Position numbers and translations under genes: made by a program. Source: an uncultured Bacteroidales bacterium (GTDB lineage Bacteria > Bacteroidota > Bacteroidia > Bacteroidales > F082). Taken from it: 64,000 nt of DNA. Below the pieces are notes generated by a model, which worked only from the letters and a program-made list of their open reading frames with translations, had not been told where the DNA came from and ran no database searches. This document shows positions 1 through 64,000 of the stretch, in pieces. Within the stretch, counting starts at the first letter, position 1, and every line of letters starts with the position of its first letter. The DNA is taken from contig CAMYVD010000001.1 of assembly GCA_947302205.1 (NCBI GenBank), positions 1 through 64,000 on the forward strand, in the 5' to 3' direction.

Positions 1-584
1 AATCCATGGAACACATCAAGTTCGACGCTTTCTTCGCTAACGTGATGTTCCACGAAACCGCCCACGGCATGGGCATCAAGAACACCATCACCGATAAAGG
101 CACCGTCCGTGATGCCTTGGGCAACCAATACAGTGCCATCGAAGAGGCCAAAGCCGATGTGCTGGGTCTCTACCTGGTGACCAAGCTTGCCGAGATGGGC
201 GAATACACCAACACCACGATGGAAGACAACTACACCACCTTCATGGCAGGTATCTTCCGTTCCGTGCGTTTCGGTGCTGCCAGCGCTCATGGCAAGGCCA
301 ACATGCTTACCTTCAACTACTTCCAAAACGAAGGCGCTTTCACTCGCAACGAAGAAGGCCTCTATGCCATCGACTTTGAGAAGATGAAGGTCGCGGTGGA
401 GAAACTCGCAGGCGACATCCTCATTTGCCAAGGCAACGGCGTTTATGAAGCCGCCAAAGCCTGGATGGACGAGATGAGCGTGATCAAACCCGAACTGCAA
501 GCCGATCTCGACCGCGTCAATGAGGCAGGTATCCCAGTGGATATTTATTACAACATGGGACCGGACGTGTTGTTGAAGAAGTAA
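1..584 (+). CDS. M49-like zinc metallopeptidase, C-terminal part
   Basis: The reading frame is open to the left edge, so this is the C-terminal part (about 190 residues) of a longer protein. It carries an HExxH zinc motif (HETAHG, residues 16-21 counted from the first Met) and, about 26 residues later, EEAKAD. That pairing is the arrangement of the M49/dipeptidyl-peptidase III-like metallohydrolases common in Bacteroidota, which are sometimes mislabelled as dihydrofolate reductase. In this family the two His residues and the first Glu of EE(A)K bind zinc, and the Glu of HExxH is the general base. Classical DPP III has HExxGH, so the five-residue spacing here points to the divergent bacterial branch. 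The stop codon lies 12 bp before the next gene, so the two are probably co-transcribed. Family assignment is fairly secure; substrate is unknown. Confidence 0.72.
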   Translation, partial: SMEHIKFDAFFANVMFHETAHGMGIKNTITDKGTVRDALGNQYSAIEEAKADVLGLYLVTKLAEMGEYTNTTMEDNYTTFMAGIFRSVRFGAASAHGKANMLTFNYFQNEGAFTRNEEGLYAIDFEKMKVAVEKLAGDILICQGNGVYEAAKAWMDEMSVIKPELQADLDRVNEAGIPVDIYYNMGPDVLLKK

Positions 585-596
585 GAAGACAGAAGC

Positions 597-1646
597 ATGG
601 AGGAGAAGAACATTACAGGGGTCGATTATTCGGGTCAGGTACTCGAAAACGTTGATTTCAGCGGTTGCACCCTCACCAAAGTCAATTTCAAGAACGCCAC
701 GTTGAAGCACTGCCGCTTCGACGAGGCGGTCTTGGATTGCTGCTGTTTCGATTGCTCAAGCAAACCGAAGCAGCCTAACTTGCAAAGCGTTTCGTTCAGG
801 AAAGCCACGTTGATCAACTGCCGTTTCAGGTATGCTCACATGGTGTGGAGCGATTTCCGCTATGCCAATATCAACCAAGCCACTTTTGAGGATGCCACCA
901 TCGACTTCTGCGACCTCTATCGCTGTTTCTTCGAAGGCGTGGTGCTGTTCAAGCATGCCCGCATCAGCAACTCCAGCCTCTATTACACCTATTTCGGCGA
1001 CGCCACCAACATCCGTCGCGAGAACCTCGTTGATGACCGCATTGTGCAACAGGACAAAGAGGCCTACACCAAATTTCTTGTGGATTGGCACACTTACGGT
1101 ACAGGCGTCCGTACCAACGACATGCAGGCCGTTTCCGACTGGAGTCCCGATGCCTCCATCAAAGCCCGTTGGTCCGATGCCGAAGACATCTATAAAACCC
1201 TGACCGGCTTGTGGAACGAACGCGGCTTCAACGCCGATGCCAACTGGGGTTATGTGCAAGGCCGCCGCATGGAGCGCCGCCGCATGATGACCGAGTTAAG
1301 CGACGGTAACTTGAGTTTCTGGACCAAAGTGGGCAGGGTATGGCACATCATCGGCAACAGCCTCTCCGACCTGTTTTTCGGCTATGGTGAGAGCATGTTC
1401 AAAATGATTGTCACTTACATCGTTACTGTGTTGCTGTTTGCCTTTTTCTTCCGTTCGAAAGTATCGCCCCTGGAATATGTTGAGGCGTTGGGCATCAGCC
1501 TGAAGAACATGGCGGGCATGGATTCAGAGGTGCTGCAAGGCGTGTCACCCTTGGTGGACATGCTCAATTTGGTGCAGACCACCATCGGCATCCTGCTCAC
1601 CGGTATTTTTGGCTTTATCTTGGGCAATAAGATTCGAAACCAGTAA
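597..1646 (+). CDS. Pentapeptide-repeat protein with C-terminal membrane pair
   Basis: A 349-residue protein. Residues about 10-145 hold A(D/N)Lxx-like pentapeptide repeats (VDFSG, VNFKN, CRFDE, SDFRY and similar), which form a right-handed quadrilateral beta-helix. A soluble helical linker follows. The last ~80 residues contain two hydrophobic helices (starting near MIVTYIVTVLLF and VQTTIGILLTGIF) separated by a short amphipathic stretch, a layout resembling the two-helix pore unit of small ion channels. Pentapeptide-repeat plus ion-channel fusions are known in bacteria, but no potassium selectivity motif (TVGYG) is visible, so channel function is only suggested. It begins 12 bp after the metallopeptidase and probably belongs to that transcript. 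Its cysteines (a CCCFDC run near residue 50) are unusual for this fold. Confidence 0.75.
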   Translation: MEEKNITGVDYSGQVLENVDFSGCTLTKVNFKNATLKHCRFDEAVLDCCCFDCSSKPKQPNLQSVSFRKATLINCRFRYAHMVWSDFRYANINQATFEDATIDFCDLYRCFFEGVVLFKHARISNSSLYYTYFGDATNIRRENLVDDRIVQQDKEAYTKFLVDWHTYGTGVRTNDMQAVSDWSPDASIKARWSDAEDIYKTLTGLWNERGFNADANWGYVQGRRMERRRMMTELSDGNLSFWTKVGRVWHIIGNSLSDLFFGYGESMFKMIVTYIVTVLLFAFFFRSKVSPLEYVEALGISLKNMAGMDSEVLQGVSPLVDMLNLVQTTIGILLTGIFGFILGNKIRNQ

Positions 1647-1652
1647 AAACAC

Positions 1653-1660
1653 TATCTTTG
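1653..1660 (+). promoter_or_regulatory. -7 promoter box (TATCTTTG) of the S46/envelope operon
   Basis: An exact Bacteroidota -7 box (consensus TAnnTTTG), 43 bp before the ATG at 1704. It predicts a leader of about 35-40 A/T-rich bases. It lies directly after the pentapeptide gene stop and probably drives the operon to 11655. Confidence 0.6.
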
Positions 1661-1703
1661 CACGATTTTTTAGAAAAATAATTTACATAACAACAAAATT
1701 AAA

Positions 1704-3908
1704 ATGAAAAAAGTATTCGTTTTTGCGCTCGCCATCCTGGCTATGGTTGGCAGAGTGCGTGCCGATGAAGGCATGTGGCTCCCCATGTTCGTGGAGCGTT
1801 TGAATTACGTTGACATGCAGAAAATGGGTCTTCAGTTGACTCCTGAAGAGCTTTACAGCATCAACCACAACAGTTTGAAGGATGCTATCGTGGGTTTGGG
1901 CAGCGAAGCCAAGCCTCGTGGTTTCTTCTGCACTGGTGAAATCGTCTCCGAAAAGGGTCTGCTTTTCACCAACCATCACTGCGGCTATGGTGCCATCCAA
2001 AAGCTGAGTTCCGTGGAACACGACTACCTGAAAGACGGTTTCTGGGCCAAGAGCTTCAGCGAGGAACTTCCCGCTCCTGAGATGACCGCCAGCTTCCTCA
2101 TCCGCATGGAAGACGTCACCAAGGAAGTCCTTGGCGTGGTTACCAGCGACATGGATTGGCAGGCTCGCAACAAGGCCATCAGCACTAAGATAAAGGATCT
2201 GGAAAATGCCGCTTCAGAAGACGGCAAATACAACCCCGTCATCAAAGGTTTCTTTGAAGGCAACGAATATTACATGTTCGTGTATCAGGTGTTCCCCGAT
2301 GTGCGTCTGGTCGGCGTAGCCAACTCTTCCATCGGTAAGTTCGGTGGCGACACCGACAACTGGATGTGGCCCCGTCATACTGGTGACTTCTCCATCTTCC
2401 GCGTGTATGCCGACAAGGATGGCAACCCTGCTGAATATTCCGCTGACAATGTGCCGCTGACTCCCAAGCATCACCTTCCCATCAGCCTTGATGGCGTGAA
2501 GGAAGGCGACTTCACCATGATCTGGGGCTTCCCCGGCAGCACCGAGCGTTACATGTCGAGCTACGGCATCGACTACAACGTGGATACCTTCTATCCCATC
2601 ATCATCGACATCTTCGGCAAGGAACTCGAAGTGATGGATGAATTCATGCAGAAAGATGACGCCATCAACCTGATGTATGCTGACAACCATGCCGGTCTCG
2701 CCAACACTTGGAAGAACTTTATTGGTCAGTGCCAGATGCTCCGCAAGAACAAGGTCAGCGAAACTAAGGTCGGTCTGGAAAACAACTTCATGCTGTGGGT
2801 GAACCGCAACAACAAGGAAGAATACCAGGAAGCCCTTTCCAACCTGCAGGAAGCTTACAAGACCCTGGGTGAAGTGGCCAAGTACATCTACTATCCCAAC
2901 TTCGTCGCACAGGCTGGCCCTGCTGGCGTCGCTTCCGTGTTCTCAGGCTATTACGAAGCCTATAAGGAAAAGGACAAGGAAGGCCAAGAAGCCGCGCTCA
3001 TGATGCTCCAAGCCATGGACATGGATGAGCTTTTCGCTGAGACCGACCAGCGTGTGGAAAAGAAGCTCTTCGCCGAGATGCTGAAGACCTACAAGGCTGC
3101 TTTCAAGGCAGAGGAACTCCCCGAAATCTTCACGATCATTGACAAGAAATTCAAGGGCAACATCGATGCTTTTGCTGACAATGTGTATGAAAAGAGCATC
3201 TTCGCTACTCCCGAAAGCATCAAAGCTTTCATCGCCAACCCCAAACCTAAGATGATCGGCAAGGACTACGCCTACATCATGAATACCTCGATGATGGAAG
3301 TCATTATCAGCAACGTTCCTGCTTACCGTATGGCCATGCAAACCGTTAGCGAGAACGACCATGTCTTCGTGAAGGGTCTTCGTGAATACTACGCCGACAC
3401 CCATCCGGAGAAGAGCCTCTATCCCGATGCCAACTCCACCATGCGTATGAGCTATGGCTCTGTGAAGGATTACATGCCCGCTGACGCTGTCCACTACGAT
3501 TATGTGTGCACTGCCCAGGGTATCCTCGAGAAATACGTTCCTGGCGACTATGAGTTCGACGCTCCCAAGCGCCTCATCGAGTTGATTGAAAAGAAGGACT
3601 TCGGTGCCTACGCTGACGAAAACGGCGACCTCATCGTGTGCTTCCTCTCCACCAACGACATCACTGGCGGTAACTCCGGCAGCCCCATCATGAACGGTAA
3701 GGGCGAACTCATCGGCCTTGCCTTCGATGGCAACTGGGAAGCCATGAGCGGCGACGTCAACTTTGAGCCTCGCTTGCAGCGCACCATCAACGTGGATGCC
3801 CGCTACGTGCTCTTCATCATCGACAAGTACGCTGGCGCTACCAACCTCATTGACGAACTCGACATTCGCAAGGGCGAACCACAACCGATTCGTGAGGAGG
3901 AAGAATAA
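1704..3908 (+). CDS. S46 family dipeptidyl-peptidase, DPP7-like
   Basis: A 734-residue secreted serine exopeptidase that releases dipeptides from peptide N-termini in the periplasm. The signal peptide ends near residue 20 (..VRADEG). The chymotrypsin-like halves are visible: the catalytic His in TNHHCGYG (His91/His92) and the catalytic Ser in GGNSGSP (Ser658). Eighteen residues after that Ser is Gly676 in FDGNWEA. In Porphyromonas gingivalis enzymes the equivalent position is Gly673 in DPP7 (hydrophobic P1) and Arg673 in DPP11 (acidic P1), so a preference for hydrophobic P1 residues is inferred. Length matches the family (about 710-720). The stop overlaps the next start by one base (TAATG), showing tight coupling to the GH16-like gene. 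Such peptidases normally feed amino-acid fermentation; why it leads a glycan-modification operon is unclear. Confidence 0.95.
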   Translation: MKKVFVFALAILAMVGRVRADEGMWLPMFVERLNYVDMQKMGLQLTPEELYSINHNSLKDAIVGLGSEAKPRGFFCTGEIVSEKGLLFTNHHCGYGAIQKLSSVEHDYLKDGFWAKSFSEELPAPEMTASFLIRMEDVTKEVLGVVTSDMDWQARNKAISTKIKDLENAASEDGKYNPVIKGFFEGNEYYMFVYQVFPDVRLVGVANSSIGKFGGDTDNWMWPRHTGDFSIFRVYADKDGNPAEYSADNVPLTPKHHLPISLDGVKEGDFTMIWGFPGSTERYMSSYGIDYNVDTFYPIIIDIFGKELEVMDEFMQKDDAINLMYADNHAGLANTWKNFIGQCQMLRKNKVSETKVGLENNFMLWVNRNNKEEYQEALSNLQEAYKTLGEVAKYIYYPNFVAQAGPAGVASVFSGYYEAYKEKDKEGQEAALMMLQAMDMDELFAETDQRVEKKLFAEMLKTYKAAFKAEELPEIFTIIDKKFKGNIDAFADNVYEKSIFATPESIKAFIANPKPKMIGKDYAYIMNTSMMEVIISNVPAYRMAMQTVSENDHVFVKGLREYYADTHPEKSLYPDANSTMRMSYGSVKDYMPADAVHYDYVCTAQGILEKYVPGDYEFDAPKRLIELIEKKDFGAYADENGDLIVCFLSTNDITGGNSGSPIMNGKGELIGLAFDGNWEAMSGDVNFEPRLQRTINVDARYVLFIIDKYAGATNLIDELDIRKGEPQPIREEEE

Positions 3909-5692
3909 TGAGAAAACGCCTTCTTTTCTTCCTCGGTCTGCTTTTGATTGCGGCTGTTGCCGTTTTCTTTGTCCACCAAGCCGTAAACCGTCATTTCCGT
4001 CCCATGACCAACTTTGATGGCGGCCGTACGGTCAGTCTTGACATGGATTTGGAAAACGCCGTGACGGACGGCATATACCTTCCTTCGACCAAGCAGACCG
4101 AGGAAGGAGAGGGTGTGTTCGCATTTCGCTTTTTCACGCTGAAAAAGAACCTCTACTACAAGATTTATTACCAAAACGAGAGCTATAAGTTCCCCGATAC
4201 CGATTCACTCGCTTCGGAGAATTTCTATGGCAGCTGGGAAGATGTTGGCGTAGGTTTCAAGCCGGTGGAGCACCGTGTGGTTAGAGACTCGCTCCGTATT
4301 GTGGGTAATCCGAGGGATGAACAATTGTATTCCGGGCGTTGGCAACGCAATCCCCGGGTGGGCCAATACGGTTTCATGCTGGTGCTATGCAACGAAAAGG
4401 GCTTGAATGAAATCCCTGATTATGTTCAGCATATCGGCAACACCAACGAAGAAGGCCATTTTGTGAATCCTTACCAATGGTTTGCCACCCACAAGTCGAA
4501 AAACATCAAGGTGGTGAAATCGGGTAGGATGCTGAAAACCCGAGCTGTGCTCAACGCCGCTCACGGAGTGTATGTGGATGCTTCCAAGAATCCACCGGTA
4601 CTGCCGGAGGAGAACTGCGAGGAGTGTGGCTATAATCAGAACCTGTACCAACATGCGCTGTTTGAACAGTTCTTTAGCCATGTCAGCACACAGTACCCCT
4701 TGCGTAACATCCCTGTGATCAAGGATGTGGTGGGCGACGATCCCTACACCCGAGAGGAATACGAAGCCAACAAGACCCGATTCGATTCGTCACAGCTGCA
4801 GATGAACTATCCTGTGGTTTCCGAACATCCCTGCACTACCGTGAAAGTGGGTCCTGACGGAGAATACATTACCATCATTAACCCGGCCAGTACCGAAGGC
4901 AACCTTCGGAAGGAATCCACGGGCATCCGTTCACGCGTTGGCTTTACTTACGGCAAGTTCACCGGCAGGATCAAGTTCCCGGAGATGCTCAACGATGAAA
5001 ACATCTGGAACGGCTTGACCTATGCTTTCTGGCTGATTTACACCGAAAACAGCCCGTGGAACAACCGTCGTCCCAATTTCAAGGATGGCGGCTACATTCC
5101 CAAATGGGACGATTCCGAGAATCCACAACGCACGCCTTATCATCCCTATTCAGAGATCGATATCGAGATTGTGAAGGCTTCCAGGCATTGGCCCGTCAAC
5201 TATTACCAATGGATTCGCAGCGATCTTGAAAACTGCCAGGAGGACGCCACGTTGAACAATGATGTGATGTTCTGCTGTACCAACTGGGACTTGGCTTCCA
5301 CCGCGCCGCCGATGTTCAAGGGCGGCATTGACTCCATTCCCTACAACAAGAAAACCAAGTTCGAGACACAGCGCTGGTATCCGAACTACAAGGCTTTGAC
5401 CACACGTACCCCGATGAGCAACGACGACTTCAAGGCGCAATGGTACTACTACGAGATCGAATGGCGTCCTTCGGAGATTATCTGGCGTCTTGGTCCTGAC
5501 CTTGACCACATGACGGTGATGGGCTATATGGACGACCAACACACTGACATTCCCAGTAACCAAATGAAGTGTATCGTCACCCAGGAATACCACTATTCCG
5601 AATGGTGGCCGCCCATCGTTTGGGATCAAAGGTTGATACCTTACAACAAAACCGATATAGAAGGCCGAGTCTATGAAATTGTTGTTGAGTAA
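3908..5692 (+). CDS. Membrane-anchored GH16-like protein
   Basis: A 594-residue protein with an N-terminal signal-anchor (hydrophobic residues 4-23). The first ~290 residues are unrecognised, beta-rich and include a CEECGYNQN stretch. The C-terminal half resembles the glycoside hydrolase 16 jelly roll: YGKFTGRIKFPE, then AFWLIY, then SEIDIEIV, then YYYEIEWRPSEIIWRL, in the usual GH16 order. EIDIE (Glu416, Asp418, Glu420) fits the catalytic motif E-x-D-x-(x)-E in its shorter form without the beta-bulge, so the nucleophile and acid/base appear intact. GH16 members cut or transglycosylate beta-glucans and galactans. Here the membrane anchor and neighbours suggest action on the cell's own surface glycan rather than diet polysaccharide. 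It overlaps the next gene by 20 bp. Confidence 0.72.
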   Translation: MRKRLLFFLGLLLIAAVAVFFVHQAVNRHFRPMTNFDGGRTVSLDMDLENAVTDGIYLPSTKQTEEGEGVFAFRFFTLKKNLYYKIYYQNESYKFPDTDSLASENFYGSWEDVGVGFKPVEHRVVRDSLRIVGNPRDEQLYSGRWQRNPRVGQYGFMLVLCNEKGLNEIPDYVQHIGNTNEEGHFVNPYQWFATHKSKNIKVVKSGRMLKTRAVLNAAHGVYVDASKNPPVLPEENCEECGYNQNLYQHALFEQFFSHVSTQYPLRNIPVIKDVVGDDPYTREEYEANKTRFDSSQLQMNYPVVSEHPCTTVKVGPDGEYITIINPASTEGNLRKESTGIRSRVGFTYGKFTGRIKFPEMLNDENIWNGLTYAFWLIYTENSPWNNRRPNFKDGGYIPKWDDSENPQRTPYHPYSEIDIEIVKASRHWPVNYYQWIRSDLENCQEDATLNNDVMFCCTNWDLASTAPPMFKGGIDSIPYNKKTKFETQRWYPNYKALTTRTPMSNDDFKAQWYYYEIEWRPSEIIWRLGPDLDHMTVMGYMDDQHTDIPSNQMKCIVTQEYHYSEWWPPIVWDQRLIPYNKTDIEGRVYEIVVE

Positions 5693-7238
5693 GCGCGATA
5701 CTTCCATCGTCAAAGGCTTTGCCATACTTTGCATAGTCTTTCACAACTATTTTCATTGGCTTTGGCCGTCTCCTGGGGAGAACGAGTTCAACTTCTCCAC
5801 CGAGGCCATTTACAAGCTGTTTGAGCAACTTCATCTGTATCCAGGAGAATGGGTCAACCTGTTGTTCAGCTATTTCGGGCATTATGGAGTGCAGTTGTTT
5901 GTCATGGTGAGCGGTTATGGCTTGGTGCTTTCCATGATGCATCGGTCAAGATCCTGGGGAGCCTTTGTGCTTGACCGCCTGAAGAAGCTCTATCCTCTGT
6001 TGTTAACGGCAATCATCGTTTACTTTTTTGAATGTGTCTTGGTGGAAGCCAGGACGCTCAATTCGTTCGAGAAGACGGAGTTGGGCTACAAGTTGCTTTT
6101 CATCCATACCTTGTTGCCGAATTCTGGATTGAGTGTTAACGGTCCGTGGTGGTTTTTCGGCCTGATTTTCCAGCTGTATCTGCTGTTTCCCTTGCTTTAC
6201 CAGGCCATGAAGCAATGGGGCTGGAAAGCCTTTTGGATCATACTGGCGGTTTCCTACGGGCTGATTTTCCTATTCCGTGAATCCATTCACCTATACCATG
6301 GGGAGTTGCTGATGCAGAATGCCCCCGGACATCTGCCGGAATTCTGTTTCGGCATGATGCTGGCTTTCTCCAAGGACAAAAACATCCATTGGGGATGGTT
6401 GCTTCTGTCTGTGTTGTTGTTTGTTTGGGGCAATTTCGCTCCAGGCTTTTATCCATTCACTTTCCTTTCGGTCTGTGTCATAGCGGCTTTTGCCTATCAA
6501 GGCCTGAAGTCGTTGCCGTTCAAGAAACACTGGCTGAGTCGTCCTTTGGCCTATTTTGGAGGTGTTTCCATGACCCTGTTCGCGGCACATGGCTTTTTCA
6601 GGACTCCCGTGCTGAAATGGGCTTACACGCTAACCACACCCTTAGGCCATTTTTGGTCAGGGTTGGTCTTTTTGCTGATGGTTTGGGGCGTGGCCTTGGC
6701 TGCCAAGCCTTTGTATGATTTCATGGTAGCCCTGTTCAACCGGATTCACCTTCGTGAAAGCCGTGCCTCAAAAGTCGTTGAACGGATATGCCAAGTGTGT
6801 TTGTGCCTGTTTTTTGCGTTTGTGGCGGGTTATTATGTGGCACAGGCGTTCAACCGGTACAATCACGAAGTGATCTCTTGTGAGCTCAACACGCCATCAG
6901 GCACGATAGATTGCCATCAGGAGACCGTTATGTTGGCCAACCGCTCTTTTGACCAACGCCTTTTGGCCTTGAACCTCAAAGTGTCTTTCGATGTTTGCAG
7001 TTTGGACACCACCGCCAAGCTTCCTTCGTTGGTAATCAGCATACCAGGCATGTTATGGAAAAGCGTTGAACTGCCAGCGGAATACAATACCAAGAAACTA
7101 GGACATTACGAGTATACGGAACAATTCCTGTGTCCTTTTGTACAAAACACCAAGCACAAACGGATGGATGTGTATTTTTCGAATCGGGGAAAGGGCATGA
7201 TGGAATATCAAAACGCTAAAGTTGAAATCAAGTATTGA
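5673..7238 (+). CDS. Acyltransferase-3 family membrane protein with C-terminal module
   Basis: A 521-residue polytopic membrane protein. Residues 1-390 match the acyltransferase-3 (OafA/YrhL-like) pattern: a cytoplasmic N-terminus, VKGFAILCIVFHNYFHW with the conserved histidine in the first helix, and about ten transmembrane segments. Members O-acetylate or O-acylate surface sugars. After the last helix there is an extra soluble domain (about 395-521) with SLDTTAKLP and VYFSNRGKGMMEY, which is also present at the C-terminus of the downstream LtaS-like protein. The start at 5673 lies inside the preceding gene (20-bp overlap), indicating translational coupling; two bases separate its stop from the next ATG. 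Acceptor and acyl group cannot be read from sequence. Confidence 0.85.
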   Translation: MKLLLSKRDTSIVKGFAILCIVFHNYFHWLWPSPGENEFNFSTEAIYKLFEQLHLYPGEWVNLLFSYFGHYGVQLFVMVSGYGLVLSMMHRSRSWGAFVLDRLKKLYPLLLTAIIVYFFECVLVEARTLNSFEKTELGYKLLFIHTLLPNSGLSVNGPWWFFGLIFQLYLLFPLLYQAMKQWGWKAFWIILAVSYGLIFLFRESIHLYHGELLMQNAPGHLPEFCFGMMLAFSKDKNIHWGWLLLSVLLFVWGNFAPGFYPFTFLSVCVIAAFAYQGLKSLPFKKHWLSRPLAYFGGVSMTLFAAHGFFRTPVLKWAYTLTTPLGHFWSGLVFLLMVWGVALAAKPLYDFMVALFNRIHLRESRASKVVERICQVCLCLFFAFVAGYYVAQAFNRYNHEVISCELNTPSGTIDCHQETVMLANRSFDQRLLALNLKVSFDVCSLDTTAKLPSLVISIPGMLWKSVELPAEYNTKKLGHYEYTEQFLCPFVQNTKHKRMDVYFSNRGKGMMEYQNAKVEIKY

Positions 7239-7240
7239 CG

Positions 7241-9649
7241 ATGAATAAGGAATTGCTGAAAAACGGGCTGTGCCAATGGGTAAGGATCAATCTGTTTTGG
7301 CTAGTGTGTATGCTGCTGATCAGGTTGTTTTTCTATTTTCAGGTACACTCACGCATTGAAATTGACGCCTCGCAATTTGTGGGCATCATGAAAGGTTTCG
7401 TGTTTGACGTTTATTTGATGTGCCATCTCATGACCTGGCTGACGATTCCTTTTTTGGTGCTTTACCGATTTTTCCCGAAGACCACCAACGGGATTTTCAT
7501 GGGATTGGTGTTCTTCTATGTGGTGGTAGCCGCCTTGCTCACCGAGTATTACTGCAACCTTTCGATGCCTTTGGACCATGTGGTTTTGGTGTATACTCCT
7601 GAGGAAGTGATGGGTACCGCCAGCTCGTCGGCCCATGTGACGGCGACCCCGTTTTTGTGGTTTTTCGGCACCATGGCCTTGGTGGTGTTATTGTCCTTGC
7701 TGTGGCGAAAGGTGAGGACCGGCTTGGTGTTCTCAGCCGTTGTCATGCTTGCCGCCATCGTGGTGCTGTGTTGTGTCCGTTACAAAAACGTCATTCGTGG
7801 CGAAAAATATTATAAGGATCACACCTCGTTTTGCCTGGCGGTCAACCAGCCATCCTATTCCTACATTAAGATGACGGACCATTTGCGTGACGCACAGCAA
7901 TCGCTTCTGGACGATGGCGAAATGGGTGCGGATGTGGTTGTGGCTTCGCAAAGGTTCCAGATGCTTCATCCTGAATTCGAATACCTGGACCCCAATTATC
8001 CATTTTACAGGAAAGCCGATGATCCGGATGTGCTGGGAGGTTTTTTGGAAAAGACCGACGATGGCTTGCCCCCCAACTTCGTGTTCATCATCATTGAGAG
8101 TTATGGCCAGCAGCTTACCGGTGTCAATACACCAACGGTGTCGTTCACCCCGTATCTCGACAGTTTGAAACAACAAGGCTTGTATTGGACGAATTGTATC
8201 AGTACTGCGCAGCGTACCTTCGGTGTCTTGCCTTCGGTTTTTGCATCGGCACCATACGGTAAATACGGTTTTTGCCTTCCTTTCAAGCCTATGCCCAACC
8301 ATAGATCATTGATTAGGGATCTGCAAGATAACGGTTATGGCACCTCCTATTACTATGGCGGGGTCCATTATTTCGACCGTTTCGACGGCTTTTTGAAAGC
8401 CAACAAGATGGATTTTATCTATGTTCCGGATGTTCAAACCATTGACACGACAAACTATGAAAAACTCAACGAGATGCATCGTTGGGGATTGGATGACAAG
8501 GAAACCTTCGCCTATGTGATGGAACGGAAAACCACACAGCCTTCGCCTAGGCCGAACCTCGACATCATCATGACGCTGACCACCCACGAACCGTTCTATT
8601 TCAATGATGTCGAGGCCTACGAAAAACGGGTGGAAGCCATGGTGAACGCGCATCCCGACATGACGGCAAAGGAACGGGTCAACATCACGAAAAACCTGAA
8701 CATTTATGCCTGTTATCTTTACATGGATGACTGCGTTCGGGAGCTCATGGCGTTTTACCAGTCCCTGCCAGAATATAAAAACACGGTGTTTGTGATCACG
8801 GGTGACCATCGCATGGGTCCCTTGGGTTTTGGCGGGCCGCTGATCCAGTACCATGTCCCGCTGTTGGTCTATTCGCCTTTGATTACCCAATCTAGACAAA
8901 TGAATGCTGTGGTGTCGCATCTGGATGTTACCCCGAGTATCAACGCCTATTTGAGTTCCAATTATGATTATCACATCAGCGATGAATGCCATTGGATGGG
9001 AACTTCTTTTGACACGACGGTCGCCTATCGGAATACACGCAAGCAGGCTTTCATGCTGAACAACCGTGATGTGGTGGACTATGTCAACGGCGATTACGTG
9101 CTGTCAAACAACCGCCTGTATGCCGTAAACGACGATCTTTCCTGTAACTTGGTTGAGGATGCAGCCAAGCTGGAACAGTTGAAAACGGAACTTTCCGACT
9201 TCCATACGGTAAGTTGCTTTGCCGTTTTGTGTGATCATCTGAAACCTGTTGAGAACACGGTGGAAGTGCTTCGGGATGCGGAATACAAGAATCAGTATGA
9301 CATGGTCGCGGGCAAGGAGTTCTGTTTCCTGTTCGATCCTTATGAGCTGACAGACAATTATGAAGATGTTTTTGTGGACATTTCCTTTGATTACCAGAGC
9401 CTGGATACCACTACGGCCTTGCCGTTCGTGGTGGTACAGTTGGAGCCCTATTACATGGCGGTGAACCTGGCTCCTGATGAGAATGCGCCCAACACAGGAG
9501 AGGCATCGTACTTCCACCATCATCTGAGCATTCCGATTCAGGAGGACTGCAAAGGAAAAATGGTGAGGGTTTATCTTCACAATTCCACGAAAAACACCAT
9601 GCGTTACGGCAATATCAAAATCCAAGTTTCGGGTGCTCGGAAGTCATGA
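7241..9649 (+). CDS. LtaS/sulfatase-fold membrane transferase with C-terminal module
   Basis: A protein of 802 residues from the ATG at 7241; the upstream in-frame TTG at 7235 overlaps the previous stop and is less likely. Five N-terminal transmembrane helices precede an alkaline-phosphatase-superfamily domain: NFVFIIIESYG (metal-binding Glu), QRTFGVLPS with probable nucleophile Thr326, THEPF, and VITGDHRM (Asp-His metal ligands). Such enzymes (LtaS, OpgB, EptA types) move phosphoglycerol or phosphoethanolamine from lipid donors to surface polymers. From about residue 655 the protein continues into the module shared with the acyltransferase upstream (SLDTTTALP, VYLHNSTKNTMRY). It overlaps the next gene by four bases (ATGA). 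The transferred group is not predictable; the RTFG nucleophile context is typical of Bacteroidota members. Confidence 0.88.
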   Translation: MNKELLKNGLCQWVRINLFWLVCMLLIRLFFYFQVHSRIEIDASQFVGIMKGFVFDVYLMCHLMTWLTIPFLVLYRFFPKTTNGIFMGLVFFYVVVAALLTEYYCNLSMPLDHVVLVYTPEEVMGTASSSAHVTATPFLWFFGTMALVVLLSLLWRKVRTGLVFSAVVMLAAIVVLCCVRYKNVIRGEKYYKDHTSFCLAVNQPSYSYIKMTDHLRDAQQSLLDDGEMGADVVVASQRFQMLHPEFEYLDPNYPFYRKADDPDVLGGFLEKTDDGLPPNFVFIIIESYGQQLTGVNTPTVSFTPYLDSLKQQGLYWTNCISTAQRTFGVLPSVFASAPYGKYGFCLPFKPMPNHRSLIRDLQDNGYGTSYYYGGVHYFDRFDGFLKANKMDFIYVPDVQTIDTTNYEKLNEMHRWGLDDKETFAYVMERKTTQPSPRPNLDIIMTLTTHEPFYFNDVEAYEKRVEAMVNAHPDMTAKERVNITKNLNIYACYLYMDDCVRELMAFYQSLPEYKNTVFVITGDHRMGPLGFGGPLIQYHVPLLVYSPLITQSRQMNAVVSHLDVTPSINAYLSSNYDYHISDECHWMGTSFDTTVAYRNTRKQAFMLNNRDVVDYVNGDYVLSNNRLYAVNDDLSCNLVEDAAKLEQLKTELSDFHTVSCFAVLCDHLKPVENTVEVLRDAEYKNQYDMVAGKEFCFLFDPYELTDNYEDVFVDISFDYQSLDTTTALPFVVVQLEPYYMAVNLAPDENAPNTGEASYFHHHLSIPIQEDCKGKMVRVYLHNSTKNTMRYGNIKIQVSGARKS

Positions 9650-11655
9650 AAACAAGTTTGTCTGTCTGGATCCGGTTGAATGTGCTATTCTTGGTGTGTC
9701 TGGTGGCAGTCAGGCTGTTGTTCTTTTTTGAGCTTCATTTCAGGATAGAGGCGGGATGGGAGGCGTTTCCGACCGTGATGTCGGGAATGATGTTTGACTT
9801 AATTTTGCTTTGCCGTGTGTTTGTCTATGGTCTGATTCCTTTTGTGTTGATGCACCGTTTTTTGCCCAAGGCGGCCTGTGGGGTGTTTTGTGGATGGTTG
9901 GTGCTGTATACGGTGGTAGAGGCTTTGTTGGCGGAATATTACTGCAATTTGAACCAACCTTTGGATCAAGTGATCTTGGTGTACACGCCTGAAGAACTGA
10001 AGGAGACGGTTTCCTCTTCGACGGCCTTGTCGATGGCACAGGTGTTTTGGTTTGTGTTGCATCTGGCTTGTGCGACGGCACTGGTTTCGTTATGCGGCGT
10101 GGTCCGTAAGGCGAAGCCGTTTTCATACCGCGTCATCCTGCCGGTTTTGGCGGTTGGCCTGTTGGTTTCGGTGTTTGTCAATTATCCACGGATGATTCGC
10201 GAGGAAAAGCATTACGCCACTCACGATGCGTTCTGTCTGGCAGTGAACCAGCCCTCTTATTCATGGTTCAAGATCAAGGAATATCGGGAAGACTTGCGTA
10301 AGGGAACGGCCGAAGACTATGACAAGTCGGTTAGCGAAGCGGCTGCGGCATATCAAGCACTTCATCCGGAAAACGACTACGACCATCCGGAATATCCTTT
10401 CTATCGCAAGGCCACTGATCCCGATGTGTTGGGCCCGTTTTTCAACCAGACCTCCGACGGTCTGCCACCCAACGTGGTTTTCATCGTCGTAGAGGGCCTA
10501 GGACGGCGTTTGACGGGGGTTACCTCTCCGACGCTATCGTTTACGCCTTTTATTGACAGTTTGGCGTCTGCGGGCTTGTTTTGGCCCAATTGCTTCTCCA
10601 CTTCGGAGCGTACGTTTGGAGTGCTGCCTTCGGTGTTTGCTTCCGTACCCCAGGGCAGGCTCGGCTTCACGGCTACGCTTTCCTACTTGCCAAAGCATCA
10701 TTCGTTGCTCCGTGATCTCAAACGGAACGGCTACACCACCTCTTTCTTTTACGGCGGTGATGCCTCTTTTGACCGATACGGTGATTTCATGGAAGAAAAC
10801 CAGACGGATTTCCTATTCGTTCCCAACCTGACGGTTCAGGACTCCTCGCAGTATGTGCTGCTGGCCAAGAACAACCGTTGGGGGCTGGATGATGGCCCAT
10901 TGTTTGAAGGTGCCGTTCAGCATAAGCGGTACGACACCCTTGCCAAGCGTCCTTATGCCGATGTTTACCTTACCCTTACCACTCACGAACCCTTTCTTAT
11001 CGAGGGCATCGAGCCGTATGAACAACGTGTGGTGGAGCTGTTGGAACAAACCGACGGCATTTCGGAAAAGGAACGTGAAAACGTACTGAAATACAAAAAT
11101 GTTTACGCTTGTTATCTCTATATGGATCAATGCTTGAAGGAGCTTTTTGCCTACTATGCGTCACGTCCCGATTTCGAAAACACCCTGTTTGTCATTACGG
11201 GTGACCACCGTATGGCTCAGGCGCCACATGCGATTCCCATCCGGAAATACAACGTCCCTTTGGTGATTTATTCGCCATTGGTCAAACAGCCCAAGACCAT
11301 GAATGCCGTGGTTTCGCATCTGGACATCACCCCGTCGATGAATGCGTATCTTCATGCCAATTACCCTTACCAAATCGACGACCATTGCCATTGGCTAGGT
11401 ACTTCGTTTGATACCGTTGCGGCTTTCCGTAACACCAGGAAATTGGCCTTTATGCTGAATAACCGCGATGTGGTTGACTACATGAGCGGTGATTATTATA
11501 TCAGCAACAACACCCTTGCCAAGTTTGATGAAAACCTGTCGGCAACGGTGGTCAAAGAGGAGCCGTTGTACCATAGCCTGAAGGAAGAACTGGACAATTT
11601 CCAGGTCTTAAGCCGATTCGTGGTACAGTTCAATCGCCTTGAACCTCCACGATGA
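9646..11655 (+). CDS. LtaS/sulfatase-fold membrane transferase, second paralog
   Basis: A 669-residue paralog of the preceding enzyme, with colinear similarity over the five membrane helices and the catalytic domain: VVFIVVEGLGRRLTG, ERTFGVLPS with probable nucleophile Thr323, THEPF, VITGDHRM, VVSHLDITPS. It stops (..FNRLEPPR) almost exactly where the paralog's C-terminal module begins (..CDHLKPVENT), so it looks like the same gene with that module missing. The conserved ESYG of the first copy is EGLG here, keeping the metal-binding Glu. Translation is probably coupled through the ATGA overlap. The stop is only 4 bp from the end of the opposing MBOAT gene, leaving no room for a conventional terminator. 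Two tandem copies suggest either sequential addition steps or two acceptors. Confidence 0.86.
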   Translation: MKTSLSVWIRLNVLFLVCLVAVRLLFFFELHFRIEAGWEAFPTVMSGMMFDLILLCRVFVYGLIPFVLMHRFLPKAACGVFCGWLVLYTVVEALLAEYYCNLNQPLDQVILVYTPEELKETVSSSTALSMAQVFWFVLHLACATALVSLCGVVRKAKPFSYRVILPVLAVGLLVSVFVNYPRMIREEKHYATHDAFCLAVNQPSYSWFKIKEYREDLRKGTAEDYDKSVSEAAAAYQALHPENDYDHPEYPFYRKATDPDVLGPFFNQTSDGLPPNVVFIVVEGLGRRLTGVTSPTLSFTPFIDSLASAGLFWPNCFSTSERTFGVLPSVFASVPQGRLGFTATLSYLPKHHSLLRDLKRNGYTTSFFYGGDASFDRYGDFMEENQTDFLFVPNLTVQDSSQYVLLAKNNRWGLDDGPLFEGAVQHKRYDTLAKRPYADVYLTLTTHEPFLIEGIEPYEQRVVELLEQTDGISEKERENVLKYKNVYACYLYMDQCLKELFAYYASRPDFENTLFVITGDHRMAQAPHAIPIRKYNVPLVIYSPLVKQPKTMNAVVSHLDITPSMNAYLHANYPYQIDDHCHWLGTSFDTVAAFRNTRKLAFMLNNRDVVDYMSGDYYISNNTLAKFDENLSATVVKEEPLYHSLKEELDNFQVLSRFVVQFNRLEPPR

Positions 11656-11659
11656 CGCT

Positions 11660-13126
11660 TTAGAAGCGGAAATAGATGAACGGACTGAAACCAGAGGCGT
11701 TCAAGGCGGCCAGGCAGAACAAGAAGGCGAAAATACTGACGATCCATACTGCGATGTGCTGGCCGCTGTTGAATTCCGTGAAATAGACCTTTTCCTGTAA
11801 GCGCTGCCCGAATTTCGTAAGGGTGATGAAGGAGAAGAAGGCGGCCACGATGAGGGTGATAACCAGTTGGATGACGTCGTGCCAGTTGGGGGCCACGAAA
11901 TCGAACGCGAACATGCGGGTGATCAGGGTCCAGGTAAGGCCGAGATCCTCAATGCGGAAGAACAGCCAGATGAGCACCACCGTGACGAAGGTGAGAATCA
12001 CACTTGGCGCCTTGCCTATCTTTTTCATCACCTTGCCCAGGAAAAGCTTGTCAAGACAGATGAACAGGCCGTGCAGCGCACCCCAGATAACGAAATTCCA
12101 CGAAGCCCCATGCCATAATCCCGAGATCAGGAAGCAGATCCAAAGGTTGAAGTACATGCGGCCTTTCCCTTTGCGGTTACCTCCCAACGGGATGTAGAGG
12201 TAGTTCATGATGAAAGCACCCAAGGTCATGTGCCAACGACGCCAGAATTCCGTGATGGAGCGTGAGGTGTAAGGGTTGTCGAAGTTTTCGGGAAATTTGA
12301 ATCCCATGATGCGTCCCAGGCCAATGGCCATGTCGGAATAGCCGGCAAAGTCGAAATAGATCTGGAAGGCATACGCGAGCGCCACCAACCAGGCGGTGGT
12401 GCTGTCAAGAGCGGCCACGCGGTTAAAGATTTCGGCCAGCTGTTCGGCCCCTAGGCCCGTGAGGTTGGATGGCCCTAAGACGGCATCAACCTCGGCACCG
12501 ATGACATCGGCGATGAGGATTTTCTTGCATAGACCAATGACAAAGCGATAGAATCCCTGCAACCGGTCGGCCATGCTTGATTCACGGCTGCGAATCTGGT
12601 CTGCCACATCGCAGTAGCGGATGATGGGGCCGGCGATGAGCTGTGGAAACATGGTGATGTAGAGCATGAAGTCGGTGAGTCGCTCCATAGGTTTGTTCAC
12701 ACCACGGTACGTATCCAGGGTATAGGTGACGCTCTGGAAGGAGAAGAACGAAATACCGATGGGCAACAGGATCCGCTTCCACTCGTGAGGCGCTTTTCCA
12801 AAGAGTCCCCTGAAGAAGTTCAGGTTTTCCATGGTGAAGTTGCCGTATTTGTAGAACAGCAGCAACCCGATGGGAATGAAGATGGAGATGCCACAAAGCC
12901 ATTTCCTTAATCTGGGATCGTTGCTACGGCACATCAACTTCACCAAATAGAAGTTGGCCACCACCGAAGCAACAAGTTGGATGATGAACTCAGGCGCCCC
13001 CCATGCGTAGAAGATGAGGGAGGCCAATAGCAGCACGTAGTTGCGTGTCTTCCTGGGCATGACGAAATAGAGCAGGAAGAACACCGGCATGAAGTAGAGG
13101 AGAAATATATTACTGCTGAATACCAT
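11660..13126 (-). CDS. MBOAT family O-acyltransferase (AlgI/DltB-type)
   Basis: A 488-residue multi-pass membrane protein with the AlgI signature: RSITEFWRRWHMTLG, YIPLGGNRKG, and LISGLWHGASWNFVIWG with the invariant catalytic His (His339). AlgI/DltB/PatA proteins carry an acyl group, usually acetyl, across the membrane and hand it to a periplasmic SGNH partner. Its start overlaps the end of the AlgJ-like gene by 17 bp, so the two form the expected transfer pair. Length is typical (about 470-520). The target is probably an envelope glycan or glycolipid also handled by the facing operon, but this is an inference from position. Confidence 0.93.
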   Translation of the reverse strand: MVFSSNIFLLYFMPVFFLLYFVMPRKTRNYVLLLASLIFYAWGAPEFIIQLVASVVANFYLVKLMCRSNDPRLRKWLCGISIFIPIGLLLFYKYGNFTMENLNFFRGLFGKAPHEWKRILLPIGISFFSFQSVTYTLDTYRGVNKPMERLTDFMLYITMFPQLIAGPIIRYCDVADQIRSRESSMADRLQGFYRFVIGLCKKILIADVIGAEVDAVLGPSNLTGLGAEQLAEIFNRVAALDSTTAWLVALAYAFQIYFDFAGYSDMAIGLGRIMGFKFPENFDNPYTSRSITEFWRRWHMTLGAFIMNYLYIPLGGNRKGKGRMYFNLWICFLISGLWHGASWNFVIWGALHGLFICLDKLFLGKVMKKIGKAPSVILTFVTVVLIWLFFRIEDLGLTWTLITRMFAFDFVAPNWHDVIQLVITLIVAAFFSFITLTKFGQRLQEKVYFTEFNSGQHIAVWIVSIFAFLFCLAALNASGFSPFIYFRF

Positions 13127-14465
13127 GATATTGCATGAATTTTTGTGACCGTTGGGTTGGTATGGAATCCCTTAGGGCGGGGATGTAACGATTGGGATTT
13201 TTCATCACGACCTTTCGCGCCTCTTCGTCGCTTATGTTGAGACTGCCAGCCAGTTCTTGCGTTGCGGCGGCAAGGTCTTCTTCGTCACAGCAAAGCTCGA
13301 CCAAAAGCTGTTGTGAAAAACCTTGGCTCATTTGGTACAATTGTGCCGTGGAATAGGCAAGCATCACGAAATCGGCGTCCAACACCTCTTTCATCACATC
13401 CACCTCTTTGATGTTTTTGTGTCCGTAGTCGAAGTCGAAGTAAACGGAGTTGTAATAATACCAGTAGCGGATGCGTTCCATGACCTTGCCAAAGGGGGTG
13501 GCGTTCAGGAGGTTCCAATAATAGGAATCGCCAATGGTGATGTGCATGGGTTTAAAGGCCGTGCTGTCTTCGATGATGGTGTAGGAGGCGTAGTAGTTGG
13601 GGGTCTTGGGCAGGGGTCGTGCCAGATTCATCAATTGCTCCAAGTCGTCGTCGGGATTGACGGTTCGCTCTTCGCGTTCGCCGATGGTAAAATGTTGCAT
13701 CTTGATGTCGCCCAGCTGTTCCATGTAACGAATGAGGCTGTCGGCCACATGCAAAACCGCATAATTGCTCCAATGAGTGCCGGTTTGAGGGAACAAAGGA
13801 TAATCGACGGTGTCTTTCATTTCCAGAAACCATTGGCCGACATCCACATGGTTGATCCCCATTTCCTTGAATTTGATCCCATAGTACTTCCAAAGCGAAA
13901 ACACCTTGTCTTTTGGGAAATCATCCGTCTCAGGAACGTGTTCGGGATAGATCAGCTCTTTGCCGGGAAGCAGCAGCACGAAAAGTCGGGTGCCTTCCTT
14001 TTCCAGGATTTTCTGGAGCTGATACAGCCGAAAAGCCTCTTGGCTGAAATAATTGGCCATGCCTAAGGAGTCGTTGGCAAACCAGCGTCCTTTGCCCGCA
14101 TAGTATTCCTCGACGTAAGGGGTCTCCACAAGCCACCCGTCATCGTCCATATACATCTTTTTGGTGTTGTCCTTTTCGGGGTTTTTCTCCAGCAAGTTGG
14201 AATGCCTGTAAAAATCCCACATGTATTGGTTGTAGAAGCGGGTAAGAGGCTCTCTCAGTCCGTAGTTCAGCTTAAGGTGCGACTCCGTCCACTGTTGCAG
14301 GCTGCGGTTGGTATAGTTGGAGAAGGTCACTTCGGGTTGTGGCGCTTCGGCAACCACACCGGTCAAACTCCTGAATTTGAACAACTTAAAATGCTCCTGA
14401 GCCATGGGCAGGAACAACACCAATGCGGTCAGGATAAACAATATAAGTTTTGTAGTGTTTTTCAT
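13110..14465 (-). CDS. AlgJ/DHHW-like periplasmic SGNH acyltransferase
   Basis: 451 residues from the ATG at 14465, chosen because the signal-anchor (KLILFILTALVLFLP) starts there. A longer in-frame extension to 14645 would run back through the promoter and into the divergent gene. The body looks like the AlgX/AlgJ/DHHW group of SGNH-fold proteins: VLLLPGKELIYPEH, TGTHWSN with His231 as probable catalytic His, and IGDSYYW with Ser314 as probable nucleophile. These proteins take an acyl group presented by an MBOAT partner and place it on a periplasmic polymer. The MBOAT gene follows directly with a 17-bp overlap. The leader is very short: only 12 bp separate the -7 box from the ATG. Confidence 0.82.
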   Translation of the reverse strand: MKNTTKLILFILTALVLFLPMAQEHFKLFKFRSLTGVVAEAPQPEVTFSNYTNRSLQQWTESHLKLNYGLREPLTRFYNQYMWDFYRHSNLLEKNPEKDNTKKMYMDDDGWLVETPYVEEYYAGKGRWFANDSLGMANYFSQEAFRLYQLQKILEKEGTRLFVLLLPGKELIYPEHVPETDDFPKDKVFSLWKYYGIKFKEMGINHVDVGQWFLEMKDTVDYPLFPQTGTHWSNYAVLHVADSLIRYMEQLGDIKMQHFTIGEREERTVNPDDDLEQLMNLARPLPKTPNYYASYTIIEDSTAFKPMHITIGDSYYWNLLNATPFGKVMERIRYWYYYNSVYFDFDYGHKNIKEVDVMKEVLDADFVMLAYSTAQLYQMSQGFSQQLLVELCCDEEDLAAATQELAGSLNISDEEARKVVMKNPNRYIPALRDSIPTQRSQKFMQYHGIQQ

Positions 14466-14477
14466 CTTTTCGTTGCG

Positions 14478-14500
14478 CAAAGATATAAATATTATCTTTG
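14478..14500. promoter_or_regulatory. Back-to-back divergent promoters in one palindrome
   Basis: Two exact TATCTTTG boxes point outward from one near-palindromic A/T-rich core. The minus-strand box is 14478-14485 and serves the AlgJ-like gene; the plus-strand box is 14493-14500 and serves the U32 gene. Only seven bases lie between them, so the two polymerase footprints must overlap. The plus-strand ATG (14506) is five bases after its box, which predicts a leaderless or nearly leaderless mRNA. Confidence 0.65.
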
Positions 14501-14505
14501 CATGC

Positions 14506-16311
14506 ATGAAGACCACGAAAATAAAGTTATTGTCGCCGGCCAAGAACCTCGAGGTCGGTTTGGCTGCCATCAACCATGGCGCCGATGCCGTGTATATCGG
14601 TGGGCCAGCCTTTGGTGCCCGTGAAAAAGCGGGTAATAGCATCAAGGATATTGAGCAGCTTTGCCGTCATGCTGCCTTGTTTGACGCCAAGGTGTACGTG
14701 ACCCTGAACACCTTGCTTTACGAAAACGAAAAGGAAGAAGCCCGTCAGTTGGCTTGGGATTGCTGGAATGCCGGCGTGGATGCCTTGATTGTGCAGGACC
14801 TTTCGCTGTTGGAACTCGACCTACCGCCCATTCCGTTGCATGCCAGCACGCAATGCGACAACCTTACGGTGGAACGGGTGCAGGAACTGGAGCGTTTGGG
14901 CTTCGAGCAAGTGGTGTTGGGCCGAGAGTTGAGCATCGACCAGATCAGGGAAATCAGGCGACAGACCACCGTGCCGTTGGAGTTTTTCGTTCACGGCTCA
15001 TTGTGCGTCAGCCATAGCGGACAGTGCTATTTGAGCCAACATATCGGCAACCGCAGCGCCAATCGCGGAGCCTGTGCCCAGCCCTGTCGCCTGCCCTGGG
15101 ATTTGCTTGACGCCGAGGGCAAGGTGCTCGTCAAAGGTCGGCATTTGCTTTGCCTGAAAGACCTGAACAATAGTGCCAATCTCGAAGCATTGCTGGATGC
15201 GGGCATCACCTGTTTCAAGATCGAGGGACGGTTGAAGGATGCCGACTATGTGAAGAACATCACGGCGTTTTACCGTCAGCGGCTGGATGCCATTTTTAAG
15301 CGTCGGCCCGAATATGCCCAGGCGTCACAGGGGCACTGTACCTACACGTTTGAAGTCAACCCTGAGAAATCGTTCAACCGTGGCTTTACCGATTATTTCA
15401 TCCATGGCCGCCAGCCGAATATCGGTTCGCCGTTTACTCCGAAATCCATGGGCGAGTACATCGGCGAGGTGAAATGGTGCAATTCCGTGCAGATGGAGCT
15501 GTTGACGAATCAAACCTTGCATAACGGCGATGGATTGTGTTTTTTGAATTCCGAACACGAATTGGTAGGCATCCGGGCGGATGTCGTCAATGGCAACAAG
15601 GTTTCGTGCAACCGTCCCCATGGCGCCCAGCGTGGTTCAAGGATCTATCGCAACTACGACATTGAATGGCAACGCCAAGTGGAGGCCTCCACAGGCAATA
15701 GGAAAATTGATATTGAGTTGGTACTGGAAGATGTCCCAGAAGGTTACCGAATGATGGCGTTCCGTCATTGCGAGGAACATAGCGACGAAGCAATCCAGTT
15801 TGGGTCAAGTTGGATTGCTTCGGCCAAAGGCCTCGCAATGACGATAGCTACTCCAAAGATTACAGCGAACAACCCCGAAAAAGCCCTTGAGAACATTCGC
15901 AAAAAGGCCCTCCAGTGGGGCGAAACCATCTATAACCCAGTTAGTTTGGAAATCCGTTTCTCCCAGCCTTATCTCATTCCGGCTTCGGTGATCGGTGAGA
16001 TGAAACGGGGATTGCTTGCCCAAATAGAAGCGAGTGCGTCATTGCGAGGAGCTTTAGCGACGAAGCAATCCAACCAGACCCTAACAGAGCCGATTCGGGT
16101 TGGATTGCTTCGCTACGCTCGCAATGACGAGCCCGATGCCATCCCCACCCACTTGATGACTTGCCACCACTGCATCCGTTATGCCAACGGCCTTTGCCCA
16201 AAAGAAACGGGAAAGCCGGTGGGCCCACTATTCATTCGCAATGGCGAAAATACCTTCCGCTTGGAATTCGATTGCAAGAATTGTCTCATGTACGTTTGTG
16301 CCTTGGCTTAA
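14506..16311 (+). CDS. U32 family peptidase/hydroxylase-like protein with two in-frame palindromic inserts
   Basis: 601 residues from the ATG at 14506, just after the -7 box. The N-terminal TIM-barrel-like region has AKNLEVGLAAINHGADAVYIG, and the U32 signature is EFFVHGSLCVSHSGQCYLS near residues 158-176. The C-terminus has a cysteine cluster (CHHC, then NGLCP, then CKNC and a final C) able to bind iron-sulfur. U32 proteins include collagenase-like peptidases and the RNA/ubiquinone hydroxylation factors RlhA, UbiU/V and TrhP, so 'peptidase' may be a misnomer. Two palindromic repeats (27 and 31 codons) interrupt the C-terminal half without breaking the frame: RHCEEHSDEAIQ.. at residues 420-446, and SLRGALATKQSN..RYARND near 511-541. 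Three bases separate the stop from the ABC exporter gene. Confidence 0.88.
   Translation: MKTTKIKLLSPAKNLEVGLAAINHGADAVYIGGPAFGAREKAGNSIKDIEQLCRHAALFDAKVYVTLNTLLYENEKEEARQLAWDCWNAGVDALIVQDLSLLELDLPPIPLHASTQCDNLTVERVQELERLGFEQVVLGRELSIDQIREIRRQTTVPLEFFVHGSLCVSHSGQCYLSQHIGNRSANRGACAQPCRLPWDLLDAEGKVLVKGRHLLCLKDLNNSANLEALLDAGITCFKIEGRLKDADYVKNITAFYRQRLDAIFKRRPEYAQASQGHCTYTFEVNPEKSFNRGFTDYFIHGRQPNIGSPFTPKSMGEYIGEVKWCNSVQMELLTNQTLHNGDGLCFLNSEHELVGIRADVVNGNKVSCNRPHGAQRGSRIYRNYDIEWQRQVEASTGNRKIDIELVLEDVPEGYRMMAFRHCEEHSDEAIQFGSSWIASAKGLAMTIATPKITANNPEKALENIRKKALQWGETIYNPVSLEIRFSQPYLIPASVIGEMKRGLLAQIEASASLRGALATKQSNQTLTEPIRVGLLRYARNDEPDAIPTHLMTCHHCIRYANGLCPKETGKPVGPLFIRNGENTFRLEFDCKNCLMYVCALA
15763..15843. 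repeat. Palindromic element 1 inside the U32 gene (81 bp)
   Basis: Perfect 13-bp terminal arms (15763-15775 and 15831-15843, CGTCATTGCGAGG and its complement) and perfect 11-bp inner arms (15787-15797 and 15811-15821) can fold into a long hairpin. The length is 27 codons, so the frame is kept. It belongs to the dispersed repeat family whose translation begins RHCEE(R/H)SDEAIQ, familiar from intergenic regions of many bacteria. Confidence 0.88.
16037..16129. repeat. Palindromic element 2 inside the U32 gene (93 bp)
   Basis: Same family as element 1: 12-bp terminal arms (16037-16048, 16118-16129) and 15-bp inner arms (16061-16075, 16098-16112). The length is 31 codons. It is translated in a different frame of the element (SLRGALATKQSN... 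then LLRYARND), so it was inserted independently and is also tolerated. Confidence 0.88.
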
Positions 16312-16314
16312 ACT

Positions 16315-18102
16315 ATGAATATTTGGCAACTTTTCAAAAACCTCAAACCCTTCGTAAAGCCCTATAAATGGCTGGTTTTCATCACCCTGATACTCACGCT
16401 GGTCGGCTCCTTGATGGCCCAGGTCAACGCCATCGTGCTCGACTGGACGGTTGATCAGGTGAATGGTCTGGTTACGGCAGGGGAGCAGTGGGGTCAACGG
16501 GCAGCCCACATCGTAATTCTGATTTCTACGGTTCTGCTCGGTAAAGAAATCATCTCCGCGCTGATCACCTTCGCGCAGAACTATTATGGCGAGCGGATGC
16601 GCATCTTCGTCAGCCGCGACCTGGCGCAGAGCGTCATCGAGAGGGTCCTCACCTTCCGCATGGCCTACTTCAACACGGGCGACAATGCCACAGGCAAGCT
16701 TCAAGCCCGTATCGACCAAGGCGTGAGCAGCCTCTCACGCACGGTGCAGAACTTCTTCATCGACCTGTTGCCGCTGTTCACCAGCGCCCTGTTAGCCTTG
16801 ATTCTTATGTTCATCGCCAACGTATATGTGGGACTGGTTGCTTTGGCCATCGTGCCGGTTTATTTCTGGATCACCTACCGTCAAGCCAAACGCTTGAAAG
16901 GATGGCGCCGTGAAATGCGTTCCCATCTGGGAACCAAGAGCCAAGGCATCAAAAACATTATCGACAGCATCAATGTCATCAAGAGTTTCAATCGTGAACA
17001 GATTGAGGGACAAAAGCAGCTCGACATCCAGAACCAGGTCACTGAAAACCAAATGAAGACCCGTAAGGTGGCCTTCTATTACAACGGCATCAAGAGCTTT
17101 GTAAAACAAGTCGGCACGGTGCTGGTCATCATCCTGACGGCTTATCTGGTGCTGATTGGCTATCCCGGCATGACCATCGGTAAGATCATGTATCACGTGA
17201 TGCTGTTCAGCAACGTCATAGCCCCAATCACCCAATTGCAGCGCATCTTCGACGATGTCAACGATGCCTTGATCTACGCCGAGGGCTTCTTCAGCATCCT
17301 TGATTCTGAAACCGAAGTGGAGCCTTCGGGCAATTACAAGCCAGAGAAGATTCACGGTCGCTTTGAGTTGAAACACGTCGACTTCACCTATCCCAACGGC
17401 AACCAGGCTCTGTTTGACGTCAACATGACTATCGAGCCGAACCAGATCACCGCTTTGGTAGGGCTTTCGGGTGCGGGCAAGAGCACCATCGTCAACCTGC
17501 TCGACAAGTTCTATGAGCCCCAGACGGGTACCATTACCTTGGACGGCGTGGATTTACGTGAGTACGACACCAAGTTCTTGCGTGAGCATATCGGTTTGGT
17601 GCTGCAGAAGAACCATATTTTTGACGGCACCATTGAGGAAAACATCCTTTACGGCAAGCCCGGCGCCACCCATGAGGAAGTGGTGGAAGCCGCCAAGAAA
17701 TCGTACATCTACGACCAAATCATGCGGCTTCCCAAGCAATTTGAGAACAAGGCCTCCGACCTTTCGGGAGGCCAGCAGCAGCGTATCGCCATTGCCCGCA
17801 TGTTCCTCAAAAATCCGCCCATTATCTTCCTTGATGAGCCCACCGCCAGCCTCGATGCCATCGCCACTGAGCAGATCAAGAACAGTTTGGACGCCATCAA
17901 GAAAGACCGCACGGTCATCATCATCTCCCACAGCATCTCCCAAATCATTGATGCCGACCTCATTTACGCCCTCCAGACGGGCCGTGTGGAAGAGTCTGGC
18001 AATCCCGATGAAATCTATAAAAAAGGCGGTATCTACAAGGATATCATCGACGCCTCAGCCCGCAGTCTGAACATTGAGAAGATAGCAAGAACCATCAACT
18101 AA
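16315..18102 (+). CDS. ABC exporter, fused permease and ATPase (MsbA-like)
   Basis: A 595-residue half-transporter. Residues 1-325 form a six-helix type I exporter domain. The nucleotide-binding domain has Walker A GLSGAGKST (383-391), Q-loop VLQKNHIFDG, signature LSGGQQQR (from 483), Walker B IIFLDEPTAS (from 503) and H-loop IIISHS. It would act as a homodimer and flip lipids or export amphiphilic compounds; MsbA-type lipid A-core transport is possible but not provable. It starts three bases after the U32 stop, so the two are co-transcribed. Its stop overlaps the 3' end of the opposing small gene by four bases, so no terminator fits between them. Confidence 0.93.
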   Translation: MNIWQLFKNLKPFVKPYKWLVFITLILTLVGSLMAQVNAIVLDWTVDQVNGLVTAGEQWGQRAAHIVILISTVLLGKEIISALITFAQNYYGERMRIFVSRDLAQSVIERVLTFRMAYFNTGDNATGKLQARIDQGVSSLSRTVQNFFIDLLPLFTSALLALILMFIANVYVGLVALAIVPVYFWITYRQAKRLKGWRREMRSHLGTKSQGIKNIIDSINVIKSFNREQIEGQKQLDIQNQVTENQMKTRKVAFYYNGIKSFVKQVGTVLVIILTAYLVLIGYPGMTIGKIMYHVMLFSNVIAPITQLQRIFDDVNDALIYAEGFFSILDSETEVEPSGNYKPEKIHGRFELKHVDFTYPNGNQALFDVNMTIEPNQITALVGLSGAGKSTIVNLLDKFYEPQTGTITLDGVDLREYDTKFLREHIGLVLQKNHIFDGTIEENILYGKPGATHEEVVEAAKKSYIYDQIMRLPKQFENKASDLSGGQQQRIAIARMFLKNPPIIFLDEPTASLDAIATEQIKNSLDAIKKDRTVIIISHSISQIIDADLIYALQTGRVEESGNPDEIYKKGGIYKDIIDASARSLNIEKIARTIN

Positions 18103-18662
18103 AACGCCACTCCAACCCGGAATCCGGCGGTGAATGCCGTGAGGCTGTCGGCGCTCCAGCCGATGAAGCCGTGGTGGTAATTGCTGTAGTTACTGTTGCC
18201 TGAAGCGACACCTAGACCACCATAAATATCGAACACAAACCACTTCAACACCCAGTCATAACCCAACACACCCATCAAGGCCACGCGATCCACCTTGAGG
18301 CGTCCTCGGGTTTCATGGTTGTAACGGTAGGTCGAGTAGCAGAGTTCAGGCTTGATGTAGAACCCGCACAGCTGGTTGTTAGCATTGTGCTTGTTTGGAA
18401 AGATGAACTTATAGGCAGCCCTCCAGGCGGTGCCTTTCGGGTCGCTGTTCTTCAGCTTGTCGAAGCCCCAACCGATGACTCCAGCCGTCAACTCAATACT
18501 CTGGTATTCACCCACCCAGCGCTCATAGGTGATCTTCGAGGTGCCACTGGCCAACGAGAGCAACGCCACCTTGATCTCGTTTTTGCGCATCTTGGGTTGT
18601 TCCTCCTGCGCAAACGCCATCAAGGGCACCATCAAGCATAAGATCATTAATGTCTTCTTCAC
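18099..18662 (-). CDS. Small secreted protein, probable outer-membrane beta-barrel
   Basis: 187 residues from the GTG at 18662, where the signal peptide (KKTLMILCLMVPLMAFAQ) begins. An in-frame ATG at 18695 would only add residues encoded by a heptamer repeat and is unlikely. The mature part is rich in alternating aromatic/hydrophobic strands (KITYERWVG, IELTAGVIGWGF, FYIKPELCYSTY, FDIYGGLGVASG) and ends in FRVGVAF, a terminal aromatic residue as expected for a barrel recognised by BamA. It is short for an eight-stranded barrel but adequate. Function is unknown. It lies downstream of, and in the same direction as, the carboxylase gene, 37 bp after that stop. Confidence 0.65.
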   Translation of the reverse strand: MKKTLMILCLMVPLMAFAQEEQPKMRKNEIKVALLSLASGTSKITYERWVGEYQSIELTAGVIGWGFDKLKNSDPKGTAWRAAYKFIFPNKHNANNQLCGFYIKPELCYSTYRYNHETRGRLKVDRVALMGVLGYDWVLKWFVFDIYGGLGVASGNSNYSNYHHGFIGWSADSLTAFTAGFRVGVAF

Positions 18663-18666
18663 CTTC

Positions 18667-18697
18667 ACTTCTAACTCCCAACTTCTAACTTCCAACT
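18667..18697. repeat. Degenerate heptamer repeat, four units
   Basis: Units ACTTCTA / ACTCCCA / ACTTCTA / ACTTCCA lie between the carboxylase stop and the start of the small secreted protein. The 7-bp period matches arrays at 21545, 23077 and 25805. Confidence 0.75.
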
Positions 18698-18699
18698 GG

Positions 18700-20307
18700 T
18701 TACATTCTGAACACCCCGAACTGCTGTTGCGGGAACGGCTGGTTCAGCGAGGCGGCGATACCCAAGGCCAAAATCTTGCGGGTGTCCATCGGGTCGATGA
18801 TGCCGTCATCCCAAAGGCGTGCCGTACTGTAGAAGGCCGAGCCTTCGTAGTCGTATTTGGCCAAAATCTCTTTCTTGAGCTGGGCGATTTCGTCTTTTGG
18901 CACCTCCAAGCCTTTGTATTTGTACTGGTCTTCCTTTACTGTGGCGAGGACGCTGGCCGCCTGTTCGCCGCCCATGACGGAGATCTTGGCGTTGGGCCAC
19001 ATAAAGAGCAAACGAGGACTGTAAGCGCGACCGGCCATGCCGTAGTTGCCCGCGCCGAACGAGCCACCGAAAATGACCGTGAATTTAGGCACATTGGCGT
19101 TCGACACCGCGTGCACCATCTTGGCGCCGTCCTTGGCGATGCCCCCCTGCTCGTATTGCTTGCCTACCATAAAGCCCGTAATGTTCTGCAAAAACACCAA
19201 CGGAATGTTTCTTTGGCAGCACAACTCGATGAAGTGGGTGGCTTTCAAGGCGGATTCGGAGAACAACACGCCGTAGTTGGCGATGATGCCTACAGGGAAG
19301 CCCATCAGGTGGGCGAAACCGCAGACGATCGTAGTAGCGTATCTCGACTTGAACTCCTGGAAACGGCTGCCGTCCACGATGCGGGCGATGATCTCGCGAG
19401 GATCAACCAGCTTGTGGAAATCGATGGGAGCAAGGCCGTAAAGGTCGTGCGGGTCGTATAAAGGGGCCTCAACGGGCAGCATGTCCAACTTTTGGCGGTG
19501 CGACTTCTCCAAGGTCTTGAAGATGTTGCGGCAAATCTGCAAGGCGTGTTGGTCGTTCTCAGCTAGATGGTCGGCCACGCCGGAAACGCTCGTGTGCATC
19601 TCGCCACCGCCTAATTCCTCTGCCGTGACGATCTCACCCGTGGCGGCTTTCACCAACGGGGGACCACCGAGGTAGATGGTGCCTTGGTTGCGCACGATGA
19701 TGGTCTCGTCGCTCATGGCGGGGACGTAGGCGCCGCCAGCGGTACACATGCCCATCACAATGGCGATTTGGGGGATGCCCATAGCTGACATGCGAGCCTG
19801 ATTGTAGAAGAAACGTCCAAAGTGATCGCGGTCAGGGAAGACGGTGTCCTGCTCAGGCAGGAACGCACCGCCGCTGTCCACCATATAGACGCACGGCAAA
19901 TGGTTTTCCATGGCAATCTCCTGGGCACGGAGGTGCTTCTTCACCGTGTATTGCATATAGGTGCCGCCTTTCACGGTGGCGTCGTTGGCCACGATGACGG
20001 CTTCACGGCCTTGGATGACCCCGATGCCGGTGATGATGCCCGCCGAGGGGAAGTCGTTGTTGTAAGTGCCGTAGGCCGCCATGGGCGAGAGTTCCAGGAA
20101 CGGGGTGTTCGGGTCGATGAGCAGGTCGATGCGCTCCCGGGCGAGGAGCTTGTTGCGCTTCTTGTGCTTGGCCACGGCACTCTCGCCGCCGCCTTGCATG
20201 GAAGCCGCCATCGCCTCCCGATACTGCGCCATCAGGTCAAGGAAGTTTTTCTCGTTCTGCTTGAACTCCGCCGATTCGGTCTTGATATTTGATTTTAGGA
20301 CTTGCAT
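18700..20307 (-). CDS. Acyl-CoA carboxylase beta (carboxyltransferase) subunit, methylcrotonyl-CoA type
   Basis: A 535-residue carboxyltransferase with the two crotonase-like halves of biotin-dependent acyl-CoA carboxylases. Motifs include [62 protein letters not shown] and [17 protein letters not shown], followed by [15 protein letters not shown]. The [16 protein letters not shown] pattern and length fit the methylcrotonyl-CoA carboxylase beta (leucine degradation) branch better than propionyl-CoA carboxylase. It transfers CO2 from carboxybiotin to the acyl-CoA in the cytoplasm. The biotin carboxylase/carrier subunit that should work with it is not in this window. Its TATTTTTG box (20331-20338, minus strand) is back to back with the ftsX promoter. 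Confidence 0.88.
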
Positions 20308-20330
20308 TGCATAATGTTTCTAACAAAGCA

Positions 20331-20359
20331 CAAAAATAATAAAAAAACCCGTATCTTTG
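20331..20359. promoter_or_regulatory. Divergent promoters for the carboxylase gene and ftsX
   Basis: The minus-strand -7 box TATTTTTG is at 20331-20338, 23 bp from the carboxylase ATG. The plus-strand box TATCTTTG is at 20352-20359, 17 bp before the ftsX ATG at 20377. Both fit TAnnTTTG. Confidence 0.55.
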
Positions 20360-20376
20360 CATTTTTATTTGTGAAG

Positions 20377-21255
20377 ATGTCTGAAAGAAACTCAAGCAAT
20401 CGTCGGGTGGCTGGATCGTATGCCATGTCGTTGGTGAGCATCACGCTGGTGCTCTTCCTGCTCGGCGTGTTCGCCATCTTCATGATGCACGCCCGCAAGC
20501 TCTCCAACCACATCAAGGAGAATCTCGGTTTCGAGATTGTGATGAACAGTGACGTGAAAGAGGCCAACATCCTGCGTCTGCAGAAAGAACTCGACGCCAT
20601 GCCCGCCGTGAAGTCGACGGAGTACATTACCAAAGAAGAAGCCATCAGCCGCCTCAGTGAAGATCTGGGCGAGGATTTCCTTGAATGGTTAGGCAACGAG
20701 ACCAACCCCCTGCTGCCGTCTATCGACGTGCGCTTCAATGCGGCCTACGCCAATACCGACAGCATTGCTGTCATTGAGTCGCAACTGTTGGAAAACACCG
20801 ACGTCAAGGAAGTGTATTACCAAAAATCCTTGATTGACCTCATCAACAACAACATTCGAAAGATTGCGACCCTACTCATGGCGGTGAGCTTGGTGTTGCT
20901 GTTTATCGCGATTGCGTTGATCCGCAACACGATACGCCTTTCCATCTACGCCAAGCGTTTCTTGGTGCGAAGCATGCAGTTGGTGGGTGCCACCGAGAGC
21001 TTCATCCGCCGCCCCTTCCTGAAGTCGGGCGTGACGCAAGGCTTTTTCGGAGGCTTGTTGGCTGACTTGTTGCTGGTGGGCATCCTGTATTGGGCCTCGA
21101 AACGCATACCCGACCTGGCGCTGATCCAAGATGTAACGGTGATTGTCGCCATCTTGGTGGGCGTGGTGGTATTAGGCGTAATTTTGGCTTGGATTTCCAC
21201 CCGTGTGGCACTCGACAAGTTCCTGAAAGCCGATTTGGACAAGTTGTATAACTGA
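20377..21255 (+). CDS. ftsX: Cell-division protein FtsX
   Basis: 292 residues from the ATG at 20377, after the -7 box; earlier in-frame codons lie within the promoter. Topology is classic FtsX: one N-terminal helix (VSITLVLFLLGVFAIF), a ~120-residue extracytoplasmic domain (VDV-like FEIVMNSDVKEANI, YITKEEAISRLSEDLGEDFLEWLG), then three C-terminal helices. RSMQLVGATESFIRRPFLKSG is the conserved coupling loop. FtsX pairs with the ATPase FtsE and controls septal peptidoglycan hydrolases from the inner membrane; ftsE is not adjacent, as is usual in Bacteroidota. It heads a same-strand run with DUF3098, uppP and truB, an arrangement seen in many members of the phylum. Confidence 0.93.
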   Translation: MSERNSSNRRVAGSYAMSLVSITLVLFLLGVFAIFMMHARKLSNHIKENLGFEIVMNSDVKEANILRLQKELDAMPAVKSTEYITKEEAISRLSEDLGEDFLEWLGNETNPLLPSIDVRFNAAYANTDSIAVIESQLLENTDVKEVYYQKSLIDLINNNIRKIATLLMAVSLVLLFIAIALIRNTIRLSIYAKRFLVRSMQLVGATESFIRRPFLKSGVTQGFFGGLLADLLLVGILYWASKRIPDLALIQDVTVIVAILVGVVVLGVILAWISTRVALDKFLKADLDKLYN

Positions 21256-21279
21256 AAAATTTAAACTGATCACTAAAAT

Positions 21280-21543
21280 ATGGCAAAACAAAAAAACAAC
21301 GTGGTGGTAGAAGAAACCGATAACGGGAAAAAGCTGCCTTTTGCGAAGATGAATTACATCCTGGTGCTGGTGGGCATCTTTCTCATCGCCTTGGGAATGA
21401 TTCTGATGATTGGCGGCGGCTCCACCGACCCCGACGTGTTTAACGATAAAATGTTTAATTTTCAAAGGATTACCCTTTCTCCAATCCTGATTCTCGCTGG
21501 TTTTGTGGTGGAGATAGTGGCCATCTTCTACAAGAAAAAATAA
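21280..21543 (+). CDS. DUF3098 family two-helix membrane protein
   Basis: An 87-residue protein: a polar N-terminus, a first helix (YILVLVGIFLIALGMILMIGG), a loop with the family-typical DPDVFN..MFNFQRITLSPILI, and a second helix ending in KKK. This pattern is the Bacteroidota DUF3098 family, usually found beside ftsX as it is here (24 bp downstream). Its role is unknown. The conserved neighbourhood suggests a link with division or envelope synthesis. The heptamer repeat at 21545 begins immediately after its stop. Confidence 0.88.
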   Translation: MAKQKNNVVVEETDNGKKLPFAKMNYILVLVGIFLIALGMILMIGGGSTDPDVFNDKMFNFQRITLSPILILAGFVVEIVAIFYKKK

Positions 21544-21544
21544 G

Positions 21545-21572
21545 TTTCAATTTTCAATTATCAACTTTCAAT
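21545..21572. repeat. Degenerate heptamer repeat upstream of uppP, four units
   Basis: Units TTTCAAT / TTTCAAT / TATCAAC / TTTCAAT fill the entire gap between the DUF3098 stop and the uppP start, placing a repeat array in the ribosome-entry region of uppP. Confidence 0.75.
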
Positions 21573-21576
21573 TTCT

Positions 21577-22377
21577 ATGAGTTGGATTCAAGCTTTGTTG
21601 CTCGGCCTGCTTCAAGGCCTCACGGAATATCTTCCTGTCAGTAGTAGCGGTCATTTGGCCATCGGCCAAGCCCTTTTCGGACTTGACGACGGTTCGTCGA
21701 ACCTCGCCTTTACTGTGTTGCTCCATGTGGCCACCGTGCTCAGTACCGTGGTGATTCTGTGGAGTGAAATCGTTTGGCTCTTCAAGGACCTCTTCAAATT
21801 CCAGTGGAACGAAGGCACCAAATACGTCGTCAACATCCTGATCTCCATGATTCCTGTGGCTATCGTGGGCTTTCTCTTCAAGGACAAGGTTGAGGCAGTG
21901 TTCGGCTCTGGCTTGCTCATCGTGGGCATCATGCTGCTCGTGACCGCCTCATTGCTGACCTTCTCCTATTTCGCCAAACCGCGTCAAAAAGAAGAGATCT
22001 CGCCTTTGCACGCCTTTATCATCGGTATCGCTCAGGCCTGCGCTGTCATGCCGGGTTTGTCGCGCTCAGGCTCCACCATCGCTACGGGTTTGCTGCTCGG
22101 CAACAAAAAGGAAAAGTTGGCCCAGTTCTCTTTCCTGATGGTCATCCCGCCCATCTTGGGAGAGGCTTTGCTTGATGTCAAGGACATGTTTGAGGTCGGC
22201 GTCAGCGAGGCTCTGGGTGGCATTTCGCCTGTGGCGGCCCTAGTCGGTTTCCTCGCCGCCTTCATCTCGGGTTGCTTCGCCTGCAAGTGGATGATCAACA
22301 TCGTGAAGAAGGGCAAGTTGATCTGGTTTGCCGTTTACTGTTTCATCGTCGGTGGCCTCGCCATCATTTTCGCCTGA
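21577..22377 (+). CDS. uppP: Undecaprenyl-diphosphatase
   Basis: A 266-residue multi-pass membrane enzyme that dephosphorylates undecaprenyl diphosphate to recycle the lipid carrier for peptidoglycan and surface glycans. Both signature motifs are intact: [16 protein letters not shown] near the N-terminus and [17 protein letters not shown] in the middle. Length and about eight helices are standard for BacA/UppP. The start follows a heptamer repeat with no Shine-Dalgarno-like sequence, normal for this phylum. The stop overlaps the truB start (TGATG), so the two are translationally coupled. Confidence 0.96.
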
Positions 22378-23096
22378 TGTTTCCTGTTGAAGAAGGTTCG
22401 GTTTTTTTGATCGACAAGCCCTTGGACTGGACTTCGTTCGACACGGTGAACTTTATCCGTGCCCTGTTCAAGCGCTTTTACGGCATCCGCAAGCTCAAGG
22501 TGGGCCATGCGGGCACGCTCGATCCCTTGGCTACCGGTCTGCTCATCATCTGCACCGGCCCGATGACCAAGCAAATCGAAGCCTATCAAGCGCAAATCAA
22601 GACATATACGGGTACCATGCTTTTAGGGCAGACCACCCCGACGTTTGATCTTGAAAGTGAGCCTGACCAATTCTTCCCAACCGAAGGTATCACCGAGGCC
22701 CAGATTGATGCGGCGCGACAGAAGTTCATCGGTGACATCAAGCAACATCCACCCAAATATTCCGCCATCAAAATCAAGGGGAAACGCGCGTTCGACTATG
22801 CCCGTTCCGACGAGGAGATTGAGCTCAAGGCCCGTGATATCCATATCGAGGATTTCAAGGTCAGCACGGAGCGTTTTCCGGAGTTGGACTTCGAGGTGGT
22901 GTGCAGCAAAGGCACCTATATCCGTAGTCTCGCCCACGATTTCGGCCGTGAATTGGGCAACGGCGCCTGCCTGAAATCTTTGCGCCGCACCCGTATCGGC
23001 GACTTCAAGGTGGAGGACGCCTGGCAACTCGAAGACCTTAAAAATGAGATCATTGCGACGGGTGAAGAATATAAAAAGTTGAGAGTTGAGAGTTGA
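22377..23096 (+). CDS. truB: tRNA pseudouridine(55) synthase
   Basis: 239 residues from the ATG at 22377, overlapping the uppP stop by one base. TruB isomerises U55 in the T-loop of tRNAs. The catalytic motif GHAGTLDPLATG contains Asp49, and downstream KQHPPKYSAIKIKGKRAFDYAR and CSKGTYIRSLAHDFG are characteristic. It is shorter than Escherichia coli TruB (314), lacking the C-terminal PUA-like part, as is common in Bacteroidota. The last codons (..KKLRVES) run into a heptamer repeat that also supplies the stop, so the C-terminus may have been changed by that repeat. Confidence 0.95.
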   Translation: MFPVEEGSVFLIDKPLDWTSFDTVNFIRALFKRFYGIRKLKVGHAGTLDPLATGLLIICTGPMTKQIEAYQAQIKTYTGTMLLGQTTPTFDLESEPDQFFPTEGITEAQIDAARQKFIGDIKQHPPKYSAIKIKGKRAFDYARSDEEIELKARDIHIEDFKVSTERFPELDFEVVCSKGTYIRSLAHDFGRELGNGACLKSLRRTRIGDFKVEDAWQLEDLKNEIIATGEEYKKLRVES

Positions 23097-23104
23097 TAGT
23101 TTAG
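23077..23104. repeat. Degenerate heptamer repeat at the truB 3' end
   Basis: Units AGTTGAG / AGTTGAG / AGTTGAT / AGTTTAG. The array encodes the last truB residues and contains its stop codon. Confidence 0.7.
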
Positions 23105-23112
23105 AATTGCTC

Positions 23113-23143
23113 TTGACAAAACTTTCGTTTTGAATTATCTTTG
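23113..23143 (+). promoter_or_regulatory. queA promoter
   Basis: TTGACA at 23113-23118 and the -7 box TATCTTTG at 23136-23143 are 17 bp apart. The ATG follows 23 bp after the box. Confidence 0.6.
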
Positions 23144-23166
23144 CGCCCGAAAAAATTACGATACAA

Positions 23167-24231
23167 ATGAAACTCTCTCAATTTAAATTCAACTTGCCTC
23201 AAGAGTTGATAGCCACTTATCCGACCAAAAACCGTGACGAAGCCCGCTTGATGGTACTGAACCGCAAGACCCAAACCATTGAACACCGTGTGTTCAAGGA
23301 CCTGGTGGACTATGTCAAGGATGGCGACGTCTTTGTGATCAACAACACCAAAGTGTTTCCCGCCCGTCTGTATGGCGAAAAGGAAAAGACCGGTGCCAAG
23401 ATCGAGGTGCTGCTGCTCCGTGAGTTGAATCAGGAAAGCCGTTTGTGGGATGTGTTGGTGGATCCGGCACGTAAGATCCGTATTGGCAACAAGTTGTATT
23501 TCGGCGAGGGCGAGGAGCTGGTGGCTGAGGTCATCGACAACACCACCACCCGTGGCCGTACGCTGCGTTTCCTCTTTGACGGCACCTATGAAGAGTTCAA
23601 GCAGACCATTTTCTCGTTAGGTCATACCCCGTTGCCGAAAGAGATTCTTGAACATCGTGATAATCAGGAGGTGTTACCTGAAGATGCTGAAGATTTCCAG
23701 ACAATCTATGCCAAGGTGGAAGGTGCTGTATCGGCACCTACCGCAGGCATGCACTTCAGCAAGATTTTGATGAAGCGTTTGGAGCTTGTCGGGGCTTCGT
23801 TTGCCGAGCTCACCTTGCATCCCGGCATGGGCAACTTCCGCGATATCGAGGTGGAAGACCTCACCAAGCACAAGTGCGACTCCGAAGAGATGTATGTGGA
23901 TCAAGATTGCTGCGACATCGTGAACGAGGCTAACAAACGCCATAACAACGTGTTTGCCGTGGGTACCACCACCATGAAGGCCTTGGAGACCGCCCAGACC
24001 ATTTCGGGCAAGATCAAGCCTTTCAGCGGCTGGACTAACAAGTTCATCTTCCCGCCTTACACCTTCTCGGTGGCCAACTGCATGATCACCAACTTCCACC
24101 TGCCCAAGTCACCCATGATGATGGAGACCGCCGCTTTCGCCGGATATGAATTCCTGATGAAAGCCTATAAGGAAGCCGTCAACGAGAAATACCGCTTCTT
24201 CACCTACGGTGACGCGATGTTAATTATTTAA
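23167..24231 (+). CDS. queA: S-adenosylmethionine:tRNA ribosyltransferase-isomerase
   Basis: A 354-residue cytoplasmic enzyme converting preQ1 in tRNA to epoxyqueuosine, with ribosyl donation from S-adenosylmethionine. Family hallmarks are present in order: [12 protein letters not shown] near the N-terminus, [64 protein letters not shown], and [12 protein letters not shown] followed by [19 protein letters not shown]. Full length. Convergent with the next gene: the two coding ends overlap by 12 bp (24220-24231). Confidence 0.97.
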
Positions 24232-26496
24232 CAAGGCACTGACTGCCGCGGGATTCAAAGCCCACTCGTACGTATAGACCTCGTCTGCCTCTTCGGGGGT
24301 TTCGACGAGGTTCATTTTTTGTGCTTCGCGTTTCAAATCGAGCAGTTGCCCGACGCTCAGCTTTTCTTTCAGTCGTTTCAGCAGTGCCTCCACCACGTTG
24401 CCGTTGAGGTCGCGGAGGGTATGTCCCGTGAAAGGCATCTCCAACCAGAAGATTTCCCTTGCGGCCACGTCCAACACGCCGAAAACCAAGCCGTTGGCGA
24501 GATTGGCCTCGCTGATGCGCACCAGATGCTGCACGCAGGAAGGGTCGTAAGCCACGCCAGTCTCGTTGGAGATGGTCATGGGATAGGCCGAGTTCATCCA
24601 GCCCACCATGAGGTTGGGCGACAGGTTGCCGTTGGTGTAGGCGTTGCAGGTGAAGGTGACGTAACGGGCGCCAGCTTGTTCCAGTTCGGGCAAGGAAAGC
24701 TCGATGTATTCGGCCGCTCCGACTTGGTCGGGGATATGCTGGATGTCGCCCGAATGCTTGGCGCCTGGGGCCACTAAGCAATAATAGGCACATTCCTCCA
24801 CGATATCGTCTTGCAGGGCAATGCGGCAGCTCAAATCCATGTCGAGATGCTGAGCGGGAAGCCCCTTGCCCCATTGCATGAACAGCCTCACGGAATCGCC
24901 TTCCACGGGGAATCGGGTGCCTTGCAGGGCGCAGGCGGTGTCTTGGATCGTGCTGGTACGGTCGCCCACGCTGACGGGGATGTCGTACAGCCTCGGGTCG
25001 ATGTAAATGGTCTTATGGTCAGTGGGTTGTTGGGCAAAACGCTGGCGCATGGCTTTGGCGTACAGGTCTTTGACCGCCTTTGCCATACCTTCCAGTTCTT
25101 GGCTGCTGTAAAGCGTGAGCAGTGGGTTGGGTTCGATGGTGACGGTGCCGCCGGTGATGGGGCGAGCCGTGCGCGGGCAGCTTGGGTCGAAATACAGCTC
25201 GGCGTTGTTGCCCAGGCTGAGGATGAGCCGTGCGGGAAGCTTGTCGAGCACAGTCTCAAAAGCCTTTAAGGTGTCGTCCTTGCCAAAGCGCAGCATGGTG
25301 GCGAACAGGCAACGGGCAAACCATCCAGGGCGTTCGCAAAGCATCTTCAGCGTCGCGTCTTTGTCGTTGGTTCGTTGGGCACGGTCGAGCTTGCCCATCC
25401 AGGTCTCATAGTCTTGCTTGTAGAACACGTCGAGGATCTCGGCAAGATGCTCAAAGCCGTTTCTGCGCGAGTATTCACCGAGACGCAAGGCGTGGATCAT
25501 CCTGACCCACATGCCGCGTTTGGGATTCATGTTCTCGGCGGCCTGCTGAGCGGTCATCGCCACGGCGTTGAGCCAAGTGGCGGCCATGCGACACTGCAAA
25601 CGGCTATATTTCAACTTCAGCTCATTGCGTTTTTGCGCTGCCGCTTCCTCGCTCTCGTCCATCGGAATCCACGGGTGGGTGTTGTTTTTGCGCTCTCGCT
25701 CAATCAAATACTTCGGCTCGATGATCTTCACCAACCCCGTCTTTTCGTACCAGAAAAATCTTAAAATGTCGGTCGGAGTCTTCAAATACCTTAATCCCAA
25801 CTCAACTTCTGACTCCTGACTTCTGACTCCTGACTTCTGAATCACCACCATCATCGTCTCCTTCATGGTGATCTCCACGTCTTCAGGTACCTCAAATTCG
25901 TCGAGCAACAGCTCCAGAGAGTCTAACTGAGTGGCATCCAACGGGGTGGGGGAGGCCAACAGGCTACGGAACACCTGCTTCATGTCCTCCAGCGTGAACA
26001 GCCTCAGCTCCTTGAGTTTGCTGCCCTGGCCATGATACACGAAGTTGGCCGTCGTGAAAGGCGTACCGCAGTAAGGGCAACCATTGTAGCGCTCCAAGGG
26101 GAAAGTGCCTTCGGGAATGAAGTGTCCGCAAGGCAGCTTGGTGCCTTTGATACCGGCTGCCTCACCTCCGAAAAGGTTGGCCAGAAAGGTGATCAGGTGG
26201 TCCATTCGGGTCTCGCCCGTAGGGGTGTCCCAGCCCTTCACCAGAGGTGCCCAGTTCAAGTCGATCCCCATAGCCTCGTGGATCATCGAAGTGATGTCAG
26301 CAAGGGTCTGGATAGGCACCGTGCTCAAGGCGTGGAGCAGCTCCTCACTCAGGCAAAAGCCGTTTTCTTTCAGCCTTGCGGTGAAAGCCATCAACGGCAC
26401 GGTAGGTTCGTAAACGGTAGGGATTTCGGCCTTCTCCACAGGGAGATACACAGCCTGGTAGCGCAATGCCACCTTGCGAAGGTTTTGGTCTTTCAT
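24220..26496 (-). CDS. Large TerD-like protein with zinc-ribbon (MXAN_6230/SCO0854-like)
   Basis: 758 residues from the ATG at 26496; a TTG nine bases upstream is in frame but weaker. Residues ~120-150 contain [21 protein letters not shown], a RING/zinc-ribbon-like Cys/His cluster. A helical middle follows, and the last ~200 residues resemble the tellurium-resistance TerD fold: [64 protein letters not shown]. This arrangement recalls the RING plus TerD proteins of the MXAN_6230/SCO0854 type, which are poorly understood; a calcium-binding stress role is only suggested by the TerD part. Near residue 225-232 a heptamer repeat is translated in frame ([12 protein letters not shown]). The TATCTTTG box at 26582-26589 predicts a leader of about 80 bases. 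Confidence 0.65.
25805..25839. repeat. Intragenic heptamer repeat, five units, in the TerD-like gene
   Basis: Units ACTTCTG / ACTCCTG / ACTTCTG / ACTCCTG / ACTTCTG, 35 bp, read on the minus strand as [11 protein letters not shown]. Gain or loss of one unit would shift the frame of the TerD-like gene. Confidence 0.85.
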
Positions 26497-26581
26497 GTGA
26501 TTCAAATAATAAGGTAATTGCGATGCTGAAACAACCTAAATTGGTAAAAGAAGTAAGCCTCGCTTGGACCTTTATTAAGTG

Positions 26582-26619
26582 CAAAGATAATCAAAGTTTC
26601 GTAAAAATCACTATTTTTG
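26582..26619. promoter_or_regulatory. Divergent promoters for the TerD-like gene and glyQS
   Basis: The minus-strand box TATCTTTG is at 26582-26589 and the plus-strand box TATTTTTG at 26612-26619. The glyQS ATG lies 29 bp after its box. Confidence 0.6.
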
Positions 26620-26648
26620 CATCAAAATTAATCAAGACAACAGCAACT

Positions 26649-28172
26649 ATGAACCAAGAAGACTTTTTTAAGAAGATAACCGCTCATGCCAAGGAATACG
26701 GTTTCATTTTCCCTTCGAGCGAGATTTATGACGGACTTTCAGCCGTTTATGACTACGGCCAGAATGGCGTTGAACTGAAGAAGAACATCCGTGAATACTG
26801 GTGGAAGGCCATGGTGCAGATGCACGAGAACATCGTCGGCATCGACGCCGCCATCTTCATGCATCCCACCACCTGGAAGGCCTCGGGCCATGTGGATGCT
26901 TTCAACGATCCTTTGATTGACAACCGCGACAGCAAGAAGCGCTACCGCGCTGATGTTTTGGTTGAAGACTATATGGCCAAGATTGAGGACAAGATCAATA
27001 AAGAAGTGGAAAAGGCCCGCAAGCGCTTTGGTGATGCCTTCAACGAGGAGCAGTTTGTAACCACCAACCCGCGTGTGTTGGAACACAAGGCTAAGATTGA
27101 GGAAATCAGCCACCGCCTGTATGGTGCCATGGAGGCCAATGACCTCGACGCCATCAAGCAACTTATCCTCGACCTCGAGATTGTCTGCCCCATCAGCGGC
27201 ACCCGCAACTGGACCGACGTGCGTCAGTTCAACCTGATGTTCGCCACCAAGATGGGTAGCGTGGCCGACGGCTCCGACACCATCTACCTGCGTCCCGAGA
27301 CGGCACAGGGCATCTTCGTCAACTACCTCAACGTGCAGAAGACCGGCCGTATGAAGATTCCGTTTGGCATTGCCCAGACCGGCAAGGCCTTCCGCAACGA
27401 GATTGTGGCCCGTCAGTTCATCTTCCGTATGCGTGAGTTCGAGCAGATGGAGATGCAGTTCTTCGTCCGTCCTGGCACGGAGCTCGAATGGTTCCAACAC
27501 TGGAAGCAGGAACGCCTCGCTTGGCACCTCTCCTTGGGTCTGCCCGCCGAGAAATACCGCTTCCACGACCACGAGAAGCTGGCCCACTATGCCAACGCCG
27601 CCACCGACATCGAGTTCGACTTCCCCTTTGGCTTCAAGGAGCTCGAAGGCATCCACAGCCGCACCGACTTCGACCTCTCGGCTCACGCCAAATACTCAGG
27701 CAAGAAGCTCCAATACTTCGATCCCGATACCAACGAGAGCTACACGCCATACGTCATCGAGACCTCCATTGGTTTGGACCGTATGTTCCTCGCGATGTTC
27801 AGCAACGCCTACACCGAAGAGAAGTTGGAAGACGGCTCCGAGCGCGTCGTGCTGAAGCTGCCGGCCATCCTTGCTCCTTACAAGGTCGCTGTGCTGCCAC
27901 TGGTCAAGAAAGACGGTCTGCCGGAGAAGGCCCGCGAGATCATCGACAGCCTGAAGTTCGACTTCATGTGCCAGTACGAAGAGAAAGACTCCATCGGCAA
28001 GCGTTACCGCCGTCAGGATGCCATCGGCACCCCGATGTGCGTCACCGTCGACAACGATACCTTGGTCGACAACACCGTCACCGTCCGCGACCGCGACACG
28101 ATGACCCAGGTCCGCGTCCCGATTGAGAACCTCCGCGCGATGATTTTCGATGAACTGAAACCGAAAAAATAA
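26649..28172 (+). CDS. glyQS: Glycyl-tRNA synthetase, class II alpha2 type
   Basis: 507 residues from the ATG at 26649, after the -7 box. It is the homodimeric (eukaryote/archaeal-like) glycyl-tRNA synthetase, not the bacterial alpha2-beta2 form. It starts at FPSSEIYDGLSAVYDYGQNGVELKKNI, has motif 2 (AFRNEIVARQFIFRMREFEQMEMQFF) and motif 3 (ETSIGLDRMFLAMF), and ends with the anticodon-binding domain (ILAPYKVAVLPLVKKDGL..KRYRRQDAIGTP). It charges tRNA-Gly with glycine using ATP. Length is normal for Bacteroidota. A strong hairpin-T-run terminator follows 27 bp after the stop, so it is monocistronic. Confidence 0.97.
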   Translation: MNQEDFFKKITAHAKEYGFIFPSSEIYDGLSAVYDYGQNGVELKKNIREYWWKAMVQMHENIVGIDAAIFMHPTTWKASGHVDAFNDPLIDNRDSKKRYRADVLVEDYMAKIEDKINKEVEKARKRFGDAFNEEQFVTTNPRVLEHKAKIEEISHRLYGAMEANDLDAIKQLILDLEIVCPISGTRNWTDVRQFNLMFATKMGSVADGSDTIYLRPETAQGIFVNYLNVQKTGRMKIPFGIAQTGKAFRNEIVARQFIFRMREFEQMEMQFFVRPGTELEWFQHWKQERLAWHLSLGLPAEKYRFHDHEKLAHYANAATDIEFDFPFGFKELEGIHSRTDFDLSAHAKYSGKKLQYFDPDTNESYTPYVIETSIGLDRMFLAMFSNAYTEEKLEDGSERVVLKLPAILAPYKVAVLPLVKKDGLPEKAREIIDSLKFDFMCQYEEKDSIGKRYRRQDAIGTPMCVTVDNDTLVDNTVTVRDRDTMTQVRVPIENLRAMIFDELKPKK

Positions 28173-28199
28173 TCGCCCCCAGGGGCAAAATTTCCATAG

Positions 28200-28224
28200 C
28201 CCAGGGCATCGCCCTGGGTTTTTT
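28200..28224 (+). terminator. Rho-independent terminator after glyQS
   Basis: A perfect 8-bp stem (28200-28207 CCCAGGGC with 28211-28218), a three-base ATC loop, then six T residues. Confidence 0.9.
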
Positions 28225-28325
28225 GTAATAGCTATCGCATAGCTATCCATTTTTCGGAAACATTGATTATCAATAAGTTGTTATTTTATTTTGTGACTTG
28301 TTGATAGCGATTGCCTCCCAAACCC

Positions 28326-28355
28326 TTGACAAGGCGATTTTTCGACTTAACTTTG
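28326..28355 (+). promoter_or_regulatory. Promoter of the first TPR-HTH regulator
   Basis: TTGACA at 28326-28331 and a -7 box TAACTTTG at 28348-28355, 16 bp apart. The ATG (28360) follows after only four bases, predicting a leaderless transcript. The CCCTTGACAAGG block here recurs upstream of the gene at 34000. Confidence 0.55.
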
Positions 28356-28359
28356 CAAC

Positions 28360-29706
28360 ATGCTTAGGTCGAAGCCTCATATTACCCTTTTGATTCTTCT
28401 GGCGGTCATCATTTTTGCCGCCTGCCAATCCAATTCCAGGCAGTTGGAAAAGGCTCGGGCTTTGTATGAACAAGGTCTGGAGTTGTCGCCCGAGAACTCT
28501 GTGGCGGCCGCTGAGACCTATAGCGAAGCTCTTCTGGTGCTCGACCGTTGCAACCCCGACCATCCTGAAGTGCGTCGGCTGAAAGCTTTGATTGAAGATC
28601 AACTCGGCACCCGGTATTGGAAAAACGGCTTGAAGGAAGAGGCGCTCAATCTTCATCTGGAGGCCATTGAGATCTTCCGCACGATGCCAGGTTCGATGGC
28701 GTTGACGAATGCTTTGCAAAATGCTGGAAGGGTGGCCGCTTCGCTGCATCGTGTGGAAGAAGCCAAGCAATACTATGAAGAAGCCCTTCAACTCGCTCAA
28801 ACCCAGAAAAATAAGCAGTTGTCAATGGATATTCTGCTGGAGCTCTGTCGCGATGTCTATATGGAAGAAGGTGAATACGAGAAAGTCATTGAAGGGGTGA
28901 CGAACGCTTTGGAAGGCGGTGCCCGACCCGACCTCTGCTACCTGACCCTTGGCATGGCTTATTATTATATGGAGAACGATGCACAGGCCGTCGAACACCT
29001 TACTCTGGCGACCCAAAGCGGGAAAGCCGGTGTCAGGATGTCGGCCTATCAAGGCCTGTATCTGATTGATGAGTTGCAAGGCAAGTATCCGGAAGCCTTG
29101 GAAAACTTCAGACTTTTCAACGAAAACATGATGCAAGCCCACGGGGAACAGCACAGCGAAGCCGTGCAACGCATCCAAAAGGACTATGAATTGCAAGCGC
29201 AGAAAAACGCTTTGCAAGCGGATCAGAAGCTCAAGACCTTTTATCTCTATTTGATTGTAGGTGTTTTGGTTGTGGCCCTGGTGCTGACGCTCTTGCTGAT
29301 GCGACAGAAAACCTTGAAAAACAAATTGATGGACGAAGAAAGCCAACGGCAATTCGAAACTGCCTTGAAGAAAAACAAAGTCTTTGTAACCGCCCTGGCT
29401 CTCACGGAGCAAATCACGGTAAGCACCGTCGACTTTAATCTCGAAGCATCGGAGTGGAACGACTATCTGGAGTTGATCGACTTGGTTTACAGCGACTTCA
29501 CCAAGAAACTTTTGGATCATTATCCCACCTTGACCAAGACCGACTTGCAGATTTGCAGCCTCACCCGGCAAGGTTTCAGCAACCAAGTTATCTCCATCAT
29601 GATGAATTTGCAAACCAACTCCTACGCCCGCCGTAAGTACCGCATCAAACAGGAAAAGATGGGCGCAGACAATCGTAGTTTTGAAGAAATAATCAATGAA
29701 ATATAA
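28360..29706 (+). CDS. Membrane-tethered TPR regulator with LuxR-like HTH, copy 1
   Basis: A 448-residue protein. It has a lipoprotein-type signal (..FAACQ, Cys near residue 22), about 260 residues of tetratricopeptide-like helical repeats predicted periplasmic, one transmembrane helix (about 294-314), a short coiled stretch, then a cytoplasmic C-terminus. Residues 391-430 (LTKTDLQICSLTRQGFSNQVISIMM..SYARRKYRIKQEKM) align with the LuxR/GerE helix-turn-helix pattern. This suggests a one-component regulator that senses periplasmic protein or peptide and binds DNA from the membrane. A close paralog lies at 40426 and a sensor-less one at 43455. The next gene, a T9SS cargo, starts six bases later, so sensor and cargo share a transcript. 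Confidence 0.75.
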   Translation: MLRSKPHITLLILLAVIIFAACQSNSRQLEKARALYEQGLELSPENSVAAAETYSEALLVLDRCNPDHPEVRRLKALIEDQLGTRYWKNGLKEEALNLHLEAIEIFRTMPGSMALTNALQNAGRVAASLHRVEEAKQYYEEALQLAQTQKNKQLSMDILLELCRDVYMEEGEYEKVIEGVTNALEGGARPDLCYLTLGMAYYYMENDAQAVEHLTLATQSGKAGVRMSAYQGLYLIDELQGKYPEALENFRLFNENMMQAHGEQHSEAVQRIQKDYELQAQKNALQADQKLKTFYLYLIVGVLVVALVLTLLLMRQKTLKNKLMDEESQRQFETALKKNKVFVTALALTEQITVSTVDFNLEASEWNDYLELIDLVYSDFTKKLLDHYPTLTKTDLQICSLTRQGFSNQVISIMMNLQTNSYARRKYRIKQEKMGADNRSFEEIINEI

Positions 29707-29712
29707 ACCGTT

Positions 29713-32610
29713 ATGAAAAAATTATCTTTTATCCTCCTCCTTTGCCTCGGCCTTCTCGCTCCGCTGACGGCACAAAACGTTTGGAAAGACATTGACATCT
29801 CAGATTTTGAATCTTGTGAAATTCTCGGTGTCGGCACGAATGGCAGCATTTTTATTGAGTCAGCTTATGGCATCGTCTATCGTTCACAAGATGAAGGTCT
29901 TACATGGGACTCTATTATCAATACAAACGGAGGTCTGATTTTTGCCTCTTATGATTTCTATATCAGCAGAACAAACAGGATACATATCTATGATTATGCA
30001 AGTAAAAAGATTATTTATTCTGATGATGATGGCAATAGTTGGCAGCAGACCCCGCCGACTCCCATAAACACCATCTGGGTTCGAGGCATGTACTCTCCTT
30101 CAAACGATACGCTGTTGGTTTGGGATTCAAGTCAGATTTTCTGGACTGTTGACGAAGGCGACACTTGGGATACCACAACCTTCGATTTTATCAACGAGGA
30201 AATTGGCTTTATCAGTTGCGTGATTGTTAATGAAGCAGGTGATGTTTATGCCAGCGTTTATGGGCTTGATGGAGAAAATGCCGGTATTTATCACTCCACC
30301 CTGTCCGATATGCAAAACTGGACACTTGCCGCTTTTGAGGGCCATTCGATACCGTCCTTAACCTTCGATCTCGAGGGCAACGTCATAGCCAACTCAGCTG
30401 GAGAAGGAACAGTCGGATGCATTCACGAGCCCGGTTTCTATCTTTTTACGACAAGGGAACTTGCCGTTTCAGAAGACGGTATTATTTATAAACTGAAAAG
30501 CGAACCAAACAGCCAGGTGAGGTTGAATTACACCACCAATCACGGCGAACAGTTTTATGATATAGGCGAAACCATGCCGGTTTATCTCATGCCATACCCT
30601 GGTTCAAGTGATGCGCATCTTTTCAATGGCAACGACAATCATCTATACTATACAGGCGGTGGCGTTTTTTATAAAAGTATTAAAAATGCCGATGAAATCA
30701 TCAATCCATACCCCACCGAGCTCCCCGAACAATATTGGTACGACCTCGTAACCGAGCAACCCGAAGGCTATGTAGTTGATGATCAAGGAGATATCCATAT
30801 TTATTCAGCGGAAGCCCTTGCCTGGCTCATTTCGGTGAGTAACGGCCTCAATGGCGTAGAGCGTGATGATTTTGCAGGGAAAAACATCACTTTAGAAGCT
30901 GATGTCGATATCTCGGAAGGCATCTGGACCACCATCGGTACAAAAAACGAACTGCCACCCTCACCACCCACCAAGGATGACGAATTCTATTTCCAGGGCA
31001 ACTTCAACGGCAACGGCCATGTGATATATGGGATGGCGACCAACGAAGGTTTTATCGGCGATGTTTATAATTCAAGGTTGGAAAACATCGTCATCAAATA
31101 CGCTTTCGCAAAAGACACCGAGCAGGGACTGCTTGTCAACCGTTTTAGCCGTTCGGTGATTGACAGATGCTGGCTCGACTGCGTGGTTCATGTAAATGAC
31201 AACGGGGGTTACGCTCTGTTTGGTTACGGAGGAGCGATAACACAGATTACCAACTGCATCTTCAGGAGTCCGCTTATTGATAATCCTTCGGGTGGAATTC
31301 CACATGGTTCTTTTTGCGCTTTTATTGAGGGTAACAACGCTTTCAATGAGGTGGATAACTGCGCTATTATCATCGACAGCATTGCCTATCCGTTGGACGC
31401 CCCCGTTGTCGTAGAGAACAACTCGGGTATCATGCGCAACTGTTATTCCTATATGGGTGCTTTCAAAAACTACGACCCACAGGCTTTTTTGTATAATGGT
31501 AGATGTGGAATTGTCGGAATTGATTACGGAACAGTTGAGCATTGCTATTACAACTGGCTTGACCCCGAGGTGTATGGCGAAGAGGTGAATAATCCAGCCT
31601 TGTTTAGCCATGAAGACTTAGATGCTACTATGTTCCGATGGATTGACGATGAATGGACTTTGTTGGAGCCCGTGACCATTGGAGGGACGGAAACCGACAA
31701 TCTTACAGATGCGCTTAACCTCTGGACGAATACCCAAGCCAACATTTCCGACTACCTCCAATGGCATGAAGACTACACCATTTTGCCGAACGGGCTTCCA
31801 GTCCTATACGAGGAAGAACAATACTTCCCTCGTGGCACCGAATGGTATTATGAAATCAAGCATCTGACGGGCGACATTACCTACCAGCATCTCGAATACG
31901 CCTCGGATACCGTCATCAATAGCAGGCGGACCAAGATCCTTGTGGAGACCAACACGATGTATGACAAGGAGCAGTGGGTGGATCAGGAATACATCTACGA
32001 GGACGGCGACAAAATCTATTGGTGGAACAAGGACCTCGAGGATTTCACCTTGCTTTATGACTTTGGCGCCGAAGTGGGCGATGAATGGGAGATCAACGGC
32101 GGATGGTTTACCATCACGGTTCATGTGGACGCGGCGCAGATGGTCATCTTCAAGAGCCAGCCTTATCGGGTGCTAAGCGTGAGTGACGAGAGCGGCCTGT
32201 TTACCGGCGACATCATCTGCGGCATCGGCCACCAGAACCGTTTCTTCCCGGAAAGCCCCATCGCCAAAGACTATGAGGTGGACGGCTTACGCTGCTTCTG
32301 GCAGGACGGCGAACTGGTTCTCACCATGGGCGAGGAGGATTGCGACGCCGTCTATTATGAATACCACGACGTGGACGAGAACCCCGAAGCGACGTTCACG
32401 GTCTATCCCAACCCGAGCAATGGAATGTTACATGTAGAGACGCGGCGCGCCACTTCTCTGCCATCGGAATATCGCATCACCAACCTATTAGGCCAAACCC
32501 TTTTGTCGGGTGTCCTTGACGGCGAAACGCTTGATGTTTCGGTTTTATCCAATGGTTTTTATCTCCTAAAAATAAAAAATTCAACGATGAAATTTATTGT
32601 AAATCAATAA
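29713..32610 (+). CDS. T9SS-secreted protein with BNR/Asp-box and GLUG-like regions
   Basis: A 965-residue exported protein with a signal peptide (..LLAPLTAQ). Three Asp-box-like motifs follow: SQDEGLTWDS near residue 58, SDDDGNSWQQ near 103 and VDEGDTWDTT near 146, as in sialidase/Vps10-type beta-propellers. The middle (350-640) looks like GLUG-type beta-helix (FQGNFNGNGHVIYGM). From residue ~709 comes a ~180-residue module (EWYYEI..ITYQHLEYASDT..YWWN..GDEWEI..GIGH..FFPE..GLRCFW) shared with three other proteins here. The last ~75 residues are a type A T9SS sorting domain (VYPNPSNG, EYRITNLLGQTLLSG, NGFYLLKI). Exported across the outer membrane and probably surface-attached or released. Binding target unknown. 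Confidence 0.82.
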   Translation: MKKLSFILLLCLGLLAPLTAQNVWKDIDISDFESCEILGVGTNGSIFIESAYGIVYRSQDEGLTWDSIINTNGGLIFASYDFYISRTNRIHIYDYASKKIIYSDDDGNSWQQTPPTPINTIWVRGMYSPSNDTLLVWDSSQIFWTVDEGDTWDTTTFDFINEEIGFISCVIVNEAGDVYASVYGLDGENAGIYHSTLSDMQNWTLAAFEGHSIPSLTFDLEGNVIANSAGEGTVGCIHEPGFYLFTTRELAVSEDGIIYKLKSEPNSQVRLNYTTNHGEQFYDIGETMPVYLMPYPGSSDAHLFNGNDNHLYYTGGGVFYKSIKNADEIINPYPTELPEQYWYDLVTEQPEGYVVDDQGDIHIYSAEALAWLISVSNGLNGVERDDFAGKNITLEADVDISEGIWTTIGTKNELPPSPPTKDDEFYFQGNFNGNGHVIYGMATNEGFIGDVYNSRLENIVIKYAFAKDTEQGLLVNRFSRSVIDRCWLDCVVHVNDNGGYALFGYGGAITQITNCIFRSPLIDNPSGGIPHGSFCAFIEGNNAFNEVDNCAIIIDSIAYPLDAPVVVENNSGIMRNCYSYMGAFKNYDPQAFLYNGRCGIVGIDYGTVEHCYYNWLDPEVYGEEVNNPALFSHEDLDATMFRWIDDEWTLLEPVTIGGTETDNLTDALNLWTNTQANISDYLQWHEDYTILPNGLPVLYEEEQYFPRGTEWYYEIKHLTGDITYQHLEYASDTVINSRRTKILVETNTMYDKEQWVDQEYIYEDGDKIYWWNKDLEDFTLLYDFGAEVGDEWEINGGWFTITVHVDAAQMVIFKSQPYRVLSVSDESGLFTGDIICGIGHQNRFFPESPIAKDYEVDGLRCFWQDGELVLTMGEEDCDAVYYEYHDVDENPEATFTVYPNPSNGMLHVETRRATSLPSEYRITNLLGQTLLSGVLDGETLDVSVLSNGFYLLKIKNSTMKFIVNQ

Positions 32611-32617
32611 TTTATGT

Positions 32618-32667
32618 ATTTCACAAGCTGGTGTTTCACAACTTTGTGAATCACAATCTTGTGAAAT
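32618..32667. promoter_or_regulatory. Nested inverted repeats (TTCACAA) upstream of the AAA ATPase
   Basis: Outer 10-bp arms are ATTTCACAAG (32618-32627) and its exact complement (32658-32667). Inner 7-bp arms TTCACAA/TTGTGAA (32635-32641, 32644-32650) are separated by two bases. This gives four half-sites in mirror order, ending 14 bp before the -7 box. No T-run follows, so an operator is more likely than a terminator. Confidence 0.55.
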
Positions 32668-32681
32668 ATCAAAAATCATTG

Positions 32682-32689
32682 TATCTTTG
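32682..32689 (+). promoter_or_regulatory. -7 box (TATCTTTG) of the AAA ATPase gene
   Basis: Exact box, 17 bp before the ATG at 32707, just downstream of the nested inverted repeats. Confidence 0.6.
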
Positions 32690-32706
32690 CCGAAAAATGA
32701 TGGGCT

Positions 32707-33828
32707 ATGGATAAACCATTTATTTTCGGTGTGCCGGTTGAAGACAGCCATTTCATTGGCAGGGAAGAGGAAATAAAACGCCTTTCCACCAATTTCAAAT
32801 ATGGGGTCAATACTATTTTGATTTCACCACGCAGATGGGGCAAGACATCATTGGTAAATAAGGTAGCTGCGGCTGTGGGGTCAAAGAAACTCATTGTGGT
32901 GAAGACGGATGTGTTCTCCTGCCGTGATGAATATGATTTCTACAACGTGGTTTCCGCAGCGGTTTTAAAACAAACCGCCTCTAAGGTAGAGGAATGGAAA
33001 GACGTGGCGAAAGGATTCATAGAGCGGTTGGCTCCAAAGTTATCTTTGTCGCCCGATCCAAGTGTGGACTATTCCATTTCTTTGGGCATTACTCCCAAAA
33101 CCCATACTCCTGATGAGGTTTTGGATCTTCCAGAGAGAATTGCCCAAAGAAAAGGCTGCCATATTATCTTATGTATCGACGAATTCCAACAAGTAGGGGA
33201 GTTCCCGAATTCGCTGAACATTCAAAAACGGATGCGAACGGTTTGGCAACATCAGCAAAATGTATCCTATTGCCTTTATGGCAGCAAGATGCACATGATG
33301 ACCAACTTGTTCCAAAAAAAGAGTTATCCTTTTTATAAATTCGGAGAGATGCTGTATCTTAAACCGATTCCGTTGAAGGATTGGACGGCTTACATCTCCA
33401 GCCGTTTTGAGCGGGAAAAGAAACATATTTCCGACAACCTTATTCAGAAATTGTGCGAGAATGTGGAGTATCAATCGTCATACGTACAACAACTGGCCTA
33501 TAGCACTTTGCTGTTAACCAAAAAAACGGTTACGGATGAGATTCTGAATCAAGCGATGGAGGATTTGGTGGATCAAAACTCGGGTATCTTTATCGAGCAG
33601 GTAGAATCGCTGACCACCTATCAGATGAACTTTCTCAGAGCTGTACTATCAGGTATCAACCGTGGCTTTGGCGAAAAAACGGTTCGTGAAAATTTTGATT
33701 TGGGTGTTCCATCAAACATCTCCCGCTTGAAGCAATCGCTGATCGATAAAGAACTGGTTGAGCTCACCGAAAAAGGCATTGTTATCGGCGATCCAGTGCT
33801 TCGAATTTGGCTAAAAAAAGTCCTGTAA
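32707..33828 (+). CDS. AAA-type ATPase (archaeal ATPase_2-like) with winged-helix C-terminus
   Basis: A 373-residue cytoplasmic ATPase of the STAND-like ATPase_2 group. An FIGREEEI box precedes Walker A SPRRWGKTS (about residues 40-48), Walker B is IILCIDEFQ near residue 155, and a sensor-like YGSKMHMM follows. The C-terminal ~70 residues (VPSNISRLKQSLIDKELVELTEKG, DPVLRIWLKK) look like a winged helix followed by the family's short tail. These proteins are abundant, multi-copy and often mobile or strain-variable in Bacteroidales; biological role is unclear. It sits alone between two T9SS cargo operons, with its own operator-like promoter region. A decayed T9SS tail immediately follows its stop, suggesting it was inserted into an existing cargo array. 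Confidence 0.85.
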   Translation: MDKPFIFGVPVEDSHFIGREEEIKRLSTNFKYGVNTILISPRRWGKTSLVNKVAAAVGSKKLIVVKTDVFSCRDEYDFYNVVSAAVLKQTASKVEEWKDVAKGFIERLAPKLSLSPDPSVDYSISLGITPKTHTPDEVLDLPERIAQRKGCHIILCIDEFQQVGEFPNSLNIQKRMRTVWQHQQNVSYCLYGSKMHMMTNLFQKKSYPFYKFGEMLYLKPIPLKDWTAYISSRFEREKKHISDNLIQKLCENVEYQSSYVQQLAYSTLLLTKKTVTDEILNQAMEDLVDQNSGIFIEQVESLTTYQMNFLRAVLSGINRGFGEKTVRENFDLGVPSNISRLKQSLIDKELVELTEKGIVIGDPVLRIWLKKVL

Positions 33829-33845
33829 CACCCTTGTTTTCTCAT

Positions 33846-33890
33846 AGACAACCCCTAGATAAGCAAATTATTAAATTATTGATTAACAAA
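33846..33890 (+). pseudogene. Remnant of a T9SS sorting-domain tail
   Basis: Read from 33846, the frame gives RQPLDKQIIKLLINK, which aligns without gaps to the ends of the cargo genes at 35892 and 37727 (RQAIGSVVVKLLINK). The stop present in those genes is CAA here. The body of the cargo gene is gone, leaving only its last ~15 codons 18 bp after the ATPase stop. Confidence 0.6.
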
Positions 33891-33925
33891 CAATTAAGAA
33901 TTTTTATAGTTCTTAACAGATAGAC

Positions 33926-33960
33926 AAGCCCTTGTTACCCCTTGACAAGGGCTTTTTTTT
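33926..33960 (+). terminator. Rho-independent terminator overlapping the next promoter
   Basis: A 10-bp stem, AAGCCCTTGT (33926-33935) with its exact complement (33945-33954), followed by a T-run to 33960. The right arm overlaps the TTGACA element of the downstream promoter. Confidence 0.75.
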
Positions 33961-33973
33961 GTCAGTATCTTTG
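33942..33973 (+). promoter_or_regulatory. Promoter of the three-cargo T9SS operon
   Basis: TTGACA at 33942-33947 and the -7 box TATCTTTG at 33966-33973, 18 bp apart; the ATG is at 34000. The -33 element is part of the terminator stem. Confidence 0.6.
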
Positions 33974-33999
33974 CAACAGCAAATAAAAAGAAGAATACC

Positions 34000-35892
34000 A
34001 TGAAAAAATTGTTCGCGTTTACGATGATGATGGCCTTCGCTATCCTGGGTTTTTCGCAAGAGTACATCCAGCAGCCGACAGCCATCACCACATGGGATTA
34101 TGATTCAGCAAGCGGCGAAGAACGCCCTTATACCAAAAACATCACCCTTGAATATGACGGACGTGGACACCTGTCCTTTTACCGTCAGGTCGTCAATTAT
34201 TCCCCCGGATCGTATCAACTGGCCTATTGGTATACCCACGACGCCTTGAATCGGCTGACATTCAAGCAGTATTCTTCTACGGAGGCCAGTTGGTGGGAAA
34301 CCTACAGATATTATTATACTTATGATGAATCGTCCAATCTTACGGAACGTCTGGTGAAGAGAAAAAACAGGTACGATATGTATATCTCCGATGAATTTGT
34401 TATCGACTCCAAGGACGTTTACCAATATGAGAATGATAAAAAAGTTCGATGGGATCATTTGGTCGACAGCACATTCAGACTACAATACTATTATCTATAC
34501 GAATATTCCGACAACGATGACTGGTCGGCGGAAACCAAATACAATGCCGCAGGCCAACCTCTTGTAAAGAGCGAATACACCTATTCTGACATTCATGAGT
34601 TGCTTTCGAAAGCCGCATTTAGTTGGTCTGAAGAAACGGAAACATGGATCAATACAGCGCTTACGGAATATGAATACGAATACGATGAAGGTGTCCTCGT
34701 GGAGAAACGCATTACAAGCTGGAGCGATGAGTCGGTCAATCGCCAGAGGCAAATCTACGATTATGATGAAAGCGGAAACTGCACCCAGATTTTGTTCCAA
34801 ACCATGATGGACAGCGTTTATGTTGACAAGAACAAAGCCGTCTACGTTTACGATGATAACAGCTTGTGCACTAATGCCTATGCCCAACGATGGAATGACA
34901 CCGCATGGGTTGTAGGAGGCTTCCCTTCGGGAACTTATTTGTTCTTTGACGACCTTTATGACGATATCAATGGTGCTATGGGCTCCATCTCTGGTTGCAC
35001 ACGCGCTGAAGTGACTGGCTGCGTCACCACACCCAATCCACAATACGTACTTACGCTTCTCGACTTCGAAGGTGAATGGTACTATGAAATCCTCAATGAC
35101 GACGGCAGCATCACCTATCAGTATCTCCAATGTGCCGGCGACACCACCATCAACAACGAGAGGGCCAAGATTGTCGTTCGCACCAACCAGATTTACGACA
35201 AAAAAGGTCAGGTTGAAACGTCCCGCGAGTACCTTTTTGAACGTGAAGGCATCGTGTACTGGTGGAACGAGGAATTACAGGAGTTTACCGTGCTTTACAA
35301 CTTTGCCGCCGAAGTAGGTGACGAATGGGAGATTAAGGTGGGAACGGAAAGCATTGTCATGCATGTGGATGACGTTGAATTCTACGAATATGAAGGGCGG
35401 CAGTTCAAGATGCTGCAAGTGAGCGATGCGGAAAACCTTTTCAGCGGCACAATTGTTCGCGGTATCGGCCACCTCACCAGCTTTTTCCCTGAAAGGCTGA
35501 TGAATCAAGATAAAGGCTATCATGTGGAGGGCATCCGCTGTTTCTGGCAAAATGGTATATTGGTTTTCAAATATGGCGAGAAGGCATGTGACGAAGTCTA
35601 TGAAACATTCCATGATTACAGCGTGGATGACCACACTGGGTCGGAAGGATTCAGCATCTTCCCCAATCCTACTGACGGCCTTTTACATGTTGAGACGGTG
35701 TGCACACCGTCTCTGCCGATGGAATACCGTATCACCAACCCGATGGGCCAAACCATGTTGTCAGGTGTCCTTGAAGGGCAAACCATTGATGTTTCCAAAT
35801 TAACTAATGGCATTTATTTCTTGATAATCAATAGTTCAACGGATAGGCAAACCATCGGTAATAGGGTTGTTAAATTATTGATTAGCAAATAA
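34000..35892 (+). CDS. T9SS-secreted protein with YD-like repeats
   Basis: A 630-residue exported protein with a signal peptide (..FAILGFSQ). Residues 20-330 hold Tyr/Asp-rich repeats (YDSASGEERPY, YTHDALNRL, YTYDESSNL, YDYDESGNC) reminiscent of RHS/YD and Bacteroidota 'DUF4595/YD' beta-repeat proteins. Residues ~358-545 are the shared module (EWYYEILNDDGSITYQYL.. to ..GIRCFWQNG). The rest is a type A sorting domain (IFPNPTDG, EYRITNPMGQTMLSG, GIYFLII). The module and sorting domain are nearly identical in DNA to those of the next gene, indicating recent duplication or gene conversion, while the N-terminal parts are unrelated. First gene of a four-gene operon (gaps 20 and 23 bp, then an overlap). 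Ligand unknown. Confidence 0.82.
   Translation: MKKLFAFTMMMAFAILGFSQEYIQQPTAITTWDYDSASGEERPYTKNITLEYDGRGHLSFYRQVVNYSPGSYQLAYWYTHDALNRLTFKQYSSTEASWWETYRYYYTYDESSNLTERLVKRKNRYDMYISDEFVIDSKDVYQYENDKKVRWDHLVDSTFRLQYYYLYEYSDNDDWSAETKYNAAGQPLVKSEYTYSDIHELLSKAAFSWSEETETWINTALTEYEYEYDEGVLVEKRITSWSDESVNRQRQIYDYDESGNCTQILFQTMMDSVYVDKNKAVYVYDDNSLCTNAYAQRWNDTAWVVGGFPSGTYLFFDDLYDDINGAMGSISGCTRAEVTGCVTTPNPQYVLTLLDFEGEWYYEILNDDGSITYQYLQCAGDTTINNERAKIVVRTNQIYDKKGQVETSREYLFEREGIVYWWNEELQEFTVLYNFAAEVGDEWEIKVGTESIVMHVDDVEFYEYEGRQFKMLQVSDAENLFSGTIVRGIGHLTSFFPERLMNQDKGYHVEGIRCFWQNGILVFKYGEKACDEVYETFHDYSVDDHTGSEGFSIFPNPTDGLLHVETVCTPSLPMEYRITNPMGQTMLSGVLEGQTIDVSKLTNGIYFLIINSSTDRQTIGNRVVKLLISK
35692..35713. repeat. 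22-bp perfect palindrome in the sorting-domain coding sequence
   Basis: A perfect self-complementary 22-mer (starts GAGACGGTGTG) encoding part of ETVCTPSL inside the T9SS sorting domain. An identical copy is at 37527. Confidence 0.9.
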
Positions 35893-35912
35893 TAATCAAA
35901 AATACGCATACC

Positions 35913-37727
35913 ATGAAAAAAATCGTTTTTCTTACCCTATTCTTAATGATGGCTTGGTGTGGTTTTGCCCAGCAGCCCCTTTATGATTTTTCTGCAATAT
36001 GCGAATCGGGACAACGATTATATTTCAAGAAGTTGTTGGGCGAATCTCAAAAAGTAATGGTTACCTTTCCGAGTTATGAATACGCTGAACACTCCAAACC
36101 TAAAGGAGATCTGATCATTCCTACCGCCGTAGCGTATAACGATACTGTCTATACGGTGACTCGGATCAATTACAATACGTTCTTTTTTTGTGACAGTCTT
36201 ACTTCAGTGGTTTTTGGCGATTCGCTTGAAATCATTGGCGACGGTGCTTTTGGACAATGTACAAGTTTGGCCCATCTATCAGCATTTCCGGAAACTTTGA
36301 AGGATTTGGGCAGTAACACGTTTTACTATTGTTATCAACTCCAAGAGCCGATCACTGTTCCAGCACAAATTACGGAGTTGAAATCAACGGTTTTTAAAGA
36401 CAGCGGCATTACCGCGATTCATATTCCAGCTGGAGTCACAAGGATTAATCAGAATGCTTTTTCCGGGTGCAGGCAATTACGCTCCATAGAGGTGGATGAT
36501 GCCAATCCTGTTTATGACAGCCGTCATACCTGCAACGCGCTGATTGAAACTGCAACAAACACCCTTTTCGTTGGGTGCTCAAACACAACCATTCCTTTGG
36601 GTGTCACCGGTATTGCAGCAGGCGTTTTCTTCGGTTGCGATTCGCTGTTGAGCATTACACTGCCATCCTCCATTTCCTATATTGGGGATCAGGCTTTGGC
36701 ATGCTCGAATTTAACTTCTATTACATCCCGGTCATCCGTGCCACCGACTGCTGTTTTCGAGGTAGAACCTGGAGTGTATTACCATAATAGTTTTATGTAT
36801 GTTGACATGAACATTCCGGTTTATGTTCCGAGTGGTTCGATCAATGCGTACAAGGCGGCTCCTGGTTGGAATTATTTTCATCAATTCATCGAACAGGAAA
36901 TTTACTATAACGGAGAATGGTACTACGAAATCCTCAACGACGACGGCAGTATCACTTACCAATATCTCCAATGTACCGGCGACACCACCATCAACAGCCA
37001 AAGGGCCAAGATTGTCGTTCGCACCAACCAGATTTACGACAAAAAAGGCCAGATTGAAACGTCCCGCGAGTACCTTTTTGAACATGAAGGTGTCGTGTAT
37101 TGGTGGAACAAGAAATTGCAGGAGTTTACCGTGCTCTACAACTTTGCCGCTGAGGTGGGCGACGAATGGGAAATCAAGGTGGGAACGGAACGTATTGTCA
37201 TGCACGTGGATGCCGTGAGCAATGATGAGTATGACGGCAAAACCTACAGAATGCTCCACGTGAGCGATTCCGACCATCTTTTCAGTGGAGACATCGTGTG
37301 CGGCGTTGGCCATCTCACCAGCTTTTTCCCTGAAAAGCTGATGAATCAAGATAAAGGCTACCGCGTGGAAGGCCTCCGATGCTTCTGGCAAGACGAGAAT
37401 CTCGTTTTCCAACACGGCGGCAAGGATTGCGACGAGGTATATGAACAACATCATCACGGCCTTGACGAGACTCCTATGGCATCATTCCAAATTTATCCCA
37501 ACCCCACCGACGGCTTATTACATGTTGAGACGGTGTGCACACCGTCTCTGCCGATGGAATACCGTATCACCAACCTGCTGGGCCAAACTCTGCAATCAGG
37601 AGTCCTTGACGGGCAAACCATCGATGTTTCCAAATTAACCAGTGGCATTTGTTTCTTAATCATCAATAATTCAACGGATAGACAAGCCATAGGTAGTGTG
37701 GTTGTTAAATTATTGATTAACAAATAA
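35913..37727 (+). CDS. T9SS-secreted BspA-type leucine-rich-repeat protein
   Basis: A 604-residue exported protein with a signal peptide (..AWCGFAQQ). Residues ~70-310 form BspA/LRR_5-type repeats (LTSVVFGDSLEIIGDGAFGQC, ITAIHIPAGVTRINQNAFSGC, LLSITLPSSISYIGDQAL), the fold used by Bacteroidales surface adhesins. Residues ~335-520 are the shared module (EWYYEILNDDGSITYQYLQC.. to ..GLRCFWQDE), and the last 75 residues a type A T9SS sorting domain. It starts 20 bp after the previous stop. Probable adhesin or host/particle-binding protein by family analogy; partner unknown. The 22-bp palindrome of the previous gene recurs in the same codons. Confidence 0.86.
   Translation: MKKIVFLTLFLMMAWCGFAQQPLYDFSAICESGQRLYFKKLLGESQKVMVTFPSYEYAEHSKPKGDLIIPTAVAYNDTVYTVTRINYNTFFFCDSLTSVVFGDSLEIIGDGAFGQCTSLAHLSAFPETLKDLGSNTFYYCYQLQEPITVPAQITELKSTVFKDSGITAIHIPAGVTRINQNAFSGCRQLRSIEVDDANPVYDSRHTCNALIETATNTLFVGCSNTTIPLGVTGIAAGVFFGCDSLLSITLPSSISYIGDQALACSNLTSITSRSSVPPTAVFEVEPGVYYHNSFMYVDMNIPVYVPSGSINAYKAAPGWNYFHQFIEQEIYYNGEWYYEILNDDGSITYQYLQCTGDTTINSQRAKIVVRTNQIYDKKGQIETSREYLFEHEGVVYWWNKKLQEFTVLYNFAAEVGDEWEIKVGTERIVMHVDAVSNDEYDGKTYRMLHVSDSDHLFSGDIVCGVGHLTSFFPEKLMNQDKGYRVEGLRCFWQDENLVFQHGGKDCDEVYEQHHHGLDETPMASFQIYPNPTDGLLHVETVCTPSLPMEYRITNLLGQTLQSGVLDGQTIDVSKLTSGICFLIINNSTDRQAIGSVVVKLLINK
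37527..37548. repeat. 22-bp perfect palindrome, second copy
   Basis: Identical to 35692-35713 and in the equivalent codons of the next sorting domain. Confidence 0.9.
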
Positions 37728-37750
37728 TTAAAATACAAAACTGTTTGTGT

Positions 37751-40429
37751 ATGAAAAAGGTTATACTTCTCGTACTATTTTCAATGTTTGCCATCAGGGG
37801 TTTTTCTGACACTTACGACTTCTTTGCCGTGTGTGAATCCGGCCAGACGCTGTATTACAGAATCTTGAGTTCTCACGAGGTGATTGTAGTAGCGCCAGGT
37901 TCGAGTCCCACCTGGGGTGGGTTTGAGAGGCCAACGGGCGACTTGATCATTCCTGAAACGGTTGAATACGAAGGCGATACATATACAGTAGTATCTATTG
38001 GTGCCAATGCTTTCGATGAATGTCAGGAACTTACTTCAGTACAGTTGCCCAACACGATCCAGAGCATTAAAGCCGAGGCCTTTGCTTTTTGTACTGGACT
38101 TACAGGTGCTTTTGTGGTCCCTGATCAATGTGCGTTCATTGGGGGTTATGCCTTGTGGGAATGTTTTTCTCTCACCTCTCTAACCATAGGAGCCAGTGTG
38201 GAAACTATCCAATGGAGCGCTTTTGAGGATTGCACGAGTTTACAATCCATCCATTGTAACACCCCGACGGTTCCCTTCGCCGAACATATCCCAAGCAACC
38301 CGTATTACCAAGACCGAAGTATATTTAATAATGTGCCCACCGACATTCCTGTTTACGTCAATTGTTTAGCCATTGATCAATTCCAGATGTCCCAGGACTG
38401 GAGCCGTTTTACCAATATGGAAGGTGTGTTTGTCGGGGTGCCTTCGCTGACTGTGGAGGTCAACAACCCCTACTATGGGACTGTGGAGGTGGTCTCTGTT
38501 CCTGTAGATTGTGATGACATTACCGCTACTGTGCGAGCCACCCCCAGTTTAGGGCATGTTTTCGGTTACTGGAAAAGGAACGGAGCAGTGGTGTCCCGCG
38601 ACCCAGAATACACTTTCACATTGAATCACAATACGGCACTTGTCGCTTGTTTTGACTATGCCGTTACAGTGTACGACACCATCGGATATCCTACCCATGT
38701 CGTTGGTCGTACCAAGAATAACGCCGGTCAAGTCACGGCTGAATATCCTTCGGAGTTCAAATACGAAGCAACCAATGGTCACATGAACTTATTTTCTTTT
38801 CCTGGCGTTTTATCCGGCAATTTCGGGTTTTATCATTATCCAGACAAGCCCAGCATCATTTCAATTGAATCAGCGGAATGGCCAAAGGAAACAAAAGGGC
38901 CTGGATCATACTATAGGCGGTATTTGTTCAATTATGAAAACAACCTAAAAAAACACGTGGATTACTTGGAGTGGACCGATTATTATGAAGAGCCGCATCA
39001 ATATTGGGATTATAGTTATGAAAACAATCATTTGAATCAAGAGAACTTTAGTAATAGTGAAAACGATTACATCACGCGTCATGTCTATTCCTATGAAAAC
39101 AACTATAAGACACGAATTGATCGGTATTATCAGGGATCTGAGAATAATTTGGAAATCTCCTCGGAGACCACGAACCATTATAATGAAAGGCATCAAATCC
39201 TTACTTCTCAAACAGATACATACGACAGTGCTGGCGAAATCACCACAAGAACCCTTAAAACATATACCTATACCGATCACAACAAAACGGATAGCATTAT
39301 CACTCAAACCTATAATGATGGAGTTTGGGTCAATTCCGCGATAGCACACTATGTTTATGACCTCAAGAACCGCATCGTAGAATACCAAACCGGCTCATGG
39401 TCAATAGGGAATAGTGCTTGGAACATCACTAAAAAAGTTACCTATGATTTCAACGAAGATCTTCAAACACTGACAGTTTCATTTTGGAAGAAGAGCGGTG
39501 ATACATGGGTGTGGGATAAATACTCAAACCAGTCCTTGTTCAACGACTCCAGATTGTATGAATGGGAAAGAGTATTGGGTATCGCTTATGGAAGGAGAAA
39601 CATCGTTCAATTTGAGTTTGGCATGTATTATGAAATGAAAGAGACCTCCTTCCCGTTTTTATCGGAGTGGTATTACCAAATCAAGATGGAAAACGGCGAT
39701 ATCACCTACCAACATTTGGAATACGCCAGCGACACAACGATTAACAACGACCGTGTGAAGGTGATCGTCCGTACCAATCAGATTTATGACAAGGAGGGAC
39801 AGACCCAAGTAACTCACGAATACATCAAGGAAGAAAACAACAAAGTGTATTGGTGGAACAAAGAACTTCACGAGTTCACAATACTATATGATTATACAGC
39901 TAAGGAAGGGGATGAGTGGGAGATTAAAGTTGGCGCTGAAAGCATTCTGGTTCATGTAGACAGTGTAAAATCTTATGAGCATGATGGAGAAACCTACTGT
40001 ATGCTTCATGTCAACGACGTAGGTGATGTTTTCAGCGGTGACATCATCGTTGGTATCGGCCATACGACCAGCTTTTTCCCAGAGAAGCTGATGCGAGCCC
40101 CTTCGAATTTCATGGTGGATGGTCTGCGTTGCTATCTGGTACAGGACGCTTTGCTCTATCACGACGGAGACAAAGACTGCGATGCCATCATTTTTTATGC
40201 GGTGGATGAAATCGAAACGCAAGGTTTTGTCGTTTATCCTAACCCTACCGACGGCCTTTTGCATGTAGAGCGTCACGGAGCGCCTCTGCCATCGGAATAC
40301 CGCATCACCAACCTGCTGGGTCAAATTCTGTTGACCGGTTCATCCCCACAAATCGATGTCTCTTCCCTCCCTGCTGGTCTGTATTTCATTAGCTTTGGTC
40401 ATCAAACCCTGAAATTCACCAAACAGTGA
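37751..40429 (+). CDS. T9SS-secreted protein with BspA repeats and YD-like region
   Basis: 892 residues from the ATG at 37751, where the signal peptide starts; a TTG two codons earlier is in frame. Residues ~80-165 are BspA/LRR_5 repeats (YTVVSIGANAFDECQELTSVQLP, LTSLTIGASVETIQWSAFEDC). A short beta-domain with the InlB-repeat pattern follows near 240-295 (GTVEVVSVPVDC.., GHVFGYWKRNGAVV), then a Tyr/Asn-rich YD-like region (~330-620). The shared module begins near 638 (EWYYQIKMENGDITYQHLEY) and the sorting domain is at the end (VYPNPTDG, EYRITNLLGQILLTG). It therefore combines modules found separately in its two upstream neighbours. The final TGA overlaps the GTG of the next gene. Confidence 0.82.
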   Translation: MKKVILLVLFSMFAIRGFSDTYDFFAVCESGQTLYYRILSSHEVIVVAPGSSPTWGGFERPTGDLIIPETVEYEGDTYTVVSIGANAFDECQELTSVQLPNTIQSIKAEAFAFCTGLTGAFVVPDQCAFIGGYALWECFSLTSLTIGASVETIQWSAFEDCTSLQSIHCNTPTVPFAEHIPSNPYYQDRSIFNNVPTDIPVYVNCLAIDQFQMSQDWSRFTNMEGVFVGVPSLTVEVNNPYYGTVEVVSVPVDCDDITATVRATPSLGHVFGYWKRNGAVVSRDPEYTFTLNHNTALVACFDYAVTVYDTIGYPTHVVGRTKNNAGQVTAEYPSEFKYEATNGHMNLFSFPGVLSGNFGFYHYPDKPSIISIESAEWPKETKGPGSYYRRYLFNYENNLKKHVDYLEWTDYYEEPHQYWDYSYENNHLNQENFSNSENDYITRHVYSYENNYKTRIDRYYQGSENNLEISSETTNHYNERHQILTSQTDTYDSAGEITTRTLKTYTYTDHNKTDSIITQTYNDGVWVNSAIAHYVYDLKNRIVEYQTGSWSIGNSAWNITKKVTYDFNEDLQTLTVSFWKKSGDTWVWDKYSNQSLFNDSRLYEWERVLGIAYGRRNIVQFEFGMYYEMKETSFPFLSEWYYQIKMENGDITYQHLEYASDTTINNDRVKVIVRTNQIYDKEGQTQVTHEYIKEENNKVYWWNKELHEFTILYDYTAKEGDEWEIKVGAESILVHVDSVKSYEHDGETYCMLHVNDVGDVFSGDIIVGIGHTTSFFPEKLMRAPSNFMVDGLRCYLVQDALLYHDGDKDCDAIIFYAVDEIETQGFVVYPNPTDGLLHVERHGAPLPSEYRITNLLGQILLTGSSPQIDVSSLPAGLYFISFGHQTLKFTKQ

Positions 40430-41775
40430 GAAAAGCGTTGCTCTTCATAGTGGTTCTAGCGATGATGTCAGGCTTGACCGCCTGTCGTCAGGAGGCCCGT
40501 GCCATGAAGGAGGCCGAGACACACTTTCGGGAAGGGCTGGAACAACGTGCCGCCAAAAACACCGAAGACGCCGCCGAATCGTTCAGTAACGCCTTGTTAG
40601 TCATCAATCGTTGCGACCAGAAGAATCCTGAGGTAAAATGCCTGAAGGCCCAAATTGAGGACAATCTGGGTGCCATGTTTTGGAAGCATGAGTTGAGTGA
40701 GGAGGCTTTGGCGTTGCATCTCGAGGCAGTGGTCCTACTCCGTGAGTTGGATGAACCAGACTTGTTGATGAAAGCCTTGAGGAATTGTGGTCGGGTAATG
40801 GCTTCCATGCAACGAACCAGCGAGGCTCAAGCTTATTACGATGAGGCATTTCAAATAGCTGAAAATCTTCAGGACAACGCTTTTCTCAACGAATTGCTGA
40901 TGGAAACCAGCCACGACCTTTATCTGGAGGGCGGAGACTACCAACAAGCCATCGAGAATGCCACTCAAGCCTTAAACGAAGGTGCTGAGCCAGGTTTCTG
41001 CCATCTGGTCATCGGTCTTGCACATTACTATCTGATGGAGGACAGCCTCGCTTTGGCTCATCTTCGCGAAGCCACCCAAAGCGAGAAACCAAGCATCCGC
41101 AGGTCGGCCTATCAGGGGTTGTATCAACTCCATCAACTGGCGGGTGACTACCCGAAGGCTTTGGAATGTCATGAATTGTACACGGAAAACATGATGCAGG
41201 CCGATCAGGAGTTCCGCAGTAGTGAGGCGGAACGCATCAAGGCGGATTATGACTTGAGCTGGCAGAAATATGCTATGGAAGCCAAACAAAAAACGAATCG
41301 CCTTTATTGGTGTCTGCTTGTTGGAGTGCTGTTGGTGGTTTTGGCGATGGTGCTTCTGTTGTTGCGGCAGAAGACTCTGAGCCAACGCCTGAAGGAAGAG
41401 GAAGTGAAGAACCAATTGGAGACAGCGTTGAAGAAAAACAAGGTGTATATCACCGCCCTTGCCCTTGCTGAGCAAATCACGGCCTCGACTCTCGATTTCG
41501 ATCTGAAGGAAACCGATTGGGACGATTTCATCGAACTTGTAAACAAACTGTATGGCAATTTTGTCCAACGCTTGCTTGCGAAACACCCCACCCTCACCAA
41601 AGGCGACCTGCAAATCTGCTGCCTCACCAAACAAGGTTTCAACAACCAAGTCATCGCCATACTGATGAACCAGCAAACCGCCTCCTACGCCCGCCGCAAA
41701 TCCCGCATCAAGCAGGAAAAAATGAATGGTTTTGAAGACGAAAGAAGCTTTGAAGAGATCATTAATTCGTTTTGA
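40426..41775 (+). CDS. Membrane-tethered TPR regulator with LuxR-like HTH, copy 2
   Basis: A 449-residue paralog of the protein at 28360, with the same order. It has a lipoprotein-type signal (..GLTACRQ), TPR-like repeats to ~285, a transmembrane helix at about 293-313, and a C-terminal LuxR-like helix-turn-helix (about 387-430: LTKGDLQICCLTKQGFNNQVIAILM). The start is a GTG whose last two bases belong to the TGA of the upstream T9SS cargo gene, so translation is coupled to that cargo. In the first pair the regulator precedes its cargo; here it closes the operon. Conserved pairing suggests feedback on cargo production, though the target promoters are not known. Confidence 0.75.
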   Translation: MRKALLFIVVLAMMSGLTACRQEARAMKEAETHFREGLEQRAAKNTEDAAESFSNALLVINRCDQKNPEVKCLKAQIEDNLGAMFWKHELSEEALALHLEAVVLLRELDEPDLLMKALRNCGRVMASMQRTSEAQAYYDEAFQIAENLQDNAFLNELLMETSHDLYLEGGDYQQAIENATQALNEGAEPGFCHLVIGLAHYYLMEDSLALAHLREATQSEKPSIRRSAYQGLYQLHQLAGDYPKALECHELYTENMMQADQEFRSSEAERIKADYDLSWQKYAMEAKQKTNRLYWCLLVGVLLVVLAMVLLLLRQKTLSQRLKEEEVKNQLETALKKNKVYITALALAEQITASTLDFDLKETDWDDFIELVNKLYGNFVQRLLAKHPTLTKGDLQICCLTKQGFNNQVIAILMNQQTASYARRKSRIKQEKMNGFEDERSFEEIINSF

Positions 41776-41863
41776 GTTTGATAGACAAACCATAGTTAAT
41801 CTATTTTTAATTATCAGATAATTAGATAAATATTTTTAATTTTGCATCCCAAATAGATAGACA

Positions 41864-42030
41864 ATGATAAAAAAAGAGGTCTCGCCGCCCATGCCCTCGT
41901 CGAGGTGATCTCCATTTTGATGAACCAGCAAGCCGCCTCCTACGCCCGTCGCAAGTCACGCATCAAGCAGGAAAAGGTGAATGGCGTGCAGGATGAAAGA
42001 AGTTTTGAGGAGATCATCGAAGCGTTGTAA
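41864..42030 (+). pseudogene. Decayed copy of the sensor-less HTH regulator
   Basis: It begins like the gene at 43455 (ATG, Lys-rich start), then jumps to the SPPMPS-region codons and again to the HTH end (..SYARRKSRIKQEKV.., ERSFEEIIEAL, stop at 42030). The two deletions put the 5' part out of frame: translation from 41864 stops after 14 codons. Its promoter box TAATTTTG (41837-41844) is still recognisable. Confidence 0.85.
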
Positions 42031-42042
42031 GCTGATAATCTT

Positions 42043-42050
42043 TATCTTTG
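42043..42050 (+). promoter_or_regulatory. -7 box (TATCTTTG) of the zinc-ribbon gene
   Basis: Exact box, 16 bp before the ATG at 42067. It is duplicated at 43953-43960 in front of the deleted copy. Confidence 0.6.
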
Positions 42051-42066
42051 CTGAAAATTTCTGCCC

Positions 42067-42852
42067 ATGAAAATCAAATGTGAATATTGCAGCGCGATGA
42101 TCGACGAAACGTCAGAGCGCTGTCCGAATTGCGGTGCGCCGCTCTCCGGAGCCAATCGCACCTCCAACGAACAGCCCAAGACCATCGAAGAGTTACAGGC
42201 CTGGTATTTGGCCCATCATCTGCCGCCTGAGGAGATCACTAGGTTTTTTATCGGCAAGAACATCAAAGAACCGAAAGCCTTTGGCATCTACAAGGATGGC
42301 AACGGCGACTGCGTGGTTTACAAGAACAAGTCCACCGGCGAGCGAGCCATTCGCTACCAAGGCTCCGACGAGGCCTATGCCGTCAATGAGCTCTATCAGC
42401 GGTTGAGAGCTGAGATTGTAGACCAAAAAGCCAACCGTCCGTCGAATCAACCGCCGGCTTCAGATGGGAATAAAAAGAAAAGGAAAGGCTGCGGCTGCAT
42501 GATGGCCATCCTCGTCCTCTTCCTTATCGGTGCCATCCTGTCTGTTTTCGACAGCACCCCGCCTAACGGTTATTACAACTACCACGGCACCCAATATTAC
42601 CATCAAGGTTCCTCTTGGTATTATTATGACTCAAACACGGATGACTGGTACGAGTCGCAGGATATTGACATCGACAAGGATAACGCCAGCGACTATCGTG
42701 TTTACGATCACTCGGGAAAGGATTTTGAGTCCACCTCGTGGTACGATGCCGGCAGCAATAGCGATGACTACGATTGGGATGACGACGATGACTGGGGCGG
42801 CTCCAGCAGCGACTGGGATAGCGGCAGCACCGACTGGGATTCGGATTGGTAA
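42067..42852 (+). CDS. Zinc-ribbon membrane protein with acidic Ser/Asp/Trp tail
   Basis: A 261-residue protein. The N-terminal zinc ribbon is CEYC..CPNC (residues 4-22). A cytoplasmic middle (~35-120) has PPEEITRFFIGKNIKEPKAFGIYKDGNGDCVVYKNKSTGERAIRYQG-type beta-sequence. A basic stretch (KKKRKGCGC) precedes one transmembrane helix (MMAILVLFLIGAIL, about 150-165). The extracytoplasmic tail is dominated by Tyr, Ser, Asp and Trp and ends in DWDSGS/DWDSDW repeats. Zinc-ribbon plus single-helix proteins of this kind are widespread and uncharacterised. The acidic tail might bind metal ions or cationic surfaces. A tandem copy has been deleted down to its first and last codons (43977-44000). Confidence 0.75.
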   Translation: MKIKCEYCSAMIDETSERCPNCGAPLSGANRTSNEQPKTIEELQAWYLAHHLPPEEITRFFIGKNIKEPKAFGIYKDGNGDCVVYKNKSTGERAIRYQGSDEAYAVNELYQRLRAEIVDQKANRPSNQPPASDGNKKKRKGCGCMMAILVLFLIGAILSVFDSTPPNGYYNYHGTQYYHQGSSWYYYDSNTDDWYESQDIDIDKDNASDYRVYDHSGKDFESTSWYDAGSNSDDYDWDDDDDWGGSSSDWDSGSTDWDSDW

Positions 42853-43245
42853 TGCTGCGTAATGCTCCGAAGCATAAATTCCTTTCTACTCCCTTCCTAC
42901 TCTCTCCCTGATTTCTCCCTGATTTCAGGGAGAATCAGCCATAATTCAGGATTCATGTCGATAGGAATCAGGAAGATAGCAAATAGTTAGTAATATATAA
43001 CTATCGTTGACGCTTAGAGGTGTAACCAATTGGCCGATAATGATGGCTCCTTTAGTCCTCCTTTGGTCCTCCTTAGGTGCTCCTTTCAGGCTCCTGAAAT
43101 CCGTCGCGCTACCTTCGACGTACCTTAGGCGTAGCGTAGGCGAAGCGTAGGCGAAAACCGACAACCAAGTAACTGTTCAAAATTAAGCTACATGATTTTT
43201 GAAGCGGGACATGGGTCTGGGAGGCTCACCCGTAAAAGCCTGTGT
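42853..43245. other. Gene-free stretch with small repeats
   Basis: No gene is supported. It contains an 8-bp-arm hairpin (42915-42932) without a T-run, an array of short CTCCTT-type direct repeats (about 43045-43095), a GCGTAGGCGAA direct repeat near 43131-43155 whose translations look like dispersed-repeat debris, and the 18-bp duplicated block 43023-43040. It borders the transposase remnant. Confidence 0.6.
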
Positions 43246-43392
43246 TTAGGCGTAGATTTTCTGGAGCCTGAAGAGAAAGAAACGGACATCGGATACGCCT
43301 CTTAGTGCGGCACGGAAGTTCTTGACCTTGGAGTTGAAGGCCTTGGCATTGGCGTTGGTGGAACGGTCGTTGAAGTAGTTGAGGACCTCGTC
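43246..43392 (-). pseudogene. ISAon1-like transposase C-terminal remnant
   Basis: On the minus strand, 48 codons followed by a stop encode DEVLNYFNDRSTNANAKAFN..NFRAALRGVSDVRFFLFRLQKIYA. This matches the C-terminal end of transposases of the Bacteroidota ISAon1/ISL3-like group (xxYFxxRSTNAxAExFNxKIKxFR..RGVxxxxFFLFRLxxLYA). The N-terminal part is missing: at 43393 the sequence switches abruptly to the duplicated block. Confidence 0.72.
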
Positions 43393-43454
43393 ATATTTTA
43401 ATTATCAGATAATTAGATAAATATTTTTAAATTTGCATCCCAAATAGATAGACA

Positions 43455-43940
43455 ATGATGAAAAAAGAGGTGCTCCTATTGATTGTTGGCGTGCTGCTGA
43501 CCTATTTGGTCCTGATGTTGCTGTTGCTACGGCAAAGGAATTTGAAAGACCGTCTGAAAAAAGAGATGGCCCAACACCAGATGGATTTGGCCCTCCTGAA
43601 GAATAAGGTATATCTCGCCGCCCATGCCCTCGCCGAGGTGATCTCGACACCGCCTGTCGAGTTCAACCTCCAGGATGCGGATTGGGATGACTTCATCGAA
43701 CTCGTCAACCACCACCATCAAGGGTTTGTCAAAAGGCTGCTGGAAAAATTTCCCACCTTGACCAAAGGCGACGTCCAGATATGCTGCCTCACCAAGCTCG
43801 GCTTCAGCAACCAGGTTATTGCAACGTTGATGAATCAGCAAGCCGCTTCCTACGCCCGTCGCAAGTCACGCATCAAGCAGGAAAAGATGAACGGCTTGCA
43901 AGATGAAAGAAGTTTTGAGGAGATCATCGAAGCGTTGTAA
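43455..43940 (+). CDS. Sensor-less membrane HTH protein (truncated TPR-regulator paralog)
   Basis: A 161-residue protein equal to the C-terminal third of the TPR regulators at 28360 and 40426. A short Lys-containing N-terminus is followed by a transmembrane helix (VLLLIVGVLLTYLVLMLLLL, residues 6-25), the coiled juxtamembrane part, and the LuxR-like HTH (LTKGDVQICCLTKLGFSNQVIATLM..SYARRKSRIKQEKM). The lipoprotein signal and all TPRs are absent. It has its own -7 box (TAAATTTG, 43428-43435) 19 bp before the ATG and an uninterrupted frame, so it may be expressed. It could act as an uncoupled version of the larger regulators or form mixed complexes with them. Alternatively it is a gene fragment not yet decayed. 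Confidence 0.7.
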   Translation: MMKKEVLLLIVGVLLTYLVLMLLLLRQRNLKDRLKKEMAQHQMDLALLKNKVYLAAHALAEVISTPPVEFNLQDADWDDFIELVNHHHQGFVKRLLEKFPTLTKGDVQICCLTKLGFSNQVIATLMNQQAASYARRKSRIKQEKMNGLQDERSFEEIIEAL

Positions 43941-43976
43941 GCTGATAATCTTTATCTTTGCTGAAAATTTCAGCCA

Positions 43977-44000
43977 ATGGGATTCAGATTGGTGATGCCG
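43977..44000 (+). pseudogene. Residue of the deleted zinc-ribbon gene copy
   Basis: Its leader and ATG equal those at 42043-42069, but the ATG runs straight into sequence matching the last codons and stop region of the zinc-ribbon gene (GGGATTCAGATTGGTGATGC against GGGATTCGGATTGGTAATGC). More than 750 bp have been lost internally. Confidence 0.75.
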
Positions 44001-44092
44001 TGAAATGAGTATTAAGCGTTGTTATAGGGCTCGCCATAATTCTTAACCAATTGGCCGATAAGCATATCGAAGGCTATGGCGTACATGGCTGG

Positions 44093-44308
44093 TTAAATTG
44101 CCAAAGTAAAGTAATCCTCTTCTCCCCAAAAGATGCGTCCCATATCATCCTTGGCGGAGATAACGGTTCCTCTGTAAGGATTATCTTCGATTTCAATGAT
44201 TTCGCCACTTACCCAATCGCTGAGATGTGTGAGGTATGGGCTGATATTGACCCTTTGTCCGATTTTCATTAATTCTTTGATTTTGGCAAAAATAAGCAGT
44301 TTTTTCAT
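44093..44308 (-). CDS. Small conserved hypothetical protein
   Basis: 71 residues from the ATG at 44308; an internal start at 44269 (MKIGQRVN) gives a 58-residue version that may be the true one. The core reads KIGQRVNISPYLTHLSDWVSGEIIEIEDNPYRG..ISAKDDMGRIFWGEEDYF, a compact beta-rich sequence of the KOW/SH3-like type found as short hypothetical proteins in Bacteroidales. Function unknown. A plausible -7 box (TATTTTTG on the minus strand, 44341-44348) lies 32 bp upstream of the longer start. It stands alone between the duplicated block and the giant gene operon. Confidence 0.65.
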   Translation of the reverse strand: MKKLLIFAKIKELMKIGQRVNISPYLTHLSDWVSGEIIEIEDNPYRGTVISAKDDMGRIFWGEEDYFTLAI

Positions 44309-44340
44309 ATCGCAGTGTTTTTCCTTTAATTTTTTCGCCG

Positions 44341-44348
44341 CAAAAATA
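44341..44348 (-). promoter_or_regulatory. -7 box of the small hypothetical gene
   Basis: TATTTTTG on the minus strand. The remaining ~175 bp up to the giant-gene promoter hold no gene. Confidence 0.45.
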
Positions 44349-44523
44349 ATACAATTATTCAAAATTCAGTATTAATTTATGATAGATTTTTCTATTCTAC
44401 CATATTAATACATCAACTTTTTTATTTCAAAATCCATATAAATCCGTGATTGTCAAAACAACAGCTTAAATTTTGTTAAGAAATTATTAACTAAAAATGG
44501 CTCAATATACCAGTAAAAAGTAG

Positions 44524-44574
44524 TACTTTTGCAGACTTTTTGCACGCGAACTATTTTATATTTATTATAAAATA
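44524..44574 (+). promoter_or_regulatory. Giant-operon promoter and leader hairpin
   Basis: The -7 box TACTTTTG (44524-44531) is followed by a leader containing an inverted repeat, TATTTTAT (44552-44559) with its complement (44567-44574), whose right arm reaches the first base of the ATG at 44574. The hairpin could mask the start region, or use of the internal ATG at 44652 could bypass it. Confidence 0.5.
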
Positions 44575-47500
44575 TGTATTTGATGATGAAACAAACAACG
44601 CAAAATATAACGCAGCAATCGTCTCATAATCTTCTCATTACTACATACCGCATGTTCCGCACGTTCGGTGCGATGATCTTTTTGGTCATGGCACTGCTGA
44701 CGCCAATGACGATACAAGGGCAGGTGCCTGATGTGACTATGGATACGAATGAAAACGGTGTTATTGATGATGACGAAAAGAACCTGTATTTGATTCAAAC
44801 CAATCAATTCCCGAGTTTCTATATGGCTCCTAAAACTATAAGTAATGTTTTAAGAGTCACGACAAACAATATACCCTGTGATAACATGCTGTGGTATTTC
44901 TTGGATGCTGGTACTGATAGCGGTACTCAATATTACTATATTGTTAATAATTCTGAGAATAAATACATATGTCATGGCGGAGGTACAAGTAACGACGCCG
45001 CGCTCAGAGGTGTTCAATTGGTTGAAAAAAATTCAGACAACGAAGAGAGATGTAAGTTTAAGCTCGTTGAAAACAACGAGAGTGGTCAGACAGGGTTTTA
45101 TAACATTGATGTAAAGGGAAGTCCGACATATTTTGCCTTGAACAAGGAATCGGGTAATGTAGACGAAAGTAAACCCATCAGATTGACAAATAACCAATGG
45201 GTGAATAATATGAATTCAAGATGGAAGTTCATACCCTACAATGGGACTTACACATGGCCGACTCCTCCTTTTACACCATCGACTAATTCTTTGAAGCATT
45301 ACTACAAGATCCATAATGTACAAAACTCCACATATTATGTTTCGACTAGTACGACGACAGATACGATGGTAACCTATGCAAGTACCGCATCCAACCGTAT
45401 GGTATGGTATTTCGAAGAGGCGCCAGCCGATCCTTCAACACCCTGGTTTAAATACTACTACATAGTCAATCCTGAATCCTGTATGAACATGTACTACCGC
45501 GGTACGACCACCAACGGTACCGAACAAACCGATGCCGTCATCGTAAAACCATATGGGTTGGGAGAAGAAGACCGATATCAGTTTATTGTAGTGCAGGCTG
45601 CAAGAACAACTGGTGGTGATGATCCTGTTGTGTGTTACGCCATTATCCCCAAATTGCTCCGCGGAATTTATTGGGGTAGCAATAGCCTTGGTTCGAAGGT
45701 TATTAGCGACGGCTCCAATATGGGAATCATTAAAAGTAGAGGTGCAAACAACAGCACTGCTCAATGGAATTTTGAGGTGGCGAGTTACGCCATAGCCGCG
45801 CCAACCATTACCATCAACTGCGACAATTCCGTCTCACTCAGTGCCCCAGACACTCCTGATGGCGACATTTATTACAATGTCGGTGACGGCAGCCAACCTG
45901 ACCCCACTAATGAAAGCACACCATTTGTGAATCCTTTTACACCGAATGTGGGTCAGGTAGTAAAAGCAGTGGTTTACCATTGTGGTGTTAAATCCAATGT
46001 CACCACAAGTGATCCCTATAGTGCCACCCATACTGAAGCTCCTTCCATAACCTATAACGCTACTACCATCACCATCACCGGGCCTGAGGGCAGCACCATC
46101 TATTACACTGTCACTGCTGGTAACAGCGGCACTGACCCCATCATTGGCAATCCGGGAACTTCGAGCGGCTCTACACCAGTGAACATCTTTTTCGACGGAA
46201 CTCAAACGGATGTCCGCGCCATTGCCAAAGTTTCAACCATGGATGAATCTTGCGTCACAAGGTTGGTGACCTTGGCCACACCCACAGTGACGATTGACAA
46301 TGGCGAATGCAACGAGACTTCGCCGACGGGCAACCTGTTGACCATCACCGACACCAATGTGGGTGGCACCCTTTGGTATGCCGTCACAGCAGGCGAAAAC
46401 AGCGACGCTCCCGATATCAATGCTACCCCCAATCCTTATGGCCAATATACAGCTCCCATCGTCCTCGATGACTTGGACGGCAGCAACACATACTATACCG
46501 TCCACGCCTATTCCCAATCGAGCGACGGCGTTAATCACTCGGGTATTGTTTCCGTAAGCCGTCTAATGAAAACCGGCGGCAAACCCTTGTTGACACCTCC
46601 TGTGGGTTCCAGCCCTGTGGTGCATATCGAAGGCGGCGTGTTTGGCGATGTGGCGGTTTGTAGTGCCACTGGCGTGGCCACTCAACAGGTGCCTATTGCC
46701 TCTGATGGAACGGCCGATTACTCCATTCCTAGCAATGCCAGCGGCACACTCAGCGTGGCTTTTAAGCATGGCAACTGGCAGCTTTCATGTGACTCCACCT
46801 ACATAATTCCTGCCGCACCAGCTAAACCTGAGCCAAGCCAGTCTTGTGACAATAAACTCAGTCTGAGCACCACCTCTCCCATGGCCATCATCCATTACAT
46901 CCTTGATGGTGAGGAAAGTGACCAGGTGACGCTCAGCAGCCCCACTTACTTCGAGGGGAGCCTCTATTCAATAATGCCAGGCACTCGAGTGCGCGCCAAG
47001 GCTTTTGAAGGATTCCTTAGCTCCGAACTATTGGACTACACCTATCAACCGGAACATGTCGCTGCTCCCACTTTCTTTGTTGACGGTGTCTACGTCACCA
47101 TTTCAAGCGCAACTTCAGGAGCCAGCATATACTATACAGTATCCACGAACGAAAATAACAACGAGGATGATCCCATTGCTGACCCTGATGATCCAGACCC
47201 AACAGATCCAAGCCAACTGTTCACTGCTGATTATGAACTAAGAGGCATTACCAAAATCAAGGCCATTGCCGTGAAGGACGGGATGGAAAACTCTTGCATC
47301 ATTCTTGTCACTACCCGTGAAGGCTATAGTATCACCAATGTCACTGAGTTGAACACTATTTCTGGCGATCCGGATAAAACAGGTAAGTATTGGTTCATCG
47401 AGAATGACTTTAATGCGTCCGGTTATAACGGCCCTGTCGATTTCACCGGCGTGTTGGTGGGCAACTACCATGCCATCAGTGGACTTACTACTCCCCTGTT

Positions 47501-50500
47501 CAACGAAACCAGTGGTAGTGCTGTTGTTCACGACCTGAACCTCAAAGAAGTCAATATCCCCGCTTCTACCGCTGGTAACGTGGGCGCTATTGCGTGTACT
47601 GCCAAGGGTAACACGAGAATTTACAATTGTGGCATTCTGCCTACTACCGCTGATGGTACATCCACTTCACAAGTGGGTGGTACTGGTAAAGTAGGTGGAA
47701 TGGTAGGCATACTTCAAGACAACGCCCGCGTTATCAATTGCTTCAGTTATGCTGACATCACCTCTGGTACGCACAGAGGAGGTATCGTAGGCTACAATTC
47801 AGGGACGTCTAATCAAACCGCCGTCACCACGATGATCATGAACTGTATGTTCTACGGAGACATTTCTACATCAGGCAGTCCTACTCAAATTGCCCCTGTT
47901 TATGGCGGTACCAAAATTTCCAATTCTGGTAATAAAGGTCTGAATAATTTCAATTACTTCCGATTCAACAGTCCATACGTATCCAGTGGCTCCTCCATCA
48001 CATATAACTGTGCTTTGGGTGCTAAGGACCGCAATTTGGAACGTTTCGAGTTTTACCGTCTCATTTTGAACAGCAATCACAAACTGGCTTCTTGGTATAT
48101 CAAAGAAACTGTTATAGGTGCCTCCGAGCGTGTGGGCCACTGGGTGCTCGACAAGAGCTTAGCTCCTTATCCCATCCTAAAAACCGGTGAAGGAGTCTAT
48201 CCTTCCATTATTAATCCTGATGCCGCCCATGCTATTCCCATTGATCCTGACAATATCCATCGCAATGAAGGCCGTAAATTGGGTGAATTGACGGTGAGTA
48301 TTAGCGGTGTGGGTAGTAATGCGCCAACTGGAGCAGCCATCAAGTCGGGATGCAATACGCGCATCCTTAATATCACTGACAAGGACGAAGCCAATTACAA
48401 TTTCAACTACAAGAAAGTACAGCTGCCTTATTATAACGAAATTGGCACGAACAATTACACCGAAAACAAGGTGGTCACGGGTTGGAAAATTACGGCCTTC
48501 GATCAAGAGGGCACAGGCACTTTCTGCAACAATACTTACGATTTTCCATGTTACAACTTTGTGGACCGTACCTGTACCGATAAGGACAAGTATAGTGTCA
48601 GTGGGCGCGTCTTCAACCAAGGTGCCTACTATGAGGTGCCTGATGGGGTGACTGCTATCACCATTGAGCCTTATTGGGCCAATTGTGTCTATCTAAGCGA
48701 TTCCACTTATGATGTCACTTACAATAATATGGCATCCTGCCCTGTAGAAACCATGGGTAAACAGCCAAAAACATTTAATGGCGAGCAAACAGTTTATAAT
48801 AATGTTTTTACTGCAATAGATAGTTTGAATTCAGGTACTACCGTTTATGATGCCGCTGTGGTGTTAGTGGGTAACTACCATCATTTTTTCAATGCTACTT
48901 CGATCAACCCTAATAAGACCTTGACGATCATGTCGGTTGATATGGATAATGACAACGAACCTGACAATTCCTTCTTCTACCAACACTACGACCGCCGTGA
49001 GGTGGCGCCAATGCGTTTTGATTTTATCAACATTCCTGGTATCGGTATGGCGCAAAAGGAAGATGGTCGTCAAAACGACCCCCAACCAGGTATTTTCCAC
49101 GCCACAGGTTGGTTTGAGATTACGAATACCGTGCTGATCAGTTTTGGCCAGTTTGAGTTTGCTAAAAGCTCAAAAAACAACATCAAACCGGTTATCTTAC
49201 ACGGAGGCATTTATGAGCAATTTGTCTCCACTAATAATGGTGTTGCTTCTTACCAATACATATTTGTGGGCGGCAATTCATGGTTCAAGGAATTCAATGT
49301 GGGTTGCCATACCCGTGAAACAGCTGGTAAGACTCCTAAGCGACCTGTCTCCGTGGCTGGTGGCGATTTTGAAAAGTTTTATCTTTCAGGTAGAAACAAA
49401 CCCGAGCAGGTTCAGGATTCGGCAAATGCCGTATGCTACATTGATGGTGGACGTTTTGGCGAGGTGGCAGGTGCTGGTATGCAGCAAATCCGTGGCAACG
49501 TTACTTGGCTGATCAACGGCGCCGACATCACGAGTTTCTTCGGTGGCGGTATCAACGCTGCCAAGCCCATCAGAGGCAACATTAGCACTACTATCAGCAA
49601 TAGCTGGGTGGACGAGTTCTGTGGTGGTCCCAAGTTTGGCGACATGGCGAATGGAAAGACCGTCACCACGGTGGCAAATGATTGTAATTTTGGCAAATTC
49701 TTCGGTGCTGGCTACGGTGGTACAGCTTACAATCGATTCGGCCATGTAGACGAATCAGATAAGGATAACTATGATGCATATTGGAATACATGGGTTGATA
49801 CATATTATTTACGGGCATATTCCTCTAATCCTAAACACATAGGCATTTCCACTAGCTATGAATACGAATACTTCTTCTATTCTGGCGGACGTGATGCTGT
49901 TAAAGTGGGTCGTTTGTATGTCAATTACGCTTCCTTGTCGTTGGCTTCCACCCGAAATGTCAGTTCCACATTGTCCGGCTGCACCATAGGCGATTTCTAT
50001 GGTGGTGGCAAGTTGGGTGCTGTGAACGGCGATGTCGTTTCAACGCTTACTGATTGTACCGTTACAGGTGATGTATTCGGTAGCGGCTATTCAGCGGCCG
50101 TTCCTACGGTAGAGGTCACAAAGCGTGAAAACAGCAGTGGTACTGTTGGCTTTGAAACGAAACCTTATTATGACAACAAGGCTAATGTTTTCAACGACGA
50201 GCAAGTATCACCCCCGGTACCGCCTGTGGTTTATACATGGAGTAGCGCTGGCGACAACGATAATCCGTTTACCGATGATGGAGATGAACATTTCATTCAT
50301 ACCGACCAACCTCTTAATAACCTTGGCGCCGTCTTAGGCAACGCCACCCTCACCATCAATGGCAACACTGTGGTTAAGGGTGATGTGTACGGCGGCGGAG
50401 CGCTCTCAAGCTCCAACACTAATTCGACAAGTAATAAAATCCAGGTCAACATCAACGGCGGCACCTATGGCGAAACTGGCGCTGCTTCGGGTGGTAACAT

Positions 50501-53500
50501 CTACGGAGGTGGCATGGGCAATGCTCAAAATGCCGTCACCGAAGGTACCGTTGAGCTGAATATCGGCAATAGCTCACAAAGTGCCAATAACGTGGTCATC
50601 AACGGCAACGTGTATGGTTGCAACAACTACAACGGCTCGCCTCAAGGCGATGTGTCCGTCGATGTTTGGGTTACAAAGCATGACGCTAGCAACACGGCCT
50701 CTAACACCGGTGGCGGCTATGCCATTGCCAACGTGTTTGGCGGTGGCCACTTGGCCGACTATACTCCGGCTGGCAAGGCCGCCCATGTCACCATTCACGG
50801 CTGCCAAAACACCATCGGTCGTGTGTTTGGTGGCGGTGACGCTGCCGCTGCTCCCGGTGTGGTCACAGTCATCGACGGCGGTCGTTTCGACTGGGTGTTC
50901 GGCGGCGGTAACGGTGAAGTGATAGCGGCTAACATCGGTGCTGGAGGTGCCAATATCTCTGTCCACGGTGGAAAAATCCACCACCTCTTTGGGGGAAGTA
51001 ACACGAACGGTACCATCTCCGGCGACATGGTGGTCAACATTGATAACGAAGGCGGTTGCGATGAATACATCGATGAGTTCTTTGGTGGCTGTAACCTTGT
51101 GGAACTCGGCACGGTGGATGATCCCGTTGCCCTATCTACCACCATTGGTTGCGGCACTTTGTTCGGCTCCGTTTATGGCGGTAGCAACAAAGCCAATATC
51201 TATGGCGATGTCACCCTCACCATCGAAGGAGGCGAAATTGAAAATGTTTACGGCGGTTCAAAGGGCGTTGCGGAAGGTGATGAAACCTATCCCGACGGTC
51301 TGTCTGCCGACATCAGCGGTAACGTCACCTTGAACCTGGCTGGCGGAACGATCGCTAATGCTTTTGGCGGCAGCAATATCTTAGGCAGCATTGACGGCAA
51401 CATCACCGTGAATGTGGAAGACGCCGAAGACCCTGACTGTCCGTTAATCCTTACCGATGTATTCGGCGGCGGTAATCTGGCTGTTTATAATGGCACTCCG
51501 GCGGTGAACGTCAAGCATGGTACCGTGTTGGGCAATGTGTATGGCGGCGGCAATGGAGATCCGGCCGACAACACACAGACCAAAGGTTCTACTGGAGCCC
51601 CAACGGTCGTCATCGGTGACGCTGACCCCGACCACAAGGCTGTTGTCGAAGGCGACGTGTATGGTGGCGGTAACGCAGCTAAGGTAACAGGCTCCACCAC
51701 GACGACGGTACAAGTGCTCAACAAGTGCAATACTGAAATCGGTTACGTGTATGGCGGTGGCAATGCGGCTGACGTGCCGGCAGCCAGCGTTTCTATCGCA
51801 GGCGGAACCATCCATCACGATGTATTTGGAGGCGGTCATGGCGACAAGGCCAGCCTTGGCGGTGTCCACACTGACAAGCAAGCCAATGTGGACGGCGATG
51901 TTTCTGTCAGCATCACTGGTGCCACCATTGACCGTGTGTTTGCAGGCAGCAACATCAACGGAAGCATCGATGGTGACATCACCCTGTCTATTGACAAGAG
52001 CGCTGATGCCAATTGCGATATGATCATCCATGAGGTGTACGGCGGCGGCAACATGGCCGATGGCAAGGCCGCCAACATCACCATCGGATGCACTGGCAAT
52101 ATCGACGCGGGCGAGAATGGCCATGTGGCCCATCCCGAAAACATCGGCACTTCCCTTGAAGGTATCGGCACCCTTTATGGCGGCGCCAACCAGGCCGGTA
52201 TCAGCAACGATAACGACATAGAGTTAAACATCAATAGCGGCATCATCAACAAGGTATTCGGCGGCAACAACACCAGTGGCGAAATTGCAAGTGGCATTAC
52301 CGTCAACATCGAAAAAGACAGCGATTGTGGTTGGTATGTTGGCGATGTATTTGGCGGCGGCGACCATGCCTACTATGATGGCACTCCTGAGGTCAATATC
52401 ATTGCAGGTACCGTGTACCGCAACGTGTATGGCGGAGGAAACGACATCACCGCTGAGAATAAAGGTGTCAATGGCAGCAAAGTCGAAATGACCGGAGGCA
52501 CCGTCCTTGGAGGACTCTACGGCGGCTGCAACACCAGCGGAGTGGTTGATGGCGATATTGTCGTGAACATCAACGGCGGTACCATCGGCTCCTACGAGAA
52601 ACTCAACACAGCACCGTCCTATCCCACTACAGATGTGTACGGCGGCGGTTACGGTGCATCAACCAGTACCTCTGGTGATGTCAGAGTCAATATCAACGGC
52701 GGTACCATTTACGGTGACGTTTACGGCGGCTCAGCCCTTGGTGAAGTCAATGCCAAGGATGGCACCGACACTACTTTCGTCAACATCAACGGAGGCATTC
52801 TTGAAACCAAGACCACGACAGCCACAACCCCAGGCGGTCAATCGTACTTCATCTATCATGGCGGTAACGTTTATGGCGGCGGATTAGGCCGTAAAGCAGT
52901 TGGTGACGATCCAGCCATTCCTGCCAAGGTATATGGTAAGGTGTATGTCAACATTGGTTCCGTCACCGCATGGGATCCCGACAAACCTGGCTATACCTTA
53001 ACTACTGCGGGTAACGCCACCATCAAAGGTAACATCTATGGTTGTAACAATACCTACGGTTCGCCACAGGACGACGTTGTCGTGAATGTTTATCAAACAG
53101 CGCACACTCCAGGTGTCGACGGGGTGGATGATGAAGGTTACGCCCTCGCCAATGTGTTTGGCGGTGGCAACGAAGCCGACTTCACGGCCACGGGAAAAAC
53201 GACTACTGTCAACATCTATAGCTGCGACAACACCATCCAACGTACCTTCGGAGGTAGCAATGCGGCAGCATCCAATTCGGTGACCACGATGATTCAAGGC
53301 GGTCGCATCCACGAGGCTTACGGCGGCGGTAACGGTGAAGTCCAAGCTGCCAACGTCAATGGTAGTGTCACGCTGGCAATCCACGGCGGCACTATCGGAC
53401 AGTCGTTCTCCGGCAGTAACCAAAACGGTGTCATTTCAGAGACCTCAACCGTTACCATTGATGATGCAGGTTGCGGTGGAGTCGAGGTAGAGGAGCACTT

Positions 53501-54170
53501 CTGTGGCGGTAACTACGCCAATTGGGAAGGTGATATTAATGCCACTATCGAGTGTACCGCCGGCATGCACGTCAAACGCCTCTACGGTGGCTGTAAGCAA
53601 GCCAATGTGGTGGCTCATGGCGGTCAGCCGGGTAACGTAAACCTCACTGTAAAAGGCGGCACCTATGAGTACATCTATGGAGGCTCGCAAGGCTATATCA
53701 ACCCTGAGGATGCTACGGACACCATTTCCGCTGACATCGATGGCAGTGTCAAACTCAACATTTTGGGCGGCACGGTCACCAAGGCCATCTTCGGCGGTAG
53801 TCACATTTTAGGTAAGATCAAAGGAACGGTTGTCGTTAATGTTGAAGACCTATACCAAGGAGACGCATGTCCGCTTGACCTGTCGGAAGCCGATGTGTAT
53901 GGCGGCGGCAACCAAGCTGACTACCCAGGTAAAGGGGTAACACATGAAGGAGCATACAACTACCCACAGGTGAATATCAAGAACGCCACGGTCAAGAACG
54001 TGTTCGGCGGCGGCTTGGAGGCTGAGGTCAAAGGCAACCCGCAGATCAAGATCAAGAAAGGATCAAAGATTCGCGGCAATGTCTACGGCGGCGGTAACAT
54101 GGGTGAAGTTATTGGTGACCCGAAAGTCATTGTCAACGGAAAAGACGATACACCTAACCCAATCGAATGA
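44574..54170 (+). CDS. Giant secreted GGGN-repeat protein 1
   Basis: A 3,198-residue protein. A hydrophobic export segment (MFRTFGAMIFLVMALLTPMTIQGQ) suggests export, and an internal ATG at 44652 would give a standard signal peptide. Layout: two copies of an unrecognised ~130-residue module (YLIQT..WYFLDA..YYYIVN; YYKIHN..WYFEEA..YYYIVN, residues ~55-400); chitobiase-C/Fn3-associated-like repeats (GDIYYNVGDG, STIYYTVTAG, GASIYYTVS; ~400-900); a GLUG-like beta-helix (~960-1080); a ~500-residue region; then, from residue ~1650 to the end, about forty [YF]GG[GSC]N turns alternating with VNINGGTI-like strands. This fits a very long parallel beta-helix adhesin. It ends in mid-repeat with no sorting domain. 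Its TGA overlaps the next ATG (ATGA). Confidence 0.78.
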   Translation: MYLMMKQTTQNITQQSSHNLLITTYRMFRTFGAMIFLVMALLTPMTIQGQVPDVTMDTNENGVIDDDEKNLYLIQTNQFPSFYMAPKTISNVLRVTTNNIPCDNMLWYFLDAGTDSGTQYYYIVNNSENKYICHGGGTSNDAALRGVQLVEKNSDNEERCKFKLVENNESGQTGFYNIDVKGSPTYFALNKESGNVDESKPIRLTNNQWVNNMNSRWKFIPYNGTYTWPTPPFTPSTNSLKHYYKIHNVQNSTYYVSTSTTTDTMVTYASTASNRMVWYFEEAPADPSTPWFKYYYIVNPESCMNMYYRGTTTNGTEQTDAVIVKPYGLGEEDRYQFIVVQAARTTGGDDPVVCYAIIPKLLRGIYWGSNSLGSKVISDGSNMGIIKSRGANNSTAQWNFEVASYAIAAPTITINCDNSVSLSAPDTPDGDIYYNVGDGSQPDPTNESTPFVNPFTPNVGQVVKAVVYHCGVKSNVTTSDPYSATHTEAPSITYNATTITITGPEGSTIYYTVTAGNSGTDPIIGNPGTSSGSTPVNIFFDGTQTDVRAIAKVSTMDESCVTRLVTLATPTVTIDNGECNETSPTGNLLTITDTNVGGTLWYAVTAGENSDAPDINATPNPYGQYTAPIVLDDLDGSNTYYTVHAYSQSSDGVNHSGIVSVSRLMKTGGKPLLTPPVGSSPVVHIEGGVFGDVAVCSATGVATQQVPIASDGTADYSIPSNASGTLSVAFKHGNWQLSCDSTYIIPAAPAKPEPSQSCDNKLSLSTTSPMAIIHYILDGEESDQVTLSSPTYFEGSLYSIMPGTRVRAKAFEGFLSSELLDYTYQPEHVAAPTFFVDGVYVTISSATSGASIYYTVSTNENNNEDDPIADPDDPDPTDPSQLFTADYELRGITKIKAIAVKDGMENSCIILVTTREGYSITNVTELNTISGDPDKTGKYWFIENDFNASGYNGPVDFTGVLVGNYHAISGLTTPLFNETSGSAVVHDLNLKEVNIPASTAGNVGAIACTAKGNTRIYNCGILPTTADGTSTSQVGGTGKVGGMVGILQDNARVINCFSYADITSGTHRGGIVGYNSGTSNQTAVTTMIMNCMFYGDISTSGSPTQIAPVYGGTKISNSGNKGLNNFNYFRFNSPYVSSGSSITYNCALGAKDRNLERFEFYRLILNSNHKLASWYIKETVIGASERVGHWVLDKSLAPYPILKTGEGVYPSIINPDAAHAIPIDPDNIHRNEGRKLGELTVSISGVGSNAPTGAAIKSGCNTRILNITDKDEANYNFNYKKVQLPYYNEIGTNNYTENKVVTGWKITAFDQEGTGTFCNNTYDFPCYNFVDRTCTDKDKYSVSGRVFNQGAYYEVPDGVTAITIEPYWANCVYLSDSTYDVTYNNMASCPVETMGKQPKTFNGEQTVYNNVFTAIDSLNSGTTVYDAAVVLVGNYHHFFNATSINPNKTLTIMSVDMDNDNEPDNSFFYQHYDRREVAPMRFDFINIPGIGMAQKEDGRQNDPQPGIFHATGWFEITNTVLISFGQFEFAKSSKNNIKPVILHGGIYEQFVSTNNGVASYQYIFVGGNSWFKEFNVGCHTRETAGKTPKRPVSVAGGDFEKFYLSGRNKPEQVQDSANAVCYIDGGRFGEVAGAGMQQIRGNVTWLINGADITSFFGGGINAAKPIRGNISTTISNSWVDEFCGGPKFGDMANGKTVTTVANDCNFGKFFGAGYGGTAYNRFGHVDESDKDNYDAYWNTWVDTYYLRAYSSNPKHIGISTSYEYEYFFYSGGRDAVKVGRLYVNYASLSLASTRNVSSTLSGCTIGDFYGGGKLGAVNGDVVSTLTDCTVTGDVFGSGYSAAVPTVEVTKRENSSGTVGFETKPYYDNKANVFNDEQVSPPVPPVVYTWSSAGDNDNPFTDDGDEHFIHTDQPLNNLGAVLGNATLTINGNTVVKGDVYGGGALSSSNTNSTSNKIQVNINGGTYGETGAASGGNIYGGGMGNAQNAVTEGTVELNIGNSSQSANNVVINGNVYGCNNYNGSPQGDVSVDVWVTKHDASNTASNTGGGYAIANVFGGGHLADYTPAGKAAHVTIHGCQNTIGRVFGGGDAAAAPGVVTVIDGGRFDWVFGGGNGEVIAANIGAGGANISVHGGKIHHLFGGSNTNGTISGDMVVNIDNEGGCDEYIDEFFGGCNLVELGTVDDPVALSTTIGCGTLFGSVYGGSNKANIYGDVTLTIEGGEIENVYGGSKGVAEGDETYPDGLSADISGNVTLNLAGGTIANAFGGSNILGSIDGNITVNVEDAEDPDCPLILTDVFGGGNLAVYNGTPAVNVKHGTVLGNVYGGGNGDPADNTQTKGSTGAPTVVIGDADPDHKAVVEGDVYGGGNAAKVTGSTTTTVQVLNKCNTEIGYVYGGGNAADVPAASVSIAGGTIHHDVFGGGHGDKASLGGVHTDKQANVDGDVSVSITGATIDRVFAGSNINGSIDGDITLSIDKSADANCDMIIHEVYGGGNMADGKAANITIGCTGNIDAGENGHVAHPENIGTSLEGIGTLYGGANQAGISNDNDIELNINSGIINKVFGGNNTSGEIASGITVNIEKDSDCGWYVGDVFGGGDHAYYDGTPEVNIIAGTVYRNVYGGGNDITAENKGVNGSKVEMTGGTVLGGLYGGCNTSGVVDGDIVVNINGGTIGSYEKLNTAPSYPTTDVYGGGYGASTSTSGDVRVNINGGTIYGDVYGGSALGEVNAKDGTDTTFVNINGGILETKTTTATTPGGQSYFIYHGGNVYGGGLGRKAVGDDPAIPAKVYGKVYVNIGSVTAWDPDKPGYTLTTAGNATIKGNIYGCNNTYGSPQDDVVVNVYQTAHTPGVDGVDDEGYALANVFGGGNEADFTATGKTTTVNIYSCDNTIQRTFGGSNAAASNSVTTMIQGGRIHEAYGGGNGEVQAANVNGSVTLAIHGGTIGQSFSGSNQNGVISETSTVTIDDAGCGGVEVEEHFCGGNYANWEGDINATIECTAGMHVKRLYGGCKQANVVAHGGQPGNVNLTVKGGTYEYIYGGSQGYINPEDATDTISADIDGSVKLNILGGTVTKAIFGGSHILGKIKGTVVVNVEDLYQGDACPLDLSEADVYGGGNQADYPGKGVTHEGAYNYPQVNIKNATVKNVFGGGLEAEVKGNPQIKIKKGSKIRGNVYGGGNMGEVIGDPKVIVNGKDDTPNPIE
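49535..54120 (+). repeat. GGGN repeat array in giant gene 1
   Basis: About forty units of 20-40 codons, each with a turn such as VYGGGNxA or FGGSNxxG. A higher-order cassette starts at the marker YGCNNxxGSPQ (about 50602 and again 53035, ~2.4 kb apart). The second cassette is cut off by the end of the gene. Confidence 0.85.
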
Positions 54171-57100
54171 CCATAAATAAACTACTGAAAAGTATTCCAG
54201 ATATGAGAAATAATAGCAATATAGATAGGATGAAAATAGCAAGGAGATTGATCATGTGCTGCTTGTTGCTGTGGTGCTTCACGGGAAGCGTCATGGCACA
54301 GAACGACCCGCAGTATGTCATTAAAAAAGATGGCAACTACTTGGCTCATGTTCGGAGCGGTAGCACCTATAATTTGGTGAATGCCGACGAGTTTAATCCC
54401 AGCACCTGTCTTTGGTATTCAGGTCCTAACGTTGAATATAACTATTATTTCATCGACAATGACGGTGTTCACCGTTATCTTTCCGCTCCACTGGCTCTGA
54501 ATGGAACGCTAGGAATCTCCGAGACAACGCCTGCGACGGTGATTCTGAACAAGCCGAATGAAAACTACTACTTCTATGATTGGGACAAGGGTTTGGCCCG
54601 AGGCGTCCAGCTTGACATGGAAGAATGTACGAATAATCCGGGATATAATGGCGTTCATGGAGATGAGTGTTGGAAAGTTGTTTGGGTATCTTATGAAGAC
54701 GGATGGCAGATGTCCTCTGTATATGGTTATAACCCAACACCGAATGCTGCGCGATTCAAGCGAGTGACGATCCATAACTATGCTGCTCAAGTGATCCCCG
54801 CCGAAGAAAACCCAGGTGGTGCGCCGACCATCGCCGATTTCGCCATAGCTTTTGGCGACCCCGACTATCAACTGAACGGCACGGCAAGCAACTTCTCTTA
54901 CACCTACACTCCCGCCTATACCTCATACGCATTCGACGGGAACACCTACTATTTTGACGCCAATGGCAATACTATTGCAAACGCGCCCACCCCAACCACA
55001 ATAACTAACGACCTTGCTACGGGATATGCTTGGACGCTCACAGGCCAAGGCGCAGATTACCTTTCTATCATTTATCCAACCACCTCTGACAAACCGAAGG
55101 TATCATGCACCCAGGAAAACACTTCAACGAGTCACCTCATGGCTACGTTGACCCTTACTGTTACCTATTCTAGTGGAGGTACAGAGTTACGTACTGCTAC
55201 CGTCACGGTGAAAACCACTTGTCAGAATCCATTTCAAGACGCGCCACCGGTGGTTTCCTACGAGGATGTCACCCTGTCGTGGCTCCCCACCGCCGACAAA
55301 TACAATCTGGAATACAAAAAGAGCACTGATAATTGGGATCAGGCGGTCTCGATTTCCGACATCACCGCTACCACCTATACCATAGGGATCAGCGATTTGG
55401 AATACGAAAAGAATTATGATTACCGAGTGGCGGCCTTCTGCGGTGAAGCTTACCTTCCTGTCGGCGACGAGTTCATTTACCATTTCACCACACATGCCGA
55501 ACCCGATGTCATCATTCTTGGTGCCGTCTATGGCGGTGGTCGTATGGCCGACGTGACGGGCGATACCGAAGTGTTGATGATCAACTGCGACAGTGTCAAC
55601 GGGGTTTTTGGCGGCAACGACATTGCCGGTACCGTCAGTGGCGGATCAACCATTATCTTGGGTGTCAATGCGGGCGATGCCAACGCTGCGACTTACAATG
55701 ACGGCAAGACTTCCTCCAAAGTCAGGGTCTTCGATGTATATGGAGGCGGCAACGGCTACTATGCCTACAATGGCACTTCGATCGTTCAGGCTTCCTATAA
55801 TACTACCTACAATGTGGACGATGGGTCCAGCATTATGGCGATAACACCCTCACATCCTGAAGGTGAAGCTGTATGGACCAACAACACCGGTTCTACCCAA
55901 AACTTCGTGTGTCCCACCATTTCCACAGCCAACATCACCGTGGTCAACGACAGTGTCAAAATCGACTCCCTGTTCGGCGGAGCCAAGAACGCCATTTTGA
56001 ACAATACGGTGAACGACGTGAACATCACCATCAATGGAGGCACCCTCTATGCTGTTTTTGGCGGCAACAACTACGGCGGCTCGCTGGGTTACAAATCCAA
56101 GGAAATCATCACGGTAAACAACACCTCGCTCATGACAGATGAGGGCAACTATTATAACAATCGATTGGGCCGAGACTTCGGCATAGGTTACCTTTACGGT
56201 GGCGGCAACAAAGTTCAGGGCCAGCACGTTCTCATTAATATCACTGGCGGCCAGATGGATACCATCTTCGGTGGTGGTAACTCGGCCGATGTGCGTTCGG
56301 ACACATTGAACATCAATTGTAGTCTTGCAAATACTTATTCCAGCGCCATCTATAGTCATTCGGGAAGCACCATTGATAGCATCAATGCCGCCTATCCTTG
56401 GAACGGTTATGGTGTTTATAATGTACGAACCCTCTTTGGCGGCAACAACAAGGCTACGATGAGCGGTTTGCCCATCATCAACCTGACTTCAGGCAGTCTC
56501 GGCACGGTGTATGGTGGCGGCAACGCTGGCGACATGTTGGCACATGATAGTCTTGTCGGTCCTGAAATCTCTTTCGATCCCACTCTTCATTTGGAGAACT
56601 TAAACTTCGAATACGGCACCAAAGTGGTTGTAAACAGCCCCACGATACTGATAGACTACCTCTATGGTGGATGCCAGATGAGCAATGTGGGTTATAGCAC
56701 CTGGGTACGAATACTGAACGGACACGTAGGTACCGTTTATGGTGGCTGTAACATCAGCGGCGACGTGGGCAGCACCCGTCGGGACATGTCACTCGGCATC
56801 ACTGACCCCCATTACCAGGATGTTCACGGTGCCACGTATGTTGAGGCTTTGGGCGGTACCGTCTATAATGATATCTTTGCAGGCAGCAACGGTTTCTATC
56901 ATTGCGTAGACGGATATGGCGTTTACACCGATGAAATCACTTATTCTTCAGGTCACTCCTATGTGGGTATGACTGTCCCCACACACAATGAGACTCATGT
57001 GGTTCTCAATGGAACTGTCATTGTCAATAGAAACGTTTATGCGGGAGGCAACATGGCTCCCGTTGGCTTCACACACACGTTAGCCGGTGGCAAACCCTAT

Positions 57101-60100
57101 CCTTCAGACGTTGGGTTGGCTTCAGTTCGTATGATTGGCGGCGAAGTGAAAGGCGATGTGTATGGCGGCGGCAATATGGCCTCCATCAACGGCAGCAACG
57201 AAGTGAGGGTGGCTGGTGGCAGCATTGGCACCGGCCCTGATGGCGGCGCACTCTACGGAGGCAACGACCGCTTGGGCAAGGCTGGCGGCATCTCCAACCG
57301 TGTTTTGCCTGATACCTATAACACTGCTTCCGATAACAACACTCCGTTGATATCGACGGAATCAAAAGTCAAAACCTACATCGGAATCACAGGTTCGCCG
57401 TACATCCATACGGTTTACGGCGGCGGCAACGGCGATTATGACTATGAACATGGCGCCTATTGCGATGTCACAAACCTGCCCATCCAATCCAACGTCTTTG
57501 TTGACATTGCCATTGATGGCGGCGACAATGGTGGATACATTGAGAATGTGTACGGCGGTGGTAACGGCGTTCATGCCCTTGGTTTTATCAAGGTGTTCCT
57601 CAATGTGCAGAATTGCACCGGCGACACGCGCGACCATGTGGGAACCATCTTCGGCGGCAACAACCTTGGTGACATGGATTTGATTCCCGACATCATCTTG
57701 CTCCATGGCAACGTCCATACGGTGTACGGCGGCTGCAACAAGGGTGGTTTGGTGGGTGACTCCACGTTGACGGTTAATAGGGTGTCATACGAACATATCG
57801 GTGGTTATGTCCATCTTCGTGATGTTTACACCGTAACCAATACCACACTCCAGACACCTGTTACTTACACAACTCCGACCACCGCCAGCGTCACCGGCGC
57901 CGTCTATGGCGGATGCCGCATGAATGGCGTCACCAAGAACACCCTCGTGCTCGTTGATGGCGGTACGCACCCTGCCAGCATGTTCGGTGGCAGCGACATC
58001 AGTGGTAACGTGGGCCTTACCTCACGAGTCATCGTCAACGGCGGCACCACGGGCAGCATCTATGGAGGCGGCAACGGCAACTATTATTACGAAGACAACC
58101 ATGTTTATGACATCGATGATCACTCGAAACTGATTGATACGATAACAACAGGTACCGTCATGGCCCCCGTTAGCGCTGTTTCACGTGTTGAAATCATGAA
58201 AGGCAATGTGGGTACGGGTACTGGTGACAACCAAAGGGCTGATGTCTATGGCGGCGGTCTCGGCGCAAGCACCTCCACCACAGGCAATGTCGATGTCATC
58301 ATCGGTACCGATACTGCCAGTTTAGTAGCCTATTGTCCTACCGTTTACGGTGACATCTACGGTGGCTCAGCGCTCGGTACCGTCAATACCAATAACACCA
58401 ACACCACTATTGTCAATGTTTTGAATGGCACCGTCATAGGCAATATCTATGGAGGTGGCTTAGGAAGAAAAGCCTCCACCGAACCTCTTGTTACTGCCGT
58501 TGAAGCCAAAAACTTCGGCAAGGTGTATGTCAATATAGGCAAATCCAATTCCTACAACTGCTTCCTCGACCTTCGCGAAACCAACGTCTTTGGATGCAAC
58601 AACGCCAACGGATCACCACAGGACGATGTCACGGTGAATGTATATCAAACCGCTCATAGCTACACCACTTATCCATCAGGAGGTATTACTTCAGCCAATT
58701 ATTTGGCCAGCTATACCGGCAACAATCCACAATACTCCATCCGCCAAGTGTTCGGCGGTGGTAACGAGGCCAATTACGCACCGCTCAACACAGGGAACAA
58801 GACCACGGTAAATGTGTATGGTTGTAACAATACCATCGGTCGTACCTTCGGCGGTGGTAATGCGGCGGATGCCTACGCTGTGGTATCCAATATCGAAGGC
58901 GGCCGCTTCCACCAAGTGTTTGGCGGTGGTAACGGTGACCCCACCGCGGCCAATATCGGAGCTGGCGGTGCCACCCTCAATGTCTATGGCGGCAACATCA
59001 TCCAACTCTTTGGCTGCAACAACCTCAACGGTGAAGTCAACGGTCCTCTCCATGTGAATGTCACCAACACCACCAACTGCCCCGATTGCCCGCAAGACAT
59101 TGCGGAACTCTTTGGCGGAAGTAACCAGGCAGTCATGGGTACCACCACTCCGGTGAGCCTTACCACAACTATCGAATGCAGCAACCCGCCGGTCAAGGTC
59201 GGTGACATCTATGGTGGTTCCAACCTGGCCGACATCACTGGTGATGTCACCTTGGTCATCAAAGGCGGCACCTTCACCGATGTCTTCGCCGGCTCCAAAG
59301 GCCGTCTGGCCGATCCAGGCAACAGCATTGTAGCCAAAGCGGCCAACATCAAGGACAACGGGGAAAACACAGGCAACGTCACCCTTAACCTCTACGGTGG
59401 CCAAATCACCAACGCTTTCGGCGGCTCCAATATCAACGGCAACATCGAAGGCAACATCGTCGTCAACGTGTTCGATCTCGAAGCGTCATGCGGCCTCGAC
59501 ATCACTAACATCTACGGTGCCAGTAACCAAACGGCTTACACTCCCAACAATGAATCCGCCGTCAGCCCGGTGGTCAACGTGATACATATCGCCCAAACCG
59601 AAGGTGTCAAAGGTAACATCTACGGTGGCGGCAATCTGGCAGGCGTCACCGCCAACCCGAAGGTTAACATCGGCTATGATGCCACGACCATGTATCAATA
59701 CATTCCGAAAGACGCGGATGACAATCCAGTTTATACCCTTCCTGAAAATCCTCGTGCCTACGTCACGGGTAACGTCTTCGGCGGCGGCAACCAAGCAGGC
59801 GTCACTGGCGACCCCGTGGTCAATATGAACAATGGCACCGTGGTCTCTGGCATCTATGGCGGCTGCAACACCAGCGGTATCATCGCCGGCGACATCAACG
59901 TGAACATTTACGGCAATCTGGGCACCAGTTCGGCCGACATGACTGAAGGCATCTTCGGCGGCGGCAAAGGTCAAGCTACCCAAACCACCGGCGACGTCAC
60001 CGTCACTATCGGCGATGGCACCACACCTAATATTTATGCCGACGTGTATGGCGGCTCCGCTTTAGGACAAGTGGGTGCCGCAGGCAAAACGGCAAAGGTC

Positions 60101-63100
60101 GATCTCAAGAATGGTACGGTCAACGGCAAGGTCTTTGGCGGTGGAGAAGGTGATAACACCTATACTGCCGAAGTTACAGGCGATGCCCAACTGGCCATCG
60201 CAGGCAATGTAACCCAAGGAGTGTATGGCGGCTGTAATCTCAGAGGTGTCGTGAAAGGCAATGCCATTGTCGGCATCACTGGCGGCACCATTGGTGCGTC
60301 TGAACCCGAAAACCACGCCAACGTCTATGGCGGTGGCTTGGGTGAAAACACCGTGGTGAATGGTAATGTGGCCGTTACCATCGACTCTATCACAAATGTC
60401 ACTGCTCCTGTCATCTGGGGCGATGTCTATGGTGGTTCGGCCAAGGGCGTGGTAAACTGCACTTGGGATACCGACCATTACGTCCATACATCTGACGCCA
60501 CCACAGGCGTCACCCTCACCGCGGGCACCATCCATGGCGACCTCTACGGCGGAGGCCACGGATTGGAAAGCCATTTGGCGGATGTTTACGGCGATGTCAC
60601 CGTAAATGTGAATGGCGGCAGGACCGACAATGTGTTCGGCTGCAACAACCTCAAGGGACAGCCCAAGAACAATGTTAAGGTGATCATCAATAAAACCACG
60701 CCAAGCACCATGAGCATCGACTCCGTCTTTGGCGGCGGCAACCAAGCATATTATGAAGGCACACCGAAAGTGGAGATTAGAGAAGGTACGGTCAATTATA
60801 AAGTCTTTGGCGGCGGCAACAACATCGCCGATGAAAACAAAGGCGTGGCAGGCAGTGATGTGCTGATGGTTGGCGGCAACGTGCTTGGCGGCATCTATGG
60901 CGGTTGTAATACCAACGGTGATGTCACGGGTGACGTGCTGGTCAGACTTACCGGAGGTACCATTGGCGCTGCTGATGCCAAAGCCAACATCCACGGTGGC
61001 GGCTATGGACGACTCACCACGGTCAAAGGCAACGTCACGGTCACTTTCGGAGACCTTACTGTTGACGAAAGCGAATACCCCAAGCTGTATGGCGACCTTT
61101 ACGGCGGCTCGGCCTTGGGCAGCGTAAACGACGCCTCCTCCGACCTGACTACTGTCAATGTATACAATGGTACCATCACTGGTACAGGTACGGGCACTGA
61201 AAACTATGGCAACGTGTTTGGTGGCGGCTTGGGCAGTTCCGCTGTGGCAGCCATGGTCAATGGCGAAGTTCATGTCAACGTCGGTTCAGAAGGCGGTGGC
61301 AAAGCCACACTCATCAACTGCAATGTGTTTGGCTGCAACAACGTGAACGGCTCTCCTCAAGACAACGTGTATGTGGATTTGTATCAAACGGCACATACCA
61401 TACAGAATGCGGCTGGTTATTTTGACGCAGACAGGGATTTTGCCATCTACCAACTGTTCGGTGGCGGTAACCGTGCCCACTATGCTCCGGAAAACGGCCT
61501 TGTTTCTTCCAGCAAGAAGACCCACGTAACGATCCATGATTGTGACAATACCGTGAATTACGTGTATGGCGGCGGTAATGCGGCCGATGCAGTAGGTGTG
61601 GTCACCATCATCCAAGGTGGACGTTTCAATGAAATCTACGGTGGCGGTAATGGCCAGGAAACGGCAGCCAACGTAGGCGAGGGCGGCATGGGTCTTAACG
61701 TACTGGCCGGAAACGTCAGTTTCCTCTTCAGAGGCAGTAACAAAAACGGTGATATCGCAGGCGAAGATTATGTTCCGCCGGCGACCACCACTTGTTCTGG
61801 AGGCTTGTTCGTCGACTCCTACTTCTTCGGTACCAACGAAGCCGAGCTTTATTACGACCTGAACAACATCATCCAATGTGCCGATGCCGGTAGTTTCGAA
61901 TACCGATACGTTTATGCAGGCAGCCGTTGGGGCATCGTGTATGGTGATATCTCGCTTACCGTGTGTGGCGGTACGATTGAGAACTTGTTCGGCGGCTGCA
62001 GAGGCTATGAAAGGTATAGCGCTGACGTCAGGAGATTCCCCACTTTTGAAGAAATCACGGAAGATTTGAAACTTCCTGAAGAGAATAGGAAATATTCCCA
62101 AGCCTTAAGAGACCATATGGGATATGACCCGGAAAATCCAAGCGCAGGAGAACCCTCCTATGCAGGACATGGCGGCAACATCAATTTGGTCATTAACGGC
62201 GGTACGATCGGTAAGGTCTTCGGTGGCTGCGATATCAAAGGCAACGTCGAAGGCAAGATTACGGTGACCATCAACGATGCCGATAACGCCAGCTGTCCGC
62301 TCTTCGTGGGCGAGGTTTATGGCGCCAGCAACCGTTGGTACTATGAGCCTAACGAAAGCAATGTCAACTCGCCTGTGGTGCAAATCCTTAAAGGCACAAT
62401 CGGTGGTTCCCATACCGACCTTCCCGTCAACAATATCAGCGGTACCGCTCCCACGGAATATGAAGGCAATGTGTTCGGTGGCGGCAACTTCGGCAATATT
62501 GCTTCCAACCCGATCGTCATTATCGGTGATGGTCCAACGGCCAAGGTCACGGTCAAAGGCAATGTGTTCGGTGGAGGTAACGAAGGCGATGTGGACGGAA
62601 GCCCCAAGGTAACCATTGTTCCTGTTTCACACACATTAAATATTTCCTCAAATACCGATCCAAGTGTTGGCAACTATGTCAGAGTGACTACCAGTGCTGG
62701 TGAAACAGTGTCAAGCGGCGCTTCCATTGGTGAAGGCATGAGTCTCGACCTTGTCGCCATCCCTTCAGTCGCCGGTTACGCCTTCAGTCAATGGAATATT
62801 TCGGGTGAAGGAGCTTCGGTGGTCAATGACAGGGCCTCTTCCACCTCCTTTACCATGGGAACGGGAGAGTGCTCTATTGAAGCCGTTTTCAGTTACGATG
62901 CAACTACGCTTCATGAATTGACCTTTGGCGTAGATCCGGAAGGTGTTGGTACACTGGTCGTTAAAGACGCTCAAGGAAACACCGTAAGCAACCACGCTTC
63001 TGTCGGTGAAGGTTCGGTGCTGACGCTTGTGGCTTCACCCGATGCTACCCATAAGTTTAAGAAATGGATCATTAATACTGTGGATAATACCAGTCCATCA

Positions 63101-63925
63101 GCCACTACTTACACCATGGGTGCCAGTGCTACCAATATCATTGCTGTGTTTGAATCCGTAACCCCTCACGTTCTTACCTTTGACGCAACACCGGATCACG
63201 GCTCTGTGGAGGTTGTGGATAACCATAACAATCCCGTAAACAGCGGTGCTTCCGTTGGCGAGGGTGCAGTGCTCAGCGTTAAAGCTACGCCAGCATCCAA
63301 TTTTTCCTTCAGTGGATGGACCGTTACGGGCAACGGCGCATTTGCGAATGTCCTTGCCAACGAAACCTCGTTCACTATGGAAAATGGCGATGCTACCATA
63401 GCAGCCAGTTTCGTACACAATCATAGTTTCAACATTGCCTCATCGGAACATGGCACCATCAAGGTCACCGATGCCTTAGGCCATACCGTAGCCAACGGTG
63501 CCTACATTGGTGAAGGTGCCAAACTGACCTTGAAGGCCACGCCAGAACCTGGCTATGCATTCAAGGAAGGACATGCCGATGACCCAACGGCAATCATTGA
63601 GAATATGTATGCGCCCATCACCACCTTTACGATGGGAACAAAAAATGTTACCATTGATGCTGAGTTTGTACTTGCCCACGTATTGACCATTACCCCACCT
63701 GAAAATGGTACGGTCAAGGTGACCAACGTCCTGAACCAAACCGTAAACAGCGGTGCTTCCATTGGTGAAAACGCGGTGCTCACCCTCAAGGCAACGCATG
63801 CTGACGGACACAACTTCGTCCGTTGGGAGGTGACCGGTGGAACTTTAACAGGAGCAGTCGACAGTGAGGAAAATACCTTTATCATGGGTGAAGGAGATGC
63901 CACTATAACAGCGATTTTCAATTAA
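54167..63925 (+). CDS. Giant secreted GGGN-repeat protein 2 with InlB-like repeats
   Basis: A 3,252-residue protein that starts within the stop of giant gene 1 (ATGA). An internal ATG at 54230 begins an ideal signal peptide (MKIARRLIMCCLLLWCFTGSVMAQ) and may be the true start. After the signal come one copy of the N-terminal module seen in protein 1 (QYVIKKDGNYLAHV..CLWYSG..YNYYFIDND), a beta-rich region, a fibronectin-III-like domain (~353-441), and more than sixty [YF]GG[GSC]N turns (~447-2815). Five divergent InlB-B-type repeats (GASIGEG..L.L.A.P..GY.F..W..., ~2823-3252) end the protein. The fourth lacks the usual GW-type residue. No T9SS sorting motif or membrane anchor is visible at the C-terminus. 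Probable surface or matrix adhesin by architecture; export route unresolved. Confidence 0.78.
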   Translation: MTINKLLKSIPDMRNNSNIDRMKIARRLIMCCLLLWCFTGSVMAQNDPQYVIKKDGNYLAHVRSGSTYNLVNADEFNPSTCLWYSGPNVEYNYYFIDNDGVHRYLSAPLALNGTLGISETTPATVILNKPNENYYFYDWDKGLARGVQLDMEECTNNPGYNGVHGDECWKVVWVSYEDGWQMSSVYGYNPTPNAARFKRVTIHNYAAQVIPAEENPGGAPTIADFAIAFGDPDYQLNGTASNFSYTYTPAYTSYAFDGNTYYFDANGNTIANAPTPTTITNDLATGYAWTLTGQGADYLSIIYPTTSDKPKVSCTQENTSTSHLMATLTLTVTYSSGGTELRTATVTVKTTCQNPFQDAPPVVSYEDVTLSWLPTADKYNLEYKKSTDNWDQAVSISDITATTYTIGISDLEYEKNYDYRVAAFCGEAYLPVGDEFIYHFTTHAEPDVIILGAVYGGGRMADVTGDTEVLMINCDSVNGVFGGNDIAGTVSGGSTIILGVNAGDANAATYNDGKTSSKVRVFDVYGGGNGYYAYNGTSIVQASYNTTYNVDDGSSIMAITPSHPEGEAVWTNNTGSTQNFVCPTISTANITVVNDSVKIDSLFGGAKNAILNNTVNDVNITINGGTLYAVFGGNNYGGSLGYKSKEIITVNNTSLMTDEGNYYNNRLGRDFGIGYLYGGGNKVQGQHVLINITGGQMDTIFGGGNSADVRSDTLNINCSLANTYSSAIYSHSGSTIDSINAAYPWNGYGVYNVRTLFGGNNKATMSGLPIINLTSGSLGTVYGGGNAGDMLAHDSLVGPEISFDPTLHLENLNFEYGTKVVVNSPTILIDYLYGGCQMSNVGYSTWVRILNGHVGTVYGGCNISGDVGSTRRDMSLGITDPHYQDVHGATYVEALGGTVYNDIFAGSNGFYHCVDGYGVYTDEITYSSGHSYVGMTVPTHNETHVVLNGTVIVNRNVYAGGNMAPVGFTHTLAGGKPYPSDVGLASVRMIGGEVKGDVYGGGNMASINGSNEVRVAGGSIGTGPDGGALYGGNDRLGKAGGISNRVLPDTYNTASDNNTPLISTESKVKTYIGITGSPYIHTVYGGGNGDYDYEHGAYCDVTNLPIQSNVFVDIAIDGGDNGGYIENVYGGGNGVHALGFIKVFLNVQNCTGDTRDHVGTIFGGNNLGDMDLIPDIILLHGNVHTVYGGCNKGGLVGDSTLTVNRVSYEHIGGYVHLRDVYTVTNTTLQTPVTYTTPTTASVTGAVYGGCRMNGVTKNTLVLVDGGTHPASMFGGSDISGNVGLTSRVIVNGGTTGSIYGGGNGNYYYEDNHVYDIDDHSKLIDTITTGTVMAPVSAVSRVEIMKGNVGTGTGDNQRADVYGGGLGASTSTTGNVDVIIGTDTASLVAYCPTVYGDIYGGSALGTVNTNNTNTTIVNVLNGTVIGNIYGGGLGRKASTEPLVTAVEAKNFGKVYVNIGKSNSYNCFLDLRETNVFGCNNANGSPQDDVTVNVYQTAHSYTTYPSGGITSANYLASYTGNNPQYSIRQVFGGGNEANYAPLNTGNKTTVNVYGCNNTIGRTFGGGNAADAYAVVSNIEGGRFHQVFGGGNGDPTAANIGAGGATLNVYGGNIIQLFGCNNLNGEVNGPLHVNVTNTTNCPDCPQDIAELFGGSNQAVMGTTTPVSLTTTIECSNPPVKVGDIYGGSNLADITGDVTLVIKGGTFTDVFAGSKGRLADPGNSIVAKAANIKDNGENTGNVTLNLYGGQITNAFGGSNINGNIEGNIVVNVFDLEASCGLDITNIYGASNQTAYTPNNESAVSPVVNVIHIAQTEGVKGNIYGGGNLAGVTANPKVNIGYDATTMYQYIPKDADDNPVYTLPENPRAYVTGNVFGGGNQAGVTGDPVVNMNNGTVVSGIYGGCNTSGIIAGDINVNIYGNLGTSSADMTEGIFGGGKGQATQTTGDVTVTIGDGTTPNIYADVYGGSALGQVGAAGKTAKVDLKNGTVNGKVFGGGEGDNTYTAEVTGDAQLAIAGNVTQGVYGGCNLRGVVKGNAIVGITGGTIGASEPENHANVYGGGLGENTVVNGNVAVTIDSITNVTAPVIWGDVYGGSAKGVVNCTWDTDHYVHTSDATTGVTLTAGTIHGDLYGGGHGLESHLADVYGDVTVNVNGGRTDNVFGCNNLKGQPKNNVKVIINKTTPSTMSIDSVFGGGNQAYYEGTPKVEIREGTVNYKVFGGGNNIADENKGVAGSDVLMVGGNVLGGIYGGCNTNGDVTGDVLVRLTGGTIGAADAKANIHGGGYGRLTTVKGNVTVTFGDLTVDESEYPKLYGDLYGGSALGSVNDASSDLTTVNVYNGTITGTGTGTENYGNVFGGGLGSSAVAAMVNGEVHVNVGSEGGGKATLINCNVFGCNNVNGSPQDNVYVDLYQTAHTIQNAAGYFDADRDFAIYQLFGGGNRAHYAPENGLVSSSKKTHVTIHDCDNTVNYVYGGGNAADAVGVVTIIQGGRFNEIYGGGNGQETAANVGEGGMGLNVLAGNVSFLFRGSNKNGDIAGEDYVPPATTTCSGGLFVDSYFFGTNEAELYYDLNNIIQCADAGSFEYRYVYAGSRWGIVYGDISLTVCGGTIENLFGGCRGYERYSADVRRFPTFEEITEDLKLPEENRKYSQALRDHMGYDPENPSAGEPSYAGHGGNINLVINGGTIGKVFGGCDIKGNVEGKITVTINDADNASCPLFVGEVYGASNRWYYEPNESNVNSPVVQILKGTIGGSHTDLPVNNISGTAPTEYEGNVFGGGNFGNIASNPIVIIGDGPTAKVTVKGNVFGGGNEGDVDGSPKVTIVPVSHTLNISSNTDPSVGNYVRVTTSAGETVSSGASIGEGMSLDLVAIPSVAGYAFSQWNISGEGASVVNDRASSTSFTMGTGECSIEAVFSYDATTLHELTFGVDPEGVGTLVVKDAQGNTVSNHASVGEGSVLTLVASPDATHKFKKWIINTVDNTSPSATTYTMGASATNIIAVFESVTPHVLTFDATPDHGSVEVVDNHNNPVNSGASVGEGAVLSVKATPASNFSFSGWTVTGNGAFANVLANETSFTMENGDATIAASFVHNHSFNIASSEHGTIKVTDALGHTVANGAYIGEGAKLTLKATPEPGYAFKEGHADDPTAIIENMYAPITTFTMGTKNVTIDAEFVLAHVLTITPPENGTVKVTNVLNQTVNSGASIGENAVLTLKATHADGHNFVRWEVTGGTLTGAVDSEENTFIMGEGDATITAIFN
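55521..62600 (+). repeat. GGGN repeat array in giant gene 2
   Basis: More than sixty turns of the same type as in giant gene 1. Cassette markers (FGCNNxNGSPQD) occur near 58584 and 61321, ~2.7 kb apart, followed in both genes by the same order of sub-motifs (QTAH, FGGGNEA, NTIxRxFGG, GGRF, GGGNG, AAN). Confidence 0.85.
62635..63925 (+). repeat. Five InlB-B-like repeats
   Basis: Tandem units of about 85 codons, each with a (V/I)GEG..L.L.A strand-turn and a closing TFTMG..(D/N)ATI.A.F. They form the C-terminus of giant protein 2. Confidence 0.8.
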
Positions 63926-63940
63926 CCTGAATCAAACGAT

Positions 63941-64000
63941 ATGATCATGAGCATATTCAATATAAAACGGTACAAAAAACGAGTTAAGGCCTTTCTTGCA
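63941..64000 (+). CDS. Start of a downstream gene (cut by window edge)
   Basis: An ATG 15 bp after the giant gene 2 stop opens a frame of 20 codons (MIMSIFNIKRYKKRVKAFLA) that runs off the right edge. The basic start followed by hydrophobic residues could be the beginning of an export signal or membrane helix. Position suggests it is the third gene of the giant operon. No product can be assigned. Confidence 0.5.
   Translation, partial: MIMSIFNIKRYKKRVKAFLA

Follow-up and report, generated by a model that had tools for sequence, protein, structure and literature searches.

The locus and its two elements

The window analysed here is a stretch of 64,000 nucleotides from an uncultured Bacteroidales bacterium (GCA_947302205.1, contig CAMYVD010000001.1, positions 1 to 64,000 of the forward strand), whose assembly, G000, spans 2.2 Mb in 82 contigs and is 88.6% complete. 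It carries a U32 family gene with two palindromic repeats inside its reading frame. Among the best 80 of 557 encoding stretches (on named contigs), the close relatives of this gene come from MAGs of ruminant and other herbivore guts, 'bacterium F082' among them; F082 is a genus label in GTDB. The features are as follows.

14506..16311, + strand: U32 family gene (Peptidase_U32 plus DUF3656), an ORF of 601 codons plus stop; Pfam PF01136 (1e-69) and PF12392 (2.2e-10)
15643..16032, + strand: DUF3656 region, residues 380-509 by its Pfam match, split by element 1
15763..15843, + strand: element 1, an 81-bp palindromic repeat, residues 420-446 (RHCEEHSDEAIQFGSSWIASAKGLAMT); slot 1, at a beta-hairpin turn flanked by strands 413-420 and 443-448; dispersed copies, hairpin
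16037..16129, + strand: element 2, 93 bp, of the same family in another codon phase, residues 511-541; slot 2; pLDDT <50 at 523-541

Element 1 starts at base 1 of codon 420 and element 2 at base 2 of codon 511, so that the two are read in different codon phases, and the ORF runs unbroken through both with the peptides that a first-pass annotation of this DNA had quoted; its central observation, that one U32 gene contains one repeat twice in frame, at lengths of 81 and 93 bp, holds. The arms, which it had described as long and perfect, are interrupted: element 1 has a perfect outer arm of 13 nt and an inner arm of 17 nt at 88%, and element 2 has an outer arm of 12 bp and an inner arm of 18 nt at 94%. 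The elements have exact stretches of 13-18 nt in common, and each is predicted to fold more stably than its shuffles (element 1, -46.1 kcal/mol, z -9.2; element 2, -45.5 kcal/mol, z -7.7; for each element, none of 200 shuffles equalled it). A strict inverted-repeat scan of the whole window returned three hairpins, including element 2 and missing element 1, which is called from the comparison of the elements and the fold-versus-shuffle test. A 52-bp near-perfect hairpin also lies at positions 32617-32668 of the window, where the scan has no long frame.

The AlphaFold2 model of the U32 protein has a mean pLDDT of 85.1 and a pTM of 0.87. Runs of at least three residues with pLDDT <50 occur only at 424-435, 437-440 and 523-541, all within the inserts, and account for 35 of the 38 residues below that level (the other three are scattered); the low values may also come from a lack of relatives aligned there. 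In the model the insertion sites look like permissive loops, as the tolerant loop proposed by the first-pass annotation would have it, and slot 2 lies at the junction ahead of the C-terminal Cys-rich part. A PDB sequence search with the protein gave no match, and a PDB fold search gave partial matches, among which 5d88, a U32 protein, ranked eighth. Cysteines 167, 174, 190 and 194 are invariant among 40 aligned sequences, and we take them to have a role at an iron-sulfur site. The gene is intact, and because the dN/dS of its core is low (0.038-0.076 in seven pairs, with dS >1 in 5 of the 7), we regard it as no pseudogene; the substitution pattern points to purifying selection on the core.

Dispersed copies in the genome

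A search of the 2.2-Mb assembly with the repeat, here called family A, gave 26 matches (a figure that counts the place of the query itself, and some places twice), which reduce to 18 separate places once the halves of one element are joined; the count leaves out copies that have diverged too far for the query to match. In-frame positions within recognised genes account for 4 of the 18, namely the two in U32, one in a DcuC-like transporter and one in AroA, and a fifth copy lies in an unassigned frame:

L142: copy of 96 bp in the DcuC-like transporter (Pfam 1.2e-92)
L139: half element of 36 bp in AroA (Pfam 9e-64)
L145: fifth copy, inside a 162-aa frame with no NCBIfam match

The remaining 13 lie outside recognised genes, as judged by frame positions alone rather than by family searches for each. 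The DcuC-like and AroA copies are the further in-frame insertions for which the first-pass annotation had proposed searching the genome, and together with the absence of insert 1 from outgroup homologues (see below) they bear out its comparison with Rickettsia palindromic elements. Its remark that both lengths are multiples of three is correct for the 81-bp and 93-bp elements and does not extend to the family, other copies of which measure 76, 77 and 83 bp among others. Openness is unsupported as a mark of adaptation to coding: open frames total 27 in 12 of the 18 copies, versus 23.1 expected from dinucleotide shuffles. With most copies outside recognised genes as well, the suggestion that the element is adapted to coding insertion is unsupported. 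In a sample of the phylum, 15 of 296 genomes, G000 included, contain the family A pattern (reversed control, 0), and the family A peptide is present in 8 of 60 genomes of the genus.

Shared slots in the U32 orthologues of the genus

U32 orthologues were found in 57 of the 60 searched genomes (a count that includes second U32 paralogues). At site 1, 12 homologues from outside the genus (L106-L108 and L110-L118) have a short turn from which the 27 residues are absent, and 19 genus members too are without a repeat-like insert there, as judged by eye. The exact absence from homologues that the first-pass annotation proposed to look for is thus found for residues 420-446, with the insert in 0 of the 12 outgroups, and fails at site 2, where a longer and different segment of about 40 residues (YLGN...FY..HG) is present in the outgroups and in some members of the genus. 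That segment does not occur in the near relatives of the window, and a repeat stands in its place.

We cut sites 1 and 2 from 69 genus genes (the window's gene plus 68 named loci; one site 1 and one site 2 are undelimited, and the site 1 cut of L073 starts too early) and searched their DNA against 107 loci supplying 659,629 non-U32 bases, at a match threshold of E<=1e-3. Site 1 matches non-U32 DNA in 36 of 68 cases and site 2 in 29 of 68, and 52 of the 69 genes match at one site or the other; some of the comparison loci had been chosen for their family A content, which inflates the number of loci matched by that family. Of 826 control windows taken elsewhere in the gene, 40 match: 27 of these represent a fragment of the gene start in L051, and the other 13 represent further insertion places (one of these, in L081, is doubtful). 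The L051 fragment, at 1455-1512, is a second stretch like the U32 gene start, upstream of an intact gene. When whole genes were matched and this fragment was left out, 51 of 69 genes gave matches, falling into six position clusters plus one stray at 560-569. Reading of the slots revealed more insert-like sequence at residues ~360-379 and, in L074 and L091, close to the C-terminus. Residues ~360-379 make up a further slot in L042, L052, L059, L060, L065, L069, L084 and L101, with E-like inserts (family E is defined below) and with another recurring peptide, VADCVPAVGK...NCEDAV.

None of the 69 genes has a stop over the length read, two of them being read to a contig end. L071 ends inside repeats. 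Unrelated peptides occur within one slot across the genus. On these comparisons the same sites in related species hold other repeat families, a point absent from the first-pass annotation.

Repeat classes and their turnover

Sorted by eye, the occupants of site 1 fall into nine classes: family A (CGTCATTGCGAGG...), a close variant, family E (GTAG...CTAC), the arrays B, C, D and F, and two single cases. In many cases the slot is occupied by a tandem array with a 7-base unit, frequently with an inverted array after it (L044, L104, L040 and L043 in U32; L190-L194 in the DcuC-like gene). Identity at lag 7 is 0.48-0.72 in the array inserts tested (with the exception of L054 site 2, at 0.38) versus 0.16-0.19 in A and E, and the repeated tail of L071 has a period other than 7. 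Gain or loss of one 7-base unit inside a gene would shift the frame.

Parsimony on a FastTree phylogeny (445 core columns, 81 tips, several supports low) requires at least 17 changes among these by-eye classes at slot 1, versus a minimum of 36 when the labels were shuffled 200 times; class is therefore inherited and yet turning over. Several pairs of genes already differ in slot family at high core DNA identity (L048/L078, 0.94; L094/L059, 0.94; L051/L098, 0.84).

Families A and F are largely limited to the subclade whose slots carry them, the family F peptide occurring in 9 of 60 genus genomes. The family E pattern occurs in 36 of 60 genomes, with no match in G000, G004, G008, G020, G023 or G034 and one in G010. 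In the genomes that hold E in slot 1, the pattern counts (which can include the slot copies themselves, as at G022:C75) are 12 in G021, 8 in G022, 6 in G016, 6 in G029, 3 in G018, 1 in G002, 1 in G024, 0 in G007 and 0 in G012. Slot occupant and genome repeat content thus agree in tendency only.

Other genes with slots

Repeats occupy one loop of the DcuC-like transporter in 6 of 30 orthologues (G000, G023, G010, G020, G004 and G008), and the loop is ordinary in 16 genus orthologues and in 8 from other genera. At the DNA level the inserts of L189, L190, L191 and L194 match families of the U32 slots, that of L193 matches dispersed DNA in 7 loci, and that of L192 matches its own locus and a single other one; the same comparison gave no match for two ordinary loops. 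Identity at lag 7 is 0.59-0.80 in 5 of the 6 inserts. In AroA, G000 has half of a family A element and G020 has another CGTC-type element, which matches the site 2 insert of the L078 U32 gene at 94% over 36 nt; the other orthologues are variable at the slot, without a clear repeat.

Nine orthologues of the GYDIA GHMP kinase (NCBIfam) include one with family A, in G020, and three with E at the DNA level (L051, L060 and L087); L099 has a weak match only, and a repeat family was assigned in none of the remaining orthologues. A radical-SAM/DUF6873 protein has one such junction, at which 18 orthologues divide into 10 with repeat matches at the DNA level, 2 with peptide-only matches, 4 that are ordinary and 2 that are ambiguous. 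Family F lies between the middle and C-terminal domains of a FakA-like protein and, elsewhere, between Fer2 and Pyr_redox domains. In an asd-like gene of G020 (L287, G020:C8), the frame changes across a family F array (frames 904-1650 and 1530-2015), which may be a real break, variation in array length or a MAG error.

With the loci chosen for copies set aside, merged repeat-like intervals number 58, and 33 of them lie in frames of at least 200 aa, a figure that includes shadow frames and counts at least one place twice (L039 and L151 overlap). When the window's frames were scanned for gaps against parts of G020 (48 frames matched) and G034 (47 frames matched), shadow frames included, repeat-like inserts were seen by eye only in U32; the scan detects gaps of at least 9 residues in close species, and the further affected genes came from repeat matching.

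Relation to known repeats

Rickettsia palindromic elements (RPEs) are described as palindromic repeats that lie in frame in many unrelated genes and are apparently tolerated, and genes hit twice are known (Ogata et al. 2000, 2002, as cited in PMC10969869 and PMC3733652). It is from Rickettsia that palindromic repeats in frame are best known. The repeats of G000 resemble them in their in-frame insertion into unrelated genes (U32 twice, the DcuC-like transporter and AroA). They differ in host group and in that the occupant of a given slot changes family from species to species, heptamer arrays included; the likeness is one of description.

For REPs tagged GTAG or CGTC, Di Nocera et al. 2013 (PMC3733652) report copies inside genes of several species, genes hit twice and occurrence in Bacteroidetes; the paper also gives CGTC REPs as having no dedicated transposase and recB of two Xanthomonas species as carrying different REPs at about the same site. 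CGTC REPs have CGTC (or TGTC or CCTC) at one end and a short unpaired tail that is mostly CCA. In agreement with this, CGTC opens both elements of the window and those listed copies in which this end is preserved, and family A half elements end in ...GCAATCCA (the CCA tail). Unlike them, the family A monomer is without the stem of 8-9 bp and loop of 4-5 bases: the 29-nt monomers form a 5-bp outer stem and in those of 35-36 nt the stem is not formed (z -0.1 to 0.6), the hairpin forming between two inverted halves. Family E shares GTAG ends with the GTAG REPs and differs in that its tag is paired, GTAG with CTAC, in a perfect 28-nt palindrome. The genus-scale refilling of slots observed here has no description in the accessible part of PMC3733652.

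The enterobacterial RU-1, RU-2 and RU-3 repeats are small and mobile, have open frames and lie inside annotated genes (Delihas 2007, PMC2759123, in its accessible part). Compared by description, they are alike as small repeats within genes and unlike in their enterobacterial hosts and their length of 103-168 bp. A literature search (titles and abstract openings, with a few full texts) found no description of refilled shared slots in Bacteroidales. In-frame REPs and RPEs, two per gene included, are thus already known in many bacteria; what is new here, within the literature searched, is that shared slots appear to be refilled genus-wide by unrelated families, inverted heptamer arrays included.

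Origin of the slots

We consider it quite probable that non-autonomous repeats spread in these genomes, that in-frame copies in permissive loops and junctions survive as translated linkers, and that the slots are filled, eroded and refilled. Elements 1 and 2 would be copies of a non-autonomous palindromic repeat, REP-like or MITE-like, spread with other such repeats by some mobilising activity; gene-breaking copies would mostly be lost, and those in frame at a permissive loop or domain junction would be kept and translated as extra linker. Each protein would offer few permissive positions, and since the same few positions are permissive, they would act as slots, filled, eroded and refilled by the lineage's own repeat families. 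We infer the translation into protein, the mode of repeat movement, the near-neutrality of the linkers and the selection behind their clustering.

Several observations bear against this reading or go beyond it. G007 and G012 hold E in slot 1 with no E pattern match in the genome, and we have trimmed our confidence for this disagreement and for the by-eye sorting of the classes. The frame change in the asd-like gene of G020 speaks against frame keeping, which is itself partly ascertained because genes were recognised through long frames. The replacement of ordinary sequence at U32 site 2 and in the DcuC-like loop is more than plain insertion predicts.

As to the mobilising activity, RAYT (PF01797) was not found in G000 and is present in 28 of 36 searched genomes; compared by eye, the hairpins at 20 RAYT loci include none of family A and none of E. 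RAYT as the driver of family A is thus unsupported. RAYT loci of relatives (L126, L130, L132, L134 and others) have nearby hairpins or inverted repeats unlike the slot families.

Directed exchange, in which one repeat is swapped for another through hairpin recombination or a palindrome-targeting enzyme and slots persist as cassette sites, would fit the pairs L048/L078, L094/L059 and L051/L098, which hold different families between nearly intact flanks, and the repeats of the DcuC-like loop in six related species where the other 16 genus orthologues keep the ordinary loop. We think this unlikely: the occupants tend to match their own genome's repeats, for which insertion and selection account, and neither an enzyme nor, in an unsystematic search, a shared target motif was identified. 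A broader form, in which inherited slots at fixed positions have palindromic or heptamer-array repeats actively swapped, so that the enzyme linkers turn over with the genome's repeats, we rate slightly higher, as improbable. That the inserts are kept for useful peptides, or that the element is adapted to coding, would agree with the frame being kept in all 69 genes of the genus as far as they were read; it is very doubtful given unrelated peptides in one slot, open frames that are not in excess and a model that is disordered at the inserts. Removal or skipping of the hairpins at the RNA level, so that they never reach the protein, is hard to credit: the hairpins are very stable in the mRNA sense, but skipping requires no open frame, yet all 69 genes are free of stops over the length read, and an Rfam scan of the U32/element region gave only three matches, all far below gathering scores. 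Although the near relatives are all MAGs and repeats can break assemblies (as in L071), an assembly artefact or pseudogene is next to inconceivable with the frame open across dozens of separate assemblies and dN/dS low.

With survival of in-frame copies of spreading repeats as the preferred reading, the slots amount to an experiment set up and replicated by nature, which bears on where in a protein sudden inserts of about 10-40 residues are tolerated. They also offer a view, across many species and several genes of one gut Bacteroidales genus, of how selfish DNA turns into protein linker, and a warning that such inserts can pass for fast-evolving domains.
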